From Dinghuibacter silviterrae (lineage in GTDB: Bacteria > Bacteroidota > Bacteroidia > Chitinophagales > Chitinophagaceae): DNA of 64,000 bases. The notes beneath the pieces were generated by a model that searched no databases, had not been told where the DNA came from, and worked only from the letters and a program-made list of their open reading frames with translations. Shown one piece after another: positions 1 to 64,000 of the stretch (positions are counted from its first letter, which is position 1; each line of letters opens with the position of its first letter). A program made the translations under genes and the position numbers. The stretch is from the NCBI RefSeq assembly GCF_004366355.1, contig NZ_SODV01000001.1, positions 930,001 through 994,000 on the forward strand, written 5' to 3'.

Positions 1-2853
1 GGCCTGGATGTCCCGGCGAAGCTGGAGGTCGTGGTCGGCATCATAGTACACAATACCGTCGACGATGGTCTTTTCGGGTTTGGCGTATACGCTCAGGGGA
101 TTGTCGCTCCAAAGAACGACGTCGGCGTCTTTGCCTACCTTGATGGAGCCTACGTGGTCCTGGACATGGAGGGCGATGGCGGGATTGAGCGACACCATTT
201 TGAAGGCGTCTTCTTCGCTCATGCCGCCGTATTTGATGGACTTGGCTGCTTCCTGGTTGAGGTGCCGGGCTTGTTCCGGGTCGTCGGAGTTGATACAAAC
301 ATTAAGACCGACCTGGTGCATCAGGGAGGCGTTGTAGGCGATGGCGTCCTGGACCTCCTGCTTATACGCCCACCAGTCGGAGAAGGTGGAGGTATTGGCG
401 CCGTGGGCCTTCATCTTGTCGGCTACCTTATAGCCTTCCAGGATATGGGTAAACGTGTTCACCGTAAACCCGTAGTGGTCGGCGACGCGTATCAGGGCGG
501 TTATTTCACTTTGCACATAGCTGTGACAGGTGATAAAACGTTTATGGTTCAGGATCTCGACGAGGGCGTCGAGTTCGAGGTCGCGCCGTACGTGCGCCGC
601 ACCGGCGCCTTTGAGTGCTTTTTCATAATCGGTCGCGCGGGTAAAGGCATCCACGAAGACCTGGTCGACCCCCATCCGGGTGTCGGGAAAACGGTTGTTG
701 CTTTGGGAGGTGGTGCGTTTGACGTTTTCTCCAAGGGCAAACTTGATAAATGGATCCGCACCCTTAAATTTCAGGGAGGTATCGTCCACACCCCAACGGA
801 GCTTGATGAGCTGTGTCTGGCCGCCGATGCTGTTGGCGGAGCCGTGGAGGATGTGGGAGGTCGTGACACCCCCTGCGAGCTGGCGGTAGATGTTGATGTC
901 GTCGGGATTAAGGTTGTCACCGATCCGCACTTCCGAGGTAACGCTTTGCGCGCCTTCGTTAATGGAGGCGGCCGCGATATGGGAGTGTTCGTCGATGATG
1001 CCCGGGGTCAATTGCTTCCCTGTTCCGTCGATGACGCGTGCGTCCCCGGCGCTGAGGTTCTTGCCGACGGCGGCGATCTTGCCGTTCCGGATAAGGACGT
1101 CGGTATTGTCCAGACGGCCTTCCGCTTCGTTGGTCCATACCCGGGCGTTTTTGATCAGGATCGTTTCCTGTTTGGGGAGTTCGTCCCAACCGTAACCGTC
1201 CATAGGATAGGTGATCTTGCCCAAACGAAGCGGCGGTTTGCGATGGGTGGTATCAGGGGCCATCGTGCGACTGGTGAGCACCGCCGTCCAGGTGAGGATA
1301 TTCCCGGCGGTATCTGTCCCGCTGCCGGACCAAACCGTGTCGGCGGCCACCCCGCTCAACCGGAAACCCGTCCGGGCCCGGCGTCCGGGGGACCAGCTGA
1401 GGCTGATCAGCTTGCCGCCATAGGAAAACTTCGCGGTGGACGTATCCCCATGGATGACACTGGCCGAGGACGTGCTTTTTACGGAAAGTGTATAGGATTG
1501 AGCGGCACCGGAGGCGTCTTTCAAAGAAAGGGTATAGGTCCCGGAAATGCTGTTCCAATCAGACATCTTGACGTCGTACGCAATTCCTTGCACCCAGTTT
1601 TGCAGGATCGTCGTCTTTTCATTGAACACGGGACCATTGGTGATGATGAAATTGGCGAGCTTACCGGCATCCAGGCTACCGACCTTATCATACACGCCGA
1701 GCAGCGTGGCGGGTTCTTTGGTTAACGCCTCCAGCGCCGCAGCCTCCGTCAGACCGTACTCCATGGCCTTGCGCAGGTTGGGCCAAAAGGTCTTGACATC
1801 CCGCATATCCGCGGTCGTTAGGGCGAAGGAGATCCCGTTCTTTTCAAAAAGGCCTGGTTCCGAAGGCGCCAGTTCCCAGTGCTTCATGTCCGCCAGGGAA
1901 ACGAAGCGGGCGTCGTTCGGATCGTCCACATTCGGGGCTTCGGGGAAGTCGAGGGGCAGGATAAAGCTGGCGTGGGTCGCTTTCATCTCTGCCATGCGCT
2001 GGTACTCGTTGCCTCCCCCTTTGAGGATGTACTGGACGCCAAACTCGTCCCCCACCCTGTCCGCCCGGAGACAGTTCCATTTGTCCGAGGCGTCGAAGAT
2101 CTGCGGCAGGTTTTGTGCTTCGTTCCAGTGTTGGAGGCTGAGGTTGACCCCTTCCGAGGGGGGATTCGATTTATACCAGGCGGCGTCGAGGTAGGTCTGC
2201 CGGAGAAGGGCGATCGAACCCATGAGGCTGCTGGGATAGGTCTGGGTGGAGACTCCCTTGGAAAAAGAATAAATGGCCGCTGCTTTGCCCTTGACGATGT
2301 CGAGGTTTTCTTTTTCCTCGGCCAGGGTCACGACGGCCCCCGTGCCACGGGCAATCCCGTCCTTCTGGAGGGTCAGCACGGATCCAAAACCCTGGTCCCG
2401 GAGGGCTTTGGCTTTGGTTTCGTCGACCGTAAAAAGGTGCGAAGCATCGATATCGGTGCGGATGGCCTGGTTCCAGCCAAAGGCGCCCTTTTGGTTCGAC
2501 TCGATCTGGGACGGGCCGCGGAAATTGAAACCCGCGGCCGTGGGACGCTGCGGTGCGGTAATCCCATAATCGGAATAGGCGTCGATAAAGGAAGGATAAA
2601 TATATTTCCCGCTGCAGTCGATGACCACCGCATCCGGGGGAATGGATATTTTGCCGGTCCCGACGATCATACCCTTTTTGACCAGGAGTGTCGCATCCTG
2701 GAGGGTCGTTTGTCCGTCCCGGACAAGGGTGGCGTGGGTAAAGGCATAACACCTGTCGCGGTTGTCTGCCACCCCGTTCACCGGGAAGGACTCCTGGGCC
2801 CTGAGGATGGACAGGACCGTCAGACCTCCCAGCGTGAGCAGAAATTTTCTCAT
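1..2853 (-). CDS. Two-part amidohydrolase family protein, secreted (3' end outside window)
   Basis: The reading frame is open from an ATG at 2853 to the window edge (951 codons), so the C-terminus is missing. Residues 1-20 form a signal peptide ending in LRAQ. Two amidohydrolase-like halves follow. The first has the typical 'D.SGKYIYPSFIDAYSDYG' strand, where the metal-binding HxH is replaced by a non-His sequence, so this half is probably not catalytic. The second has 'GKQLTPGIIDEHSHIAAA' with an intact HSH motif and a later 'VNTFTHILEGYKVADKMK' segment with a candidate histidine ligand. The architecture matches the roughly 1000-residue imidazolonepropionase-like secreted amidohydrolases of Bacteroidota, whose substrates are mostly unknown (cyclic amides or dipeptides are guesses). 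Long open frames on the plus strand here are antisense shadows. Confidence 0.85.
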   Translation of the reverse strand, partial: MRKFLLTLGGLTVLSILRAQESFPVNGVADNRDRCYAFTHATLVRDGQTTLQDATLLVKKGMIVGTGKISIPPDAVVIDCSGKYIYPSFIDAYSDYGITAPQRPTAAGFNFRGPSQIESNQKGAFGWNQAIRTDIDASHLFTVDETKAKALRDQGFGSVLTLQKDGIARGTGAVVTLAEEKENLDIVKGKAAAIYSFSKGVSTQTYPSSLMGSIALLRQTYLDAAWYKSNPPSEGVNLSLQHWNEAQNLPQIFDASDKWNCLRADRVGDEFGVQYILKGGGNEYQRMAEMKATHASFILPLDFPEAPNVDDPNDARFVSLADMKHWELAPSEPGLFEKNGISFALTTADMRDVKTFWPNLRKAMEYGLTEAAALEALTKEPATLLGVYDKVGSLDAGKLANFIITNGPVFNEKTTILQNWVQGIAYDVKMSDWNSISGTYTLSLKDASGAAQSYTLSVKSTSSASVIHGDTSTAKFSYGGKLISLSWSPGRRARTGFRLSGVAADTVWSGSGTDTAGNILTWTAVLTSRTMAPDTTHRKPPLRLGKITYPMDGYGWDELPKQETILIKNARVWTNEAEGRLDNTDVLIRNGKIAAVGKNLSAGDARVIDGTGKQLTPGIIDEHSHIAAASINEGAQSVTSEVRIGDNLNPDDINIYRQLAGGVTTSHILHGSANSIGGQTQLIKLRWGVDDTSLKFKGADPFIKFALGENVKRTTSQSNNRFPDTRMGVDQVFVDAFTRATDYEKALKGAGAAHVRRDLELDALVEILNHKRFITCHSYVQSEITALIRVADHYGFTVNTFTHILEGYKVADKMKAHGANTSTFSDWWAYKQEVQDAIAYNASLMHQVGLNVCINSDDPEQARHLNQEAAKSIKYGGMSEEDAFKMVSLNPAIALHVQDHVGSIKVGKDADVVLWSDNPLSVYAKPEKTIVDGIVYYDADHDLQLRRDIQA

Positions 2854-2928
2854 GTCTCGGTTTTTTTAGTACTTGGATTTAAGATAAGGATTAATGCAGG
2901 ATGGGCTCCTAAAGATTGATGAGGGGTG

Positions 2929-4002
2929 TCAAATCTTGCCTAAACGGATCGTCTCCAGCCAGGTGCCGGCGATCGTCGCAACATCATCCGGATCATCCGG
3001 AAAGCGATAGGGGAACGCTAACGCTTCGTTCAATGCCCGCGAAAGCGAGAAATCCTTTTGCCCGGTCGTATAGGCAATCCCTTCCGACCGGAGGTAGCGA
3101 CCCAGGTACTCTTGCTCGGTCTGCCCGGGGGTGGGGACAAGGATGCTCTTTTTTTGCAAACGGACCAGGTCCATGACCGTGGTGTACCCCGTCCGGGAAA
3201 CCACCCATTCGGCCGCCGACAGGAGGTCATTTAACGCCCCGGCCGGAAGATGGTTGTAAATAACCAGATTGTCCGGGATGGCCAGGGATGGCTCCAAAGG
3301 GGCCCCGGGAAGGCCTCGTATAAGAACGACACGCCCCGGTATAGTACCTATTTGGTGCAATATTTGCTTCTCAAAAAGCGTTCTTTGAGGTTCAGGGCCG
3401 GATAAAAGGATGAGCAGGGAAATCTGCGGTTCAACGTCCATTTTAACAAACCTGGATAGTGGCCCCATGTACTTTACCGGTACCTTTGGCATAAGAGAAG
3501 GGTGACCTAGTTGCCCCGAAAGATTGGGCGTTCCGGGAAGGTCAGGTACCCAGCAGGCAGTGAAGCGGTTGATAAAGCGGTAGTGAAGCCGTTGGACGAG
3601 GGACGGCAAAGGCGCCATGATACGGAGTTGGTGGGTGAGGTAGACACAGGGGATATCGGGGTGGCTAAGTCCAAAACGGTTGTCTGAGACCACGGCATCC
3701 AGCTTATATTGCGGCACAGCCTGTCTCAGCCAGCGTTTTTCGTAACGAATGGTTTGCAAAATGCGTGGGATCTGTGCTATAATTTTGCATACCAAACCGG
3801 CCCGGGTGGCGGCATAGCGAATCCTGTACCCCTTTAGGGAAACATGGGTGAGCGATGGGAACTCCTGCCGGAGCAATTGTTGGGTTTTACCCTCGGAGGC
3901 GATCCAGACATCGCAACCGGAATGAAGGAAGAACCGGATGAGTGGAATACAGCGCGTGGCGTGGCCGAGACCCCAGTCGAGTGGTGCTATGAGGATACGC
4001 AT
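2929..4002 (-). CDS. GT-B fold glycosyltransferase, MurG-like
   Basis: The protein begins MRILIAPLDWGLGHATRC, the glycine-rich N-terminal loop of GT-B enzymes related to MurG and UDP-sugar:lipid transferases. The C-terminal half has 'AAEWVVSRTGYTTVMDLV' and 'KKSILVPTPGQTEQEYLGRYL', the nucleotide-sugar binding region (G-x-T plus Q-x-E-Q) typical of the family. Length (357 aa) fits. I chose the ATG at 4002; the open frame extends four codons to a GTG at 4014, but the conserved strand starts at MRIL. It probably adds a sugar to a membrane lipid or to an envelope glycan; substrate unknown. The gene stands alone, reading away from the small lipoprotein at 4062. Confidence 0.8.
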   Translation of the reverse strand: MRILIAPLDWGLGHATRCIPLIRFFLHSGCDVWIASEGKTQQLLRQEFPSLTHVSLKGYRIRYAATRAGLVCKIIAQIPRILQTIRYEKRWLRQAVPQYKLDAVVSDNRFGLSHPDIPCVYLTHQLRIMAPLPSLVQRLHYRFINRFTACWVPDLPGTPNLSGQLGHPSLMPKVPVKYMGPLSRFVKMDVEPQISLLILLSGPEPQRTLFEKQILHQIGTIPGRVVLIRGLPGAPLEPSLAIPDNLVIYNHLPAGALNDLLSAAEWVVSRTGYTTVMDLVRLQKKSILVPTPGQTEQEYLGRYLRSEGIAYTTGQKDFSLSRALNEALAFPYRFPDDPDDVATIAGTWLETIRLGKI

Positions 4003-4061
4003 GGGTTTTTCCACATTTATTTGGTTTATCGGGAAAAATAATTAATTTACAAACCCCTATT

Positions 4062-4196
4062 ATGAAGACGTCGCAAAAAATCCTCGCTGGTGTGTTGGTA
4101 ATCGTTTGTTTGGCTATGGTTAGTTGTTCTTCGACTAGGAATGGATTCAGTAAGAGTTGCGGCTGTCCGAGTAAAAAAGGAATGGTGGGATACTAA
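4062..4196 (+). CDS. Very small cysteine-containing lipoprotein (44 aa)
   Basis: This 44-codon gene runs from ATG at 4062 to TAA at 4194-4196. It starts MKTSQKILAGVLVIV, then CLAMVSC, a short positively charged n-region, a hydrophobic core and a lipobox-like cysteine (C22). The mature part would be only about 23 residues: CSSTRNGFSK followed by SCGCPSKKGMVGY. A C-G-C pair followed by basic residues and a terminal GY gives it a distinctive tail. I infer an outer or inner membrane lipoprotein of unknown function. Similar tiny lipoproteins occur in Bacteroidota genomes but I cannot name a family. It precedes the hypothetical gene at 4210 by 13 bp and may be cotranscribed with it. Confidence 0.6.
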   Translation: MKTSQKILAGVLVIVCLAMVSCSSTRNGFSKSCGCPSKKGMVGY

Positions 4197-4209
4197 ATCC
4201 ATCCAGGTT

Positions 4210-4458
4210 ATGAAACACAAGAGAGACTTGCTATTGCTCTTTAAGCACGACTACGTGAACCAACGTTCTCTGGACCTGGAATTGGAGCGTTTGTACGAAA
4301 TGCTCTATGACATTCATTCCTACGAAAAGAGTCTTGTCCAGGCGTACGAGGTGATCGATATGAACCGGTACAGGATGCTTCAAAAGCCTCACCAGATTCT
4401 CCGGGTGATGAACCGTGGGGAGCTCAAGCCTTTTCTTTTCCTCAGCTCTAAGAACTAG
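4210..4458 (+). CDS. Hypothetical helical protein (82 aa)
   Basis: I do not recognise this protein. From the ATG at 4210 it starts MKHKRDLLLLFKHDYVNQRS, is rich in Leu, Tyr, Lys and Glu, and looks all-helical and soluble. An in-frame ATG at 4141 would add 23 residues, but that would overlap the lipoprotein gene in another frame, so the later start is preferred. It follows the 44-residue lipoprotein closely, suggesting a two-gene unit. Its last four bases overlap the end of the convergent manC gene. Confidence 0.5.
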   Translation: MKHKRDLLLLFKHDYVNQRSLDLELERLYEMLYDIHSYEKSLVQAYEVIDMNRYRMLQKPHQILRVMNRGELKPFLFLSSKN

Positions 4459-5552
4459 AGGTATTTCTCTCCCTTTTTCCTTTTAACTTCTGCAACGAAT
4501 TCCTTGATTTCCTGTTCTCTGTCCTTTTTACAGATCAGGAGCACGTCATTGGTATCCACCACGATAAAGTCCTCCAACCCCTGTAACAGGACCAATTTCT
4601 TGTCGTCCGCCTGGACCATACAATGCGTGGAGTCGATGATCACGACGTTGTTGCCCACCACGGCGTTTTCCAGGTAGTCCTTTTCCAGGTTTTCATAAGC
4701 GCTGTTCCACGTCCCCAGGTCGCTCCATCCAAAGGAGGAGGGGATGACATAGACGTTATCTGCTTTTTCCATGATCCCATAGTCGATCGAAACACTGGAG
4801 CATTGCGGATAAATACGCTCGATGGCCTCCGCTTCGCCCGGTGTGTTGAAATGGTGGATCTCGGACTGGAAAAGTTCGTGCATTTCCGGGAGGTATTTCT
4901 CGAAGGCCGTCAGGATGTTGCGGGTCTTCCAGACAAAAATGCCCGCGTTCCAGAGAAAATCACCGCTTGCCAGAAACGTTTTGGCCAGGTCCAGGTTGGG
5001 TTTCTCCGTAAACGTCCTCACCTTGTAGATCTCGTCGGCAACCGCCATGACGTCGTGTTGGATATAGCCGTAACCGGTATTCGGATAGGTGGGTTTGATC
5101 CCCAGGGTGACAAAAGCGTTGAGGTGGTCCACGAAATCAAGGGCCCGCAGACACACCCGTTGGAAATTATCCTCGTCCTTGATGAGGTGGTCCGCAGGGG
5201 CGCATATCAGTTTGGCTTCCGGGTTTTGCAGGGCCAGCTTGTAAGAGGCGTAGGCGATACACGGGGCCGTATTTTTCCGCGACGGCTCGAACAGGATATT
5301 GTCGTGCCGGGCCTCGGGCAACTGTCGTTTGATGATCTCTTCGTATTCTTTTGTCGTAACGATGTAGATGTTCTCTTTGGGGATAAACCGGGCAAACCGG
5401 TCAAAGGTGCTTTGGATCAAGGTGCGGCCCTCATTCAAAATATCCAGGAACTGCTTCGGGTAACTGGTCCGGCTTTTTGGCCAGAAACGGCTGCCGATTC
5501 CACCGGCCATGATCACTACGTAGTACTGGTTGTTCATTTTTACGTTTTTCAT
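4455..5552 (-). CDS. manC: Mannose-1-phosphate guanylyltransferase
   Basis: Converts mannose 1-phosphate and GTP to GDP-mannose, a cytoplasmic donor for LPS, capsule and fucose-type sugars. The N-terminus carries the nucleotidyltransferase signature VIMAGGIGSRFWPKSR with PKQF just after it (residues about 12-35). The middle has 'ICAPADHLI' and 'GYGYIQ', and 'FTEKPNL...FLWNAGIFVW', all typical of the GMP-type enzymes. Length 365 fits the short, single-domain form without the C-terminal phosphomannose isomerase domain. The ATG at 5552 overlaps the stop of the kdsD-like gene (ATGA), so the two are translationally coupled and probably act in one envelope-sugar precursor operon. Confidence 0.93.
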   Translation of the reverse strand: MKNVKMNNQYYVVIMAGGIGSRFWPKSRTSYPKQFLDILNEGRTLIQSTFDRFARFIPKENIYIVTTKEYEEIIKRQLPEARHDNILFEPSRKNTAPCIAYASYKLALQNPEAKLICAPADHLIKDEDNFQRVCLRALDFVDHLNAFVTLGIKPTYPNTGYGYIQHDVMAVADEIYKVRTFTEKPNLDLAKTFLASGDFLWNAGIFVWKTRNILTAFEKYLPEMHELFQSEIHHFNTPGEAEAIERIYPQCSSVSIDYGIMEKADNVYVIPSSFGWSDLGTWNSAYENLEKDYLENAVVGNNVVIIDSTHCMVQADDKKLVLLQGLEDFIVVDTNDVLLICKKDREQEIKEFVAEVKRKKGEKYL

Positions 5553-6517
5553 ATTAAGCCTTCTCTAACGAGGTCGTGTAATTGTAACACACCCAGGTAC
5601 CGGCCGTCTTCGTCCGTGACGATCAGCTGGGATATGTCGTATGTCCGCATCCGGTCCAGCGCCTCCACTGCCAGGGCGTCAGGCCCTACAGTCTTCGGCT
5701 GTCCCGTCATAATATCCCGGGCAAGGATACCCTCCAGGGACACCGTTTTCTCCAACATCCTTCTCAGGTCCCCGTCGGTGATCACCCCCGCCAGCAGGCC
5801 TTCCGGGCCGAGGACCGCGGTTACACCCAGCCGTTTGTGGGAAATCTCCAGGATGACTTCCTTGAGCGTGCTGTCGGGTTGCACGGAAGGACGTTCGTTT
5901 TGCACATACAGGTCGGACACCCTTAGGTACAATTTTTTCCCGAGCGTACCACCGGGGTGAAACTTAGCAAAATCCTCGCCGGTAAAACCCCTTAATTCCA
6001 TGAGGCAAACCGCGATCGCATCGCCCATTACCAGCTGGGCCGTGGTGCTGGTGGTGGGGGCCAGGTTGTTCGGACAGGCTTCCTGGTCTACGGTCGTGTC
6101 CAGGACAAGATCCGACTGGGCCGCCAGGAAAGAATCCCTGTTACCGACCATGCCGATCAATGTATTACCAAAGTTCTTGATCAGGGGAACAAGCCATTTG
6201 ATCTCCGGCGAATGGCCGCTTTTGCTGATCAGCATGACCATGTCATCCGGTTGGACCATACCGAGGTCGCCGTGGATGGCGTCCGCCGCGTGCAGGAAAA
6301 TGGAGGGCGTACCCGTCGAATTCAGGGTGGCGACGATCTTTTGCGCAATCAGCGCGCTTTTACCCACGCCGCTGATCACCAGCCTCCCTTTCAGGTGGAG
6401 CAGGGCTGTTACCACTCGTTCAAAATCATCGCTCAAGAGGGCGCCAAGGCCCCGGATGGCGTCTGCCTCCAGCCCGATCGTCCGTATTGCAATCCCCCGA
6501 ATTGACTCCTTGCTCAT
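5549..6517 (-). CDS. kdsD: Arabinose-5-phosphate isomerase, KpsF/GutQ family (SIS plus two CBS domains)
   Basis: Interconverts ribulose 5-phosphate and arabinose 5-phosphate, the first step toward Kdo for lipid A core. Residues about 40-170 form the SIS domain: ISGVGKSALIAQKIVATLNSTGTP, HAADAIHGDLG and ISKSGHSPE are the signature loops. 'FHPGGTLGKKL' marks the end of the domain. Two CBS repeats follow (about 205-322), with GVITDGDLRRML in the first. Length (322) is standard. A candidate promoter element lies 13 bp upstream (6531-6538). It is the first gene of the pair with manC. GutQ-like paralogue function cannot be excluded. Confidence 0.92.
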   Translation of the reverse strand: MSKESIRGIAIRTIGLEADAIRGLGALLSDDFERVVTALLHLKGRLVISGVGKSALIAQKIVATLNSTGTPSIFLHAADAIHGDLGMVQPDDMVMLISKSGHSPEIKWLVPLIKNFGNTLIGMVGNRDSFLAAQSDLVLDTTVDQEACPNNLAPTTSTTAQLVMGDAIAVCLMELRGFTGEDFAKFHPGGTLGKKLYLRVSDLYVQNERPSVQPDSTLKEVILEISHKRLGVTAVLGPEGLLAGVITDGDLRRMLEKTVSLEGILARDIMTGQPKTVGPDALAVEALDRMRTYDISQLIVTDEDGRYLGVLQLHDLVREGLI

Positions 6518-6530
6518 TGTATAAGTGGCA

Positions 6531-6538
6531 CAAAAATA
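6531..6538 (-). promoter_or_regulatory. Candidate Bacteroidota -7 element for the kdsD-manC operon
   Basis: The minus strand reads TATTTTTG, matching the TAnnTTTG consensus, 13 bp before the kdsD start codon. Confidence 0.5.
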
Positions 6539-6710
6539 TTATATTCAGCTGGAAACTTGCCCCTTTTTCATTAACTTCGTGGCCCTTAAAAAGGAGCATC
6601 GCCTTTTACCCGATTGTAGGCCTCTACTACCAGCAATATTAGCTGACCGGATGCACCGCCACCGTACACCAGACGAGAAGTTGTTTTGAAAATTGAAGTG
6701 AAGGAAGACT

Positions 6711-9029
6711 ATGACAACAACAAAAAAAACGGGCTCGGCCGCCAGCGTTAGAACTACAAGCAAAACCGCCAAAAGCCTGCCCGCGGCAAAAAACCCTTCC
6801 GAAACCGGCAAAAAAATCCAAGCGAAACCGTCCAACGGTCACTTAAGGACAGCCCTCCAGGAATATTTTGGATTTAGCCAGTTCAAAGGGAACCAGGAAG
6901 CCATCATCGAAAACCTGTTGGCAGGCAAGGATACATTTGTCATCAAACCGACCGGGGGTGGCAAAAGCCTGTGCTACCAGCTCCCCGCCCTCCTAAGCGA
7001 AGGGGTGGCGATCATCGTTTCCCCCCTCATCGCCCTGATGAAGAACCAGGTCGACCTGGTCCGCGGATACAGCTCCAAGGACGACGTGGCCCACTTTCTC
7101 AATTCGTCCCTTAGCAAGGCCCAGCAAAAGGTAGTGATGAGCGACCTCACCGAGGGCAAAACCAAAATGCTCTACGTGGCCCCGGAAACCCTGACCAAAC
7201 AGGAAAACCTGGACTTCTTTGCAGAGCTCCCCATTTCCTTTTTTGCCGTCGACGAGGCCCACTGTATATCCGAATGGGGACACGACTTCCGCCCCGAATA
7301 CCGCCGTTTGCGCGAAATGATGGACCGGATCAACGAAAAGGTCCCTGTCATCGCCCTGACGGCCACGGCTACGCCAAAAGTACAAAGCGATATCATCAAA
7401 AACCTGGGTCTGCGCAACCCCGCGGTGTTCGTTTCTTCCTTTAACCGGCCCAACCTCTATTATGAGATACAGCCGAAGATCAAAAAGGAACAAACCATCA
7501 AAAGCATCGTCAAGTTCATCACCCAGAATAAGGGCAAAAGCGGTATCATCTACACCCTCAACCGCAAGACCACCGAAGAACTTGCCGACATGCTCGTCGC
7601 CAACAGCATCAAGGCCGTCGCCTACCACGCAGGTCTCGACGCCAAGCTCAGGGCCGATCGCCAGGACCAGTTCCTCAACGAAGAGGTACAGGTCATCGTG
7701 GCCACCATTGCTTTTGGGATGGGTATCGACAAGCCCGATATTCGCTATGTCATCCACTACAATATCCCCAAGTCCATAGAGAACTACTACCAGGAAACCG
7801 GTCGCGCCGGGCGCGATGGTATGGAAGGAAAGTGCATTCTTTATTACAGCCACGCCGACGTCGCCAAGCTCGAACACTTCATGCGGGATAAACCCCTGAG
7901 CGAGCGCGAGGTAGGCGCCCAGCTCATCAACGAAACCGTCGCCTACGCCGAAGCCGGCGTCTGCCGCCGCAGGGTCCTGATGAGCTACTTCGGGGAAGCA
8001 TACGAAGAAGAAAATTGCGGACAGTGCGACAACTGTCTCCACCCCAAAGAAAAGGTCGAGGCCAAGGACGGCGCCCACAAAGTCCTCCAGGTCATCAAGG
8101 CCCTCGACGAGCGTTTTGCCGCCGACTACGTCTTTCATATCCTCCTCGGCCGCGCCACGCCACAGGTCGTTATGTACCGCCACGAGCAACTGCCCGTTTT
8201 CGGTATCGGCAACGACCAGGAAACCCCCTACTGGAACTCCCTCATCCGGCAGCTCCTGCTCGAAGGCTTCCTCAGCAAAGACATCGAGGAATACGGGGTG
8301 CTCAAACTCACCCGTAAGGGAGAGCAGTTCCTGAAGAAGCCCACGACCTTCCCCATCATCCTCAACAACCTTTTCGAAGACGCCAACGCCGACGACGACG
8401 AAGGCAGCGAAGGCACCTCCGGTTCCCCCGCCGTGGCCGACGAAAAGCTCTTCAACATGCTCAAGGAAATCCGCCTGGTGGAAGCCAAAAAGAAAAGCCT
8501 CCCGCCGTTCGTTATTTTCCTTGAAACCTCCCTCCAGGACATGGCCATTATGTTCCCCACCACCCTGGAAGAGCTCGAAAAGATCCAGGGGGTCAGCAAG
8601 GGGAAAGCGCTCCGCTACGGCAAACCCTTTATACAGCTCATCGCCCAATATGTAGAGGAAAACGGTATCGAACGCCCCGACGACTTTATCGTCAAAAGCG
8701 TCGTCAACAAAAACAACAACAAGGTCTACATCATCCAGCAAACCGACAAGCGCATCGCCCTGGAAACCATTGCCAAAAACAAAGACCTCCGGCTCGACGC
8801 CCTCCTCGAAGAAATGGAGACCATCGCCGCCAGCGGCACCAAGCTCAAGCTCGACTACGCCATCGACGAGATGCTCGACGAAGACGAACAGGACGAGATC
8901 ATCGACTACTTCAAGGGCTGCGAAACCTCCTCCCTCCAGGTTGCCCAGGAGGAGCTCGCCGATTCCAACTATACCTGGGAGCAGTTGAAGCTGATGCGGA
9001 TAAAATTTTTGTGCGAATATGGGAATTAA
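6711..9029 (+). CDS. recQ: ATP-dependent DNA helicase RecQ
   Basis: A 3'-5' DNA helicase of recombination and replication-fork repair. Residues 1-45 are a basic, Lys/Ser/Thr/Ala-rich, probably disordered extension. The helicase core follows, with motif I TGGGKS at 81-86, motif II 'AVDEAHCISEWGHDFRPEYR' (DEAH box with the RecQ aromatic-rich loop) and motif VI 'QETGRAGRDG'. A zinc-binding region 'CRRRVLMSYFGE...CGQCDNCLHP' lies around 415-440, then the RQC winged helix, and an HRDC domain around 590-665. A further C-terminal helical region of about 100 residues ends the protein. At 772 aa it is longer than E. coli RecQ because of both ends. The ATG at 6711 is the only sensible start. Long minus-strand frames here are shadows. 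Confidence 0.95.
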   Translation: MTTTKKTGSAASVRTTSKTAKSLPAAKNPSETGKKIQAKPSNGHLRTALQEYFGFSQFKGNQEAIIENLLAGKDTFVIKPTGGGKSLCYQLPALLSEGVAIIVSPLIALMKNQVDLVRGYSSKDDVAHFLNSSLSKAQQKVVMSDLTEGKTKMLYVAPETLTKQENLDFFAELPISFFAVDEAHCISEWGHDFRPEYRRLREMMDRINEKVPVIALTATATPKVQSDIIKNLGLRNPAVFVSSFNRPNLYYEIQPKIKKEQTIKSIVKFITQNKGKSGIIYTLNRKTTEELADMLVANSIKAVAYHAGLDAKLRADRQDQFLNEEVQVIVATIAFGMGIDKPDIRYVIHYNIPKSIENYYQETGRAGRDGMEGKCILYYSHADVAKLEHFMRDKPLSEREVGAQLINETVAYAEAGVCRRRVLMSYFGEAYEEENCGQCDNCLHPKEKVEAKDGAHKVLQVIKALDERFAADYVFHILLGRATPQVVMYRHEQLPVFGIGNDQETPYWNSLIRQLLLEGFLSKDIEEYGVLKLTRKGEQFLKKPTTFPIILNNLFEDANADDDEGSEGTSGSPAVADEKLFNMLKEIRLVEAKKKSLPPFVIFLETSLQDMAIMFPTTLEELEKIQGVSKGKALRYGKPFIQLIAQYVEENGIERPDDFIVKSVVNKNNNKVYIIQQTDKRIALETIAKNKDLRLDALLEEMETIAASGTKLKLDYAIDEMLDEDEQDEIIDYFKGCETSSLQVAQEELADSNYTWEQLKLMRIKFLCEYGN

Positions 9030-9032
9030 CCC

Positions 9033-9040
9033 TATCTTTG
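9033..9040 (+). promoter_or_regulatory. Promoter -7 element of tRNA-Phe
   Basis: TATCTTTG matches TAnnTTTG. A TTTG (-33-like) lies about 21 bp upstream within the end of recQ, a spacing expected for the Bacteroidota primary sigma factor. The tRNA begins 20 bp downstream. Confidence 0.65.
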
Positions 9041-9059
9041 CCACCCCTAACAGGGAAAT

Positions 9060-9132
9060 GGTGCGGTAGCTCAGTCGGTAGAGCAAAGGACTGAAAATCC
9101 TTGTGTCGGCGGTTCGATCCCGCCCCACACCA
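9060..9132 (+). tRNA. tRNA-Phe (anticodon GAA)
   Basis: The sequence folds into a full cloverleaf: acceptor GGTGCGG with CCACACC, D-arm GCTC/GAGC, anticodon stem AAGGA/TCCTT with loop CTGAAAA (anticodon GAA), variable GTGTC, T-arm GGCGG/CCGCC with loop TTCGATC, discriminator A. No CCA is encoded. One oddity is a C5-A68 mismatch in the acceptor stem. A good terminator follows at 9142. Confidence 0.95.
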
Positions 9133-9141
9133 CGGAAAATC

Positions 9142-9178
9142 AAGCGGTTACGATACAAAGTCGTAGCCGCTTTTTTTT
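9142..9178 (+). terminator. Rho-independent terminator after tRNA-Phe
   Basis: A 12-bp stem (9142-9153 with 9161-9172, one G-T wobble), 7-base loop TACAAAG, and a run of eight T at 9171-9178. Confidence 0.85.
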
Positions 9179-9316
9179 ATTTTTTTATCCCGCTTTCCGG
9201 AAGCTCCCCGTCCGCGGAAATGGGCCCAGCCCACCGGTGTGGTTTACGAACACATAATATACTAACTTAACTTCTTGCCTTCATGCGGATACGGGCATCA
9301 TAAAAGAAGGAAAGTT

Positions 9317-10585
9317 ATGCCTACAGTCTCCCGGGATTTTCCCGCACAGCCCCATTTGGATGTTCCTAAAAAACAAGCGCGCGAACTGCTCACGCAGTCC
9401 AAGGCAAAATCATCGGATGCCCTTGATCGCGTCCGCCGCCGACATCCTCGTTTTCAACCTGCCGATGATGATGCTATCTGCACTCGTATAAAGTTGAGCG
9501 ACGCTCAATTGGTCATCGCCAGGGAATACGGTTTCTCCTCCTGGACACAGCTCAAACAGCGCATCACAGGCAACACTGCGGCGCAACTGATCGACAAAGC
9601 GATACGCGCTGGTGATGCCGCGGGCGTCAGGCAATTGTTGAGCGCTTATCCCGAACTATTGGATGTTCCGGTTGTAAGCGGCAACTGGGGCCCCCCCATG
9701 AGCCACGCCGCCAACCTGGGTCGCCTGGACATGGTCAAAACCATCGCAACACTGGGCGCCAAAGACTTCCAGCACGCGTTTGACCGCGCACTGCTGCATG
9801 GCGATATTGACATCGCCCGGTGGTTACTTGAACAGGGTGCCACACTCACCCCCGGGATCATCATGGGCTCCTGCGAAACCCTGAACGAACGGGGCTTTGG
9901 GTTCCTGGACGATGCGGGCGTTCCATTGACGGATGAGAAGGGTGATCGATTGGCCCCGCTTGCCATGGTGCTCGAAACGTACAGTCGCCATCCGGAAGGC
10001 AAGCACGCCATTTTACAACGATTCAGGGCAAGAGGCTATGAATGGCCGGATACGCCGGTGATGGCTTTCCATTGTGGTGACCTGGACCGGCTCAAAGCGC
10101 ACCTGCAAAGCGATTCACAACTGGTTCACCGTCGATTTGGTTATCGCGAAATCTATCCACCCATATTGGGTTGTGCGGACGATCTTCGGTCAGGGCTGCA
10201 CGGTACGCCGATCGACGGGACCACTTTGCTGCACCTCTCTATCGATTTTGATGAACGCGAGATCTTCGACTGGTTGCTGGAGAAGGGGGCGGATGTCAAT
10301 GCTGCGGCTACTATTGACGGGGAAGGTTTTGGCGGACATACGCCGCTATTTAGCGCTTTGGTGAGCGTGGCGTATACGAACGGCAGACAACGGGATGCTT
10401 ATATGGTTCGCCGGTTATTAGCGCTTGGCGCGGATATCCAAGTGAGGGCAAGCCTCAGAAAGTTCCTTGATTGGGTGGACGAGCCCCGGTGGCACATAGC
10501 CAAAAATGTGACGCCGGTCGAGTGGGCCACTGGTTTCCCGGAAAAGAGATGGGTGAACCAGGAAGCATTAACTTACACTTCATGA
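9317..10585 (+). CDS. Ankyrin repeat domain protein
   Basis: The protein (422 aa from the ATG at 9317, which has a purine-rich GAAGGAAAG just upstream) starts MPTVSRDFPAQPHLDVPKKQ and has a ~90-residue N-terminal region ending in 'EYGFSSWTQLKQRI', a segment often found before ankyrin repeats in bacterial proteins of this type. Ankyrin-like units follow, e.g. 'RALLHGDIDIARWLLEQGATL' and 'GTTLLHLSIDFDEREIFDWLLEKGADVNA'. It is probably cytoplasmic, since no signal peptide or membrane segment is seen. Ankyrin repeats mediate protein contacts; no partner can be named. Its stop overlaps the DUF2306 gene start (ATGA). Base use looks less G+C-rich than neighbouring genes, hinting at later acquisition. 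The open frame extends upstream to 9275, but 9317 is better placed. Confidence 0.8.
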   Translation: MPTVSRDFPAQPHLDVPKKQARELLTQSKAKSSDALDRVRRRHPRFQPADDDAICTRIKLSDAQLVIAREYGFSSWTQLKQRITGNTAAQLIDKAIRAGDAAGVRQLLSAYPELLDVPVVSGNWGPPMSHAANLGRLDMVKTIATLGAKDFQHAFDRALLHGDIDIARWLLEQGATLTPGIIMGSCETLNERGFGFLDDAGVPLTDEKGDRLAPLAMVLETYSRHPEGKHAILQRFRARGYEWPDTPVMAFHCGDLDRLKAHLQSDSQLVHRRFGYREIYPPILGCADDLRSGLHGTPIDGTTLLHLSIDFDEREIFDWLLEKGADVNAAATIDGEGFGGHTPLFSALVSVAYTNGRQRDAYMVRRLLALGADIQVRASLRKFLDWVDEPRWHIAKNVTPVEWATGFPEKRWVNQEALTYTS

Positions 10586-11382
10586 AAACCGCCACCTACA
10601 TTCTAGCCACGCTTCTATCCTACCTGGCCATAAGCATGGGCACCTACCTGATGATCAGGATGGCGATCGACTACGCATCCTTTAAAACGGATATCCATTT
10701 CCTGAAATTCAAACAAGACTACATCGGCATTCCCCTGTGGCGCGCGGCGTTCTATACCCATGTGTTTAGCGCCGTCCTGGCCTTGGGTGCGGGCTTGACG
10801 CAATTTTCAGAACATGTGTTAAAAAATCACCGGCGGCTGCACAGGACCGTTGGATGGTTCTATGTGGTCACCATTTTGGTGGTCAACTTCCCTGCCGCCA
10901 TGGTCATGGCGTTTTACGCAAATGGGCTGTTGCCTTCGAAGATCGCTTTCACGATCCTGGATTGTCTTTGGTTCTGGTTTACCCTTAAGGCCGTGTTGGC
11001 CGCCCGGGATAAACGGTTTAAAGAGCACAAACAATACATGATCCGCAGCTACGCACTGACGTTTTCGGCCATTACCTTGCGGACCTGGAAGATCATTCTT
11101 GGATACGTCTTTCACCCGGACCCGCTCCATCTGTATATGATGGACGCCTGGATGGGTTTTGTGCCCAACCTGCTGGTGGCGGAGTTGCTGATCCAGACTA
11201 AAGGGCTAACGCTCTATACGCATGTTCGAAATAATCAGGTAAGACAACACCACAAAGATCACCGCAAAACTGCCGATCATGGTCACGATGTGCCATACGC
11301 GCACATACCGGTTTCCGGATTTGGTCAGCGTACGGCGTACCCCACCGGCGATGGCGTAGGAGGCCCAGCCGATCAGGAATAG
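10582..11382 (+). CDS. DUF2306-type membrane protein with an unusual C-terminal extension
   Basis: Starts MKTATYILATLLSYLAISMG at the ATG that overlaps the ankyrin gene stop. Several transmembrane helices can be read (about 5-28, 50-75, 85-110, 118-140, 155-175, 190-205), with 'HRTVGWFYVVTILV' and 'FKEHKQYMIRSYALTFSAITLR', a pattern typical of DUF2306 (uncharacterised bacterial membrane proteins, some heme- or quinone-linked by speculation only). The recognisable domain ends near residue 207. The last ~60 residues are polar, lack family character and are encoded exactly where a convincing small membrane protein lies on the opposite strand, so they may be a read-on tail after loss of the original stop. 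Confidence 0.75.
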   Translation: MKTATYILATLLSYLAISMGTYLMIRMAIDYASFKTDIHFLKFKQDYIGIPLWRAAFYTHVFSAVLALGAGLTQFSEHVLKNHRRLHRTVGWFYVVTILVVNFPAAMVMAFYANGLLPSKIAFTILDCLWFWFTLKAVLAARDKRFKEHKQYMIRSYALTFSAITLRTWKIILGYVFHPDPLHLYMMDAWMGFVPNLLVAELLIQTKGLTLYTHVRNNQVRQHHKDHRKTADHGHDVPYAHIPVSGFGQRTAYPTGDGVGGPADQE

Positions 11383-11418
11383 GTATACGGCAAGGATGGC
11401 GTAGAGGAGGAAGTCCAT
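11206..11418 (-). CDS. Small two-helix membrane protein (70 aa)
   Basis: From the ATG at 11418: MDFLLYAILAVYLFLIGWAS, a loop 'AIAGGVRRTLTKSGNRYVRVW', and a second helix 'IVTMIGSFAVIFVVLSYLII' ending NMRIER. Two clean hydrophobic segments with a basic loop argue for a real inner-membrane protein. It lies antisense to the last 177 bp of the DUF2306 gene. The frame is open upstream to 11481 but that would run through the terminator hairpin. Family not recognised. Confidence 0.6.
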   Translation of the reverse strand: MDFLLYAILAVYLFLIGWASYAIAGGVRRTLTKSGNRYVRVWHIVTMIGSFAVIFVVLSYLIISNMRIER

Positions 11419-11441
11419 ACAGAAAGATACCAAATAAAAAG

Positions 11442-11463
11442 CGGCCCGGGAACCCCCGGGCCG
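11442..11463. terminator. Bidirectional terminator hairpin
   Basis: A perfect 9-bp G+C stem CGGCCCGGG/CCCGGGCCG with a 4-base loop, flanked by AAAAA on the left and TTTTA on the right, so it can stop transcription from both sides. On the minus strand it lies immediately after the stop codon of the P-loop protein gene. Confidence 0.8.
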
Positions 11464-11465
11464 TT

Positions 11466-12089
11466 TTATTCCGCCTTCCAAAACCGGTAAACCTCTTCCT
11501 CCATCCCCTGTCTTTCATCCAGAATGAGTGTGCTCAGCCGGGATCGTGAAGCAAGCCTTTCCATCTCGCTTTGTTCGCGAACGTAGTACGCATGGACCTC
11601 TTCGGCCGTGCCCCCGTACCGGTGCTGATAGTGGGACAAATATTCCGGCGCCGCCCCACGATCCACAATCAGCCGCTGCCACAAAGTCTCCGGCGCCGCC
11701 TTGAGAAAGACCATGCGCACCTCCCGGCCGGAGAGATATTGATCGATATAGGATAATTCCGCCCAGCTAAGGATGCCCGGGCGAAAAGCCTGGGTAAGAT
11801 GGAGCGTGTCGATGAGTCCAAAGACGGTGAACCATCGGCGTGGCTGGAGTGGGGGTGCGGAAATATCGATTACCCGCAGCAGGCGTCGCAGGTGTTCGCG
11901 GCACGCCCTTTTGCCCGGGACGGTGTCAAGGTCGGGGGAGGCCAAAGGGAAATAGGTGTGTGCCTGGCTCAGGTGGAAAAGGGTGCGGGGCCGCTCGTCT
12001 TCGAGCACGTGCCTGTCGAGCAAACGCCGGATCAGGCTGGATTTACCGGTCCCGCTGGTCCCTTCCACGAGCAAGATATGTGTATTCAT
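11466..12089 (-). CDS. P-loop NTPase, nucleoside/nucleotide-kinase-like
   Basis: Starts MNTHILLVEGTSGTGKSSLI: a Walker A motif GTSGTGKSS at about residues 10-18. 'DTLHLTQAFRPGILSW' and 'YIDQYLSGREVRMVFLKAAPETLWQRLIVDR' resemble the thymidylate-kinase-like fold, where the last segment is the lid. At 207 aa it has the size of a (d)NMP kinase, but the family DRY/x motif of thymidylate kinase is not seen, so the substrate is open (nucleoside, sugar or protein). Cytoplasmic. It lies 13 bp downstream of the VOC gene on the same strand and is probably cotranscribed with it. Confidence 0.65.
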   Translation of the reverse strand: MNTHILLVEGTSGTGKSSLIRRLLDRHVLEDERPRTLFHLSQAHTYFPLASPDLDTVPGKRACREHLRRLLRVIDISAPPLQPRRWFTVFGLIDTLHLTQAFRPGILSWAELSYIDQYLSGREVRMVFLKAAPETLWQRLIVDRGAAPEYLSHYQHRYGGTAEEVHAYYVREQSEMERLASRSRLSTLILDERQGMEEEVYRFWKAE

Positions 12090-12102
12090 AGGTTAGCAAC
12101 GG

Positions 12103-12486
12103 TCAGCCTTCGTCCTCCGCAAACGTGAGGACATAGTTGTTGTTATCGATGATGGAGAACTCGGTCGCTCCATAGAATGTTTTTTGCAACCCATGGACGA
12201 TGGTTACCTGGGGTGAAATACGGTCGAAGAGCGCGCGGATGCCTTTGACATTGATATAGAACAAAAGGGACCCGCCGTCTTCCCGGCGCACGGCAGGCAG
12301 TGTGTCGGCCAGGCTTTCAAAGGACTGGAACATAAATGTCACACTACCGGCGCGCATCATGGCCCATACCAGGGGACCTTTCCCGGCGTCAGGCACGGTC
12401 ATTTGAAGCTGAAAGCCAAGGCGCTCATAAAAGTCGATGGTGGCGTGCATGTCACGTACAAACAGGTTGGGAGAAAGGGATTCCAT
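12103..12486 (-). CDS. VOC (glyoxalase/bleomycin-resistance fold) protein
   Basis: 127 residues with the VOC pattern: 'PNLFVRDMHATIDFYERLGF' (first beta-alpha-beta unit), 'GSLLFYINVKGIRALFDRI', and 'YGATEFSIIDNNNYVLTFAEDEG' (metal-site strand, Glu near the end). Family members are small metal enzymes (glyoxalase, dioxygenase) or antibiotic-binding proteins; which one this is cannot be told. Start ATG at 12486; the region before it is A+T-rich and contains a near-consensus promoter. It leads a two-gene unit with the P-loop protein. Confidence 0.75.
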   Translation of the reverse strand: MESLSPNLFVRDMHATIDFYERLGFQLQMTVPDAGKGPLVWAMMRAGSVTFMFQSFESLADTLPAVRREDGGSLLFYINVKGIRALFDRISPQVTIVHGLQKTFYGATEFSIIDNNNYVLTFAEDEG

Positions 12487-12569
12487 AGTTGTATTTTGAG
12501 GTGAAACAGGAGGACCAAATTACTAAATATTTTAGCAATTGATGTAAATATTTTTAGCAAAGTGGACCT

Positions 12570-12577
12570 TACCTTTG
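12570..12577 (+). promoter_or_regulatory. Candidate -7 element for the GT2 gene at 12615
   Basis: TACCTTTG, exact TAnnTTTG, 37 bp before the ATG. Confidence 0.55.
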
Positions 12578-12614
12578 CGCGGGTCGGAGGACCCTTCAAA
12601 AACATATCATACTC

Positions 12615-13325
12615 ATGCTTTTATCCATTATTATTCCGGCCTACAATGAAGAACGCACGATTACAACGATCCTGGAGAAGGTCGCCTCCGTGGCGCTGAT
12701 CCAGGATATTCGTAAAGAAATTATCGTGGTCAATGACTGCTCCAAGGACGGCACGGAAGGGGTGGTTCTATCCTATATAAATGCCCATCCGGCTGCCGGC
12801 ATCCGTTATGTCAAGCATGAGAAGAATGGGGGCAAAGGCGCGGCGATCCACACCGGCATCCGGGAAGCCACCGGCGATTATATCATTGTACAGGATGCCG
12901 ACCTGGAGTACGACCCTGCGGAATACAACATCCTTCTGAAACCCATTACCGATGGTTTTGCGGATGTGGTGTTCGGCAGCCGTTTTATGGGGGGCAACGC
13001 TCATCGTATTTTATTCTTTTGGCACAGCATCGGAAACGGCTGGCTGACCTTCCTCAGCAATATGTTTAACAACCTGAACCTGACCGATATGGAGACTTGC
13101 TACAAGCTCTTCAAAGCGGAACACCTGAAAAAGCTCGACCTCAAGGAAAAGCGCTTCGGGTTCGAACCGGAGGTCACGGCCAAGATCGCGAAGATTCCAA
13201 AGATCAGGATATACGAAGTAGGCATCTCCTATTATGGGCGGACCTATGAGGAAGGGAAAAAAATAAACTGGAAGGACGGTCTGCGGGCTTTGTATTGTAT
13301 CGTGAAGTATGGGCTGAGCAGCTAA
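12615..13325 (+). CDS. Family 2 glycosyltransferase, dolichyl-phosphate-mannose-synthase-like
   Basis: Starts [20 protein letters not shown], the GT-A donor-binding strand. '[10 protein letters not shown]' gives the second nucleotide-binding Asp, and '[13 protein letters not shown]' the DxD-type metal site. '[27 protein letters not shown]' and '[10 protein letters not shown]' are characteristic of polyprenyl-phosphate mannosyl/glucosyl transferases. No C-terminal transmembrane helices are present (236 aa), so it is the soluble, peripheral type. It likely transfers a hexose from a nucleotide sugar to a polyprenyl phosphate carrier at the inner face of the cytoplasmic membrane. Confidence 0.85.
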
Positions 13326-13342
13326 GGGCGCCACAGGCGCCC
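13326..13342. terminator. Short G+C hairpin after the GT2 gene
   Basis: GGGCGCC ACA GGCGCCC, perfect 7-bp stem with 3-base loop directly after the stop codon. No T-tract. Probably the first of two hairpins in the convergent spacer. Confidence 0.5.
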
Positions 13343-13367
13343 TGCCCGAAGGGCCATCATTGGCGGT

Positions 13368-13412
13368 GTTGCGGCGGCGGACTAAATTGTCCGCTTAGTC
13401 CGCCGCCGCAAC
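13368..13412. repeat. Perfect 18-bp inverted repeat between convergent genes
   Basis: Left arm 13368-13385 (GTTGCGGCGGCGGACTAA), 9-base loop ATTGTCCGC, right arm 13395-13412, the exact complement. It abuts the stop codon of the minus-strand barrel gene and lies 42 bp after the plus-strand glycosyltransferase gene, so it probably acts as a bidirectional terminator or mRNA-3'-end stabiliser. There is no T-run. Confidence 0.8.
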
Positions 13413-14615
13413 TCAAAAGACTTCGCCCAGGTTTACCGCAAACCCACTGGAGCCGTCCATGCCGACTCCATAGTCTACACAGATATTGGCACCGGAGTGT
13501 TTATTAAGCTTTAACCGGATGCCGGCTCCGCATCCGGGCTCGATGGTATTGTAACGGGAAGCCAGGTTCCGTTTGAAGGACTCCGCATTACCAAAAACCA
13601 CTATCCCAAAAAGACCGTTCCGGGAAATCGTAAGGCGGTCTTCCACCTCCAGGTAAGTCATGTCGTTCCCGCGATAGCGGCCTTGTATGTACCCCCTGCC
13701 AGTATTGAAATTGTCGTCCCAGCCAGTGGAAGGAAGAAGCAGGTATGGCGTCTTCTCGCCGGCCGTCAGCCAGTTAAAGCTCCAGAGGGCAAGGATGTTC
13801 CGGTGATTCCTGGACAAGGAAAAATATTTCCGGAGGTCGATCTGCATCATCGTAAAATTGGCGTCGCTGCCCAGCCACGTAAAGCTGGGATGAAACACCA
13901 CGTTGGCATAAAATCCATTGTACGGGTTGACGGGGTTCGCCCGGGAATCGAAAACGACCCGCGCCGCCGGCCCCACGGAGGTTTCGGTTTTTGTAAGACC
14001 GTACTTTTGGAAACTGGTGACAATCCCCTGGGGCGGATCCACTTCCACGATGTTCCAGAAATAGTCGTAGTAAAAACCAAGCCCGGCGTATAGATTTTTG
14101 GCAACGGCCCTCAGGATCGAGGTGTGCAATTTTATGTAGGAAAAGTCAATGGTATACCCGTCGGAATATTGTGTATGCCCTCCCAGGCCAAAGGTGGTGG
14201 AGGGATATTTCATATACCGCCAGTCGGCGATGATGTTGTACTTGTTGCCCCTTGTCCAGATGTCGGCGACGATGGGGGCGATGATCTGGTTGTATTGGGA
14301 ATAGGTAATGCTGGTGGCTATGTCGGATATTTTGGCCAGCGAATCGCCGGTGGAAAAAGCAAGGTTATCGCTCAGCACGACGGCAAAACCTGTTTGCAGG
14401 GTGTAGCCTGCGGCGGGAAAAGGGGCATTATGAAATTTGCCCTCGTCCCGGCGCACGGTTTCCGAATTTCCGGCGACCCAATGATAGACATCGATCAGGT
14501 CTCTTTGCGGAGGATCATTTACCGTGTCAGCGTGTTTCAGGGAATCCACCGTCTGTCCAAAGCTCCGCCAGGGGAAAAGAAGAAGGTATAAGCAAAGAAT
14601 TATATACGTCCTCAA
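13413..14615 (-). CDS. Outer membrane beta-barrel protein, BamA/TamA (D15 surface antigen) C-terminal type
   Basis: The protein (400 aa) begins with a signal peptide (MRTYIILCLYLLLFPWRSFG, then Q). There is no POTRA domain; the rest is amphipathic beta strands such as 'YSQYNQIIAPIVADIW', 'GLGGHTQYSDGYTIDFSYIK' and 'NPYNGFYANVVFHPSF', and it ends in Phe (NLGEVF), the usual barrel-assembly signal. This fits the short D15-like barrels of Bacteroidota; function (transport, protein insertion or lipid export) is unknown. The start codon is a TTG: the only in-frame upstream codons run into a TAA nine bases before it, and no ATG exists near the signal peptide. Confidence 0.8.
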   Translation of the reverse strand: MRTYIILCLYLLLFPWRSFGQTVDSLKHADTVNDPPQRDLIDVYHWVAGNSETVRRDEGKFHNAPFPAAGYTLQTGFAVVLSDNLAFSTGDSLAKISDIATSITYSQYNQIIAPIVADIWTRGNKYNIIADWRYMKYPSTTFGLGGHTQYSDGYTIDFSYIKLHTSILRAVAKNLYAGLGFYYDYFWNIVEVDPPQGIVTSFQKYGLTKTETSVGPAARVVFDSRANPVNPYNGFYANVVFHPSFTWLGSDANFTMMQIDLRKYFSLSRNHRNILALWSFNWLTAGEKTPYLLLPSTGWDDNFNTGRGYIQGRYRGNDMTYLEVEDRLTISRNGLFGIVVFGNAESFKRNLASRYNTIEPGCGAGIRLKLNKHSGANICVDYGVGMDGSSGFAVNLGEVF

Positions 14616-14804
14616 GTTGGTAGTTTATATGTTATTTCTTCCTAATTTGTCGCGCGTTCGCGCACACCAGCTTTCGTAGGGAATATAGGACGATGTTCCT
14701 GCGCAAGGGTTTAGTGACGCAGGCTTTCCTTTTTGACGGAAAGTGCAATTTCTAAATTTTCTGTCTTCGTACCTTTAGCATTTTTGGTAAAAAATCCCCA
14801 AATA

Positions 14805-16160
14805 TTGTTTCGCAACTTCCATATTCAACTCCTCCTGCGGTACCTGCTGATCTCGGTCGTGCTGGCGGGGAGCGTCCTTTTGTTTGTATATACGGAGCTG
14901 TATTTCACCGCCTCCGCCCTTTTCCTCATCGCCGTGCTGCTGGGGTATGGTATCCAGCTGTATATGCGCCGCCTCGGCCGGGACATCGATCACTTTATAG
15001 AGGCGGTCAAGACCAGGGACCACGCGGTTTATTTCAGCCCCAAAAAATATGGAGGCCCCTTCCAGCGGCTTTTCCATTCCTTTAATGACGTCCTTCAAGC
15101 CCACAAGACGATCACTATCGAACGGGAGTCGGTTTTCCAGCTCCTGAAAAGCGTCATGGAACGGGCGCCCTTCGGGGTCATCACCGTCGCCAGGAACGCG
15201 CTGACGGATACGCAAGGCAAGTACCCCATCCTTTTTATAAACGCCGCCGCCTATCGCCTCCTGCAGATCCCCGAATACCACTACTGGTACCGGCTGGCTG
15301 CCCACGTGCCCGACTTTGTGCAGGAGATCCTGCCCATCACCTCGGGGGGCAAACGATTTACGGAAAAATTCATCAACGGGAGCAAGGTCCTCCTCTCCCT
15401 GGAAACGGAAGTCATCCGTCTTGTACAGGAGGAATACCTCATCATCACCTTCCAGGACATCAAAGAAGAAGTCGAGCAAAAGGAAATGGAGGCCTGGAAC
15501 AAACTCATAGAGGTCATGACCCACGAGATCCTAAACTCCATCACCCCCATCTATACCCTGGCGGGAACAGTAAAGGACATGATGGATGCGAAGGGGATGA
15601 ACCTGGATGCGGAAGACCTGGAAGACATGCGGCTCGCGGCGGGCACCATCAAACGGCGGTCGGACGGGCTCATGAACTTCGTACAAGACTACCGGATGGT
15701 GGCGGAAGTGCCCACACCCCAACTGGAACCCTGTACCGCGGAAGAGCTGTTCACCGGTATACGGACCCTGATGAAACCCCTGGCCGACCAGCAAGGCGTC
15801 GCCCTGGAAGTCGTTTCCCTCCCCGGGCGGAACCAGCTCCTCATCGACCTGAAGCTCATCGAACAGGTCCTGATCAACCTGATCACCAACGCGATCTACG
15901 CGACCAAAGAGCGGCCTCACCCGCGGATCCTGATCCAGCTCCGCAAGGAAGAGGAACGCTATTTCATCGACGTCATCGACAACGGGAAGGGCATACCGCC
16001 CGCGATCCTGGACAAGATCTTCGTCCCGTTCTTCACTACCCGTTCGAACGGGTCCGGGATTGGGCTCTCCATCTCCCGAAACATCATGAAGCTCCACAAA
16101 GGGAATCTCGACGTTTACTCCGTCGAAGGTCAGGAGACACGGTTCACACTGTCTTTCTAA
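14805..16160 (+). CDS. Membrane sensor histidine kinase, NtrB/NtrY-like
   Basis: Two N-terminal transmembrane helices ('LLLRYLLISVVLAGSVLLFVY' region and 'ASALFLIAVLLGYGIQLYM'), a ~110-residue PAS-like segment, then HisKA with 'VMTHEILNSITPIYTL' (His240 counted from the chosen start) and a HATPase domain with N-box 'QVLINLITNAIYATKE', 'DNGKGIPPAILDKIF' and 'GSGIGLSISRNIMKLH'. The frame is open to a TTG at 14733, but a near-consensus -7 element (TACCTTTA, 14770-14777) lies inside that extension, so the TTG at 14805 (reads L-F-R-N-F-H) is the likeliest start. No response regulator is adjacent; it is an orphan kinase here. The stimulus is unknown. Confidence 0.85.
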   Translation: MFRNFHIQLLLRYLLISVVLAGSVLLFVYTELYFTASALFLIAVLLGYGIQLYMRRLGRDIDHFIEAVKTRDHAVYFSPKKYGGPFQRLFHSFNDVLQAHKTITIERESVFQLLKSVMERAPFGVITVARNALTDTQGKYPILFINAAAYRLLQIPEYHYWYRLAAHVPDFVQEILPITSGGKRFTEKFINGSKVLLSLETEVIRLVQEEYLIITFQDIKEEVEQKEMEAWNKLIEVMTHEILNSITPIYTLAGTVKDMMDAKGMNLDAEDLEDMRLAAGTIKRRSDGLMNFVQDYRMVAEVPTPQLEPCTAEELFTGIRTLMKPLADQQGVALEVVSLPGRNQLLIDLKLIEQVLINLITNAIYATKERPHPRILIQLRKEEERYFIDVIDNGKGIPPAILDKIFVPFFTTRSNGSGIGLSISRNIMKLHKGNLDVYSVEGQETRFTLSF

Positions 16161-16201
16161 AACCGGTCCCGTCGCCTCCACTCTTGCCTCTAACGACGCC
16201 C

Positions 16202-16324
16202 GGGTGGTCCGAGGGGGGGGTAGGTCCATTTTACTTCTTTTCCGCAGAGGTTAAAAGCGCTCGCCGTCGTTCGGGTCTTCTGCGGAAAAGAAGTAAAATG
16301 GACCTACCCCCCCTCGGACCACCC
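16202..16324. repeat. Long hairpin element, copy 1
   Basis: Arms 16202-16248 and 16279-16324 are complementary over 46 bp with one extra G on the left; the loop is 30 bases. It lies between convergent genes (histidine kinase and flavin reductase). A second, diverged copy is at 56294-56406. All four arm differences between copies are compensated, and copy 1 carries a 5-bp insertion in both arms (GTGGT left, ACCAC right). The loops share TCGTTCG, five bases before the right arm. No transposase is nearby. It could be a MITE/REP-like element, a bidirectional terminator, or an RNA. Confidence 0.9.
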
Positions 16325-16360
16325 TAGCACGCCAAGGTGCAACGTCCCGCAAATAAACTC

Positions 16361-17242
16361 TCAGGGCGCCGCGAGCAGCACCTGCCAGGCGGCGGCGACG
16401 CGGCCCTCGGAGAGAAGCGTAGCGGCGTACCGGTGGAGTTCGCGTTCCATTTCGTCGGGGGAGACGCTGAAATAGAGGATGATGTTTTTTAAGCGATCGT
16501 CCTCGAAGGAAGGATCGATACGGGGGAACTCGTGGACGTTGGCCAGTTGGCCGAGTTGATTGCCTGTTAGAACAGTGCTTAACCGGATGGAGGGCGGAAG
16601 CGCATCCACGCCGATACCGGTGTGTATGTTGGGTTTCTCCACGATAATGAGATTGTCCGGGCGGACCGCCGAGTACCAGTCGCCGCCGAGGCGGGCGACG
16701 TGGTGGAGTTTGCGCTGGTCGATCATTCCTTTGTCGTCCAGGATCTCGTCGGCGATGTGCATGCACAGGACCTCGCAGATTACGAGGTTGCCGGCGCCGG
16801 GTTCGGAACCCAGCGACTTTACTTCTACAACGCGGCATTCGAGACGGACCTTACTCTCGCGAACCATCGGTGGTTTAACGCGCGTAGCGGGTTCTTCGGT
16901 GAAACCGGCTTTGAGGAATTCGTTTACGCCCCGGGGGTAGTCGCAGCTGGCAAGGCTTACCTGCTGGACCATGTCGAAGTCGACGATGTTGATGACGACT
17001 TCGGGGACCTCCAGGACGTTTTCAAGGGTGTGTTTGGTGGTGTTGTCCCGGACCCGGCGGGAGGGCGAAAACACGACGATGGGGGGCGTCGTGGAAAACA
17101 TATTGAAGAAACTAAAAGGGCTCAGGTTGACGTGACCGGAAAGGTTGACGGTGCTGGCAAAACAGATGGGGCGGGGTGCGATTGCGTGCTGGAGGTATTG
17201 CTGCCGCAGCGGGATGGATATGGACTGGAGGTCGACGAGCAT
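16361..17242 (-). CDS. Flavin reductase family (DIM6/NTAB) protein
   Basis: 293 aa, starts MLVDLQSISIPLRQQYLQHA, then 'IAPRPICFASTVNLSGHVNLSPFSFFNMFS', the FMN-binding region of the flavin reductase-like split-barrel fold; 'SPSRRVRDNTTKHTLENV' and 'CDYPRGVNEFLKAGFT' are further family positions. Binds FMN and may reduce a flavin, or be a flavoprotein component of an oxygenase. The gene starts one base after the stop of the upstream fumarylacetoacetase-family gene, so the two form an operon, consistent with degradation of an aromatic compound, though the pathway is not proven. Confidence 0.85.
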   Translation of the reverse strand: MLVDLQSISIPLRQQYLQHAIAPRPICFASTVNLSGHVNLSPFSFFNMFSTTPPIVVFSPSRRVRDNTTKHTLENVLEVPEVVINIVDFDMVQQVSLASCDYPRGVNEFLKAGFTEEPATRVKPPMVRESKVRLECRVVEVKSLGSEPGAGNLVICEVLCMHIADEILDDKGMIDQRKLHHVARLGGDWYSAVRPDNLIIVEKPNIHTGIGVDALPPSIRLSTVLTGNQLGQLANVHEFPRIDPSFEDDRLKNIILYFSVSPDEMERELHRYAATLLSEGRVAAAWQVLLAAP

Positions 17243-17243
17243 A

Positions 17244-18248
17244 TTATTTTTTGATGGCCAGGAGGGAAAAGTCGTCTTCCTCGCGGACGATCGTGTTGGT
17301 CAGGGTACCCAGACCTTCGATTTCCATTTCTACCACGTCGCCTTCTTGAAGCCATTGTTCGGTATATCCCGGGTCTTGTAGTTTTCCCGTGCCGTTGAGC
17401 TCCAGGAGGCAACCGGTACCGACGGTGCCGCTCCCGATCACGTCACCGGGGTAGAGGGTTACTCCGTAACTGGCGCGCTCGATCAACTCCGCAAAGGTCC
17501 AGGCCATGTCCGCGAGGTTTCCGCGGCTGAGCTCGACCCCGTTGACCTTGCAGGTCATGGCCAGGTTGTAGGCGTGACCGGTATGACCGGGAGGCGGGGG
17601 TACCCGGTAGGAGTCGAGGTCGTCGGGGGTCACGAGGTAGGGCCCGAGGACGGTGGCGAAATCTTTTCCTTTGGCGGGTCCCAGGTTGAGCAACATCTCT
17701 TCCATCTGGAGGGTCCGTGCGCTCATATCATTCATAATCATAAAACCACCGATATAATTGTCGGCCTCCGCGGCGCGGATATTTCGTCCCTCCTTACAGA
17801 TCACGATGGCGCATTCCAGCTCGAAGTCGAGCTTGGCAAAATGGTCCGGCATACAGGAGATGTCGCCGGGTCCGAAGATCGCGTTGTGGTTGGTATAATA
17901 GAATACGGGGTATTGATCGAATTCCGGGATCATGGGTACCTTCCGGTTACGCCTGGCGGCTTCCACGTGCTGGCGGAAAGCATAGCCGTCCCTGCAAGAC
18001 GTGGGGTGTGGTACCGGGGCCATCAGCGCGGCGCCCGCCAGGGGGGTCGCATTGCGCTGGCTGATCCGGCCCTCCCGGATCATGATCGGGGCCCCCGATA
18101 AAAAGGGGAAATACTCGTCCCAATATTGCAACAGCATGGACATGGTGTTGGGAAGCTCGGGGTGGAGTCCATCCATGTCGTACAACCATTGATCTACCAA
18201 CAGGGCGGCTTGTTCGTGGCCGTCTTTTATATACGAGACGAGTTGCAT
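17244..18248 (-). CDS. Fumarylacetoacetate hydrolase (FAH) family protein
   Basis: 334 aa. 'FYYTNHNAIFGPGD' precedes 'LDFELECAIVICKEGRNI' (metal-ligand Glu residues), then 'IGGFMIMNDMSARTLQMEE' and 'GKDFATVLGPYLVTPDDLD', and 'PGDVIGSGTVGTGC', which are the core motifs of the FAH fold. Family members cleave carbon-carbon bonds of acylpyruvates or fumarylacetoacetate in tyrosine/aromatic breakdown. The ATG at 18248 is chosen (MQLVSYIKDGHEQ); the frame runs open to a TTG at 18272, which is within the promoter-like region. Operonic with the flavin reductase. Confidence 0.88.
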   Translation of the reverse strand: MQLVSYIKDGHEQAALLVDQWLYDMDGLHPELPNTMSMLLQYWDEYFPFLSGAPIMIREGRISQRNATPLAGAALMAPVPHPTSCRDGYAFRQHVEAARRNRKVPMIPEFDQYPVFYYTNHNAIFGPGDISCMPDHFAKLDFELECAIVICKEGRNIRAAEADNYIGGFMIMNDMSARTLQMEEMLLNLGPAKGKDFATVLGPYLVTPDDLDSYRVPPPPGHTGHAYNLAMTCKVNGVELSRGNLADMAWTFAELIERASYGVTLYPGDVIGSGTVGTGCLLELNGTGKLQDPGYTEQWLQEGDVVEMEIEGLGTLTNTIVREEDDFSLLAIKK

Positions 18249-18291
18249 GGGGCTCGGTTTTTGAAGGTCCAAAGTAACACAATATTCTTCC

Positions 18292-18299
18292 TAACTTTG
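18292..18299 (+). promoter_or_regulatory. Candidate -7 element for the hydroxylase gene at 18325
   Basis: TAACTTTG, exact TAnnTTTG, 25 bp before the ATG. Confidence 0.55.
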
Positions 18300-18324
18300 T
18301 CATTATTAGAAAAACCTCCCCAGC

Positions 18325-18990
18325 ATGAAGTTTGAGAAGATCCATAATAAAGGGCAGGCCCGTCTTTTTCAAAACCAGTACCTGGAGGTGCTTACCAAGA
18401 CGCATCCCCTGGTCATCTGGGGGATGTACCTTCCGCTGATCGTCTTCATGTTGTATTTTAGCCACCACCGGGCCGGGTTTTCCTGGGGGGCGACGGTGGG
18501 GATCTTTGTTTTTGCCATGTTTTTCTGGACCTTGTTCGAGTACGTCATGCATCGGTTCGCCTTCCATTTCGTCAGCGAACGGCCCCGGGTCCGTAAGTTT
18601 GTCTACATCATGCACGGCAACCATCATGAATTCCCCAGGGACAAGGAACGGCTTTTTATGCCCCCGGTCCCCAGCCTTATCCTGGCGGCGTCGATCTTTA
18701 GTGTCCAATATTTGCTGCTGGGGCACTATGCCTTCCCCTTTTTCCCCGGCTTTCTTTTAGGGTACCTCTTGTACGGCAGTATGCACTACGCCATCCACGC
18801 CTGGAACCCGCCTTTTCCCTGGATGAAGCCTTTGTGGCGGAACCACCACCTGCATCATTACAAAAATGACGACCTGGGTTTTGGCGTCAGCACTTCCTTT
18901 TGGGACCGTGTGTTCGGCACCACCTTTACGGCAGTTGATCATTCTGCACCTTCAGGTGCCCTGAAGCCGAATCCAGAAAAACATTGTTAA
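18325..18990 (+). CDS. Membrane fatty acid hydroxylase / sterol desaturase family protein
   Basis: 221 aa with four transmembrane helices and the eight-His di-iron pattern of the family: HRFAFH, HGNHHEFPRDKERLFMPP, 'HYAIHAW' and 'HHLHHYKN'. The 'HGNHHEFP.D..RL.MPP' segment is close to that of fatty acid 2-hydroxylases (Scs7/FA2H type), so hydroxylation of an acyl chain of a sphingolipid, ornithine lipid or lipid A is a plausible role; this is inference. It lies in the inner membrane. The last 65 bases overlap the convergent lptC gene, and the C-terminal ~20 residues look like non-family tail. An exact -7 element is at 18292. Confidence 0.85.
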   Translation: MKFEKIHNKGQARLFQNQYLEVLTKTHPLVIWGMYLPLIVFMLYFSHHRAGFSWGATVGIFVFAMFFWTLFEYVMHRFAFHFVSERPRVRKFVYIMHGNHHEFPRDKERLFMPPVPSLILAASIFSVQYLLLGHYAFPFFPGFLLGYLLYGSMHYAIHAWNPPFPWMKPLWRNHHLHHYKNDDLGFGVSTSFWDRVFGTTFTAVDHSAPSGALKPNPEKHC

Positions 18991-19477
18991 AATCCTGGGT
19001 CGCGCGCATGCCCGTCCCGGAGTACGCCTGGGTCGCGCGGTGGACCTCCACGTAGTGATGGGTATAGAACCAGCCGGTGTTTTGGTCCCAGTAAAGATCC
19101 TCGCAATAGATGGTGTCCTTTTTGACAAGGTTGATGATCTTGACGTGGTCCCGCAAGTAGACCTTGTTCATGTTCTCATAATAGACACCGTAGCGCGCAT
19201 CTAAAATGCTTTCGATATTGAGGAGAGAGTCGTAGAAGTCGCAGTGAAGCGAACGGGGGAAAACGATCCTTTGGGTATCTTGTTGGTAGCGGAGCATATA
19301 GGGCGCCAGCAGCCGGGCTTTCATCTTACCCCCCTGGCTCATATACGCGTCGATGCCATGGGCCTCCTCCGGGGTCTGGGTCCGGCGGCCCAACGCAGCA
19401 ACCTTTTGCATATCGTTCTCACAGGCGCACAGGAGCAACAACCCGAGGACGCCCACCCACCAATGTTGTGTTACCAT
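18926..19477 (-). CDS. lptC: LPS export ABC transporter periplasmic protein LptC
   Basis: 183 aa lipoprotein-type start (MVTQHWWVGVLGLLLLCACEND; lipobox LLCAC). The mature region has the beta-jellyroll-like repeats of LptC: 'ARLLAPYMLRYQQDTQRIVFP', 'GVYYENMNKVYLRDHVKIINL' and 'DTIYCEDLYWDQNTGWFYTHHYVEV'. LptC takes LPS from the LptBFG inner-membrane transporter and passes it to the LptA bridge. It lies 10 bp downstream of coaX. The other Lpt genes are not in the window. The end overlaps the hydroxylase gene by 65 bp. Confidence 0.85.
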   Translation of the reverse strand: MVTQHWWVGVLGLLLLCACENDMQKVAALGRRTQTPEEAHGIDAYMSQGGKMKARLLAPYMLRYQQDTQRIVFPRSLHCDFYDSLLNIESILDARYGVYYENMNKVYLRDHVKIINLVKKDTIYCEDLYWDQNTGWFYTHHYVEVHRATQAYSGTGMRATQDFNNVFLDSASGHLKVQNDQLP

Positions 19478-19487
19478 CGCCGTAAAC

Positions 19488-20216
19488 TTACATTATATTC
19501 CATTGACCGATGGTATAAAGTCCCTTAAAAACCAGGTCGGGGTCGATATGGACCGGTTGTGTCAGGTGGGTGGAAAAAAACAGGGTGTCGCCGCCCGTCA
19601 TGACCACCTCCAGCCCCTTGTACCTGTCCTGGTAGGCCCCGATCACGCCATCCACTTCTTTGGCCATGCCCAGAAGCACCCCGCTCAAAATATTGGTCCG
19701 GGTATCGGAACCGATCAGCGGATAGTTCCAGTCGGCTTCCACAAGGGGCAATTTGGCGGTATAATGGTGCAGGGATTTGAAACGCATCTCCATGCCCGGT
19801 GAAATGCTTCCCCCCAGGAATTCACCGTATTTATCGACATAGTTGTACGTAATCGCGGAACCAAGACCGATGACGAGGAGGTGGACCCCGGGAAAGCGGG
19901 TAAGGGCGGCGGTCATCATGGCCAGACGGTCGGCCCCGATGGTCTCCGGTTTACCGACCGGTGTGCTGAGGGGGAGGCGGCTCAAATGGCTTAGGACGTG
20001 GAGCCGGCCATGAGCCCTGAGCAACGTTTCCAGCTCGGGGTGGTGGTGTACCACGGAGGCGAGCACCATTTTATCCGGTGTGTACTCGTCGAGGAGCGGC
20101 CGGATGACGGAGGGTTCATCGGAAACGAGCACCCGGGTCTCCGTGAGCCGCCCGTCGATAAAAACCCCGCACTTGAGACGGGTATTGCCGAAGTCGAAGC
20201 AAAGGACGGTTTCCAT
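19488..20216 (-). CDS. coaX: Type III pantothenate kinase homologue (CoaX) with a changed active-site motif
   Basis: 242 aa, first step of coenzyme A synthesis. The P-loop-like DFGNTRLKCGVF is at the N-terminus, with the GADRLAM loop (general-base Asp) in the middle and 'GEFLGGSISPGMEMR' later. However, the segment usually written D-A-G-T-A-I-T-x-D reads V-I-G-L-G-S-A-I-T-Y-N: the conserved Asp of this metal/ATP-site loop is replaced by Gly, and the next Asp by Asn. The enzyme may therefore be altered, inactive, or have shifted specificity. No other pantothenate kinase gene is in the window to compare. It is the middle gene of a LON-domain protein / coaX / lptC run. Confidence 0.85.
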   Translation of the reverse strand: METVLCFDFGNTRLKCGVFIDGRLTETRVLVSDEPSVIRPLLDEYTPDKMVLASVVHHHPELETLLRAHGRLHVLSHLSRLPLSTPVGKPETIGADRLAMMTAALTRFPGVHLLVIGLGSAITYNYVDKYGEFLGGSISPGMEMRFKSLHHYTAKLPLVEADWNYPLIGSDTRTNILSGVLLGMAKEVDGVIGAYQDRYKGLEVVMTGGDTLFFSTHLTQPVHIDPDLVFKGLYTIGQWNIM

Positions 20217-20220
20217 GGGC

Positions 20221-20856
20221 TTAGAATTTGAGACCGGGCAATTGTTTGAAATGCCCGTTGAGCTTTATCTTATCCTTGAGGGCTTCCATTTCCGCCAGGA
20301 GTGGAAGGACTTTGCCCAGGTGCCGTTTGATGTATTCCTGGCGCTGGATCTCCCGGGGGAGCTGCAGGAACTCGTATTCCTCTTCCAACGAAAGCCCTAC
20401 ATGGTGGGCGATGTCATAGGTGACGAGGTGCAGGTCTTCCTTGGTAAAGGTTTTCCGCACCTGGAGGAACTCATGCAGCTCCCGGATGCGTTGTACGAGC
20501 ACCTGCATCAGTTCCCTGTTTCCGTCATCCTGGTTCTCCTGATAGTTGACGATGGCGCCGCTGTATAGTTTCTCGGGGACTTCGCGGATCAGCTCCAGGA
20601 CGCGGAAGACTTCCATACCTTCGGTCCTGATATCCATTTCCCCCGAGTCGTACACCTTGACGATGTTCTTAACGGTGACGGTAGTACCGTATTCCGCCAC
20701 CGCGTCGCCGATGACGGTAGGAATGCCAAAGGGCTTTTGCTCCTCGAAACATTCGTTGATGAGTTGTCTGTAACGGGGTTCGAATATATGAAGGTTCAAA
20801 TGCTCACCGGGAAAGACGACAATGGATAATGGAAATATGGGAACAAACCGTGTCAT
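20221..20856 (-). CDS. LON substrate-binding domain protein
   Basis: 211 aa from the ATG at 20856 (MTRFVPIFPL). 'PIFPLSIVVFPGEHLNLHIFEPRYRQLINEC' is the start of the Lon N-terminal substrate-binding (PUA-like) domain; a helical bundle with 'DIAHHVGLSLEEEYEFLQLPREIQRQEYIKRHL' fills the C-terminal half. No ATPase or protease domain is present, so this is the stand-alone LON-domain type; the role is likely protein binding but unproven. The frame extends to a TTG at 20865, but the ATG is preferred. Four bp before the coaX start, so it leads that operon. Confidence 0.85.
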   Translation of the reverse strand: MTRFVPIFPLSIVVFPGEHLNLHIFEPRYRQLINECFEEQKPFGIPTVIGDAVAEYGTTVTVKNIVKVYDSGEMDIRTEGMEVFRVLELIREVPEKLYSGAIVNYQENQDDGNRELMQVLVQRIRELHEFLQVRKTFTKEDLHLVTYDIAHHVGLSLEEEYEFLQLPREIQRQEYIKRHLGKVLPLLAEMEALKDKIKLNGHFKQLPGLKF

Positions 20857-20904
20857 AGGAGACAAAGTTGAACTTTTTTTTGAGAAAACCCTATCTTGGC
20901 GCGT

Positions 20905-21675
20905 ATGGAGAAATTATCGGTGGTGATCATCACCTTTAACGAGGAGGATAATATAAGACGCTGTATCGATTCGGTGGGCTCCGTGGCGGATGAGGTGGTG
21001 ATTCTGGATTCGTTGTCCACGGATAAGACGGTGGCCATCGCGGGAGAAATGGGTGCGGTGATCTACCAGCAGGCATTTGCGGGATATACCGCGCAAAAAA
21101 ACAAAGCCCTGGACCTGGCTTCCTTCCCCCTGGTGCTTAGCCTGGACGCGGACGAGGTCATAGACGAACGGCTGGCGGCCTCCATCCGGGACGTCAAAGC
21201 CGGGGCCCGGGCGGCCGGTTATACCATGAACAGATGTACGAACTACTGTGGGAAATTTATCCGTCACGGCAGTTGGTACCCGGACCGGAAACTCCGGTTG
21301 TTTGACAAGAATAAGGCCCGGTGGGCGGGGTTGAACATCCACGAAAACGTCGAATTGCTGGAACCCGGGAAAACGGAACACCTGGAGGGCGATATCCTTC
21401 ACTACTCCTACAACGCACTCGAAGAACACATCACCCAAAACAACAAGTTTAGCACGCTGTCGGCGGAGGCGTACATGGCCGAGGGGAAAAAAGCGGGTTG
21501 GGGTAAGATGCTGTTCAATCCAGCCTGGGCTTTCTTTCAGGGCTATGTACTCCGGGCGGGTTTCCTGGACGGATTCCACGGTTTGGTCATCGCGGCCAAT
21601 GTGGCCCACCTCACCTTTATGAAGTACTACAAACTGTACGCACTCAACAAAGGAATCCCTGTCAAACCTTCTTGA
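20905..21675 (+). CDS. Family 2 glycosyltransferase, WaaE/KdtX-like
   Basis: 256 aa from the ATG at 20905 (MEKLSVVIITFNEEDNIRRC). 'VVILDSLSTDKTVAIA' and 'FPLVLSLDADEVIDERL' are the GT-A donor and DxD regions; 'CGKFIRHGSWYPDRKLRLFDK' and 'HENVEL' are typical of the WaaE/KdtX (beta-1,4-glucosyltransferase for LPS core) subgroup. Probably works at the cytoplasmic face on LPS core or a related glycan. A near-consensus promoter (TATCTTGG, 20892-20899) ends 5 bp before the ATG. Overlaps the next gene, on the other strand, by 14 bp at its 3' end. Confidence 0.85.
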   Translation: MEKLSVVIITFNEEDNIRRCIDSVGSVADEVVILDSLSTDKTVAIAGEMGAVIYQQAFAGYTAQKNKALDLASFPLVLSLDADEVIDERLAASIRDVKAGARAAGYTMNRCTNYCGKFIRHGSWYPDRKLRLFDKNKARWAGLNIHENVELLEPGKTEHLEGDILHYSYNALEEHITQNNKFSTLSAEAYMAEGKKAGWGKMLFNPAWAFFQGYVLRAGFLDGFHGLVIAANVAHLTFMKYYKLYALNKGIPVKPS

Positions 21676-22573
21676 GTGCCGCGCGCAGGCGTTTCCAGGT
21701 CATCTTCAGGCGAAGACCCGGTCCGGGTGTGCTATCAGGAGCCGGTCCCGTATACACGCTTCCTCTCCGGAGCATTTGTTTGGTCAGGTAACTGGAAGAA
21801 ACCCCCCATTTCTGGACAAAAGTTTTCTCTCCGTCGTTGGGCACGATCCGCCCGAGGGACTTGCTCATGAAGTGATACACCCGGCTCCGGGCGACACCCC
21901 TGAAGTGACGGACACCCATGGTCCAAAGCTTCATGGAAAAATCGGGGTCGGAATACAACCCCGGGGAAAACTCGATGCTATAGCCCCCCACCAGATCCCA
22001 GACATCCCGGTGGACGATATTGGGGGGCCAGGTAGCGCCCATCCAATCCTCTTTGGGCGTGTCGGCAAAATGCGCGAGCAGGTCGGCTTCGCGAAAGTCC
22101 GCCGCGGAGGATCCGAAGTCCCCGACGAGAACGCTGGGATTTCCGGTGGCCCTGGGTTCGATCATCGTGGCCGACAAAAAAAACCAGGGATGCCCGATGG
22201 CCCGTACTTCTTCCATCAAGGCGGTGTCCCAGCCGGGACAGACATACATGTCGTCGTTGATGTATACGATATATTCCCCCTTCGCCAGCGTACGGGCGTG
22301 GTTGAGGGCGTAACAGATACCAATATTGGACCGGCTATAGGTATAGTCTATATCATTCTGACTGTCAAGCCATTGTAGGGTCCCGTCGGTGCCTTCGTTG
22401 ACGTGTACGACGATCTGGAAAGGGAGGATTGAATGCCGGCGGATGCTGTCGATACACAGCCGGAGATAGTCGAGGTTATTCCAGGAGGGAATAAGTAAGG
22501 TAAGCAGTGGAGTGGTGGAGGAAGGCCGCTGAACCAGCCGCGGGCTGATATGACTAGTGATTTCCATATTCAT
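21662..22573 (-). CDS. Family 2 glycosyltransferase
   Basis: 303 aa. After ~20 residues, 'LLTLLIPSWNNLDYLRLCIDSIR' is the donor-binding strand; 'VHVNEGTDGTLQWL' and 'YIVYINDDMYVCPGWD' give the metal-binding NDD region. 'DFSMKLWTMGVRHFRGVARSRVYH' is the C-terminal acceptor side. Substrate unknown; a role in cell-surface glycan assembly is inferred. ATGs at 22573 and 22567 are both possible, the first overlapping the end of the upstream small-membrane-protein gene by 20 bp. Confidence 0.8.
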   Translation of the reverse strand: MNMEITSHISPRLVQRPSSTTPLLTLLIPSWNNLDYLRLCIDSIRRHSILPFQIVVHVNEGTDGTLQWLDSQNDIDYTYSRSNIGICYALNHARTLAKGEYIVYINDDMYVCPGWDTALMEEVRAIGHPWFFLSATMIEPRATGNPSVLVGDFGSSAADFREADLLAHFADTPKEDWMGATWPPNIVHRDVWDLVGGYSIEFSPGLYSDPDFSMKLWTMGVRHFRGVARSRVYHFMSKSLGRIVPNDGEKTFVQKWGVSSSYLTKQMLRRGSVYTGPAPDSTPGPGLRLKMTWKRLRAALKKV

Positions 22574-22802
22574 TTTTCCACCAGCGGTACCCGATAAAGC
22601 CCATCACGCAAAAGGGGATGGCCATGAGGTAAAGGATAGCGGCGTTGAGGGATTTGGCGGGTTTCTCACCCAGTTGCTGGGCGGTACGGGTACAGATAGA
22701 ACACTGCGCCCGGGCGGCGGGTGCGGCCAAACCAAGACACACGATCAGCAGCAGGAGGGCAAGTCCAGCACGCATTTTCCGTATGGGGGTAAACCGGGGC
22801 AT
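22554..22802 (-). CDS. Small membrane protein with signal peptide and CxxC motif (82 aa)
   Basis: Starts MPRFTPIRKMRAGLALLLLI with a signal peptide ending at ARAQ, then CSICTRTAQQLG (a CxxC pair), and a C-terminal transmembrane helix 'ILYLMAIPFCVMGFIGYRWW' followed by KNEYGNH. It belongs to a small family of Bacteroidota envelope proteins with a CxxC and one helix; a redox or metal role is possible but not known. A promoter -7 element is only 4 bp before the ATG, so the mRNA is probably leaderless. It is followed by the GT2 gene with 20 bp overlap. Confidence 0.7.
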   Translation of the reverse strand: MPRFTPIRKMRAGLALLLLIVCLGLAAPAARAQCSICTRTAQQLGEKPAKSLNAAILYLMAIPFCVMGFIGYRWWKNEYGNH

Positions 22803-22806
22803 GTTG

Positions 22807-22814
22807 CAAAAATA
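22807..22814 (-). promoter_or_regulatory. -7 element for the small CxxC protein, giving a leaderless mRNA
   Basis: Minus strand reads TATTTTTG (TAnnTTTG); four bases separate it from the ATG at 22802. Confidence 0.5.
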
Positions 22815-22843
22815 CTAACTTTAGCGCCTCATCCCTTGACTTC

Positions 22844-25800
22844 ATGAATTTTTTGCCCGCTAACAAAACCCTGCTTGGTTTTTCCCTCTCGATCGTCCTC
22901 ATTTTATTTGTAGGGATCACCTCCTATCTCACGATCCTGAGATACGACGACAATGCCGGATGGGTCAACCACACCCATGAGGTGATCAGCAATATCAACG
23001 AGCTGGACCGCCGGATTACCGAAACGGAGGCGACGGGCAGGGCGTATCTTCTGTCCGGGGACGACCGGTTCCTGGTCCTTTTCAACGACGCGGCCGTGCA
23101 CATCGAATTTTTGCAAGACCGCTTCCGGGAAATGACGATGGATAACTTCTACCAGACGCGGAGGATCGATTCGCTGAGACCCCTTCTTGCGGAACGTATC
23201 GGGTTCATCCGTAAAAGGATACAGATCCGCCAGGCGGGGACGCTCGCGGACGTGCTTGCCCAGACGGACATGCACTATGGGCTGGCGCTCCAGGCGGCGG
23301 TGGATGTCCTCATCACCGAGATGCGGGAAGACGAAGAGCTCCTGTTGACAGAGCGGAACAAAAAGATGGATGCCAGCAAACTGGGCGCCTTGCTCACCGA
23401 CGTCGGGGGTACCCTTGTCGGCCTGGCCGTGGCCCTCGCCCTGCTGTGGTACATCATGCGCACCTTTGCAGAACGGGAACGGGTCAGGGCAAGTCTCCAG
23501 GAATCCAACGAGTCCCTGGAGAAAGTGTCGGAAGAGAACCAGCGCCGCAACTGGCTGCTGACGGGGGCTTCCGATCTCAACACCCGGCTTAGGGGGGAAA
23601 TGAGCCTGGCGGCCCTGGCCCAGGAGGCCATCAGCGAGCTTTGCACGCGGGTGGGCGCCCAGTTAGGGGCGTTGTATGTCATGAACGAGGAGACCAAGAT
23701 CCTCCAGCTGGCGGGGTCTTTTGCTTATCCCCTGCCCCCCGGACCCGCCCCCGAATTTGCATTAAGGGAAGGGTTGGTGGGCCAGGCGGCGTTTGAAAAC
23801 CGGCCCTTGTCGGTGGATGGCCTTTTGAAAGACCGGTTCCGGGTCCGGACCGGTTTGGGCGACCTGGCGCCCCGGTTTATAGAAGCATGGCCTGTTGACC
23901 ACGAAGGGATCACCGCGGTGGTGGAGCTGGGTCTGGAGGAGCCGCTGGCCGGTTCGAGGGAGGAATACTTCCGGCTAATATCCAAAGATATTGCCGTCGC
24001 CATTCAAATGGCGGTGTCCCGGACCCGGCTAAACGAACTCAACGACCGGCTGCAAAGACAGGCGGAAGAGCTCCAGCTCCAGCAGGAAGAACTCCAGGCC
24101 ACCAACGAGGAGCTGACCCGTCAGTCCGAACAGCTCCAGGCCTCGGAAGAGGAGCTCCGGGTGCAACAGGAAGAGCTGATGCAAGCCAACCTGCAACTGG
24201 AGGAAAAGGCGCAACAGCTCAAGGAGAATGTAGAGGCCCTGGAAATCGCCAGGCGGGAGATCATGAACAAGGCCGAGGAAGTGGAGCGGAACAGCCGCTA
24301 CAAAACCGAGTTCCTCGCCAACATGAGTCACGAGCTCCGGACGCCGCTCAACAGCATCCTTATCCTGGCCAAGCTGCTCTCGGAAAACAAGGACACCAAC
24401 CTCACCGACAAACAGGTCGAATACGCGGGCGTGATCCACAAATCCGGTCAGGACTTGCTGACATTGATCAACGACGTGCTCGACCTTTCCAAGATAGAGG
24501 CGGGCAAAGCCACGGTATCCCTTGCACCGGTCCCGGTTACGCAATTGCGTACCGACATGGTGTCGGTGTTCCGGGAAGTGGCCGAGGCGGGTCAGATCCA
24601 ATTCACGACCGACATCGACCCGCTTTGTCCAAAAGAAATATATACCGATAAGGATCGCCTGGAACAGATCCTCAGGAACCTGTTGTCAAACGCCTTTAAG
24701 TTTACCCATGAGGGCGGAACGGTCCGTTTGCACATCGCTGCGGTCAACCCCCAAACCGTCGCCTTTCGCGTGACCGACAGCGGGATCGGCATCCCGGAAG
24801 GGCAACAGGAGGTCATCTTCGAAGCCTTCCGCCAGGCCGATGGTTCTACCAACCGCAAATACGGAGGAACGGGGCTGGGGTTATCGATCAGCCGCCAGCT
24901 GGCCGCCATGCTGGGCGGGTCGCTCGATGTGGAAAGCGTTGCGGGCAAAGGCAGTACGTTCAGCCTCCTCCTGCCCGTAGTGTTTACGCCAAAACTGGAG
25001 GACTCCGGGACCATACCTGACCCTCCGGCTGTGGGAGAGGAGCCCTTGCTGGCCGGTAAGGTTCTCCTGATCGTCGAAGACGATCCCGTATTTTCCAATA
25101 TTCTCCGGGACTTTGCCCGGGACAAAGGCTACGAAACCGTGCTCGCGTCAAGGGGAGACACCGCCCTGCAATATGCAAAGGCCTATCTGCCCACTGCCAT
25201 CTTACTGGATATACAGCTCCCGGTTGTGGACGGCTGGACCGTCCTCAAACGGCTAAAGGCGGACGCCGCGACCCGGAGCATCCCCGTACACGTCATATCG
25301 GGGTTTGATGACCGGGCCCGGGGAATCGAAATGGGCGCCATCAGCTTTATCCACAAACCCCTGGGTAAAGACGACCTGGACGGGGTCTTCAGCGCTATAT
25401 CGGCGTCCGGTCCTTCCACCGTCAAAAAAGTGCTTATTGTGGAGGACGACGCCGTGCAGTGGGAATACCTGGACCGTATCCTCAGGGAAAAGGAAAGGGA
25501 CATCACTTGCGTGCATGCGGCAGACGGCGGGCAGGCCTTGCAACGCGTGGGGGAAGATATCTTCGACTGTATCATCGTCGACCTCACCCTCCCCGATATG
25601 AGCGGGTTCACCCTCCTGGAACACCTGGAAAACAGCGGCCTTCCGTCGAAAACAAAAATTATCGTGCATACCGGCAAGGACCTGGACAAGGAAGATGCCC
25701 TGCGTCTGCGGCGCTTTACCAATACCATCGTCCTCAAAGGGGGCCGTTCCCACGAGCGCCTCCTCGACGAGGTGGCGCTGTTTCTCCATAAAGTGGAAGA

Positions 25801-26239
25801 GAAAAACGGGGACGCGCTTTCCCGTCCACACTGGAACATCCCTTCCGGGGACGACGTCTTGAAAGGGAAAAAAGCCCTGCTCGTGGACGACGACATGCGC
25901 AACGTGTTTGCTCTTTCCGCCACCCTCCAGGAACATGGGCTGGAGGTCGTCGTAGCCGGGGATGGGCGCGAAGGGCTGGATCGCCTGGCGGATCAACCGG
26001 GGATCCAGATCGTCCTGATGGACATCATGATGCCGGAGATGGATGGGTACGAAGCCATGCGCCATATCCGGTCCGATAAAGCCCTGATGGGTCTGCCCAT
26101 CATCGCCCTGACCGCAAAGGCCATGAAGGATGACCGGGAGAAATGTATCGCCGCGGGGGCATCGGATTACATCACAAAACCGGTCGACATAGACCAGCTC
26201 CTGTCGCTTATGCGCGTATGGTTGTACAATAGCCTGTAA
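22844..26239 (+). CDS. Hybrid sensor histidine kinase: CHASE3, GAF, coiled coil, HisKA, HATPase, three receivers
   Basis: 1131 aa. Transmembrane helices (about 9-30 and 186-205) bracket a periplasmic CHASE3 domain (35-180), a GAF domain follows (235-390), then a Gln/Glu/Leu-rich coiled coil (395-480), HisKA with His496 (MSHELRTPLN), HATPase (600-712), and three receiver domains with phospho-acceptor Asp789, Asp914 and Asp1060. Two coiled-coil motifs, E415-E-L-Q-A and E429-Q-L-Q-A, 14 residues apart, match the MCP methylation pattern E-(E/Q)-x-x-A. It leads a four-gene operon with cheR, cheB and a second kinase. Signal unknown. A near-consensus TAACTTTA lies at 22816. Confidence 0.93.
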   Translation: MNFLPANKTLLGFSLSIVLILFVGITSYLTILRYDDNAGWVNHTHEVISNINELDRRITETEATGRAYLLSGDDRFLVLFNDAAVHIEFLQDRFREMTMDNFYQTRRIDSLRPLLAERIGFIRKRIQIRQAGTLADVLAQTDMHYGLALQAAVDVLITEMREDEELLLTERNKKMDASKLGALLTDVGGTLVGLAVALALLWYIMRTFAERERVRASLQESNESLEKVSEENQRRNWLLTGASDLNTRLRGEMSLAALAQEAISELCTRVGAQLGALYVMNEETKILQLAGSFAYPLPPGPAPEFALREGLVGQAAFENRPLSVDGLLKDRFRVRTGLGDLAPRFIEAWPVDHEGITAVVELGLEEPLAGSREEYFRLISKDIAVAIQMAVSRTRLNELNDRLQRQAEELQLQQEELQATNEELTRQSEQLQASEEELRVQQEELMQANLQLEEKAQQLKENVEALEIARREIMNKAEEVERNSRYKTEFLANMSHELRTPLNSILILAKLLSENKDTNLTDKQVEYAGVIHKSGQDLLTLINDVLDLSKIEAGKATVSLAPVPVTQLRTDMVSVFREVAEAGQIQFTTDIDPLCPKEIYTDKDRLEQILRNLLSNAFKFTHEGGTVRLHIAAVNPQTVAFRVTDSGIGIPEGQQEVIFEAFRQADGSTNRKYGGTGLGLSISRQLAAMLGGSLDVESVAGKGSTFSLLLPVVFTPKLEDSGTIPDPPAVGEEPLLAGKVLLIVEDDPVFSNILRDFARDKGYETVLASRGDTALQYAKAYLPTAILLDIQLPVVDGWTVLKRLKADAATRSIPVHVISGFDDRARGIEMGAISFIHKPLGKDDLDGVFSAISASGPSTVKKVLIVEDDAVQWEYLDRILREKERDITCVHAADGGQALQRVGEDIFDCIIVDLTLPDMSGFTLLEHLENSGLPSKTKIIVHTGKDLDKEDALRLRRFTNTIVLKGGRSHERLLDEVALFLHKVEEKNGDALSRPHWNIPSGDDVLKGKKALLVDDDMRNVFALSATLQEHGLEVVVAGDGREGLDRLADQPGIQIVLMDIMMPEMDGYEAMRHIRSDKALMGLPIIALTAKAMKDDREKCIAAGASDYITKPVDIDQLLSLMRVWLYNSL

Positions 26240-26240
26240 G

Positions 26241-27068
26241 ATGGAACACCTGCCTGACCTGCCCAACGAACAGCTGGACAAGATCCTGACCGTGACGGAC
26301 CGTTATTTCGGGTACGACTTTACAGGGTATGCCCGTGCATCGATCCGCCGGCGCGTAGCGGGTTTTATGAACCGGTCGGGTATCCGGACGGCGGGGGAAT
26401 TGGAGTATCACTTACTGAACGACGAGACCTGTTTCCCGCGTTTTCTACAATATGTCACGGTCAATGTGACGGAAATGTTTCGCGATCCCGGTTTTTACAA
26501 AGCTTTGAGGGAAAACATCATCCCCCAACTGGCGTCCTATCCCTTTATAAAAATCTGGCATGCGGGTTGCTCCACTGGGGAAGAAGTTTATTCCATGGCC
26601 ATCCTTTTGCAAGAGGAAGGGCTGCTGGAAAGGACGAAATTGTACGCAACGGACATCAATTCGTACGTCCTGGGTAAGGCCAAACAAGGGATATTTCCGC
26701 TGAGATACATGCAGGAATATACCCGGAACTATCGCAACAGCGGGGGGAAGGAGGTCTTTTCCGGCTACTACACCGCCAGGTACGACAACGTCGTCTTCGA
26801 TGCCTCCCTCAAGAAGAACATGGTTTTTGCCCTGCACAACCTGGCCTCCGACGGGAGTTTTAATGAGTTCAACCTGATCCTTTGCCGGAATGTCATGATC
26901 TATTTCGACCGGACATTCCAACAAAGGTGCGTGCGGCTCTTCCAGCAAAGCCTTTGCCTCCTGGGTTACCTGGGTCTGGGCACCAAGGAATCCCTCGCCT
27001 TCAACGACCCTCAGCGTAACTTTGAGGAAGTGGATGCGCGTTGGAAGATGTACCGCAGAACCCGCTGA
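26241..27068 (+). CDS. cheR: CheR-type protein-glutamate methyltransferase
   Basis: 275 aa. An N-terminal helical domain (1-75) is followed by 'VTVNVTEMFRDPGFY' (the conserved NvTxFFRD patch) and the SAM-binding loop 'WHAGCSTGEEVYSMAI' (107-115). 'LYATDINSYVLGKAKQGIF' holds the acidic SAM ribose contact and 'FNLILCRNVMIYF' the family C-R-N-V-x-I-Y-F motif. It transfers methyl groups from SAM to receptor glutamates. Only one base separates its ATG from the upstream kinase stop. No chemoreceptor, CheA or CheW is present in the window, so the target is probably not an MCP. Confidence 0.93.
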   Translation: MEHLPDLPNEQLDKILTVTDRYFGYDFTGYARASIRRRVAGFMNRSGIRTAGELEYHLLNDETCFPRFLQYVTVNVTEMFRDPGFYKALRENIIPQLASYPFIKIWHAGCSTGEEVYSMAILLQEEGLLERTKLYATDINSYVLGKAKQGIFPLRYMQEYTRNYRNSGGKEVFSGYYTARYDNVVFDASLKKNMVFALHNLASDGSFNEFNLILCRNVMIYFDRTFQQRCVRLFQQSLCLLGYLGLGTKESLAFNDPQRNFEEVDARWKMYRRTR

Positions 27069-27086
27069 GCTCAAACAAACGCCTGT

Positions 27087-27665
27087 ATGCCAGAGCAACC
27101 CATAGAAGCAGTGATGGTCGGAGGCTCCGCGGGGAGCTTCGAACCGTTTGCACACCTGATCAAGGCCGTCTCCGGCAAGGAAATGCCGCCGGTGGTGGTG
27201 GTGTTCCACCTGATGCGGAATGTGGAAAACCGGGTCGTCGACCTCCTTCGATTCAAAACAGGGAATGCGCAGATCGCGGAAGCGGAGGAAAAAGAATTCC
27301 TGAAACCCGGTTGGGTCTACGTTGCACCGGCCAACTATCATTTGCTGATCGAAGAGGACCGGACGTTTTGCCTGGACAGCTCCGACCCCGTATACTTCAG
27401 CCGTCCTTCCATAGACGTCACTTTTGAAAGCGCGGCACAGGTCTATGGAGCGGGTGTGGTGGGCATCCTGCTCAGCGGGAGCAACGGGGATGGTACTTAT
27501 GGCATGCAGTGCATCGAACGGCGGGGGGGTGTCCCCCTGGTCCAGGACCCGGAGGAGGCGGAATTTAAAACAATGCCTCTTTCCTGCATCCAACACCTGG
27601 CCCATCCTCGTATTTATACCTTGAACCAGATAGAAGACTTTTTTTTATCCAGAACCCGAGCATGA
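27087..27665 (+). CDS. cheB: CheB-type methylesterase domain, stand-alone
   Basis: 192 aa, only the catalytic domain, without the usual N-terminal receiver. Active-site residues are present: Ser14 in VGGSAGSF, His41 in VVFHLMRN, and Asp135 in SGSNGDGTYG. 'LKPGWVYVAPANYHLLI' is the family strand. It removes methyl groups (or deamidates Gln) from receptor-type proteins. It overlaps the following kinase gene by 4 bp (ATGA), so it is translationally coupled, and pairs with the neighbouring CheR. Confidence 0.93.
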   Translation: MPEQPIEAVMVGGSAGSFEPFAHLIKAVSGKEMPPVVVVFHLMRNVENRVVDLLRFKTGNAQIAEAEEKEFLKPGWVYVAPANYHLLIEEDRTFCLDSSDPVYFSRPSIDVTFESAAQVYGAGVVGILLSGSNGDGTYGMQCIERRGGVPLVQDPEEAEFKTMPLSCIQHLAHPRIYTLNQIEDFFLSRTRA

Positions 27666-29260
27666 ACAAACCACGAACACTGAACATCCTGCTGGTGGAC
27701 GACCGCCCGGAAAACCTGCTGGTACTCGAAGAATTGCTGGCCGCCGAAGGCCGGCGGTTCGTGCGCGCTTCTTCCGGCCAGGAAGCGCTCCGCTACCTCC
27801 TCAAAGGAGCTATAGGTCTTATCCTGCTCGACGTCCAGATGCCCGACATGGATGGTTTCGAAGTAGCCTCCCTGATCAAAGGCAACCCCGCCACCCGGGA
27901 CATCCCCATTATTTTTATGACCGCCATTTCCAAGGACGAGAAATACGCCCTGAAAGGATACGTGGGCGGGGCTATCGATTATCTCTATAAACCCCTTAGC
28001 CCGGACATCACACGGGCCAAGATTCAGGTCTTTGAGCAACTGTTCCATCGCCAGGAGGACCTCAGGGAAGCCAACGCGCGGCTTGTGCAAATGAACCAGC
28101 AACTGGAGGACCTGAACATGCAGAAGAATTACCTGCTGGGTATGGCGGCCCACGACCTCCGTAACCCCATCGGCGCCATCGCCCAGCTCAGCCAGCTGTT
28201 GCTGTCGGGGATCGAAGGGCCCGTATCGGAGGAACAGACCAAGTTTCTCACCGCCATCCGGGAATCCAGCGATTATATCCTGCACATCATCGAAGACCTC
28301 CTCGACGTTTCCAAGATCGAATCGGGGAAAATGTCTCTGGACATACAACCCACGGACGTACATACTCTCCTGGCCCGCAGCCTGTCCATCCACCGGCTCA
28401 TCGCGGAGAAAAAAGACATCCGCCTGGAGCTCAGGGCCGACACCCGGACCGCCTATCTCTACCTGGACGCGGTCAAGATCGAACAAGTCGTCGGTAACCT
28501 CGTCTCCAACGCCATCAAGTTCTCGCCAAAGAACACCACGGTCGTCGTCCATGCCCAGGAACAAAACGACCAGTTGCTGATATCGGTAAAGGACCAGGGC
28601 CTGGGCATTCCCAAGGAGGAACAATACAAATTATTCAGCGGATTCCAGACGACCTCCGTTCGCGCTACCGCGGGAGAGAAAAGTACGGGTCTGGGTCTGC
28701 TTATCTGTGCCAAGATCGTCCAGGCCCACGGCGGCGCCATCCATTTACAAAGCGAGACGGGCGTGGGGTCCACCTTTTGGTTTACGATCCCGGTGACCGT
28801 GGCGGAACACGTCATGGAGGCGGACCTTCCGCGGGGGCGGGAATACAGTCCCTTTTCCACAGGGCTTGCGGCCGCCGAAAAAAACGACGTGTCGACGCAA
28901 GCGAAAACGATCCTGGTCGTCGAGGACGACAAGGTCGCCCAGCTTGTCGTCAAAAAAGTGTTGAGCCGGCTTGGGTATAAAGCGCTCGTGACGGATAGTG
29001 CCGAGGAAGCCATCGATCTGCTCCAGAAAACCGACGTGGGGATGATCTTTATGGATGTGCACCTCCCTGGTATCAGCGGGATCGAGGCCACGCGCCGCAT
29101 CCGGAAGCTCCCCGACCTGGCGAAACAAAACGTTCCCGTCGTGGGGTTGACTGCTTCCCGCGCCGAAGAGGAGATCGACGAGTGCATACGCGCGGGCATG
29201 AACCTTTGCATCAGGAAGCCCGTGATGGTGGCGGAGTTGCTCAAGACCCTGGGGGCATAA
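27662..29260 (+). CDS. Receiver-kinase-receiver hybrid protein
   Basis: 532 aa, all cytoplasmic. REC1 (7-125) has Asp57 (LLDVQMPDMDG) and conserved Lys110; a coiled coil (130-155) leads to HisKA with His164 (AAHDLRNPIG), HATPase (265-385) with 'QVVGNLVSNAIKFSPK' and 'GLGLLICAKIVQAHGG', and REC2 (417-532) with Asp465 (FMDVHLPG). The layout suggests it takes input by phosphotransfer from a partner such as the first kinase of the operon, rather than sensing directly. Last gene of the operon; a hairpin terminator follows at 29267. Confidence 0.92.
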   Translation: MNKPRTLNILLVDDRPENLLVLEELLAAEGRRFVRASSGQEALRYLLKGAIGLILLDVQMPDMDGFEVASLIKGNPATRDIPIIFMTAISKDEKYALKGYVGGAIDYLYKPLSPDITRAKIQVFEQLFHRQEDLREANARLVQMNQQLEDLNMQKNYLLGMAAHDLRNPIGAIAQLSQLLLSGIEGPVSEEQTKFLTAIRESSDYILHIIEDLLDVSKIESGKMSLDIQPTDVHTLLARSLSIHRLIAEKKDIRLELRADTRTAYLYLDAVKIEQVVGNLVSNAIKFSPKNTTVVVHAQEQNDQLLISVKDQGLGIPKEEQYKLFSGFQTTSVRATAGEKSTGLGLLICAKIVQAHGGAIHLQSETGVGSTFWFTIPVTVAEHVMEADLPRGREYSPFSTGLAAAEKNDVSTQAKTILVVEDDKVAQLVVKKVLSRLGYKALVTDSAEEAIDLLQKTDVGMIFMDVHLPGISGIEATRRIRKLPDLAKQNVPVVGLTASRAEEEIDECIRAGMNLCIRKPVMVAELLKTLGA

Positions 29261-29266
29261 AATGCC

Positions 29267-29289
29267 GGAGGCGCCGCTAGGGCGCCTCC
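29267..29289. terminator. Bidirectional hairpin between signalling operon and typA
   Basis: GGAGGCGCC/GGCGCCTCC, perfect 9-bp stem with 5-base loop GCTAG. Plus-side flank is TGATATTTTAAA, a weak T-rich tail. It lies between the convergent hybrid-kinase and typA genes. Confidence 0.65.
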
Positions 29290-29296
29290 TGATATT

Positions 29297-31108
29297 TTAA
29301 ACCTCTTCGGCCTTCATCGACTTCTGAACGCGTTTGCGTTCGTCTTCATCGAGGATCGATTTACGCATGCGGATAAAGTGCGGGGTGACCTCGATACACT
29401 CGTCTTGCTGGATGTACTCCATACACTCTTCGAGGGTCAGCACCGTTTTGGGCGCGATGTTGGTTGCCGCGTCGGTGCCGCTGGCGCGCATATTGGTGAG
29501 CTTTTTGCCTTCGTTGGAGTTGACTACAAGGTCACCGGGTTTGTTGTTTTCGCCGATAATCATGCCTTTGTAGACTTCTTCCCCGGGGTCGACAAAAAAG
29601 AACCCGCGATCCTGGAGCTTATCAAGGGAATAACCCGTGGTGGTGCCGTTGTCTTTGGCGAGCAACACCCCGTTGTTGCGTCCGGGGATAGCGCCCTTCC
29701 AGGCTTTGTATTCGGTGAAGCGGTGGGCCATGACGGCTTCGCCCTGGGTGTTGGTCAGCATTTGCGTGCGGAGGCCGATGAGACCGCGGGAGGGAATCTC
29801 GAATTCCAGGTGCTGAATGTCTCCTTTCGTTTCCATCACGTGCATTTCACCCTTGCGGCGGGTGACCAGGTCGATCACCTTGGAGGCGAATTCCTGGGGA
29901 ACGTCGACCACCAGGTTTTCGTATGGTTCTGCCTTTTTGCCGTCGATCAGCTTAACAATGACGCGCGGCTGACCCACGGTAAGCTCGAAACCTTCCCGGC
30001 GCATGGTTTCGATAAGGATGCCCAGGTGGAGGATGCCCCGGCCGTATACCATGAAAGTGTCCCCGCTCTCGGTATCTTCTACGCGGAGCGCCAGGTTCTT
30101 TTCGGTTTCTTTGATGAGGCGGTCCCTCAGGTGGCGGCTGGTGACAAACTTGCCGTCCTTGCCAAAGAAGGGGGAGTTGTTGATGCCGAACGTCATGTTC
30201 ATGGTGGGTTCATCCACCTTGATGACGGGCAGGGCCTCGGGGTTTTCGAAATCGGCGATGGTATCGCCGATGTTAAAGTCTTCCAGACCGACTACGGCGC
30301 AAATATCGCCGGAGAGGACCTCGGTGACCTTCTTTTTGCCCATGCCTTCGAAGACATACAATTCACGGACGCGGGACTTCTTGACGGTGCCGTCGGCCAT
30401 GACGAGGGAAATAGGTTCGTTTTCCTTTATGGAGCCCCGGGTGACCTTGCCCACGGCGATACGGCCGAGGAAGGACGAGTAGTCCAGGGAAGTGATTTGC
30501 ATCTGGAGGGTGCCTTCGGAAATCTTGGGTTCCGGGACGTATTGAAGGATGCCGTCGAGCAGCGGGGTGATGTCCTCGCAGGGCGTCAGCGAGCTGTTAA
30601 ACCAGCCGTTCTTACCCGAACCGTAAAAGGTCGGGAAGTTGAGCTGTTCTTCCGAGGCGTCGAGGTTGAAGAAGAGTTCAAACACCGCGTCGTGGACTTC
30701 GTCGGGGCGGCAGTTGGGTTTGTCGACCTTGTTGATGACGACGATGGGTTTCAGGTTGAGCTGCAAGGCTTTCTGAAGAACGAACCGGGTCTGGGGCATG
30801 GGCCCTTCAAAGGCGTCGACCAGCAGGATGACCCCGTCAGCCATTTTCAGGACGCGTTCGACCTCACCCCCGAAGTCGGCGTGGCCCGGGGTGTCTATGA
30901 CGTTGATTTTAACGTCTTTATAAGTTACGGAGGCGTTTTTACTGAAGATCGTGATCCCCCGTTCCCGTTCCAGGTCGTTGGAGTCCATGATCAATTCCCC
31001 GGTTTCCTGGTTGGAGCGGAATACGTGGGTTGCGTGTAATATCTTGTCCACCAGGGTCGTCTTGCCGTGGTCAACGTGCGCGATGATGGCGATGTTCCTA
31101 ATTTGCAT
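29297..31108 (-). CDS. typA: Ribosome-associated translational GTPase TypA/BipA
   Basis: 603 aa. Starts [20 protein letters not shown] (G1), then '[14 protein letters not shown]' (G2), [11 protein letters not shown] (G3), [12 protein letters not shown] (G4), and the EF-G-like domains II, III and V plus the BipA C-terminal domain '[30 protein letters not shown]'. BipA acts on the 70S/50S ribosome and affects stress and cold growth. Promoter TACCTTTG at 31117-31124 leaves 8 bases to the ATG. rnhB lies upstream on the same strand, 54 bp away, with its own promoter. Confidence 0.97.
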
Positions 31109-31116
31109 ATAGGCCG

Positions 31117-31124
31117 CAAAGGTA
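31117..31124 (-). promoter_or_regulatory. -7 element for typA
   Basis: Minus strand TACCTTTG, exact TAnnTTTG; 8 bases before the typA ATG, a very short leader. Confidence 0.6.
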
Positions 31125-31162
31125 CGTTAAATCTGCGGGGCGGCAAGGAAGGGGGGCAAACT

Positions 31163-31810
31163 TTATGGAATCTTCACATCCTGTTCACAGGTGTCGCCGC
31201 CAGGCGGCGTCTCACCGAAAAGCACCCCCGGCGGCGGCGCGGCCGAAAAACTCCGCCGATGGTAGGGCGTCAGCCCATACCGGGCAATGGCCGTCCGGTG
31301 GGCGACCGTACCATAGGCCTTGTTCCGGTCCCAGCCATACTCAGGGTGGACCTTATGAAGCTCCTGCATATAATCGTCCCGGTACGTCTTGGCCAGGATA
31401 GAGGCCGCGGCGATGGAAGCAAAGATGCCGTCGCCCTCCACGATACATTGGTGGGGAATGTCCTGGTAGGGCGTAAAGCGGTTGCCGTCGACCAGCAGGG
31501 CCTCGGGGCGCAATAACAATTGATCCAGCGCCAGGTGCATGGCTTTGAAGGACGCCTTCAGGATGTTGATCCGGTCGATCTCGTCATGGTCCACGCGGGC
31601 CACGGCAAAAGCCAGGGCCTCTGCCTCGATGATGGGCCGGAGCTCCAGGCGGACGGCCTCGGACAATTGCTTGGAATCGTTGAGGAGGGGGTGGGCGAAG
31701 TTCTTGGGGAGGATGACGGCGGCGGCATAGACCGGACCGGCCAGACAACCCCTGCCTGCCTCGTCCAGACCGGCCTCGATCTTTTTGTTGTGAAAGTATG
31801 CGCGGAGCAC
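31163..31810 (-). CDS. rnhB: Ribonuclease HII
   Basis: Removes RNA from RNA-DNA hybrids, including single ribonucleotides. The signature '[21 protein letters not shown]' holds the first catalytic Asp-Glu pair; '[10 protein letters not shown]' and 'ALLVDGN' supply the others, and '[14 protein letters not shown]' is the family helix. The last ~30 residues (after '[10 protein letters not shown]') are Pro/Gly-rich and not family-like. The start is a GTG at 31810, five bases after a TAATTTTG -7 element, so the mRNA is probably leaderless; no ATG is available near the conserved N-terminus. Confidence 0.94.
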
Positions 31811-31815
31811 TACCC

Positions 31816-31823
31816 CAAAATTA
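31816..31823 (-). promoter_or_regulatory. -7 element for rnhB (leaderless)
   Basis: Minus strand TAATTTTG, exact TAnnTTTG, five bases before the GTG start. It is divergent from, and 12 bp away from, the ctaA element. Confidence 0.55.
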
Positions 31824-31835
31824 AGGGTTTGGGAC

Positions 31836-31843
31836 TACCTTTG
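31836..31843 (+). promoter_or_regulatory. -7 element for ctaA
   Basis: TACCTTTG, exact TAnnTTTG, 8 bases before the ATG at 31852. Confidence 0.6.
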
Positions 31844-31851
31844 CACCGTTT

Positions 31852-32925
31852 ATGAACAGTCCACGTTCTTCAAGACCCGTCGCCATCTGGATCATGGTGG
31901 GGGTCGGCATGCTGATGGTGCAGGTATTGCTGGGTGGAATCACCCGTCTGACCGGTTCGGGTCTTTCCATCACCCAATGGGATGTCGTCACGGGTGTGTT
32001 GCCCCCCCTGGGACACGATCAGTGGATGGCGGAGTTTCACAAGTACCAGCTTACCCCGCAATACCGGCTGCTGAATTCGGACTTTACGCTAAAGGATTTC
32101 CAGTTTATCTTTTTCTGGGAATGGTTCCACCGGTTGTGGGCCCGGTCGATCGGGGTGGTGTTCCTCATCCCTTTTATTATTTTCCTCCTACAAAAACGTT
32201 TCCGGCAGGACATGGTCATCCCGATGGTCATCCTTTTCCTGTTGGGTGCCCTGCAGGGGATGGTGGGCTGGATCATGGTGGCCAGCGGTTTGACGGGGGA
32301 CGCGGTCTATGTCAACCCGGTCAAGCTGGCGATGCACTTTATGTTTGCCATGGTCCTGATCGGGTATGCCTTCTGGTTCGGGCTTATGTTGCTGGTCCCT
32401 TCAACAGAGCGGTGTAAGGACCGCGGGCTGGCCCGGGGCGCTTTGGCCTTGCTGGCCCTGATCATCGTCCAGCTGACCTTTGGGTCGCTCATGGCCGGGA
32501 ATAAAGCCGCCACCGCAGCGCCTACCTGGCCGACCATCAACGGCGAGTTTTGGCCGTCGGGCATTTGGAACAGCGCGCTGGGGGCGGGGAACCTGGCCGC
32601 CAATAAAATTACTATCCACTTTATCCACAGAGGGCTTGCATACATCGTCCTTATCGCGGTGTGCCTGTTTACGTGGCGCGCCGTCAGAGCGACGCGTGCG
32701 GCCGGGGCTGCGGCGAGCGCCAAAACGGCGCGTGCCGCCTATCTTCCCCTGGCGCTGACCCTCACCCAGGTCCTCCTGGGCATCGGCGCCGTCCTTTTCA
32801 GCCCGGGTATCCAGGTCGGCCATTGGGGCCTTTTTGACTGGGTGGCGGAGACCCACCAACTGGTCGGGATGTTTTTGGCTTTGTCGGTATTATACGTCTT
32901 TTATCTCGTGAGCAGAAAATCCTGA
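31852..32925 (+). CDS. ctaA: Heme A synthase, COX15/CtaA family
   Basis: 357 aa polytopic membrane protein converting heme O to heme A for cytochrome oxidase. 'GGITRLTGSGLSITQWDVVTGVLPPLG' is the family signature after helix 1; conserved histidines lie in 'EWFHRLWAR', 'IHFIHRGLAYIV' and 'ETHQLVGM', the heme-binding positions of this family. 'PTWPTINGEFWPSG' is a typical loop. About eight helices. No other cytochrome oxidase genes lie in the window; the patatin gene follows at 32940, 14 bp away, probably by cotranscription. Confidence 0.95.
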   Translation: MNSPRSSRPVAIWIMVGVGMLMVQVLLGGITRLTGSGLSITQWDVVTGVLPPLGHDQWMAEFHKYQLTPQYRLLNSDFTLKDFQFIFFWEWFHRLWARSIGVVFLIPFIIFLLQKRFRQDMVIPMVILFLLGALQGMVGWIMVASGLTGDAVYVNPVKLAMHFMFAMVLIGYAFWFGLMLLVPSTERCKDRGLARGALALLALIIVQLTFGSLMAGNKAATAAPTWPTINGEFWPSGIWNSALGAGNLAANKITIHFIHRGLAYIVLIAVCLFTWRAVRATRAAGAAASAKTARAAYLPLALTLTQVLLGIGAVLFSPGIQVGHWGLFDWVAETHQLVGMFLALSVLYVFYLVSRKS

Positions 32926-32939
32926 TATTTGATCCCGGT

Positions 32940-35174
32940 ATGCGATCAATTTGGTTGGGATTCTACCGGTCCTTTCCGGTGCAATTGGTGTTGCTCCACA
33001 TCCGCAAGTACCAGGTGTTGCTCATCTTCTGGTGGATTGTGGGGAGTGCGGTGGCGGGGCAGTTTATGTCCGGCTTCGGAGCGGACACCCTGTTCCTGGC
33101 GCCCGAGTACCGGGGGCAGGTCAATTTTCTGAGCGCTCTTTTTGTGGGGATGGGGCTCGGGATCTTTATCATGAGCTGGTACATCACGACCTTTATCCTT
33201 TTCAGCCGGTATTTCAAGTTTCTGGCGACGACCTCCCATCCCTTTCTCAAATACTGTTTGAACAACGCGGTGATCCCCTTGGGGTTTTTGGTCTTTTATT
33301 TCATAAAGGTCTACCGGTTCGAACGCTACCGCGAGTTGATGAGCCATTTCGAGATCGGGATGATGATGGCGGGGTACCTGATCGGGCTCATCACCCTGAT
33401 GGTGTTTAGCTTTGGCTATTTTTTCGGGGCGAACCGGACCATTTTCCGGGAACTGGGGCCGCCGGAAGCGGACGCGGACCGGCTCCGGAAGCAGTACCGG
33501 GCGTGGAAACAGCCTTCCGGCAGACCCTCTCACGAGCTGACGCGGGTGGACTGGTATTTTACCAACCTGATCAAAATAAAAGCGCCACGGGACGTGAGCC
33601 ACTACAGCGAGTCTTTTTTGGACCGGGTGTTCAAACGGCACCACTTCGCGGCGATCCTGTCGATCCTGCTGGCCTTCCTTTTGCTGATGACGGTGGGTTA
33701 TTTTATGGACAATCCTTACCTGCAGATCCCGGCGGCGGCGAGTATCCTGATCTTTTTTGCGCTCCTGATCGCGGCCTCGGCGGCCTTTGTCTACTGGCTG
33801 GGGGGATGGTCCATCCCCGTCGCGGGGTTGTTGCTGGTGGGGCTGAACCTGTTGTTCACCTACAACATCCTGGACACCCGGAATAAACTCTACGGCCTCG
33901 ACTATACGCACGACCAGCCGGCCCCGGTGTATAGCCGCGACAGCATACGTGCCTTGTGCACCCCTGACCGGATGATGGCGGACGAGGCGAATATGATCGA
34001 CGTGCTGGAACGCTGGAAGGCGCGGCAGGCGAGTCCGCGGCCTACCCTTTTCCTGATCAATGTGAGTGGGGGCGGGACCCGGTCGGCGACCTTTACGATG
34101 TGCGTCCTCCAAAAGCTCGACAGTCTTTCGGGGGGACAGTTGATGCGCCGGACTTTCCTGATGACCGGCGCCTCGGGGGGCATGCTGGGGGCGACGTATT
34201 TCCGGGAGCTGTACCGGATCCGGCAAAGCGGGTTGCCCATTCAACTGGGGGACAGCGTGTATGTGGATAATATCTCCAAGGACCTGCTCAACCCGCTGTT
34301 TTCATCCTTTGTCACCCGGGACATCCTGGCGCCGGCCCAGTCGTTCCGCGTAAATCCCTATACGTATGTAAAGGACAGGGGGTATGCCTTTGAGGAGCAA
34401 CTGGACCGCAACACGGGCTATGTTCTTAACCAGCGTCTCGGGGACTACCGCCGGGAAGAGTCTGCCGCTATGCTGCCGCTGATCATCTACAATGGAACGA
34501 TTTCCAGGGACGGCCGGCGGATGATGATGAGCACCCAGCCCCTGAGCTTTTTGATGGAGTCCCCGCGGGACAACAACAAAGGCATCTTCTCCGATCCGGA
34601 CGCCGTCGACTTTGCAACCTTTTTTAAACGGCAGCACCCTGACAATATACGCATCCTGAGCGCCCTCCGGGTGGGCGCCACCTTCCCGTATGTACTGCCC
34701 AATGTCTGGCTGCCCTCTTCCCCGGTGATTGACCTGATGGACGCCGGTTTGAGGGACAACTATGGCCAGGAGACGACGATGCGGTTTCTGCAGGTGTTCG
34801 ATTCGTGGATCAGGGACAATACGTCGGGGGTGGTCTATGTCCAGATCAAAGACCGGAGGGGGAACGACTGGATCGATGACTTTTCTTCGACACCGGACTT
34901 TACCGAATTCTTTACCCGGCCTTTCATGACCCTTCAATACAACTGGCCGAAGCTGCAGGACTATTCGCAGGAAGAGCTGGTGAGCGCCGGGGCGGAGGCC
35001 TTCCACTTCCCCTTTAAAAAGATCACCTTTACGTACGTGCCCGCCAACGGGAGTTCGTATGCACCGCTCAATTTTCACCTGACGGCCCGGGAAAAACTCA
35101 GCGTCATTTCCTCCCTGCAAAGCCCGGAGGTACAGGCTTCCCTGAGAGGTTTGGAAGGGTTACTGAAGCGGTAA
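32940..35174 (+). CDS. Patatin-like phospholipase with an N-terminal membrane domain
   Basis: 744 aa. The N-terminal ~330 residues contain about six transmembrane helices ('FLSALFVGMGLGIFIMSWYI', 'MMMAGYLIGLITLMVFSFGY', 'ILSILLAFLLLMTVGYF' and others). The patatin part follows: oxyanion strand 'LFLINVSGGGTRSATF', nucleophile 'MTGASGGMLGA' (GxSxG with Ser in GASGG), and the catalytic Asp in 'LMDAGLRDNYG'. Patatins hydrolyse acyl groups of lipids. Membrane-embedded versions of this type are seen in Bacteroidota but their substrates are unknown. The last 15 bases overlap the convergent lipid kinase gene. Confidence 0.85.
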   Translation: MRSIWLGFYRSFPVQLVLLHIRKYQVLLIFWWIVGSAVAGQFMSGFGADTLFLAPEYRGQVNFLSALFVGMGLGIFIMSWYITTFILFSRYFKFLATTSHPFLKYCLNNAVIPLGFLVFYFIKVYRFERYRELMSHFEIGMMMAGYLIGLITLMVFSFGYFFGANRTIFRELGPPEADADRLRKQYRAWKQPSGRPSHELTRVDWYFTNLIKIKAPRDVSHYSESFLDRVFKRHHFAAILSILLAFLLLMTVGYFMDNPYLQIPAAASILIFFALLIAASAAFVYWLGGWSIPVAGLLLVGLNLLFTYNILDTRNKLYGLDYTHDQPAPVYSRDSIRALCTPDRMMADEANMIDVLERWKARQASPRPTLFLINVSGGGTRSATFTMCVLQKLDSLSGGQLMRRTFLMTGASGGMLGATYFRELYRIRQSGLPIQLGDSVYVDNISKDLLNPLFSSFVTRDILAPAQSFRVNPYTYVKDRGYAFEEQLDRNTGYVLNQRLGDYRREESAAMLPLIIYNGTISRDGRRMMMSTQPLSFLMESPRDNNKGIFSDPDAVDFATFFKRQHPDNIRILSALRVGATFPYVLPNVWLPSSPVIDLMDAGLRDNYGQETTMRFLQVFDSWIRDNTSGVVYVQIKDRRGNDWIDDFSSTPDFTEFFTRPFMTLQYNWPKLQDYSQEELVSAGAEAFHFPFKKITFTYVPANGSSYAPLNFHLTAREKLSVISSLQSPEVQASLRGLEGLLKR

Positions 35175-36074
35175 GGGCCGGAGCAGCCGGAAGGCCTTGG
35201 GGATCACCTGTATGGTAAAGGTGTCGTTACCCGGCCAGGGGTCCCCGTCGATGTGGAGGGGCGCCAGCTTTGGGTTGCGGATGACCAGGGACCGGGTCTG
35301 GAAATAAAGGATATCCTCCGCCTTTTCGCTGATCCCATAGTGTTTTTGGACCTTTCCACTGCGGACCTGGCGGAGGATGGAGCCCACCAGTTTGCGTTTG
35401 CTCATGTCTTGCACGATGACGATGTCGAGCATGCCGTCGCCTAAATCGGCCTGTGGCGCGATCGTAAAGTTGTTGCCAAACTGGTTGCTGTTGGCGATGC
35501 TGATAAAGTACGCGTCGGTGTTGAACTGCTGCCCGTCGACATAGACCTCGAAGGGGTACGTTTTGGCCTGGAAAAAATTACGGACAGACGTCTTTACATA
35601 GGTCCAGAACCCGCGGGTGCCCGCGGCGGCGAAATCGTGGGCGACCTGAGCGTCAAAACCCAACCCGCTCAGCATACAACAGAATTGTTCGTTCATATAG
35701 AACGCATCAACGGGCGCGTACCGGTTGGCAAAGATGACCTCCAGCGCCCGGCGGGGGTCTTTGGGAATCCCCGCGGCAAAAGCGAGGCCATTCCCGGAAC
35801 CCCGGGGGATGATCCCCAGGCTGACGGGGACGGGGATGTCCTGTATGGCCTTGGCGACCTGGCGGACCGTTCCGTCCCCGGCAGCCACGACGACGTCGGT
35901 GACGAACTCGTGTTTGATCTTTTCCCTGAGAAAATGATAGTCCCCCGTCGGATGCGTATCCACGATGCTGTAGTGGATCCTTTGTTCCTCCGTTAAGCGG
36001 GATATGAGTGCTTTGAGCGACTTTTTCCCCCCCGTGCCTGAAATGGGATTGACCAGGTAGACGATATGCCGCAT
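35160..36074 (-). CDS. Diacylglycerol/lipid kinase family protein (YegS/DgkB type)
   Basis: 304 aa from the ATG at 36074 ([19 protein letters not shown]). The kinase motifs are NPISGTGG, '[10 protein letters not shown]' (the GGDGT loop with Ala for Gly) and '[11 protein letters not shown]'. The C-terminal beta-sandwich includes '[23 protein letters not shown]' and 'DGDPWPG'. Phosphorylates a lipid such as diacylglycerol, or a sphingoid base. The frame runs open to 36143 but those residues would lie inside lysS upstream sequence; the conserved core starts at MRHI. Head-to-head with lysS. Confidence 0.88.
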
Positions 36075-36102
36075 GGCATTGCAAGGTCGCGAAAAAATCC
36101 AA

Positions 36103-36110
36103 TACCTTTG
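36103..36110 (+). promoter_or_regulatory. -7 element for lysS (leaderless)
   Basis: TACCTTTG, exact TAnnTTTG, with TTGC (-33-like) about 21 bp upstream; only CGCC separates it from the ATG at 36115, so transcription should begin at or next to the start codon. Confidence 0.7.
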
Positions 36111-36114
36111 CGCC

Positions 36115-37665
36115 ATGTCGAATTTATCTGAACAGGAGATCATCCGCCGGCAGAAACTGGCCGAATTGAAGGAGCTTGGGATAGAACCTTACCCCGCGCC
36201 GGAGTTTATCGTGACCCATACGGCGGGCGACATCAAGGAACATTATACGGAAGAAAATAAAGCGCAATATGCCGAAGTATCCCTGGCCGGTAGGATCATG
36301 GGCGTAAGGGACATGGGGAAGGCTTCGTTTGCCGTGCTCCAGGACCATACAGGCAGGATACAGCTGTACATCAAACGGGACGATATATGCCCCGGGGAAG
36401 ACAAAACGCTGTATGATACAGTCTGGAAAAAACTGTTGGATATAGGCGACATCATCGGCGTAAAGGGATACGGGTTTATCACGCGGACGGGGGAAATCTC
36501 CGTACACGTACGCGAACTTACGCTGCTCTCTAAGTCCCTTAAACCGCTTCCGGTGGTGAGGGAAAAGGACGGGGAAACCTTTGACGCGGTCACCGATCCC
36601 GAATTCCGGTACCGCCAGCGGTATGTGGACCTGACGATCAACCCGGAGGTCCGGAAGGTCTTCCAGCAACGCACCAGGTTGATCAGCACCATCCGCCATT
36701 TCCTGGACCGCCAGGGCGCGCTGGAGGTGGATACCCCCGTGCTCCAGAGCATCCCGGGCGGGGCCATCGCGCGTCCCTTTATTACGCACCACAACGCGCT
36801 GGACATACCGTTGTATCTGCGTATCGCCAACGAATTGTATCTCAAACGCCTGATCGTGGGTGGTTTTGACTGGGTGTATGAGTTTAGCCGGGACTTCCGC
36901 AACGAGGGGATGGACCGGACCCACAACCCGGAGTTTACCATCCTGGAATTCTATACCGCTTACAAGGACTATTTCTGGATGATGAACCAGACGGAGGCGT
37001 TGCTAGAGGAATGCGCACAGCAGTTGCACGGCACGACCGACGTGACCGTCGGCGACCGTGCCATTAGCTTTAAGGCACCCTTCGCGCGGGTGCCGATTTA
37101 CGACGCCATCCAGACCCATACAGGAATTGATATCCGCCACATGGACGAAGCGGCCCTCCTGGAGGTCTGTAAAAGCCTGCACCTGGAGGCGGACGCGTCC
37201 ATGGGGAAGGGCAAACTGATCGACACTATTTTCGGGGAAAAGTGTGAGCACCACTATATCCAGCCCACGTTTATCATCGACTACCCGGTTGAAATGAGCC
37301 CGCTGACCAAAAGCCATCGCAGCAAGACGGGGCTGGTAGAGCGTTTCGAGCTGATGATCAACGGTAAGGAGATTGCCAATGCGTACAGCGAGCTCAACGA
37401 CCCTATTGACCAGCGCGCCCGTTTTGAAGAGCAGGTGCGGCTGATGGAACGCGGGGACGACGAAGCGATGTATATCGATTATGACTTCCTGCGGGCGCTG
37501 GAATACGGCATGCCCCCCACCGCCGGTATCGGTATCGGGATCGACCGTCTTTGCATGTTGTTGCTCAACCAGCCGTCGATCCAGGATGTGCTTTTGTTTC
37601 CGCAGATGCGGCCGGAGCGGCAGGCGAGCCATCAAGACGCTGAGCCGGAGCCGCAGCAACAATAG
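36115..37665 (+). CDS. lysS: Lysyl-tRNA synthetase, class II
   Basis: 516 aa. N-terminal OB-fold (about 55-150: '[23 protein letters not shown]'), then class II motif 1 (around '[25 protein letters not shown]'), motif 2 '[27 protein letters not shown]' and motif 3 '[12 protein letters not shown]'. Charges tRNA-Lys. The start at 36115 is supported by the TACCTTTG four bases upstream; an in-frame ATG at 36073 lies upstream of the promoter. The last ~17 residues (after FPQMRPE) are Gln/Glu-rich, unlike the usual end, and lie in a 101-bp antisense overlap with the DUF1003 gene. Confidence 0.97.
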
Positions 37666-38341
37666 ACTTTTGGATGCCCTGCATCAGTTCGATCTGGACC
37701 TGCTGAATCTCCAGCAATTTCCGCTGTTCGTGGATCAACAGGTGGTCCACCTTTTCATGTAAGAGACGGATCTCTACTTCCGCCTTTAGATTGACCTTGT
37801 AGTCGTGTTCCGAACGGGCCCGGTCCTTGTCGGCCTGGCGGTTCTGGCTCATCATGATGACGGGTGCCTGTACGGCGGCCAGACAACTCAGGATGAGGTT
37901 CAAAAGGATAAAGGGATAGGGGTCGAAACCCTTGTCCTGGAGGAACCAGATATTGAGCGCGATCCAGGCCAGCAGTACGACGAAGAAGGAGATCAAAAAG
38001 GTCCAGCTGCCCCCGAAGGAGGCTACCCTGTCGGCCACCCGCTCCCCAAAGGTTGCTTCCCGATCCTCTTCTTCTTCCACGTTTTCACTTAGGATCTGGT
38101 TTTTGCCGATGGCCTGGACGACCTCCTTTTCCATGTCGGTGAGTTCGCCGATCTCGTTTTGGATCAGGCCGGCCACATAGTCGGCCCGCATATCATTGAA
38201 GGCCTCCGTGGACAGGTGGCTTTTCTCATTGAAGTCGGGATAACGGCTTTTGATAAAGTCGTAGATCGTTTTCCGGATCTGGCCGCCGCTGACGGATTCG
38301 TCGGGGGAACAGAGTTTATTGGTGATAAAACAACGATTCAT
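37565..38341 (-). CDS. DUF1003 family membrane protein
   Basis: 258 aa. The DUF1003 core is '[37 protein letters not shown]' and '[30 protein letters not shown]', giving two transmembrane helices, followed by a helical '[33 protein letters not shown]'. An N-terminal region includes a [12 protein letters not shown] segment with two cysteines. Function of the family is unknown. The last ~35 residues (Ala/Pro-rich, '[14 protein letters not shown]') come from the part overlapping lysS on the other strand and look like non-family tail. Confidence 0.8.
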
Positions 38342-38347
38342 ATATTA

Positions 38348-39337
38348 CTATAGTACGTGTAATATACGACGGCGAAGCGAATGGAAACGATATCCTACGC
38401 TTAAGGATGCGCTTTCGTTGATGGTTTTTAAACCGAGGTTTTTTTGGGGCTCCTGGACCATGTCGTAAAAACCGTTTAGGTAGACGTACCATTTGTCCCC
38501 GTTATACCCCGCGGTCAGCCGGCCCTGGTAACCTAAGTCGGGAAAAAACTGCTGGCGGGTATGGAATTCGTCCATATAAACACCGGCCCCCGGACCGATA
38601 CAGAAAAAGGGCGTGCAGGTCCAGCGGCCTTCTCCCCAGGAGAAGGCATAAGAATAACCCACCCGGGCCAGGAGGACGACGTGGTTGGCATCCTTCTCGA
38701 TGAGGTTGTATAAGGTGGTGTCCTTAACCGCGGTATCAAGGGCGTTTTTGCGTAGGGAGAAGTTCTGATAGGAAGGCGTCAGCATGACAAACCAACTGCC
38801 GCCGCTTTTGGCCTGTAACCGGGCGAAGTTGGCGGCGGCGCGGTAGGAGAACCGGGAAGGGTTGAACAGATAGACGGCATTGATGCCCACGTATTTGTAG
38901 TCCGGCCACTGCCAGACAGTATTGACCAGGTGGAGACCGGGATTGTCCTGGTCGACCAGCCCCCGGTCGTGCTGGTAGGAACCTTCCAGTCCCCAGCGGT
39001 TCCACCAGTGGCTGATGATCAGCTGGCTGGCTTTCACTTCTTTATTGTTCCCGCCCAGGACCGAGGTCTCGGGTATGTTGAGGGCATAATAAATGGAAAA
39101 CCATTTGTAGTTGAGCGCGGCCCCGAAATAGGCGCTGGTATTGGCCTGGAGCCGGGGCTGATGACCGCCCTTGGCGGTGCCGGAGGTGAAACGGGTGTGG
39201 TAAAACCCGATATACGAACGGACGTTATTGCTGTCGGCAAAATCATGGAAACGGGGTACCTGGGCCTTCTCCTGGGCCATAAGCGCGGCGCCCGGCAAGA
39301 GCGCCGCCAGGATCATATAGAACCTAAGCCACCGCAT
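38348..39337 (-). CDS. DUF4421-type outer membrane barrel protein
   Basis: 329 aa with a signal peptide (MRWLRFYMILAALLPGAALM, then AQ). The mature part has alternating amphipathic strands: 'NVRSYIGFYHTRFT', 'YFGAALNYKWFSIYYALNIP', 'GLEGSYQHDRG' and 'GYQGRLTAGYNGDKWYVYLNGFYD'. This matches the DUF4421 family of Bacteroidota outer membrane proteins. Function unknown. It lies six bases downstream of the RND pump gene, so it could be part of the same transcript and perhaps serve the efflux system, but that is inference. Confidence 0.7.
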   Translation of the reverse strand: MRWLRFYMILAALLPGAALMAQEKAQVPRFHDFADSNNVRSYIGFYHTRFTSGTAKGGHQPRLQANTSAYFGAALNYKWFSIYYALNIPETSVLGGNNKEVKASQLIISHWWNRWGLEGSYQHDRGLVDQDNPGLHLVNTVWQWPDYKYVGINAVYLFNPSRFSYRAAANFARLQAKSGGSWFVMLTPSYQNFSLRKNALDTAVKDTTLYNLIEKDANHVVLLARVGYSYAFSWGEGRWTCTPFFCIGPGAGVYMDEFHTRQQFFPDLGYQGRLTAGYNGDKWYVYLNGFYDMVQEPQKNLGLKTINESASLSVGYRFHSLRRRILHVL

Positions 39338-39343
39338 GTATCC

Positions 39344-42300
39344 TTAGTGCCGGTGCAGGTCCGCCCCCGGCTCGCGCATTTCTCCCTTGTGCTTGGTATC
39401 GACCTTGCGATAGGCCCAGGCGAAAAACAACGGGAAGACCAATAACGAAAAGACCATCGCGCATAGTATACCCCCGATCACGACCCGGGCCAGCGGCCGG
39501 GAGCTCTCAGACCCGATACCCGTGGAAATGGCGGCCGGGAACAAGCCGATCGCCGCCATCAGGGCGGTCATCATGACGGGTCTTATCCTGGAGTTTACCC
39601 CCAGTTTGATCGACGTATATAGGGAATTGCTTTGTCCTTTGATCTTTTCCAGGTTTTGCTTGAAGACCGTGATGAGGAGCACGCCGTCCTGTATGCAAAT
39701 ACCAAACAAGGCGATAAACCCTATCCCCGCGGAAATACTGAAATTGGTCCCTGTCAGGTGCAGGGACACCAAGCCACCCACGATGGCAAAGGGGACGTTG
39801 AGGAACACCAGACCGGCGTCCTTGAAATTGCCAAACATGATAAAGAGCAGCAAAAAGATGAGTAAGAGGCTGATCGGTACGACCTCCTCCAGCCGTTTGG
39901 TGGCCCGTTGCTGGTTTTCAAAGTCACCCTGCCAGACCATCGTATAGCCCTTTTGGAGCTGGACGGCGGCGTCGACCTTTTTCTGGGCCTCGGCGATGGT
40001 AGACCCCATGTCCCGGCCACGGACCGAGAACTTCACGGCGGCATAGCGCTCGTTGTCGTCCCGGAAGATCAGGCAGGGGCCATCCTTCATCGAGATGTCG
40101 GCGATTTCCCGGATAGGTACCTTCGACCCGCTCAGGGTGGGGACGAGGGTGTTGGCAATGTCGTCTATGGAACCCCGGAATTCCTGGGGGAAACGGACGC
40201 GGATGTCGAATTTTTCTATGCCTTCGTATAGTTGCGATACGGCTTTACCCCCGATGGCCATTTCGATGACCGCGTTGGCATCGGCCGTGGCGACGCCATA
40301 CAGGGCCATCTTATGCTGGTCGAGGTTGATCTCCAGTTCCGGCTGCCCGATGTTCCGGATCACCCCAAGGTCCGTAATCCCCCGGACCTGGCGGAGCTGG
40401 TCATTGACGGCAAAGGCCTTTTTCTCCATATAATCCAGGGAATCCCCGAAGATCTTTACGCAGATCGATCCCTTTACACCGGAGACCGCTTCTTCCACGT
40501 TGTCGCTGATGGGCTGGGAGAAGTTGAGGTCGGCTCCCGGGATGACCGACAAGGCTTTGGTCATGGTATCGATGAGTTCTTCCTTGCTGAGGTGGGGTTT
40601 CCAATCGCCTTCCGGGTACAGGATAACGTCGAATTCATTGTTGTAAAAACCCGTTACGTCGGTGCCGTCGTCGGGCCGCCCGGTCTGGCTGACCGCATTC
40701 TTCACCTGCGGGAAGGTCATCAGGATGTGGCGGACCTGGTCCGCTACCTGTACCGATCTATCCAGGGAAATACTGTACGGCATCTGGACCCGGAGCCAGA
40801 TGGCGCCTTCGTCCAGTTCGGGAAGGAATTCGGACCCCAGGAATTTGAAGGAATAGATCCCGACAACGATCACGGCCAGCGAGATCAGCATCGTGGGTCT
40901 CCGGAAACGCTTATAGTTCCAGGTGAAAATCCCGAGCATGATCCGGGTCAGGAAGTGGACAAAGGGGTTGTGTTTTTCACGGACGTTTTTGCGCAGCAGC
41001 AGGTTGATCAACACCGGGACCAGCGTCAGGGTCAGGATCAATGCGCCCAGCAGGGCAAAACCCAGGGTATAGGCCAGGGGCGAGAACATTTTGCCCTCTA
41101 CCTTCTGGAAGGAGAAGATGGGCAGCAGGCCGGTGATGATGATCACCTTGGAGAAAAAGATGGCCTTGGCCAGTTCCGCGCCTTTGTTTTTGATCAACCC
41201 GAGTTTGACGACCTTGTTGAAACGCTCCATCCCCATCTCCATCGCCTTATGGTCCAGGGCCACAAAAAGGCCTTCCACCATGACCACCGCCCCGTCGATG
41301 ATGATCCCGAAGTCGACGGCGCCCAGCGACAGCAGGTTCGCCGACATACCCATCATGTTCAAACAAATAAAAGCGAACAAAAGGGCAAGGGGTATGATGA
41401 TGGAAACGATGAGGGTGGTCCTCCAGTTGAACATAAAGATGGAGACCAGCAAGGTGACCAGGAGAATACCTTCTATAAGGTTATGCATCACCGTGTGCGT
41501 CGCAAAATGGATGAGGTCCTCGCGATTATAGTACGGGACGATCTTGACGTCGGGCGGGAGCACTTTGTCGTTGAGCTTCTGGATCTTGGCCTTTAGGGCG
41601 TTGATCACAATGGAGGGGTTTTCCCCTTTCCGCATCAGTACGATACACTCCACGGCGTCTTCCACGTCCCGGACACCCCCGCTGTCCAGCCGGTCGGAAC
41701 GGCCGACGTGGCCCAGGCGGGGAACGTTGCTGATCTGTACGTCCGCGACGTCCTTGACAAGGACAGGGATGCCGTTGTTGTTCTGGATGACGATATTCTT
41801 GATCTCCTTGATGTCGTTGATCAGGCCGATGCCCCGGACCACAAAGGCCTGGTTGTTGCGGACGATGACGTCCCCGCCGATGTTGATGTTGCTGCGGCTG
41901 ACGGCGTTGGACACGTCCAGGGGGGTAATGCCCAGTGAATTGAGCTTTTCCGGGTTGACCTGGATCTCGTAGACCTTGACCATCCCCCCGAAGCTGGTGA
42001 GATCGGCGATCCCCGGCACCGACCGGAGCTGACGGTCAACCACCCAGTCCTGGATGGTTTTGAGTTCCCGGGCGTCCCTGAGGTCGCTTTCCAGCGTATA
42101 CCGGAAGATTTCCCCGGTGGGGCCGGTGGGCGGCTGGACCTGGGGGTTTACCCCGTCGGGTAAGTCCGCGTTGGGGAGCAGGTTATTCACCTGCTGGCGG
42201 GCATAAAAGTCTTCCACCCCGTCGTCAAAAATCAGCTTGACATACGAAAGCCCGAAGATGGACGTAGACCGAAGGCTGGACTTTTTCTGTACGGGGTTGA

Positions 42301-42526
42301 GCGCGATCTCTATGGGTATGGTGACGAATTTCTCGACTTCTTCCGCGCTCCGGCCGGGCCATTGGGTGATGACGCTGATTTCCGTATTGGTCACGTCCGG
42401 GAACGCCTCGATCGGCATGTTCACGAAACACACCATCCCAAACGTCACCAGGACGCCCGTGGCGAAAAAGATGAAGTACTTATTCTTTAGCGAGAAGGCG
42501 AGGACCTTACGAAGGAATTTGTTCAT
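39344..42526 (-). CDS. Heavy-metal efflux RND transporter, CzcA/CusA type
   Basis: 1060 aa inner-membrane proton antiporter. The HME-RND signature 'DFGIIIDGAVVMVEG' (Asp405, Asp411 and Glu418, the proton-relay acidic residues in TM4) is intact. 'FVNMPIEAFPDVTNTEISVITQWPGRSAEEVEKFVT' is the standard N-terminal periplasmic start, and 'NVPFAIVGGLVSLHLTGTNFSISAGIGFIALFGICIQDGVLL' is the second helix block. Exports metal ions (Cu, Ag, Zn, Co, Cd are possible). The adaptor gene lies seven bases upstream. No TolC-like channel gene is next to it. Confidence 0.94.
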   Translation of the reverse strand: MNKFLRKVLAFSLKNKYFIFFATGVLVTFGMVCFVNMPIEAFPDVTNTEISVITQWPGRSAEEVEKFVTIPIEIALNPVQKKSSLRSTSIFGLSYVKLIFDDGVEDFYARQQVNNLLPNADLPDGVNPQVQPPTGPTGEIFRYTLESDLRDARELKTIQDWVVDRQLRSVPGIADLTSFGGMVKVYEIQVNPEKLNSLGITPLDVSNAVSRSNINIGGDVIVRNNQAFVVRGIGLINDIKEIKNIVIQNNNGIPVLVKDVADVQISNVPRLGHVGRSDRLDSGGVRDVEDAVECIVLMRKGENPSIVINALKAKIQKLNDKVLPPDVKIVPYYNREDLIHFATHTVMHNLIEGILLVTLLVSIFMFNWRTTLIVSIIIPLALLFAFICLNMMGMSANLLSLGAVDFGIIIDGAVVMVEGLFVALDHKAMEMGMERFNKVVKLGLIKNKGAELAKAIFFSKVIIITGLLPIFSFQKVEGKMFSPLAYTLGFALLGALILTLTLVPVLINLLLRKNVREKHNPFVHFLTRIMLGIFTWNYKRFRRPTMLISLAVIVVGIYSFKFLGSEFLPELDEGAIWLRVQMPYSISLDRSVQVADQVRHILMTFPQVKNAVSQTGRPDDGTDVTGFYNNEFDVILYPEGDWKPHLSKEELIDTMTKALSVIPGADLNFSQPISDNVEEAVSGVKGSICVKIFGDSLDYMEKKAFAVNDQLRQVRGITDLGVIRNIGQPELEINLDQHKMALYGVATADANAVIEMAIGGKAVSQLYEGIEKFDIRVRFPQEFRGSIDDIANTLVPTLSGSKVPIREIADISMKDGPCLIFRDDNERYAAVKFSVRGRDMGSTIAEAQKKVDAAVQLQKGYTMVWQGDFENQQRATKRLEEVVPISLLLIFLLLFIMFGNFKDAGLVFLNVPFAIVGGLVSLHLTGTNFSISAGIGFIALFGICIQDGVLLITVFKQNLEKIKGQSNSLYTSIKLGVNSRIRPVMMTALMAAIGLFPAAISTGIGSESSRPLARVVIGGILCAMVFSLLVFPLFFAWAYRKVDTKHKGEMREPGADLHRH

Positions 42527-42532
42527 CGTTGC

Positions 42533-43636
42533 TTAACTATTCAACTGAGCATAAATCAGCAATGCCTGGGAAGCCAGGACCTTGTCTCCTTCGTTGACCC
42601 CGGAGGAAATATAGGTCTGGTCGCCCACGCTGTTGATGACCGTTACTTTATGCATCTGCACCTGGTGCTTATCCCCGACGACCAGCACGAAATACTGGCT
42701 GTTGTCGAAAATGAGGGCACTGGACGGGACGCAAAGGGATTGTTGATTTGTCTTATTGCTGATGGTCACGCTGGCAAACATCTCGGGCTTTAGCAGATAA
42801 CCCGGATTGGACAGGACCACGCGTACGCTCATGACCTTGTTGGTGGGATCGAGCACGTTCGATATCTTGTCCACCTTCCCCTTGAAAACCTTTCCGGGAT
42901 AGGACAGGGTCGTGATCGTGGCGCTGTCCCCGAGGTGCACATTCTGTATGTTCGACTCGTAGACGTTGGCCAGGATCCAGACATTATTGAGGTCGGAGAT
43001 GGTAAACAGGTTGGTCCCGTTGTCCGCCCGGATGGCCTGGTTATTGGTCACGAATTTTTCGACGACAAACCCGTCTATCGGCGACTTGACGGTCATCAGC
43101 CCCTGGGTGGCGCCGCCTCCGTTGATGGCCAGCACCTGTTGGGCGCGGGCGAGTTCGGATTGGGCTTGTTTGTACGCGGCATCGGCGGCGATCACATCGG
43201 ATTGAGAAGCCAGTCCGCCCTTGAAGAGGTCTTGTTCGGCGTCCAGGTTTCTTTTGGTGATCTGGATATTGGTCTGGGCATTCACCAGGTCCCGGGTGTA
43301 GCCGGCCATTTCGGAACTGCGAATGACCCCCAGGTCTTCCCCGGCGTGTACATAATCCCCCAGGGCGACATTCACCCCGGACATGTTCCCGCTGACCATG
43401 GGATAGATCTTCACGACATTGTCGTTGTTAAACGAAATCTTCCCGGTAAGGGTAATGGCATTGACCATGGGGCAGGAACGGACCGGCGCTACATCCAATG
43501 TTTTGGCGAGGGAGTCCGGTAGCGTATAATAATCGCTGGCAGGGGTGGGTTTGTCATCTTCATGATGGCAGGCGGTGGAGAAAAAGACTGCAATCACGCA
43601 CAAAAGGGCCAATGGTTTATTCATCTGTTTAGCCAT
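42533..43636 (-). CDS. RND efflux periplasmic adaptor (membrane fusion lipoprotein)
   Basis: 367 aa. A lipoprotein signal (MNKPLALLCVIAVFFSTACHHED; lipobox STAC) is followed by the barrel-sandwich/lipoyl strands 'LTGKISFNNDNVVKIYPMVSGNMSGVNVALGDYVHAGEDLGVI' and a long helical hairpin 'DLVNAQTNIQITKRNLDAEQDLFKGGLASQSDVIAADAAYKQAQSELARAQQ'. It connects the CzcA-type pump to an outer-membrane channel. ATGs at 43636 and 43624 are both possible; the later one makes a cleaner signal. It is probably regulated with the OmpR-type regulator gene 36 bp upstream. Confidence 0.9.
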   Translation of the reverse strand: MAKQMNKPLALLCVIAVFFSTACHHEDDKPTPASDYYTLPDSLAKTLDVAPVRSCPMVNAITLTGKISFNNDNVVKIYPMVSGNMSGVNVALGDYVHAGEDLGVIRSSEMAGYTRDLVNAQTNIQITKRNLDAEQDLFKGGLASQSDVIAADAAYKQAQSELARAQQVLAINGGGATQGLMTVKSPIDGFVVEKFVTNNQAIRADNGTNLFTISDLNNVWILANVYESNIQNVHLGDSATITTLSYPGKVFKGKVDKISNVLDPTNKVMSVRVVLSNPGYLLKPEMFASVTISNKTNQQSLCVPSSALIFDNSQYFVLVVGDKHQVQMHKVTVINSVGDQTYISSGVNEGDKVLASQALLIYAQLNS

Positions 43637-43672
43637 GTTGGGTGGCGGACGAAATTAACCCTTTTTAATGTA

Positions 43673-44380
43673 TTAAACCTGTACGACTTCCGGAACGTTG
43701 AACCGGAAACCGATCCCATGGATCGTCTCCAGGATGATGTGGGGGTCCGCTTTAAAGTGTTTGCGGAGTTTTGTAATAAAAACGTCCATGCTCCGGCCCA
43801 GGAAATAGTCGTCCTTCCCCCAGACATTGAGGAGGACCTCCTCGCGTTTGAGGATCTTGTTGGGGTGTTTGCAAAGGAACAAAAGGAGGTCGGCCTCCTT
43901 CTGGGTCAGGTTGATCGTTTGTTCGTCTACGTAGATCTTCAGGTCGGTAAAGGAGAACCGTAATTTCCCGATCTGGTAGGAAACGGCTTCTTCCGAATGC
44001 AGTTTTTTGGTCCGGCGGAGGAAGACTTCCATGCGGAGGATCAGCTCCTGCATGTTGAAGGGTTTGACGATATAGTCGTCCGCCCCGCTTTGAAACCCCT
44101 TGATTTTATCTTCCTCCATCGCCTTGGAGGTGATAAAAAGGATGGGAATGACGTCACTTTTACCCCGGATTTTCTTGGCGACCGTAAAACCGTCTTTCGA
44201 AGGCATCATGACGTCCAGCAGGCATATATCGAAGTCCGTTTTCCCGAATTGTTGCAGCGCCTCTTCCCCGTCCGGGCATAACGTCACGTCGTACCCCCCG
44301 ATTTCGAGGTTGTCCTTGATGACATAACCCAGCACAAGGTCATCTTCGGCTAATAAAACTTTAATTTTGGCCGGCTGCAT
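43673..44380 (-). CDS. Response regulator, OmpR family
   Basis: 235 aa. Receiver domain 1-125: 'LLAEDDLVLGYVIKDNLEIGGYDV' with Asp phospho-acceptor in 'FDICLLDVMMPSKDG', Thr/Lys positions 'ILFITSKAM' and 'YIVKPFN'. Winged-helix DNA-binding domain 145-230: 'INLTQKEADLLLFLCKHPNKILKREEVLLNVWGKDDYFLGRSMDVFITKLRKHF' and 'IHGIGFRFN'. This resembles RprY-type regulators. No histidine kinase is adjacent. It reads in the same direction as the metal-efflux genes, so control of that operon is a reasonable guess. Confidence 0.92.
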   Translation of the reverse strand: MQPAKIKVLLAEDDLVLGYVIKDNLEIGGYDVTLCPDGEEALQQFGKTDFDICLLDVMMPSKDGFTVAKKIRGKSDVIPILFITSKAMEEDKIKGFQSGADDYIVKPFNMQELILRMEVFLRRTKKLHSEEAVSYQIGKLRFSFTDLKIYVDEQTINLTQKEADLLLFLCKHPNKILKREEVLLNVWGKDDYFLGRSMDVFITKLRKHFKADPHIILETIHGIGFRFNVPEVVQV

Positions 44381-44452
44381 GTTTTTAGCTGATTTAGCTG
44401 TTTTTTAAGGTTGTAAGCGGCAATATAGTAAGAATTCCGTTACTGTTCTACT

Positions 44453-44460
44453 TAACTTTG
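44453..44460 (+). promoter_or_regulatory. -7 element for the GH18-deacetylase-GT2 gene
   Basis: TAACTTTG, exact TAnnTTTG, 23 bp before the ATG at 44484. Confidence 0.55.
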
Positions 44461-44483
44461 CGCCTTAACCGTCTGGCGAATAT

Positions 44484-47400
44484 ATGAGTAAACCCTCGCA
44501 GATTTTCCAAACCGATAACCCATCCAGGTGGAGGCGTGTTCAATGGTCCACCCGTGTGCTGCTGGCGGTATTGGTCTTTCTCATCCTGATCCTGTTCATT
44601 GCGCTGGCCCGGTTTAAGAATCCATCCCTGCCCCTGCTCGAACAACAGGCCGATTACTATCAGAAGATCCTGAAACCCAAGGGGGTTATCACCTTCAAGA
44701 ACTCCAGGAACAAGGCCTATCAGGGCTTTCGGGACGTCCTGGCCAGGGCGGCGGATTCGGCTGTCCGGAACCGTGCCGCCGCCAAGGAAAACCCGTTTAT
44801 CCGGGCCGCTTTTTATAGCCCCTGGTCCGCCCCGGCCCATATTTCCCTGAGGAACTATGCGGGAAGGCTGAACAGCATCTTCCCGGAGTGGTTTCTCCTC
44901 GGTGAACAAGGGCTGAGAAGCCAGCTGGACACCTTTGGGCTGAACATCATGCAGCGAAACAGCCTCAAGATTTACCCGGTAGTGTCCAATTTCAGCACCG
45001 CCAAACAGGACTTCGACGGCCGCCTCGTAAAGCCCCTCCTCCATGACAAAGAGGCCCGGGACCGGTTCCTCGGCGCCCTCAAGGATACCCTGCTGAAATA
45101 CAATTTTGACGGGGTCAATATAGACTTTGAAGAGCTCGACGAGAAAAGCCCCCACTTTTTAGTGGACTTTATGGAGGCCCTTTATAAGACCCTTCATCCC
45201 CTGAAAAAGCTGGTCACGATCGACGTTACCCCTGAAAACGACGACTACGACTATGACAAATTGGCCGCCTGGAGCGATAATATTGTCCTGATGGCCTATG
45301 ACCAGCACTACGACGAAAGCATACCCGGCCCCGTCTGCGGACAGAAATGGATAGAAGAGGCCATGGACCAGGCCGCCAAAGACATCCCCTCCGGCAAGAT
45401 CATTTTAGGTTTGGCCGGGTATGGGTATGATTGGCCGAAAAGCGGAAAAGCCGAGTCCATCAGTTATCAGCAAGCCCTGTCCCGGGCCCAGGAGTCCCAC
45501 GCGGACATCGATTTCGACAACGACAGCTATAACCTGCATTTTACCTATACAGCCAAAGACGTCAACGAGAACGGCAACAACGACCAGGTGGAGGACGTCC
45601 AGCACGAGGTATGGTTTACCGACGCGGCCACCAACTTCAATACCATCCGGTTTGCGGACGAATACGGCGCCGCGGGCACGGTCCTTTGGCGTATGGGCGT
45701 AGAAGACACCCGCTTGTGGACTTTTTACCCTTATGATCTGAGTAACAATGGGTTAAGAAAACGCCCATTTGACTATAACTCGCTTTCCTTTGTGCCCTTG
45801 CAGTGGGACAACGTGGCGCCGCCTATCGGAGAGGGGGAAATCCTGTCCGTTGAAAACATGCCACAGGAAGGCAAAATCCGGCTGGAAGTCGATTCGGCGG
45901 AAAACCTCATCACCGAACAACACTACCTCCAGCTCCCCGTAAGCTTCCTGATCCGCCGTTTCGGGGAAGACACCAGCGAGGTTCACCGCAAGATGATCCT
46001 GACCTTTGACGACGGACCCGACCCGAGGTGGACCCCCGAAATCATCGACATCCTGCAAAAAGAAAACGTCCCGGCCGCCTTTTTTGTCGTGGGGATCAAC
46101 GCCGAAAAAAACATTCCGATCCTCCGTGAAGAATACAAGCTGGGATATGAAATCGGCAACCATACCTTTACCCACGGCAACATTGCGCTGATGGGCCCCC
46201 GCCGGGCCGAACTGGAAATGAAACTGACGCGGTTGCTGATCGAGTGCGTTACCGGCCGGTCGACGATCCTTTTCCGCCCCCCGTACAACGCCGACTCCGA
46301 GCCCCATACGTTTGAGGAGCTGATGCCCATCGCGCGCAGCAAAAAGGATAATTATTATACCGTGGGCGAAGCCATCGACCCGGAAGACTGGGAACCGGGG
46401 GTGTCCGCGGATTCCATTTACGCCCGTGTCGTCCGCGTGGAAGCCGCGAGCAAAGGGAGCATCATCCTGTTACACGACGCCGGGGGGACCTCCCGCCAGG
46501 CCACCGTGGAAGCGTTGCCGAGGATCATCCACTACTTTAAGGTCAAGGGATACCATTTTACCACTGTCTCCGACCTCATGGGTAAAACATACGCCGACGT
46601 CATGCCGGTATTACCCAAAAGCAAGGATACCTGGATGGTCGAAGCCAACTACTACCTCGCCAGCTTTACCTATTGGACCGGTGAGATCCTTTTTATCCTG
46701 TTCCTGGTGGGTATCGGCCTGTCGCTGGCCCGTATGTTCATGATGCTGATCATGGCGTTCTACCAGAAAAAGCGGGAAAAGACCCTGGAAGAAGGGTACC
46801 GGGCGGTAGCAGCATCGTGGCTGACCAACGGCGCACCGCTGGTGAGCATCGTTATTCCTGCCTATAACGAAGAGGTCAACGCGGTCAAAACCATCGAAAG
46901 CCTCCTGGAACAAGACTACCCCAACTACAACATCCTTTTCGTCGACGACGGCTCCAAGGACGAGACGTTCGCGAGGGTATCCGCTGCTTTTGCGGACAAC
47001 CCTAAAGTGCGGGCCGTGACAAAACCCAACGGGGGGAAGGCCTCCGCCCTGAACTACGGCATCCACATCACCGAGGCGGAATTCATCGTTTGTATCGACG
47101 CGGATACCCAGCTGAAAACCGACGCCGTCAGCGAACTGATGCAGCGCTTTACCCACGAGGACGTGGGTGCGGTGGCGGGCAATGTAAAAGTGGGGAATGA
47201 GCGGAACCTGCTTACCTATTGGCAAAGCATAGAGTACATTACCGCCCAGAACTTCGACCGCCGGGCCTTCGACCTGCTGAACTGTATTACGGTCGTTCCG
47301 GGAGCCATCGGCGCCTTCCGGCGCTCCGCCATGGCCGACGCGGGTTTTTTTACCACCGATACCCTGGCGGAAGACTGTGACCTGACCATGCGTCTCCTGC

Positions 47401-47930
47401 GCAAGGGCTACATCGTCCGGAACTGCGCTACGGCGCTCTCTTATACGGAGGCCCCGGAGACCCTCGGCATGTTCCTGAAACAGCGTTTCCGCTGGAGCTA
47501 CGGCGTCATGCAGTGCTTCTGGAAACACCGGGACGCCCTGTGCAACAACCGCTACAAGGCCTTTGGCTGGGTGGCCCTACCCAACATCCTTATTTTCCAG
47601 ATCCTGTTGCCCTTCCTGGCACCCCTGGCCGACCTCATCCTGGTCCTCAGCCTGATCGCGGCCGGGTTTGGCTTTGTGGACGCCAGCACCTGGCACATCG
47701 TCATTTATTACATCGTCTTTACGTTCGTCGACGTCCTGGGGGCCTCGCTGGCCTTTGCTTTTGAGCGGGAAAACCCCAAAAAGCTCCTGTGGATGCTTCC
47801 GCAACGCCTGGTGTACCGGCAGTTGATGTACTATATCCTCCTTCGCTCCCTCCGGCAGGCTGTAAAGGGCCAGGGGCAGGGCTGGGGACGGCTAAAGCGG
47901 ACGGGGAATGTGAATGTGGTGCGCAGTTAG
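44484..47930 (+). CDS. Trifunctional protein: GH18-like hydrolase, polysaccharide deacetylase, family 2 glycosyltransferase
   Basis: 1148 aa. TM helix about 25-45; GH18-type domain about 95-425 with the DGVNIDFEE motif (Asp209, Asp214, catalytic Glu216) and MAYDQHYD; NodB-type deacetylase about 500-690 with TFDDGP (507), HTFTH (560) and RPPYN (598); TM near 733-760; GT2 domain about 785-1010 with VDDGSKDE, DADTQ (872), AEDCDLT and QRFRW (1000); then C-terminal helices. The two hydrolytic domains should face the periplasm and the GT2 the cytoplasm. This puts into one chain the activities that PgaB and PgaC split for poly-N-acetylglucosamine. A beta-linked GlcNAc-type polymer is my inference. 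Confidence 0.9.
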   Translation: MSKPSQIFQTDNPSRWRRVQWSTRVLLAVLVFLILILFIALARFKNPSLPLLEQQADYYQKILKPKGVITFKNSRNKAYQGFRDVLARAADSAVRNRAAAKENPFIRAAFYSPWSAPAHISLRNYAGRLNSIFPEWFLLGEQGLRSQLDTFGLNIMQRNSLKIYPVVSNFSTAKQDFDGRLVKPLLHDKEARDRFLGALKDTLLKYNFDGVNIDFEELDEKSPHFLVDFMEALYKTLHPLKKLVTIDVTPENDDYDYDKLAAWSDNIVLMAYDQHYDESIPGPVCGQKWIEEAMDQAAKDIPSGKIILGLAGYGYDWPKSGKAESISYQQALSRAQESHADIDFDNDSYNLHFTYTAKDVNENGNNDQVEDVQHEVWFTDAATNFNTIRFADEYGAAGTVLWRMGVEDTRLWTFYPYDLSNNGLRKRPFDYNSLSFVPLQWDNVAPPIGEGEILSVENMPQEGKIRLEVDSAENLITEQHYLQLPVSFLIRRFGEDTSEVHRKMILTFDDGPDPRWTPEIIDILQKENVPAAFFVVGINAEKNIPILREEYKLGYEIGNHTFTHGNIALMGPRRAELEMKLTRLLIECVTGRSTILFRPPYNADSEPHTFEELMPIARSKKDNYYTVGEAIDPEDWEPGVSADSIYARVVRVEAASKGSIILLHDAGGTSRQATVEALPRIIHYFKVKGYHFTTVSDLMGKTYADVMPVLPKSKDTWMVEANYYLASFTYWTGEILFILFLVGIGLSLARMFMMLIMAFYQKKREKTLEEGYRAVAASWLTNGAPLVSIVIPAYNEEVNAVKTIESLLEQDYPNYNILFVDDGSKDETFARVSAAFADNPKVRAVTKPNGGKASALNYGIHITEAEFIVCIDADTQLKTDAVSELMQRFTHEDVGAVAGNVKVGNERNLLTYWQSIEYITAQNFDRRAFDLLNCITVVPGAIGAFRRSAMADAGFFTTDTLAEDCDLTMRLLRKGYIVRNCATALSYTEAPETLGMFLKQRFRWSYGVMQCFWKHRDALCNNRYKAFGWVALPNILIFQILLPFLAPLADLILVLSLIAAGFGFVDASTWHIVIYYIVFTFVDVLGASLAFAFERENPKKLLWMLPQRLVYRQLMYYILLRSLRQAVKGQGQGWGRLKRTGNVNVVRS

Positions 47931-47982
47931 GGCGCCGCCGCGACTCATTAAATTGTATCTTTAGGGACTAAAGCTCTTTGTC

Positions 47983-48441
47983 ATGATTTCCCCATTCGAC
48001 CTTGGCAAGCCCGTCGCGATTGGCTCAGACCACGCGGGGTTTGAATTTAAGGAAGCCATTATTTCCCTGTTGGAGGGAAAGGGACTTCAATACATCGACT
48101 GCGGCACCCACTCCAGGGCGTCGGCAGACTATCCTGACTTCGCCCATCCCGTGGCCATGGCCGTGGAGCGGGGCACGGTAGCCTTTGGCATCCTCTTGTG
48201 CGGCAGTGCCAACGGTGTCGGGATCACCGCCAACAAACATCCGGGCGTACGCGCCGCCGTGTGTTGGGGAGACGAGATCGCCAGCCTGGCCCGGCAACAC
48301 AATGACGCCAATATTATATGCCTCCCGGCCCGCTTTGTGGCGCTGACAGACGCCGAAGAAATGGTGGAGATTTTCATGACCACACCCTTTGAGGGTGGCC
48401 GCCACCTCGCCCGGGTGAACAAGATCGGTTGCCAGTCATAA
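47983..48441 (+). CDS. rpiB: Ribose-5-phosphate isomerase B
   Basis: 152 aa, interconverts ribose 5-phosphate and ribulose 5-phosphate. 'KPVAIGSDHAGFEFKEAI' opens the fold, 'DCGTHSRASADYPDFAHPVA' and 'GILLCGSANGVGITANKHPGVRAAVC' (catalytic Cys and anion hole) and 'RQHNDANIICLPARFV' are the RpiB signature. A near-consensus -7 element (TATCTTTA) is at 47956. It gives the substrate needed by the kdsD-type enzyme elsewhere in the window, though the genes are far apart. Confidence 0.95.
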   Translation: MISPFDLGKPVAIGSDHAGFEFKEAIISLLEGKGLQYIDCGTHSRASADYPDFAHPVAMAVERGTVAFGILLCGSANGVGITANKHPGVRAAVCWGDEIASLARQHNDANIICLPARFVALTDAEEMVEIFMTTPFEGGRHLARVNKIGCQS

Positions 48442-48450
48442 CATTCCTGC

Positions 48451-48466
48451 AGGGGGCGCGCCCCCT
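48451..48466. terminator. Perfect palindrome after rpiB
   Basis: AGGGGGCGCGCCCCCT, a 16-base perfect palindrome followed by TTCTCC; likely terminator or 3'-end hairpin. It is 9 bp after the rpiB stop and before the promoter-like TATCTTGG of the peptidase gene. Confidence 0.5.
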
Positions 48467-48498
48467 TTCTCCTATCTTGGCGGGAAATCGCTTAAGAC

Positions 48499-49983
48499 AT
48501 GGGAAAATGGATGACGCTAGTGCTGGTTTTGTCCGCAGGCGCGGCCGCTGCGCAGCACCCAGAACGTTTTGCAAAGGGCATTACTGCCCAAGACCTCAAG
48601 GACAAATTATACACCGTTGCCTCGGCCGATATGCAGGGCCGGGAAACCGCTACCGAAGGGCAGCGCAAGGCGGCGGCTTTTATCGAGGCGTATTTCCAGT
48701 CCCTGGGACTTAAACCCGGCAACGGGACCTCTTATCAATTGGAATATCCGGTGTATGCGGATAAGCTGGACCACGCGGCGGTTACCGTGGGAGGTGCCGC
48801 CTTCGCCGTCGATCAGGACTTCAGCGTGATCTATTCCCTGAACCACAATGCAACATCGTATTTCAGTGAGGCGACGTATGTGCCGATGCCCGCGGCCGCG
48901 CCCTCCGGGGCCCCCGCGGACCCTTTCGCGGGCCTCGACATCCGCGGTAAGCTGGTCGTTTTGAGCGGCATGGGCACCAACTTCAGCCTCCGCCAACTTC
49001 GCCCGCTGCTGGCCAATATTCAAAAGGCAGCCCCGGCAGCCGTGCTGTTGATCCAGTCCAATTTCCCCCGGACCGACGCCTCCGCGACCCAGCGCGCCAA
49101 TATGTACGTCAACCTGTACAAAAAGACGGAAGCCCCGAACCTCTTTATGGTGTCCGAAAACATCGGCCGGGCCATCTTAGGCGCCGCCTTTGATTCCGCC
49201 AAACAAGGCACGCTCTCCACGGGTATCCATACCGCCGACGTCAAACTCGACTTTGCCAAAACCACCGAGCTCCGCCATTCCACCGACGTCCTGGCCGTCT
49301 TTCCGGGTACCGACAAGGCAGACGAATACGTCTTTGTCACGGGGCACTACGACCACCTTGGCATGCACGACGGTAAGATCTGGTATGGTGCAGACGACGA
49401 TGGTTCCGGCACCTGTGCCGTTCTGGAAATTGCAAAGGCGTTTACCGCTGCCGCCAAGGCCGGCAAGGGTCCCCGCCGCACCATGGTGTTCATGACCGTG
49501 TCCGGGGAAGAAGAAGGACTGTGGGGCTCGGCCTATTATACCAACCACCCCGTATACCCCCTGGCCAAAACCAGCGTTGACCTTAACATCGACATGATCG
49601 GGCGGATCGACCCTTCTCGCAAATACGGGGATTCCATGAACTATGTGTACGTCATCGGGGACGACAAGCTGTCTTCCGACCTCGCCCCGATCACCGAAGC
49701 CATCAACACGAAATACACCCACCTCGAACTGGACCGCAAGTTCAACGACCTTAAGGATCCCAACCGTTTTTACTACCGCAGCGACCACTATAATTTTGCC
49801 GACAAAGGTGTTCCCATCATCTTCTATTTTAACGGTACCCACGCGGACTACCACCAGCCCACGGACACCCCCGACAAGATAGACTATGACCTGTATGCCC
49901 GCCGCGCGCAACTGGTTTTCTATACGGCCTGGGATATGGCCAACCGGGACGAGATGCTCAAACGGGATATGCCGTTGAAATAG
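48499..49983 (+). CDS. M28 family metallopeptidase, secreted
   Basis: 494 aa with a signal peptide (MGKWMTLVLVLSAGAAAAQ). A PA-like insert (about 130-190) is followed by the di-zinc aminopeptidase core: 'VTGHYDHLGMHDG' (first His), 'YGADDDGSGTCAVLEIAKAF' (bridging Asp), 'VSGEEEGLWGSAYYTNH' (catalytic Glu pair), 'VDLNIDMIGRID' (Asp) and 'NGTHADYHQPTDTPDKI' (last His). It cleaves amino-terminal residues or small peptides in the periplasm or outside. A clear terminator follows at 50004. Confidence 0.92.
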   Translation: MGKWMTLVLVLSAGAAAAQHPERFAKGITAQDLKDKLYTVASADMQGRETATEGQRKAAAFIEAYFQSLGLKPGNGTSYQLEYPVYADKLDHAAVTVGGAAFAVDQDFSVIYSLNHNATSYFSEATYVPMPAAAPSGAPADPFAGLDIRGKLVVLSGMGTNFSLRQLRPLLANIQKAAPAAVLLIQSNFPRTDASATQRANMYVNLYKKTEAPNLFMVSENIGRAILGAAFDSAKQGTLSTGIHTADVKLDFAKTTELRHSTDVLAVFPGTDKADEYVFVTGHYDHLGMHDGKIWYGADDDGSGTCAVLEIAKAFTAAAKAGKGPRRTMVFMTVSGEEEGLWGSAYYTNHPVYPLAKTSVDLNIDMIGRIDPSRKYGDSMNYVYVIGDDKLSSDLAPITEAINTKYTHLELDRKFNDLKDPNRFYYRSDHYNFADKGVPIIFYFNGTHADYHQPTDTPDKIDYDLYARRAQLVFYTAWDMANRDEMLKRDMPLK

Positions 49984-50003
49984 AGGCATATCGGCATTTT
50001 GGG

Positions 50004-50032
50004 AAAAAGGGAGCTACCGGCTCCCTTTTTTT
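50004..50032 (+). terminator. Rho-independent terminator after the M28 peptidase gene
   Basis: AAAAAGGGAGC/GCTCCCTTTTT stem with loop TACCG and a run of seven T. Confidence 0.85.
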
Positions 50033-50060
50033 ACGTAGATTCATATTGTAAAAATCCAAT

Positions 50061-50507
50061 ATGGAAAACCGTCTTCCTTCGCCCCTCGGCGAGGATATCC
50101 TAACCAATCACCTGCAAGGCGTGAAACAGGCCGAGCGGGAAGGCTTTGAGGCTGGAGTCAAAAGAGGGCGCAACGCCCTTTTCTGGATCGCAGTGCTGCT
50201 GGTCCTTTCCCAGACACTGATTTCCTATGCCCGGCAGGAGCTGACGCTTCAGTTTCTTGGGCTTGTCCTTTTCTTTGGGACTTTTTTCGCAGCCATGGGT
50301 TTTTATACCCATAAGCGGCCTTTTGTCGCCCTGCTGGCCGGGACGCTGGGGTATATATCGCTGTGGGTCATCGACCTGGCGTGTGGGTATGCGCGGGGGG
50401 GTGCGAACATGGCCACGGGAGTGCTGGTGCGGGTCGCGTTTACGATTTTCCTGATCAGGGCGTTGCCCGCGGCCCGGCGGCTGGAACAATTAAAACGGAA
50501 TGGATGA
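50061..50507 (+). CDS. Hypothetical four-helix membrane protein (148 aa)
   Basis: Starts MENRLPSPLGEDILTNHLQG with a soluble ~35-residue amphipathic lead ('HLQGVKQAEREGFEAGVKRGRN'), then four hydrophobic helices at about 38-57, 63-82, 88-107 and 115-135. I do not recognise the family. The following small gene overlaps its stop (ATGA), so they are translationally coupled. Confidence 0.6.
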   Translation: MENRLPSPLGEDILTNHLQGVKQAEREGFEAGVKRGRNALFWIAVLLVLSQTLISYARQELTLQFLGLVLFFGTFFAAMGFYTHKRPFVALLAGTLGYISLWVIDLACGYARGGANMATGVLVRVAFTIFLIRALPAARRLEQLKRNG

Positions 50508-50728
50508 TCCTGTTGGTGTTCGTGCTGGTGCTCACGGGGATCATCATCTTTGGCATCCCTTTCTTTACCGGGGTGTTGATGTCCCTCCTGCTTTGGCAGG
50601 CCCGGAGGAAAAAAGTGGTGGACGCGCGTCCCTGGATAAAAGCTTTGATGTTCGCGGTCAGCCTCCTGGGTGCCACAGTGCTCTCGGGGCTCGTCGTATA
50701 CGTCTTATTCGAATACTTACCAGCCTAG
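50504..50728 (+). CDS. Hypothetical small membrane protein (74 aa)
   Basis: Starts at the ATG that overlaps the upstream stop: MILLVFVLVLTGIIIFGIPF, then 'FTGVLMSLLLWQARRKKVVDAR' and a second helix 'ALMFAVSLLGATVLSGLVVYVLF' ending EYLPA. Two transmembrane helices with a basic cytoplasmic loop between them. The end overlaps the convergent deoxyhypusine-synthase-like gene by 12 bp. Coupled to the 148-residue membrane protein; function unknown. Confidence 0.55.
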   Translation: MILLVFVLVLTGIIIFGIPFFTGVLMSLLLWQARRKKVVDARPWIKALMFAVSLLGATVLSGLVVYVLFEYLPA

Positions 50729-51691
50729 CAAATAAGCAAAAATCAACGGTGCCACGATCGTGGCGTCGCTTTCGACGATGAATTTGGGCGTGTCGATCCC
50801 CAGTTTTCCCCAGGTAATCTTTTCGTTCGGAACAGCCCCGGAATAGGACCCGTAAGAAGTCGTGGAGTCCGAAATCTGGCAGAAATACGACCAGAAAGGG
50901 ACGTCGTGCCATTCCAGGTCCTGGTACATCATGGGGACGACGCAGATGGGGAAGTCGCCCGCGATGCCACCCCCGATCTGGAAAAAGCCCACGCCCTTGC
51001 CCCCGCTGTTTTCCCGGTACCAACCGGCCAGCCACGTCATGTATTCGATGCCGCTTTTGACGGTGGAGGCCTTCAGCTCATTCTTAATGACATAGCTGGC
51101 AAAGATGTTCCCCGTGGTGGAGTCTTCCCAACCCGGTACCACGATGGGGATGTTCTTCTGCGCGGCGGCGATGATCCAGCTGTTCTTCGGGTCGATCTCG
51201 TAGTATTGTTCCAGGTCGCCGCTCAGGACCACCTTATAAAGGAATTCGTGGGGAAAATAACGCTCGCCTTTTGCCTCGGCATCCTTCCAGACCTTGACCA
51301 GGTGTTTTTGCAAACGGCGGAATGCCTCTTCTTCCGGGATGCAGGTATCCGTGACGCGATTGTAGTGGTTTTCCAGGAGGTCCCATTCGTCCTGGGGCGT
51401 CAGGTCCCGGTAGTTGGGTACGCGTTTGTAGTGGGAGTGGGCGACCAGGTTCATGACGTCCTCTTCCAGGTTGGCACCCGTGCAGGAGATGATCGCAATT
51501 TTGTCCTGGCGGATCATTTCGGCCAGCGAAAGTCCCAGTTCCGCCGTGCTCATGGCACCAGCCAGCGTAACCATCATTTTGCCCCCTGCGTCGAGGTGGG
51601 CCTCATACCCTTTGGCGGCGTCCACCAGGGCGGCCGCGTTAAAATGGCGGTAGTGATGCTGGATGAATTGGGAAATGGGACCCTTTGACAT
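50717..51691 (-). CDS. Deoxyhypusine synthase-like protein
   Basis: 324 aa. The fold signature runs from 'GKMMVTLAGAMSTAELGLSLAEMI' through 'DKIAIISCTGANLEEDVMNLVAHSHY' (NAD site), 'IPIVVPGWEDSTTGN', 'GGGIAGDFPICVVPM' and the C-terminal 'NEKITWGKLGIDTPKFIVESDATIVAPLI', which contains the catalytic lysine (Lys296). In eukaryotes and archaea the enzyme transfers the aminobutyl group of spermidine to eIF5A; bacteria lack eIF5A, so a polyamine such as homospermidine, made by the same chemistry, is the better guess. A -7 element is at 51712. Cytoplasmic. Confidence 0.85.
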   Translation of the reverse strand: MSKGPISQFIQHHYRHFNAAALVDAAKGYEAHLDAGGKMMVTLAGAMSTAELGLSLAEMIRQDKIAIISCTGANLEEDVMNLVAHSHYKRVPNYRDLTPQDEWDLLENHYNRVTDTCIPEEEAFRRLQKHLVKVWKDAEAKGERYFPHEFLYKVVLSGDLEQYYEIDPKNSWIIAAAQKNIPIVVPGWEDSTTGNIFASYVIKNELKASTVKSGIEYMTWLAGWYRENSGGKGVGFFQIGGGIAGDFPICVVPMMYQDLEWHDVPFWSYFCQISDSTTSYGSYSGAVPNEKITWGKLGIDTPKFIVESDATIVAPLIFAYLLGW

Positions 51692-51711
51692 ATTGCGTAC
51701 GTTTTGAGCCG

Positions 51712-51719
51712 CAAATGTA
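51712..51719 (-). promoter_or_regulatory. -7 element for the deoxyhypusine synthase-like gene
   Basis: Minus strand TACATTTG, exact TAnnTTTG, 20 bases before the ATG. Confidence 0.55.
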
Positions 51720-51727
51720 AGGGTTTT

Positions 51728-51760
51728 GGCGGAGGCCCAGGGTTAAATCTGGGCTCCGCC
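51728..51760. repeat. Hairpin in the spacer upstream of the deoxyhypusine synthase-like gene
   Basis: GGCGGAGGCCCAG pairs with CTGGGCTCCGCC (one bulged G) around an 8-base loop. It lies just upstream of that gene's promoter and beyond the end of the 159-aa gene; it may back up the terminator at 51769. Confidence 0.55.
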
Positions 51761-51768
51761 AGGGTTAA

Positions 51769-51797
51769 AAAAAGGCGGCCCTCAGGGCCGCCTTTTT
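51769..51797. terminator. Rho-independent terminator for the gene at 51801
   Basis: AAAAAGGCGGCCC/GGGCCGCCTTTTT, perfect stem with loop TCA; A-run and T-run on opposite flanks let it work in both directions. It serves the minus-strand gene that ends at 51801. Confidence 0.8.
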
Positions 51798-51800
51798 GCG

Positions 51801-52280
51801 TTATTGCTGTTTGTCGAGGCGCTCGGTCTCTTCCATGTCGTTCCCGATGATCTTCACGGTGTACCAGTGGGCATCGTCCTGGAGCTTAATGTAATAAGCG
51901 ACGTCCTCGTTCTGGTTCTTGGAGAGCTCGGTCACACCGGCGATGTTTTTGCCGGCATACCTGGTCTTCAACAGCGACAGCACGGTAAGGGGGAGGCGGT
52001 CTTCACCATAGTACCGGATAACGCTGATGATCTGGCCGTCCCGGTCGAAGTTGGCGACGGTTTTGACGTCATACATGCGGAAATAGGCGGTGTACGTGTC
52101 TCCATCCTTGCTTTCGGTCCAGTTGATGGCCTCCGCATTGGGGAAGGTTCTTACAAAGGCCTTTTTGGCCTTTTCGTTTACGTCCCGGACAGGAGCCTCA
52201 GAGGCCAGGGCGTAGGTGGTGAGTGTTGCAGACAGCAAAAGGCTGACGGCGATCTTTTGTGCGGGGATAATGAAGTTCAT
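51801..52280 (-). CDS. Periplasmic protein, PepSY/BLIP-like fold (159 aa)
   Basis: Signal peptide (MNFIIPAQKIAVSLLLSATLTTYALA, cleavage near LASEA), then 'VNEKAKKAFVRTFPNAEAINWTESKDGDTYTAYFRMYDVKTVANFDRDGQIISVIRYYG'. The 'AF...FP.A..v.W....d..Y.a.F' pattern matches PepSY-like / putative beta-lactamase-inhibitor-like small proteins of Bacteroidota. The role is unknown. Monocistronic, with a terminator at 51769 and about 240 bp of non-coding sequence upstream. Confidence 0.65.
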   Translation of the reverse strand: MNFIIPAQKIAVSLLLSATLTTYALASEAPVRDVNEKAKKAFVRTFPNAEAINWTESKDGDTYTAYFRMYDVKTVANFDRDGQIISVIRYYGEDRLPLTVLSLLKTRYAGKNIAGVTELSKNQNEDVAYYIKLQDDAHWYTVKIIGNDMEETERLDKQQ

Positions 52281-52581
52281 GGCTATTATGTTTGAAATTG
52301 GAAAAAACAGAATTCTGAAACAAAGTTGATGAATTGCGGAAAAGCAAGCGGATAAATGGTATCATAGGTTATACCGGACCGTGAACTGGATAAGATGGTG
52401 TACAAATGAATTTGCAAAGCCTCTTTTTCGGTTCGCTGAAACCCTTTGCTGTAGTGAGACGCAGCCGATTATTACTTTGTTACTACGCCAAGGTTAATCT
52501 TGTGTTAAACTACAACGATGGATTTCGTAGATAGGATGAATGACCGGCCGGGAATTGAAAATTGTCTTGTACATTGTGGGG
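52281..52581. other. Non-coding divergent region, about 300 bp
   Basis: Contains promoter-like sequence for the genes on each side: CAACTTTG on the minus strand (about 52328) and TTACTTTG near 52472 on the plus strand, each one base off TAnnTTTG. A 42-codon frame starts at 52406 but has no supporting features. No repeat or hairpin is evident. Confidence 0.5.
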
Positions 52582-53157
52582 GTGAATTACCTGGCCCATG
52601 CGTATCTGTCCTTTGGTTCCGATGTTGTCCTGGTGGGCAACATGGTCAGTGATTTTGTAAAGGGAAAATCCCTGGAAGCCTACCCGGTGGGGATACAAAA
52701 GGGTATCCGGTTACACCGGCGCATCGACGATTTTACCGACGCTCATCCCGTTTTCAAGGAAGCAAGACAACTGCTGGCGCCCGCGGTGGGGCGGTACAGC
52801 GGGGCGTTCCTGGACATCATTTTCGATCATTTCCTGGCGACGGACCGTTTTACAACCGATGGGCTCGCTGCCTTTTCCCAGCACGTGTACAGCGTGATCC
52901 GCAAAGAAGAAACCCTCCTCCCCCCTGCTTTTGTCCAGATGTTCAACTATATGGTCCGGCAGGACTGGCTGTACCACTACGCTACCCGTGAAGGCATCAG
53001 GCGCAGCCTGGAAGGCATGGTCCGGCGGGCAAAATATGTCCCCGCCGGCGCGCCCATATACGCCCTGTTCGAGCGGCACTACGAAGCGCTCGGGGACAGC
53101 TACCGCAAATTTTTTCCGGAATTGGAGGCCTACGCACGCGAGCACTTTGCTTTATAG
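52582..53157 (+). CDS. Acyl carrier protein phosphodiesterase family (AcpH-like)
   Basis: The GTG at 52582 gives VNYLAHAYLSFGSDVVLVGNMVSD, and the family typically begins with M-N-(Y/F)-L-A-H. 'FVKGKSLEAYPVGIQKGIRLHRRIDDFTDAHPVF' holds the HD-type metal ligands (H, D, D), and 'FDHFLATDRF' a further one. AcpH removes the phosphopantetheine arm from ACP; HD-fold homologues of other function exist. The frame is open to an ATG at 52540, giving 14 extra residues without family character. The neighbouring genes suggest no pathway. Confidence 0.75.
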   Translation: MNYLAHAYLSFGSDVVLVGNMVSDFVKGKSLEAYPVGIQKGIRLHRRIDDFTDAHPVFKEARQLLAPAVGRYSGAFLDIIFDHFLATDRFTTDGLAAFSQHVYSVIRKEETLLPPAFVQMFNYMVRQDWLYHYATREGIRRSLEGMVRRAKYVPAGAPIYALFERHYEALGDSYRKFFPELEAYAREHFAL

Positions 53158-53158
53158 G

Positions 53159-53166
53159 TACTTTTG
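53159..53166 (+). promoter_or_regulatory. -7 element for the cystathionine synthase/lyase gene
   Basis: TACTTTTG, exact TAnnTTTG, 19 bp before the ATG at 53186, beginning 2 bp after the acpH stop. Confidence 0.55.
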
Positions 53167-53185
53167 CTGTGTAATACCAAGAGCT

Positions 53186-54325
53186 ATGAGATTGGAAACA
53201 AAGTTGATCCACGCCGGTGTGGAACCCGATCCGACGACCGGGGCCATCATGACACCTATTTACCAGACGTCTACTTATGTGCAAAAAGCACCGGGGGACC
53301 ACAAAGGGTACGAGTACGCCCGGACCCAGAACCCCACCCGGGATGCCCTCCAAAGTGCCCTCGCGGCGATCGAAAGCGGCTCCTGGGGTCTTTGTTTCGG
53401 CTCCGGTATGGCGGCCACCGACGCGGTTCTGAAATTGCTCGAACCCGGGGACGAAGTCGTCGCTGCCGACGACATGTACGGGGGTACCTATCGCATTTTT
53501 ACAAAAGTATTTGAGAAATACGGCATCCGTTTCCACTTTGTGGATATGCAAAACCCGTCTGCGGTAGCGGCTGTCCTGAACGCACGGACGCGGCTGATCT
53601 GGACCGAAACGCCGACCAACCCGATGATGACCATCACCGACATCGCCGCGGTGGCCGAACTGGCCAAAGCCCACAAGGCGTTGCTGTGTGTGGACAATAC
53701 TTTTGCCTCCCCGTACCTGCAAAATCCCCTGGAATGGGGTGCGGACCTGGTCGTACACTCCGCCACCAAATACTTAGGTGGTCACAGCGACGTCGTCCAT
53801 GGCTGTATCATCGGTAAGGACGCTGCCTTGGAAGAACGCCTCCGGTTTATACAAAACAGCTGCGGCGCCGTCCCGGGCCCCCAGGATTGTTTCCTGGTTC
53901 TCCGGGGTCTGAAAACCCTGCACGTCCGCATGCAACGCCATTGCGAAAACGGCAGGACCGTCGCCGAGTGGCTTCGGGCCCACCCGAAGGTCGGCAAGGT
54001 TTACTGGTGCGGTTTCGAAGACAGTCCCGGTTTTGCCGTTGCCCGCAAGCAAATGCGTGATTTCGGCGGGATGATGAGCTTTACCCTGAAGGATGACCGT
54101 ATGGAAGCGGCCAACCGCGTACTAAGCTCCACCCGCTTGTTTTCCCTGGCCGAATCCCTGGGTGGCGTGGAATCCCTGATCGGGCACCCTGCCTCCATGA
54201 CCCACGCCTCGATCCCCCGGGAAGACCGGATCCGGCGCGGTCTCCTGGATTCGCTGATCCGCCTCAGCGTCGGCTTGGAAAACGCAGACGACCTGCTGGC
54301 CGACCTGGATAGGGCTATTGGGTAA
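53186..54325 (+). CDS. Cystathionine gamma-synthase/lyase family PLP enzyme
   Basis: 379 aa from the ATG at 53186 (MRLETKLIHAGVEPDPTTG). 'GYEYARTQNPTRDALQSALAAIE' and 'CFGSGMAATDAVLKLLEPGDEVVAADDMYGGTYRIF' bind PLP phosphate, and 'VVHSATKYLGGHSDVVHGCI' carries the PLP Lys. 'LGGVESLIGHPASMTHASIP' is the standard C-terminal signature of the Cys/Met-metabolism family. It acts in transsulfuration or direct sulfhydrylation; which direction cannot be decided from sequence. The frame extends to 52931, but those residues overlap the AcpH gene. It leads a run with TIGR02757 and SDR genes. Confidence 0.92.
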   Translation: MRLETKLIHAGVEPDPTTGAIMTPIYQTSTYVQKAPGDHKGYEYARTQNPTRDALQSALAAIESGSWGLCFGSGMAATDAVLKLLEPGDEVVAADDMYGGTYRIFTKVFEKYGIRFHFVDMQNPSAVAAVLNARTRLIWTETPTNPMMTITDIAAVAELAKAHKALLCVDNTFASPYLQNPLEWGADLVVHSATKYLGGHSDVVHGCIIGKDAALEERLRFIQNSCGAVPGPQDCFLVLRGLKTLHVRMQRHCENGRTVAEWLRAHPKVGKVYWCGFEDSPGFAVARKQMRDFGGMMSFTLKDDRMEAANRVLSSTRLFSLAESLGGVESLIGHPASMTHASIPREDRIRRGLLDSLIRLSVGLENADDLLADLDRAIG

Positions 54326-54328
54326 TAT

Positions 54329-55090
54329 ATGGAGAAGCTAAAGGAATTTCTGGACGCGAGGGTAGAAGAATACAACCGCCCGGACTTTATTCCGGACGAC
54401 CCCATCTCCATTCCCCACCGCTTCACCCGCTTACAGGACATGGAGATCGCTGCTTTTTTCGCCGCCATCTTTGCCTGGGGCAACCGGAAGATCATCATCG
54501 CCAAGTCGGCCGACCTCATGGCGCGTATGGACAATGCCCCTTACGAATTCGTTCGCGGGCACCAGCCCTCCGACCTCAAACGCCTCCTGGATTTCAAACA
54601 CCGGACGTTCAACGCGACCGACCTGCTTTATTTCATCGAGTTCTTTGCGCAGTACTATGCGCGACATGACTCCCTGGAGGAGGCTTTCCTGAAGGGGTAT
54701 CGGCGCGGCTCTATTGAAGGCGCCCTCAACGGCTTCTACCACACGTTTTTCGGCCTGGAATACGTCCCCGACCGCACGCGAAAACACATCGCCTCTCCTG
54801 AAAAAAACGCCTCCTGCAAACGCATCAATATGTTCCTGCGATGGATGGTACGCTCCGATAACAAAGGAGTGGATTTTGGGGTATGGAAAAAAATAAAACC
54901 AGCATCCCTCGTCTGTCCCGTCGACCTTCATGTCGCGAGGGTAGCCCGGCGGTTGGGGATTCTCCAAAGACCCGTGGTGGACTGGCGAGCCGCCATGGAA
55001 TTAACGGACATTCTCCGTGGATTTGATCCGAAAGACCCCGTTAAATACGACTTTGCGCTGTTCGGTTTGGGCGTGATGGAAAAAAAATGA
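54329..55090 (+). CDS. TIGR02757 family protein
   Basis: 253 aa. 'ISIPHRFTRLQDMEIAAFFAAIFAWGNRKIIIAKSADLMARMDNAPYEFV', 'CKRINMFLRWMVRSDNKGVDFGVWKKIKPASLVCPVDLHVARVARRLGIL' and 'FDPKDPVKYDFALFGLGVMEKK' are the conserved blocks of this Bacteroidota-rich family, whose C-terminal half has a helix-hairpin-helix/GPD-like look. Its function is unknown. Starts 3 bp after the PLP enzyme stop and overlaps the next gene by 4 bp (ATGA), so the three form an operon. Confidence 0.85.
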   Translation: MEKLKEFLDARVEEYNRPDFIPDDPISIPHRFTRLQDMEIAAFFAAIFAWGNRKIIIAKSADLMARMDNAPYEFVRGHQPSDLKRLLDFKHRTFNATDLLYFIEFFAQYYARHDSLEEAFLKGYRRGSIEGALNGFYHTFFGLEYVPDRTRKHIASPEKNASCKRINMFLRWMVRSDNKGVDFGVWKKIKPASLVCPVDLHVARVARRLGILQRPVVDWRAAMELTDILRGFDPKDPVKYDFALFGLGVMEKK

Positions 55091-55419
55091 GGATGGAGCC
55101 GCAGGACGATATTATACAATGGCTCCAGGGCAGCATTCCAGTACCTGTACCAGTGACCAGGACCGCGGAAGAGCTCATGGCCTGGCTGACCACGTATTGC
55201 AACGGCCTTCTGGTCGCCGATTTCCCGGCCCTTGTTCAACTCCTGTACCGCGTAGACGTATCCGAAGCGAAACTCAAATACCTGCTCAAACATTCAGATG
55301 GAGAGGATGCCGGGAGGATTATGGCGCTGCTCCTGCTGGAGCGCGTCGGGCAGGTCGTCGCCGCACGCAAAAAATACCGGATGCCCGACCAGGACATCCC
55401 GGAAGAAGATAAATGGTAA
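55087..55419 (+). CDS. Hypothetical helical protein (110 aa)
   Basis: Starts MRMEPQDDIIQWLQGSIPVP and is predicted mostly helical: 'TRTAEELMAWLTTYCNGLLVADFPALVQLLYRVDVSEAKLKYLLKHS' and 'GRIMALLLLERVGQVVAARKKYRMPDQ'. I do not recognise a family. It overlaps the stop of the TIGR02757 gene (ATGA) and reaches into the start of the SDR gene. Confidence 0.6.
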   Translation: MRMEPQDDIIQWLQGSIPVPVPVTRTAEELMAWLTTYCNGLLVADFPALVQLLYRVDVSEAKLKYLLKHSDGEDAGRIMALLLLERVGQVVAARKKYRMPDQDIPEEDKW

Positions 55420-55424
55420 CAACT

Positions 55425-56237
55425 ATGTCGACACCCATCCTGTTCATCACGGGCGCGAGCCGCGGCATCGGCAAAGCCATCGCGCTGAAAATGGCCGCCG
55501 GTGGCGCCCGCATCGCCATCGCCTCCAAAACAGAAACACCCCACCCCAAGCTGGATGGGACCATCTATACGGCTGCCGAAGAGATCGAGCGTGCCGGGGG
55601 ACAAGCCCTTCCCCTGGTCTGCGACATCCGCGACGAGGCCCAGATCAACGCGGCCGTGGAAGCCACCGTTGCCAAATTTGGCGGGATCGACATCCTCGTC
55701 AACAACGCCAGCGCCATCAGCCTCTCCAAAACACCCCAGACCGAGGCCAAACGCTTCGACCTCATGCACCAGGTCAACGTCCGTGGGACGTTCCTCGTGA
55801 GCAAGGCGTGTATCCCGCATTTGGCGCGAAGCAGCAATCCCCATATCCTCACCCTCGCCCCCCCATTGAACCTCGATCCCCGCTGGCTGGGCGCCCATCT
55901 CGCCTACACCCTCAGCAAATTCGGCATGAGCATGGTAGCCATGGGCCTGGCGTCCGAACTCGCCCCCGAAGGCATCGCCTCCAACACCCTCTGGCCCCGC
56001 ACCACGATCGCCACCGCGGCCGTCCTCAACCTCCTCGGCGGCGAAGCCCTCGCCTCCATGAGCCGCACCCCCTCGATCGTCGCCGATGCCGCCGCCCTCA
56101 TCTTCTCCCGCCCTGCCCGCACCTTCACCGGTCAACACCTCATCGATGAGGACCTACTCCGCGAGTCCGGCCTCACCGACTTCACCTCCTACGCCGTCGA
56201 CCCCTCAAAACCCCTGGCTCCGGATATATTCCTCTAA
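55425..56237 (+). CDS. SDR-family oxidoreductase, HSDL2-like
   Basis: 270 aa from the ATG at 55425 (MSTPILFITGASRGIGKAIAL); an in-frame ATG at 55413 would add four residues. The Rossmann motif TGASRGIG, the 'DILVNNASAIS' loop and the 'YTLSKFGMSM' catalytic Tyr-x-x-x-Lys are all present. The C-terminal 'IASNTLWPRTTIATAAVLNLLGG' block and the 'ARTFTGQHLIDEDLLRESG' tail are typical of HSDL2-type (hydroxysteroid dehydrogenase-like 2) proteins, which act on unknown acyl or steroid alcohols. It precedes a convergent hairpin element (56294-56406). Confidence 0.88.
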   Translation: MSTPILFITGASRGIGKAIALKMAAGGARIAIASKTETPHPKLDGTIYTAAEEIERAGGQALPLVCDIRDEAQINAAVEATVAKFGGIDILVNNASAISLSKTPQTEAKRFDLMHQVNVRGTFLVSKACIPHLARSSNPHILTLAPPLNLDPRWLGAHLAYTLSKFGMSMVAMGLASELAPEGIASNTLWPRTTIATAAVLNLLGGEALASMSRTPSIVADAAALIFSRPARTFTGQHLIDEDLLRESGLTDFTSYAVDPSKPLAPDIFL

Positions 56238-56293
56238 CCTCATAACCTCATGACCTCTGCCCTCTAACCTCTAGTCCCCAAGCCTGATTGCCC

Positions 56294-56406
56294 GGCCGAG
56301 GGGGGGTATGTCCATTTTACTCCTTTTCCTCAGGGAACCGAAACGTTTTGGCATCGTTCGAATCACCTGAGGAAAAGGAGTAAAATGGACATACCCCCCC
56401 TCGGCC
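56294..56406. repeat. Long hairpin element, copy 2
   Basis: Perfect 41-bp stem (56294-56334 with 56366-56406), loop of 31 bases. It lies between the convergent SDR and CNNM-type genes. It shares with the copy at 16202 the arms, the loop TCGTTCG (five bases before the right arm in each), and the outer flanks GCCCGG...CCTAGC. Copy-specific bases change on both arms together. It carries no coding sequence of its own apart from a start-codon-like pattern noted in the findings. Confidence 0.9.
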
Positions 56407-56462
56407 TAGCGGCATGGTTTGTTCTCAAAGTAGAGTTATAGGCATGTTGCGGTCAGGACCAG

Positions 56463-57725
56463 TTACTTCAGGATTTTGAGCTTCACCATCTCGATCCGGG
56501 TATCGGAGACCTGGAGGACATCGAACTCGTAGTGGCCGATGATGATCCGTTCCTTGGGTTTGGGGATCGTTTCGTATTCGTTGATGATGTAGCCGGAGAG
56601 CGTTTCTGATTCGTTTTCGGGGAAGTCGAGGTTGTATTTTTCGCGGAGGTAGTCGAGTTCGAGACGGCCGGAAAAGATGTATTCGTCTTCGGCGATTTGT
56701 TTGTCGACGAATTCCTCGGTATCATATTCGTCCTGGATTTCGCCAAAGATTTCTTCGAGGAGGTCCTCCATGGTGACGATGCCGGAGGTGCCGCCGAACT
56801 CGTCCACGACCCAGGCGATGCTCTTCCGTTCCAGCGTGAATTTATTGATCAGGTCGGTGACGCTCATGGTTTCGGGGACGGCGGGGATCGGCAGCAGCAC
56901 CGATTCTATGTCTTTTGGCTCTTTAAAAAGGTCCAGCTGATGGATGTACCCCTGGATGTTGTCGATGTTTTGTTCGTAGACCACCAGTTTGGATAGCTGA
57001 CTATCGACAAACTTCCGACGCACTTCTTCGATAGGGGTATTTTTTTCTATCCCTTCTACTTCCCGCCTCGGCACCAGGCACTGGCGGACGCGCATGGACG
57101 GGAGGGACAGGGCGTTTTCAAAAAGTTCCTTGTTGAGCTCCTGCATGCCGTTTTCGTCGGAGGCCTGTTCGCTTTGCTGGATAAAGTTGTCCAGGTCCAC
57201 CCTGCCGAAAAACTCCTTGTGTTCGGTGGTACGGACGTCAAAAAGGTATTTGAGGGACCATTCGCTTACAAACACAAAAAATGCAGCGATCGGGTAGAGC
57301 AGACCGTAAAAGAAACGAAGAAGCCGGGCAAAAAACGGGAGGATATAGTCCTTTTTGGCGCGGAATATGGCCTTGAACAGGAATTCGGTCAGCAGGAACA
57401 AAAGCGTCGCCAACAGGGATTCGAAAAGGAGCCGTACGTAGGGACCCTGGGCGATCTCCGGAAGCCGTTTCCAGACTGGTGATAAAAAACGGTCCACCAA
57501 AAGGGTATATATAACCACGATAATGCTCAAGGCTACCACCAGTGTCGCCACCAGCTTGGTGGGTGCTTCCAGGAAACGGGACAGGATCTTTCCGCTGGTC
57601 AGCCCTTGTTTTTTCTTTAGTTCAATGGAAAGCTTGTTGGCCGACGTAAAGGCCATTTCTATCCCTGCAAAAAAACCGGTTAGCAAAAGGGAAATGGCGA
57701 TGCCGATGATGTAGGATACATCCAT
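56463..57725 (-). CDS. CNNM/CorC-type transporter-associated protein with CBS domains
   Basis: 420 aa. N-terminal CNNM (DUF21) region with about four transmembrane helices: 'GIAISLLLTGFFAGIEMAFTSANKLSIELKKKQG' is its signature. Two CBS domains ('MRVRQCLVPRREVEGIEKNTPIEEVRRKFVDSQLSKLVVYEQNIDNIQGYIHQLDL' and 'FTLERKSIAWVVDEFGGTSGIVTMEDLLEEIFGEIQDE') and a C-terminal CorC/HlyC domain ('GRLELDYLREKYNLDFPENESETLSGYIINEYETIPKPKERI') follow. Proteins like this move or sense Mg2+; in Bacteroidota a related GldE protein assists gliding, so GldE is an alternative. Near-consensus promoter just upstream. Confidence 0.88.
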   Translation of the reverse strand: MDVSYIIGIAISLLLTGFFAGIEMAFTSANKLSIELKKKQGLTSGKILSRFLEAPTKLVATLVVALSIIVVIYTLLVDRFLSPVWKRLPEIAQGPYVRLLFESLLATLLFLLTEFLFKAIFRAKKDYILPFFARLLRFFYGLLYPIAAFFVFVSEWSLKYLFDVRTTEHKEFFGRVDLDNFIQQSEQASDENGMQELNKELFENALSLPSMRVRQCLVPRREVEGIEKNTPIEEVRRKFVDSQLSKLVVYEQNIDNIQGYIHQLDLFKEPKDIESVLLPIPAVPETMSVTDLINKFTLERKSIAWVVDEFGGTSGIVTMEDLLEEIFGEIQDEYDTEEFVDKQIAEDEYIFSGRLELDYLREKYNLDFPENESETLSGYIINEYETIPKPKERIIIGHYEFDVLQVSDTRIEMVKLKILK

Positions 57726-57777
57726 AGATCAATAAAAGTAGCCTTTTTTGGTGGAATGTACAAAGGGCGGGGCTCAC

Positions 57778-58371
57778 TCAGACCGTGTCGTAGAACCTCC
57801 TCAAAAACCCCCGGATGAGGGCTTCTGCCTCCACGCAAGCCTGGACGAGCTCCCGGTTGACGATCGTTGCCTTAAAATGCGGCTGGAAGGACATTTCGTA
57901 TTCTGCCTTGTTTAACCGGGTTTCCAACGATTCCGGCGTTTCGGTGCCCCGGCTGAGCAGCCGTTTTTTCAATTCTTCCACGCCAGGCGGTTGTACGAAA
58001 ACCGAAAGTGTATTGAGCGGATATTGCTGTTGGACGTGGATGGCGCCCTTAACGTCTATGTCCAGGACCGGCACCTTGCCCAACGCCCAGATGCGTTCCA
58101 GCTCCGAACGAAGGGTGCCGTAGTACTTGCCTTCGTACACCATTTCCCATTCGGCAAAGGCATTTTCCTGGATGCGCTGCTGAAAAACCGCCAGGGGCAG
58201 GAAATAATAGTCCCTTCCATCCACCTCCCCCTTACGTGCGGCACGGGTAGCCGCCGAAACGGAAAAGCTCAGTTCCGGGATCCGGTCAAGGAGATACCGG
58301 ACGATGGAGGTTTTCCCCGCCCCGGAAGGGGCTGTGAAAATGACAATGGGTTGTTGGGCGCTCATATCCAT
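57778..58371 (-). CDS. gmk: Guanylate kinase
   Basis: 197 aa, makes GDP from GMP. 'VIFTAPSGAGKTSIVRYLLD' is the P-loop, 'FSVSAATRAARKGEVDGRDYYFL' the GMP-binding lid (SATTR-like with S-A-A-T-R), and 'VYEGKYYGTLRSELERI' with 'VPVLDIDVKGAIHVQQQYP' the standard blocks. ATGs at 58371 and 58365 both fit. A near-consensus promoter lies directly before the start (short leader). Confidence 0.95.
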   Translation of the reverse strand: MDMSAQQPIVIFTAPSGAGKTSIVRYLLDRIPELSFSVSAATRAARKGEVDGRDYYFLPLAVFQQRIQENAFAEWEMVYEGKYYGTLRSELERIWALGKVPVLDIDVKGAIHVQQQYPLNTLSVFVQPPGVEELKKRLLSRGTETPESLETRLNKAEYEMSFQPHFKATIVNRELVQACVEAEALIRGFLRRFYDTV

Positions 58372-58397
58372 GATCCTGCAAAGAACGTGAAAAAAAA

Positions 58398-58420
58398 GCG
58401 GCCCCGTTCACGGGAGCCGC
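58398..58420 (-). terminator. Terminator after the sigma-partner gene
   Basis: Minus strand: GCGGCTCCCG, loop, CGGGGCCGC, followed by a run of eight T. The stem has one bulge. It follows the stop of the gene at 58441. Confidence 0.75.
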
Positions 58421-58440
58421 CTGTTCTATAGGGAGCGTGC

Positions 58441-59901
58441 TTACCTGAGTGTATACATGATTTGCATTTTGGCGATACTGGTTCGGTTGACGATCGAATT
58501 GCCCTGGTCGTCCACCTGGTTGGCCGAATGCTGGAGCCCACGCTGGTACTGGACCGTGGCGCTAAACCGGTGCCAGGTGTAGTTGGCGCCCACCAGGTAA
58601 CGGATATCCGAGGTCTTGACTTGCGGCTGTTGTTGGTCCTGGTTCGTCGCCGTGTTGCTGACGTAATACAAAGCTAAATTGGTCAGGGGTGTTATGGTCG
58701 TCCGGGTATCATCCTGTTCGGAGAGCAGACGGGAATATTGTATGCCCGCCTCGACGTTCAGGTGGCGGACGACCGCCCACTCGACGCTGACCGGTACGTC
58801 CAGGTACAACAGCCTTCCGATCTTGGTCGAAGACGTGGAGGCAGGCAACGCTGCATAGGCCTGAACGGTGCTGTCCATGACCGTGAGGTTTTTTTGAGAA
58901 AGCGTTTTGGTATAGGCCACGGGAGACGGTCCCGCCACCCCTGCCTTCAGGCTGAGCTTCGGGGTAAGCCGGTACCGGGTGATAAACACCGGGTAAAGAC
59001 CGGGTTCCCACTTGGACTGGTTGTTCACGGTAACGGTGCGCATACTCCCGGGGAAATTGGCGCCAAGACCTACATCAAAACCCCAGCGGCTGTGGTGGGC
59101 GGGCCGGATCGGACCGGCCGGGGCCCCGGTGGAGGCCAGGAGCCTCGGGGAGGCCGCCAGCGGTTTTTCGAGGAAAGGCATTTTCAGGTCCGGCGTGGCT
59201 CCGGAGTATCCTCTGGTAGTGGTCGTACAAAAACAGGCTGAACCGGGGTTTCCGGATGTTTCCAGCACCAAAACGTCTTGCGGCTTTGTTTGCGACAGCA
59301 GGGTTTCCTTATCGCTGTTCGCCAATATTTGGCGCGACCCTTTGTCGCTCGCCCGGCTACCGGTGAGGCTGCCTGCGGGGAAACGATCGTCCCTGCGTGA
59401 TCCGGTGGTTCCGGTTGTGGTGGCAAGGTCCCTGGAAGGTTCGCCGGACGGGTACGCCCCGTCGTTTTGGGCCGTGGCCGGTACGCCGCCAGCCGGTACG
59501 CCGCCCGCTTGTACTCCGCCGTTTTGTGCCCCGGCGGCTTGCGCTCCGCCCGCTTGTGCCCCACTGGTCTGCGCTCCGGCGGCTTGTGCTCCGCCCGCTT
59601 TGGCTCCATCGGCCTGCGCGACCGAGGTTTGCCCGCCGGCACCAGCCCGCGATCCGCTCCCGGTCGTCACTGCCAGCGGCGTCTTGGTTTTGGAAGAATG
59701 TGCCTCGTGGATCAAGGCCCAGGCAGCGCCGGCAAGGATGAGGCAAGCGGCGGCGGCGTACCAGCGGCGGAGCTGGTAGACCGGCCGGGGGCGGACCGTA
59801 GCATCCAGCAGCGCGCGCATCCGCTGCCAGCCGGTCTCCGGATCGGGAACCTCCGTTTCGGCCAGTTTGTGCTTAAGGTGGTCAAACAATTCGTCCCTCA
59901 T
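58441..59901 (-). CDS. Anti-sigma-like N-terminus fused to an outer-membrane-type barrel
   Basis: 486 aa. Residues 1-47 are soluble and helical (MRDELFDHLKHKLAETEVPD... WQRMRALLDATV), as in anti-sigma domains; 48-64 is one transmembrane helix (YAAAACLILAGAAWALI). A periplasmic linker holds nine pentapeptide repeats of G-A-Q-A-x type (99-143), then Thr/Ser/Gly-rich sequence with a CFC pair (223-225). From about 272 to the end are beta strands (WGFDVGLGANFPG, FSATVQYQRGL, AKMQIMYTLR) like a small outer-membrane barrel. The start overlaps the sigma factor stop (ATGA). This suggests a membrane-spanning regulator linking both membranes. Its role is inference. Confidence 0.75.
   Translation of the reverse strand: MRDELFDHLKHKLAETEVPDPETGWQRMRALLDATVRPRPVYQLRRWYAAAACLILAGAAWALIHEAHSSKTKTPLAVTTGSGSRAGAGGQTSVAQADGAKAGGAQAAGAQTSGAQAGGAQAAGAQNGGVQAGGVPAGGVPATAQNDGAYPSGEPSRDLATTTGTTGSRRDDRFPAGSLTGSRASDKGSRQILANSDKETLLSQTKPQDVLVLETSGNPGSACFCTTTTRGYSGATPDLKMPFLEKPLAASPRLLASTGAPAGPIRPAHHSRWGFDVGLGANFPGSMRTVTVNNQSKWEPGLYPVFITRYRLTPKLSLKAGVAGPSPVAYTKTLSQKNLTVMDSTVQAYAALPASTSSTKIGRLLYLDVPVSVEWAVVRHLNVEAGIQYSRLLSEQDDTRTTITPLTNLALYYVSNTATNQDQQQPQVKTSDIRYLVGANYTWHRFSATVQYQRGLQHSANQVDDQGNSIVNRTSIAKMQIMYTLR
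59473..59607 (-). repeat. Tandem 15-bp repeats encoding G-A-Q-A-x pentapeptides
   Basis: Nine in-frame 15-bp units encode residues 99-143 of the barrel protein: GAKAG, GAQAA, GAQTS, GAQAG, GAQAA, GAQNG, GVQAG, GVPAG, GVPAT. Units are degenerate at the DNA level but share the period, suggesting growth by slippage. Confidence 0.8.
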
Positions 59902-60479
59902 GAATACATATTTTTTTGCCTGGAGGCGTCCAGGGCGGAGTCGCCTCCTTCTGAGAAATATTGTCTCAACTTCTTCCGGGCTTCCGTCAGGTGCCAGCGG
60001 GAGGTACTCTCGCTGATGCCCAGGGTGGTTGCGATTTGTTTGTGTGAATAGGCCTCGAACAGATGCATGTTCAGGACCGTTTTGGTCGTCTGGGGCAGCC
60101 GTCTGATCCCCTGGAGGAGAATATCCGGATTGAGGTCCGATATGGGCGCCTCCTCCTCCGGAAGCTCCCCGATATTGTCCAGATGAACCACCTGGAAGGC
60201 CCGCCTGTTGCGGCTCCGGACATAGTCGATGGCCGTATGGGTGACCACCGTCTTGATCCAGGCTTCTATCGCGCCCAGGCTGGAATTATATTTATGGATT
60301 TTGGTGAAAACCTTGAGGAAACCATCGTTGAGCACAGACATCGTCTCCATATCGTCCTGGCAATAGCGCTGGCATATCCTGTATAGTACAGGAAAAAAGT
60401 GCTTATAGAGCAATTCCTGGGACTTTCTGTCGTCCCGGAGGCATCCCTCTACCCAATCTTGGATTTGTCCCGGATTCAA
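59898..60479 (-). CDS. RNA polymerase ECF-type sigma factor
   Basis: 193 aa. Sigma-2 region (about 20-90): 'SQELLYKHFFPVLYRICQRYCQDDMETMSVLNDGFLKVFTKIHKYN'; sigma-4 region (about 125-180): 'GIRRLPQTTKTVLNMHLFEAYSHKQIATTLGISESTSRWHLTEARKKLRQYF'. It is probably held inactive by the downstream membrane partner, whose start codon overlaps its stop. The start is a TTG at 60479 with CAGGGA upstream; no in-frame ATG precedes the sigma-2 region. The target genes are unknown. Confidence 0.88.
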   Translation of the reverse strand: MNPGQIQDWVEGCLRDDRKSQELLYKHFFPVLYRICQRYCQDDMETMSVLNDGFLKVFTKIHKYNSSLGAIEAWIKTVVTHTAIDYVRSRNRRAFQVVHLDNIGELPEEEAPISDLNPDILLQGIRRLPQTTKTVLNMHLFEAYSHKQIATTLGISESTSRWHLTEARKKLRQYFSEGGDSALDASRQKNMYS

Positions 60480-60594
60480 TCCCTGAAGCTGTTTTTTTGG
60501 TTGGGGCAGCTACACACAAGATGCGGCGACCCGCTTAATAAAACGGTATGGGAAGGCTGTTCGCTGGGTTAAAAAAATGCTAATTCCGGCACCG

Positions 60595-60614
60595 GGCGCG
60601 CCCAAAAGCGCGCC
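60595..60614. terminator. Hairpin after murA
   Basis: GGCGCGC/GCGCGCC, perfect 7-bp stem with a 6-base loop; it begins on the last base of the murA stop codon. No T-run on the minus strand. Confidence 0.5.
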
Positions 60615-61921
60615 TAGTTGACGCGCCGTATATCCGCTCCCAGCTTACGAAGCCGCTCGTCGATATACTGGTATCCACGGTCGATCTGTTCGATGTTCTG
60701 GATGGTACTCCGGCCCTCGGCGCTGAGGGCGGCGATCAGGAGGGCGACGCCCGCCCGGATGTCGGGACTGCTCATCGTGATGCCCCGGAGGCGGCGCTGG
60801 CGGGCCAGCCCGACGACGGCGGCGCGGTGCGGGTCGCACAGGATGATCTGGGCGCCCATGTCCATCAGCTTGTCGGTGAAGAACAACCGGCTTTCGAACA
60901 TTTTTTGGTGGATCAGGACGCTGCCCCGGGCCTGGGTGGCCACGACGAGGAGGATGCTGAGCAGGTCGGGGGTAAAGCCCGGCCACGGGTGATCGTAGAT
61001 GGTGGGGATGGAGCCGTCAAGGTTGCCCTGAATGGAGTACAGCTCCTGTTCCGGGACCCGGATGTCGTCCCCTTCCAAAAACAATTCGATCCCCATTTGC
61101 CGGAATTTGTCGGGGATCTGGCCCAGGTGCCCCAGACCGGCGTTCCGGATGGTGATGGCGCTTTGGGTCATGGCGGCCAGCCCGATAAACGATCCTACCT
61201 CGATCATGTCGGGGAGGAGGCGGTGCTCGGTCCCATGGAGTGCGGTGACGCCCTCGATGGTCAGGAGGTTGGAGCCTATGCCCGTGATCCTGGCGCCCAT
61301 GCGGTTCAGCATCAGGCACAATTGCTGTATGTAGGGTTCGCAGGCTGCGTTGTAGATGGTCGTGGTGCCCTTGGCCATGGAGGCAGCCATGACGATATTG
61401 GCCGTGCCCGTGACCGACGGTTCGTTCAGGAGCATGTACGTGCCCCTCATGTCCTGACCGTTGAGCGTGAAGTAGTTGTCCCCGGTATTGTAGTCGGGCC
61501 GCACGCCCAGCTTTTCAAAACCGATGATGTGCGTATCCAGGGGTCTGCGACCGATCTTGTCACCCCCGGGTTTGGGGATAAAGGCTTTTCCAAAACGGGC
61601 GAGCATGGGTCCGGCGATCATCACGGACCCCCGAAGGCGCCCGCCCTTCTGGCGAAAGGCTTCGCTTTCGAGATAGCCGGTATCTACCTTGTCCGCCTTG
61701 AAGATGCAGGTATCCCGCGAAGGACGGTCTATGGACACGCCCATTTCTCCCAGGAGTTCTATGAGGAGATTGACGTCCAGGATGTCGGGAATATTGTTGA
61801 CCTTGACGGTCTCGGGGGTGAGGAGTACGGCGGAGATAATTTGAAGGGCTTCGTTCTTGGCACCTTGGGGAGTGATTTCCCCTTTTAGTTTTTTACCGCC
61901 TTCGACCTGGAAAGCACTCAC
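60614..61921 (-). CDS. murA: UDP-N-acetylglucosamine 1-carboxyvinyltransferase, Asp-type
   Basis: 435 aa, adds enolpyruvate from PEP to UDP-GlcNAc, first committed peptidoglycan step. 'GEITPQGAKNEALQIISAVLLT' and 'AGPMLARFGKAFIPKPGGDKIGRRPLDTHI' are the family signatures. In the active-site loop the usual Cys (PGGC-x-IG) is Asp121 (PGGDKIG), the change known from intrinsically fosfomycin-resistant bacteria. 'NEPSVTGTANIVMAASMAKGTTTIYNAACEP' and 'LDGSIPTIYDHPWPGFTPDLL' follow. The start is a GTG at 61921 overlapping the DUF4290 stop (GTGA), so the two are coupled. Confidence 0.95.
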   Translation of the reverse strand: MSAFQVEGGKKLKGEITPQGAKNEALQIISAVLLTPETVKVNNIPDILDVNLLIELLGEMGVSIDRPSRDTCIFKADKVDTGYLESEAFRQKGGRLRGSVMIAGPMLARFGKAFIPKPGGDKIGRRPLDTHIIGFEKLGVRPDYNTGDNYFTLNGQDMRGTYMLLNEPSVTGTANIVMAASMAKGTTTIYNAACEPYIQQLCLMLNRMGARITGIGSNLLTIEGVTALHGTEHRLLPDMIEVGSFIGLAAMTQSAITIRNAGLGHLGQIPDKFRQMGIELFLEGDDIRVPEQELYSIQGNLDGSIPTIYDHPWPGFTPDLLSILLVVATQARGSVLIHQKMFESRLFFTDKLMDMGAQIILCDPHRAAVVGLARQRRLRGITMSSPDIRAGVALLIAALSAEGRSTIQNIEQIDRGYQYIDERLRKLGADIRRVN

Positions 61922-62667
61922 TTAAATCGTTTTTTATTAAACCGGTTGTTGCCGCCCGCGCCGTTGCCGCGGTTGTTGCCGTCGCGGCTGCCGCCCGGAC
62001 GGTTGCCGTTACCTCCGCGGTTCCCGTTATTGCTCCGGTTCCCGTTGGTGCCACGGTTGTTTTGCGAATAGTGTTGTTTGTGACGAGGCTTGCCGACGTT
62101 GGATATGAAATCTTCCCTTTCCGGGGACGCGCGGTGCTTGACAAAAGGACGGTTGTTGAACTCAAGCTGGCCTTGGGTAAGGTTGCTCAGCTCTGCCTGG
62201 ATAGAGTCGTCGTGGACGAGCTCGTGGTGCCAGTTGGAGTACGCCAGCTTCATGTAATAAGCGATGGCGTTGGCAAACCCCTGGCGTTTGTCGGCGTCTT
62301 CCTCGCTGAGGGCTTTGTTGATCACCGTTTCGATGTTCTTACCGAGGTGGTTGAACTTCGGATACCGTTTCGGGTAGGGAAGCCGCTCCGGTTTGGTCTT
62401 CAGGGTTTCCCTGGTCGGAATCGGATAGGGGCTTTCTACCTCCAGTTTGAAATCGGATATAAGGAAAAGGTGATCCCAAAGTTTGTGGCGGAAATCTTCT
62501 ACGTTGCGAAGGTGCGGATTCAGGAAACCCATCAGTTCAATCAGGGCGTAGGCGTTCTTTTGTCTCCTTTCCGGGTCCTCAATCGTTAGCAGGTAATCCA
62601 CCATCTGCTGAATATGGCGGCCATACTCCCGCATGGTCAGCCCGGTGCGTAATGTATTATATTCCAT
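61918..62667 (-). CDS. DUF4290 family protein with an Asn/Gly/Arg-rich tail
   Basis: 249 aa from the ATG at 62667 (MEYNTLRTGLTMREYGRHI). The helical DUF4290 domain ('MVDYLLTIEDPERRQKNAYALIELMGFLNPHLRNVEDFRHKLWDHLFLISDF', 'YPKFNHLGKNIETVINKAL') is found in Bacteroidota beside murA. The last ~45 residues are low-complexity N/G/R repeats such as GNRSNNGNRGGNGN, resembling RGG-type RNA-binding tails. The frame extends to 62703 but a TACTTTTG promoter lies at 62683. Coupled to murA; function unknown. Confidence 0.85.
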   Translation of the reverse strand: MEYNTLRTGLTMREYGRHIQQMVDYLLTIEDPERRQKNAYALIELMGFLNPHLRNVEDFRHKLWDHLFLISDFKLEVESPYPIPTRETLKTKPERLPYPKRYPKFNHLGKNIETVINKALSEEDADKRQGFANAIAYYMKLAYSNWHHELVHDDSIQAELSNLTQGQLEFNNRPFVKHRASPEREDFISNVGKPRHKQHYSQNNRGTNGNRSNNGNRGGNGNRPGGSRDGNNRGNGAGGNNRFNKKRFK

Positions 62668-62682
62668 AAAATGTGTCTCAAA

Positions 62683-62690
62683 CAAAAGTA
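62683..62690 (-). promoter_or_regulatory. -7 element for the DUF4290-murA operon
   Basis: Minus strand TACTTTTG, exact TAnnTTTG, 15 bases before the ATG at 62667. Confidence 0.6.
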
Positions 62691-62717
62691 CGGTAAATTT
62701 CACAAGGGACCCTTTTG

Positions 62718-62725
62718 TACTTTTG
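62718..62725 (+). promoter_or_regulatory. -7 element for the glycosyltransferase gene at 62757
   Basis: TACTTTTG, exact TAnnTTTG, 31 bp before the ATG, divergent from the DUF4290 element. A hairpin (CCCGGGCG/CGCCCGGG, 62730-62747) lies between it and the ATG. Confidence 0.55.
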
Positions 62726-62756
62726 TGCCCCCGGGCGACCGCCCGGGCCCCTGATC

Positions 62757-63965
62757 ATGCACCTTGCGATAGACGGAACCTTATGGGAAAACCATAGCCC
62801 CGATGGGTACGACCGGATGGCCAGATCCCTCCTGGACGCCCTGGGGCAGCCCGCCACCTTCCTGGGAAGGGGCCCCGTCCCGGCCGCCTTTGCGGCGCCC
62901 GGCGCCAGTGCAGGCCGGGCCTCTGTCGCGGCGCCGGCCGTCATTGTAGGCCGTGCTTTCGCCGAGGGCCGCTGGATGCAGGCGGAGCCGAATCTGATGG
63001 AAAAAATAAGGCCCGCCGGCTGGCTCAAACGAACCATCCCCCGGGTCATGACCGAAGCCCACCTCGACCGTTGGATCAGCTTTTCCGGGAACACCTCCGC
63101 CCCCGGCGGAAGGATCTTCCTCAAGGATGTAGCGCCCCTGCTCTGGCCGGACACCGCCCCCCGGGGCGCGGCCGACGCCCTCCGGGCAAGGTACGCCGAA
63201 GCCCTGGAGGACCCGGGCACGGAAGTGCTGCTGTTCTCGAAGCGCGCGGCGGAGCTCTTGGGCGACGGCGCGGGTCGCAGCCACCAAGCCGCCAGCGACG
63301 GCGGGCCGGCGATCACCAACGGCGCCGCCGCGAGCCGCGTCCACGTCCTCCCGCCATACTACGGCCCCGCCCCGGTGGCGGACCGCGACGCCATCAAAGC
63401 CGAATACGGCCAGGGCAAAGAATACTTCCTTTGGACCGGCTCCACCGGAGACCACTGGAGGGACGCCATGAAGGCCTTTTCCCAGTTTAAAATGCGGCAA
63501 AGGAGCCATATGCGGCTGGTCCTGGCGCCCTGGGGGGCGCCGACGGGCGGCGCGGGGACAAGCCCGGGCGAGGGCATACAGGAAGGCCTGGCGACATACA
63601 AATTCCGCGCGGACGTCACCGTCCTTGATCCGGAAAAGCGGGGGCCGGAAAAGTGGGAACACGCCGCCCTGGGCGCGTACGCCCTTTTATATACGCCCGA
63701 AAAAGAGGAGTTGGGTTGGGTCACCCTGGCGGCGGCAACGCTTGAAACGCCCCTCATACAGACAAAGCGGAGCGTGGCCACGGAATGGGCCGGGGATGCC
63801 GCGGAGTGGGTAGACCCGGGGGATCCGGCGTCGATAGCGGAGGCGATGTTGCAACTTTTCAAGGACGAGGCGTACCGGAGCCGCCTTTTAAAAAGAGGAA
63901 GGGCCCTGGCGGAGGCAATGGGACCGGAGAAGGTGATTAATCGTTACCTTTGCCATCTTAGTTAA
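62757..63965 (+). CDS. Glycosyltransferase, GT-B/group 1 type
   Basis: 402 aa from the ATG at 62757 (MHLAIDGTLWENHSPDGYDRM). Weak but recognisable GT-B features: a glycine-linked 'EYFLWTGSTGDHWRDAMKAFSQFKMRQ' block (start of the C-terminal Rossmann domain) and 'AALGAYALLYTPEKEELGWVTLAAATLETPLIQT' (donor-binding E-x7-E region, with 'EELGWVTLAAATLETP'). The middle is unusually Ala/Gly/Pro-rich and G+C-heavy. It probably adds a sugar to an envelope glycan; donor and acceptor are unknown. The frame opens upstream at 62715 but contains the promoter. Confidence 0.7.
   Translation: MHLAIDGTLWENHSPDGYDRMARSLLDALGQPATFLGRGPVPAAFAAPGASAGRASVAAPAVIVGRAFAEGRWMQAEPNLMEKIRPAGWLKRTIPRVMTEAHLDRWISFSGNTSAPGGRIFLKDVAPLLWPDTAPRGAADALRARYAEALEDPGTEVLLFSKRAAELLGDGAGRSHQAASDGGPAITNGAAASRVHVLPPYYGPAPVADRDAIKAEYGQGKEYFLWTGSTGDHWRDAMKAFSQFKMRQRSHMRLVLAPWGAPTGGAGTSPGEGIQEGLATYKFRADVTVLDPEKRGPEKWEHAALGAYALLYTPEKEELGWVTLAAATLETPLIQTKRSVATEWAGDAAEWVDPGDPASIAEAMLQLFKDEAYRSRLLKRGRALAEAMGPEKVINRYLCHLS
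63945..63952 (+). promoter_or_regulatory. -7 element for the gene starting at 63975
   Basis: TACCTTTG, exact TAnnTTTG, in the last codons of the glycosyltransferase gene and 22 bp before the next ATG. Confidence 0.55.
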
Positions 63966-63974
63966 TTGTTTAAT

Positions 63975-64000
63975 ATGAAGAAGAGCACCATTACGGTAGA
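63975..64000 (+). CDS. Start of a protein-coding gene (truncated by window edge)
   Basis: ATG at 63975 reads MKKSTITV and continues past the edge. A TACCTTTG promoter element is 22 bp upstream. Only eight residues are visible, so nothing more can be said about its function. Confidence 0.5.

Follow-up and report, generated by a model that had tools for sequence, protein, structure and literature searches.

A dispersed family of long intergenic hairpins in Dinghuibacter silviterrae whose arms are probably kept identical by DNA copying between them

The genome examined here carries at least 36 copies of a long hairpin with a stem of 36–48 bp, wherein the two arms of each copy match almost perfectly despite extensive divergence between one copy and another. 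We consider it likely that these hairpins constitute a lineage-restricted palindromic element resembling MITEs and REPs, the arms of which are kept identical by DNA-level copying from one arm to the other (template switching), with the loop being flipped by the same process. Two representatives reside in the window, which is the entire 64,000-nucleotide stretch that was analysed and which corresponds to positions 930001–994000 of contig C1 in this 6,497,175-base genome (G000; 4 contigs, ~6.5 Mb). The second of these two copies is referred to below by its contig position, C1:986294.

A sequence-only reading of the window had reported near-perfect stems of 46 and 41 bp for these two copies, and both were confirmed by refolding and by shuffle controls. 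The stem of copy 1 (16202–16324) consists of 46 bp plus one unpaired G located within a G8/C7 run, and the 41-bp stem of copy 2 (56294–56406) is perfect. Folding z-scores are −12.7 for copy 1 and −14.7 for copy 2, and equally stable structures were obtained from none of the shuffled sequences (0/200). The same reading listed arm differences that are matched on the opposite arm (TAGG/CCTA versus TATG/CATA, CTTC/GAAG versus CTCC/GGAG, CGCAG/CTGCG versus CTCAG/CTGAG, and AGA/TCT versus AGG/CCT), and all of these are evident in the DNA, as are the GTGGT/ACCAC block carried on both arms of copy 1 only and the TCGTTCG sequence that is common to both loops near the right arm. The core motif, when allowed up to three mismatches, occurs four times in the 64-kb window (two arms in each of two copies) versus 0.01 occurrences expected. 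The sole match to an Rfam RNA family above the gathering score in a scan of the window was a tRNA at 9060–9132, with none at the hairpins. The features of both loci are collected in Table 1.

Table 1. Coordinates of the two window hairpins, their tails and their flanking genes
Feature	Positions in window	Strand	Remarks
Sensor histidine kinase gene flanking copy 1	14784..16160	+	ends toward the element; start by gene caller; longest ORF from 14733
Copy 1, left tail	16161..16201	.	stop codon to stem; 20 nt between the orthologous gene ends in G001
Copy 1, left arm (47 nt)	16202..16248	.	stem analysis
Copy 1, loop (30 nt, class A)	16249..16278	+	loop classification
Copy 1, right arm (46 nt)	16279..16324	.	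complements left arm except one extra left-side G
Copy 1, right tail	16325..16360	.	stem to stop codon; same G001 comparison
Convergent gene flanking copy 1, without NCBIfam match	16361..17242	-	
SDR family oxidoreductase gene flanking copy 2	55413..56237	+	
Copy 2, left tail	56238..56293	.	inner part GGGCAATCAGGC, read outward, common to C1:1046725 and C1:620790
Copy 2, left arm (41 nt)	56294..56334	.	
Copy 2, loop (31 nt, class A)	56335..56365	+	inverted relative to its own tails versus sister copy C1:1046725
Copy 2, right arm (41 nt)	56366..56406	.	perfect complement of left arm
Copy 2, right tail	56407..56462	.	inner part TAGCRGCATGGTTTGT..., common to C1:1046725 and C1:620790
CNNM/GldE-like membrane protein gene, convergent, flanking copy 2	56463..57725	-	

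A BLAST search of the genome with copy 1 returned 29 match rows at 16 places, and a covariance model was built from these 16 copies. The search with this model, a check that had been recommended when only the two window copies were in view, gave 72 rows at 36 places among the best 150 of 1777 candidates that were scored; the variation among the resulting hairpins preserves pairing. A broad pattern for the core produced 44 forward matches, 36 of which are the same hairpins and eight of which were left out as chance (the control count was 5). Moreover, a de novo inverted-repeat scan of 40 regions recovered the 36 family copies at a score of at least 35 along with five other hairpins, four having 18–21-bp arms and one having unrelated 32-bp arms; note that 30 of these regions contain a copy, nearly all having been picked for that reason. 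As 150 of 1777 candidates were scored, the number of copies is given as a lower bound, and it may miss some imperfect copies, since 20 of the 36 came from a model or a pattern biased toward paired arms.

Two more long hairpins of like layout were encountered in 17 further 20-kb regions of C1 that hold none of the 36, and both are kept outside the family count and the stem-pair count given below. One, at C1:1237007, has 34-bp arms and a loop of 56 but no core motif. The other, at C1:708341 (L162:8341–8453), has a 41-bp stem with three mismatches and a class-A-like loop start, and we regard it as a diverged relative that may have escaped arm correction. The remaining hairpins in these regions have arms of up to 27 bp. 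Overall, the family probably has more than 36 members.

The most conspicuous characteristic of the family is the contrast between identity within copies and divergence among them. Only four of 1455 stem pairs (0.27%) are mismatched in the 36 copies, these being transitions in four different copies, such that 32 stems have no mismatch whatsoever, whereas left arms compared copy to copy differ on average at 19.3% of aligned positions. Copy 1 contributes 35 of its 46 pairs to the total, as counting ends at the G8/C7 bulge, and its length difference is thus not among the four mismatches, each of which reads as C-A on one strand and as G-U on the other. Among the 16 copies recovered with BLAST alone, which is blind to pairing, one of 672 pairs is mismatched.

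Covariation is correspondingly strong. In the 16-copy alignment, both sides have changed in 32 of 49 pairs, and 90 cells are changed on both sides, compared with 24.2 after shuffling and no more than 15 once the partner is slid. The equivalent values for the 36-copy alignment are 343, 97.1 and at most 65. Changes on one side only occupy 22 cells of this larger alignment, and 19 of these fall in four loop-proximal pairs where the stem is already over in many copies. Indels of 1 bp are likewise present on both arms. For example, C1:986294, C1:1046725 and C1:620790 share both inner tails and are distinguished by a substitution and a 1-bp indel, each of them paired across the arms. Arms that stay alike within a copy while the copies drift apart suggest that one arm has repeatedly been rewritten from the other. 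The core sequence CTTTTSC is retained in each of the 72 arms, which partly reflects the use of a similar pattern to find the copies.

The sequences on either side of the arms behave differently. Loops fall into two classes and range from 17 to 35 nt. Read outward from the end of the stem, the first base beyond one arm is G and that beyond the other is T in 31 of 36 copies (33 of 36 have exactly one T), and this mismatch assigns a polarity to each copy. The sequence at the stem boundary varies, yet the edge of arm identity seems to be fixed. Loop orientation, as judged by similarity to four reference loops, agrees with tail polarity in 17 copies and opposes it in 16, with three unassigned; given that this similarity is weak in some copies, a recount was made with clear-score copies only, which gave 14 same, 12 opposite and 2 unassigned. 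Inversion is clear in the sister pair C1:986294 and C1:1046725. Because the arms are identical, a flip of the loop only and a flip of the loop together with its arms look the same.

Tails begin with TAGC/GGG, TGAGACA/GGGCAA and similar sequences. The left and right tails of the same copy have an identity of 0.453, versus 0.444 between copies and 0.412 for shuffled sequences; thus they are unlike each other outside the stem and serve as an internal control. To the right of C1:1046725 (locus L081), the outer end of the right arm and the tail are repeated in tandem beside the element, which indicates that tails too undergo slippage or duplication. By eye, the right tails of C1:1046725 and C1:759030 and the left tail of C1:2314987 look tandemly duplicated. 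A search for an autonomous partner carrying the same tail, wherein the tail pattern was allowed up to three mismatches, gave 38 + 56 matches versus 42 + 64 in the control and hence no enrichment, and three matches away from known copies (C1:2540118, C1:1051778 and C1:1619766) revealed no hairpin at the threshold used.

All 36 copies are intergenic according to genes called by a simple codon-score script, with 22 in convergent, 13 in tandem and 1 in divergent gene gaps. By comparison, the sampled regions contain 120 element-free gaps measuring 120 bp or more, of which 15 are convergent (Fisher p = 2e-8 versus element gaps) and 45 are divergent (p = 1.6e-5). Convergent gaps that contain an element measure 190–355 bp (median 230.5, n = 22), versus a median of 15 for those that do not (n = 89), and the stem edge is located a median of 57 nt from the 3' end of a gene. 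Since a preference for convergent gaps is described as general for bacterial stem-loops (PMC1590033), we draw no special support from this bias. The copies are also concentrated along the chromosome, with 29 of 36 in the first 2.4 Mb of C1 (0.18–2.4 Mb, a cut selected post hoc) and few in the remainder of C1 and in C2. GC skew in the sampled regions, considered with a view to a link with the replication origin, is weak.

A genome of the same genus (G001) is syntenic at both window loci. As read from the sequence, the gene ends at the first locus are 20 nt apart in G001 versus 200 nt here, and at the second locus they overlap in G001 versus 225 nt here. These two orthologous gaps are therefore element-free in G001, although the main matches between the genomes are at 66–73% DNA identity, which is too low to read a target duplication, and the comparison carries no outgroup polarity with respect to insertion versus deletion. 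The tails of copy 1 probably belong to the inserted unit. A 256-kb sample of G001, including runs of N, contains no hairpin with arms longer than 22 bp. More broadly, the covariance model at its 16-copy stage found no match under strict filters in 58 relatives, and a later model found none under strict filters in 395 other genomes of the order when the best 9 candidates per genome were scored; these two samples overlap, and diverged relatives could be missed by such searches. The proposal that the hairpins represent a new dispersed element of this lineage is thus borne out. Both the 16S sequence and the GldE-like neighbour of copy 2 point to Bacteroidota as the host group. Two exact-pattern scans of viral contigs gave 0 matches, and four loci of other organisms (L023–L026), each with one arm-like match in genome contigs, were taken as chance. 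A search of open-licence papers uncovered no description of this hairpin family.

The sequence-only reading remarked that no transposase is nearby, and this agrees with the families listed for 10 window proteins compared with NCBIfam, none of which is a transposase. It also raised a link to a RAYT-type gene, which is unsupported given that the Y1_Tnp domain (PF01797) has 0 matches in G000, with 5 of 14 control genomes positive. Membership among RAYT-driven REPs was rejected on the same grounds. The genome-wide search for mobility functions covered this domain and RVT_1 (PF00078), which likewise has 0 matches in G000 (3 of 14 controls positive) and whose absence leaves an origin as a retron msd or other RT-derived hairpin unsupported. 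Neither a mobilising enzyme of these two types nor a target duplication was found.

How template switching might generate these patterns can be outlined as follows. A dispersed non-coding palindromic element, for which we infer a unit length of ~190 bp, would settle at the 3' ends of genes, mostly in convergent gaps. Its middle band, formed by two 36–48-bp arms and a ~30-nt loop, would be held as a near-perfect inverted repeat because one arm is copied from the other. In the course of replication, a nascent strand may fold back or switch to the other arm or strand, copy it, and then return, which would erase mutations confined to a single arm or spread them to both arms, and would at times invert the loop. 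Such switching would be continuing rather than occurring only at birth. The element presumably spreads by transposition in the manner of MITEs or REPs with the aid of some enzyme, present or lost, and its effect on the cell would be passive, such that transcripts from both convergent genes may terminate within a stable hairpin or continue through it.

We favour template switching at the DNA level because the arms are nearly perfect, because changes are paired with hardly any intermediates, because the loop occurs in both orientations, and because the tails are unmatched. In yeast, template switching is reported to yield both arm homogenization and spacer inversion (PMC8604942), and a second study, which found loop inversions to be rare and short, proposes that perfect RNA stems and compensatory changes originate from it (PMC8794818). 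The hairpins described herein likewise combine homogenised arms bearing paired substitutions with spacer inversion. The length of the loops counts against this explanation, as ~30 nt is long relative to the spacers or loops inverted in template-switch studies. Specifically, inverted spacers in yeast coding genes are given as only 2–5 bp in a report whose authors note selection against long ones (PMC8604942), and inverted rRNA loops are typically 4 nt, with some of 7–8 nt (PMC8794818). Furthermore, C1:708341 retains its three mismatches, which also counts against this explanation, and since only one strain is represented, concerted change is deduced across copies and not from one locus over time. 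The loop is not homogenised and its length is held within the observed range, implying that something limits the copying. Whether rewriting between the arms far outpaces their mutation, which would make nearly every copy a near-perfect cruciform-forming unit with a freely flipping loop, or whether the replication cycle proceeds via a hairpin template, is a more speculative matter, and we regard such an extension as tentative and slightly more apt to be wrong than right.

Compensatory change is usually regarded as strong evidence for a selected RNA fold, and the sequence-only reading had offered either fold selection or copying of arms as the cause of the paired differences. Were selection responsible, convergent genes would transcribe both strands of the element, and compensatory mutation would maintain a hairpin that ends, protects or insulates transcripts. 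The strong representation of convergent gaps, with only one copy in a divergent gap, and the proximity of the stem edge to gene 3' ends are consistent with such a role, as are predicted folds of −114 to −128 kcal/mol at both window loci on either strand. All four mismatches also form G-U on one of the two strands, and if both strands must fold then G-U would be disfavoured on one of them, meaning that the scarcity of wobble pairs is not fully decisive. Regardless, a 40-bp stem should tolerate single mismatches or wobbles far more often than is observed, and GT pairs are reported to be frequent in the stems of GTAG repeats (PMC3733652), unlike here. The occurrence of the loop in both orientations also speaks against a selected fold. 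Nor do the stems qualify as canonical intrinsic terminators. In the 12 nt past the stem, no T run on any of the 72 sides exceeds 4, a length reached on a single side, and a terminator scan restricted to loops of 3–8 nt found no terminator-like site at either window stem. An intrinsic bidirectional terminator was consequently rejected, since the combination of a GC-rich hairpin and a T run on both strands was not found. By eye, T-run hairpins are present beside some copies. With the difference of 0.27% within versus 19% between copies, the two loop orientations and the unmatched tails all favouring copying, the part of the earlier proposal that invokes selection is less supported, and we judge that RNA-fold selection is unlikely to be the main explanation. 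Selection on the RNA fold in addition to arm copying is possible, as convergent genes would transcribe both strands.

Perfect arms might instead be a property of birth. If each new copy arises via an intermediate, either single-stranded or folded back, whose one arm serves as the template for its other arm, then it begins as a perfect hairpin, and all present copies need only be young. The predominance of stems without mismatch and the finding that, at the two loci checked, the element occupies a site where the G001 gene ends lie 20 nt apart or overlap are as expected under this scenario. However, few one-arm mutations imply youth while copies differ greatly, the arms diverging by 19% on average, and this makes birth without later correction less likely, because it would call for numerous independent masters that had already diverged, or for copying of very low fidelity. 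The lack of an RVT_1 or Y1_Tnp domain in the genome also weighs against it, and we consider this origin quite unlikely. A protein-bound DNA palindrome, serving as a nucleoid, replication or recombination site and selected for symmetry at the DNA level, would be compatible with a core that is present on both arms of every copy (a partly search-driven result), with the regular G/T mismatch where the stem ends, and with the clustering of copies in the first 2.4 Mb of C1, where the cut was chosen after looking. Binding sites, however, rarely demand exact symmetry over 40 bp when the sequence itself varies freely, and this seems to us a very improbable account.

Several known systems share characteristics with the family. 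Like REPs and BIMEs (GTAG- and CGTC-tagged), the copies are dispersed, intergenic and palindromic, occupy convergent and tandem gaps, and exhibit complementary stem changes (PMC3733652). That study describes REPs of 20–40 bp and GTAG stems mostly of 6–9 bp that often include GT pairs, with GTAG repeats being tied to RAYT transposases and CGTC repeats apparently lacking one. In contrast, the current family has far longer stems with practically no wobble, shares no common GTAG or CGTC tag by eye, and resides in a genome where no Y1_Tnp domain was found; thus the positional distribution fits REPs and the size and tag do not. The copies are also short, multi-copy and intergenic in the manner of MITEs and of the enterobacterial RU elements, which span 103–168 bp and are described as MITE-like (PMC2759123), but neither terminal repeats nor a target duplication nor a parent transposon could be identified, and the perfect inverted repeat lies inside the element.

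Quasipalindrome correction and template switching provide a mechanistic likeness, as they entail homogenization of arms and inversion of a spacer or loop (PMC8604942, PMC8794818). The cases presented in these two papers are isolated events that affected yeast genes, microRNAs and rRNAs and inverted short spacers, whereas here both signatures are carried by a dispersed family with long arms and much longer loops. Coding palindromes in Nematomorpha mitochondria also resemble the family in having long inverted repeats, the majority of those longer than 30 bp being perfect, with arms that change in concert; these occur in animal mitochondrial coding genes and are not presented as one dispersed family in the portion of the source at hand (PMC6649704). 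The same source mentions Rickettsia palindromic elements, which are transposable, palindromic and bacterial but whose repeats are said to become less identical with time, contrary to the pattern observed here, a comparison made by description only. It also cites inverted repeats in Proteobacteria as being actively maintained in bacterial genomes (PMC6649704).

If the arms are indeed maintained by template switching, then the family would serve as a natural genome-wide reporter of this process, and the presence of at least 36 sites in one genome would permit the rate and tract length of switching to be measured in a bacterium. The family also offers a caution for RNA discovery based on covariation. 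Despite strong covariation, the near lack of mismatches and wobbles, the two orientations of the loop and the unmatched tails point to DNA copying.

Several hairpins outside the family were observed in the course of the analysis. In the window, an 18-bp hairpin with a 9-nt loop (13368–13412, arm GTTGCGGCGGCGGACTAA) is located between convergent genes at 12615–13325 and 13413–14549, and it has a near-identical counterpart at C1:1438446; possibly it is a repeated bidirectional terminator. The unrelated hairpin at C1:3503466 (L101:3466–3556) is a perfect 32-bp stem with a 27-nt loop in a convergent gap, and its outer ends read TTTTTTGCGCC.... Lastly, symmetric hairpins at L153:16583–16643 and L159:10217–10279, with 26–27-bp arms starting ATTTTTTTTG, have the look of bidirectional intrinsic terminators.
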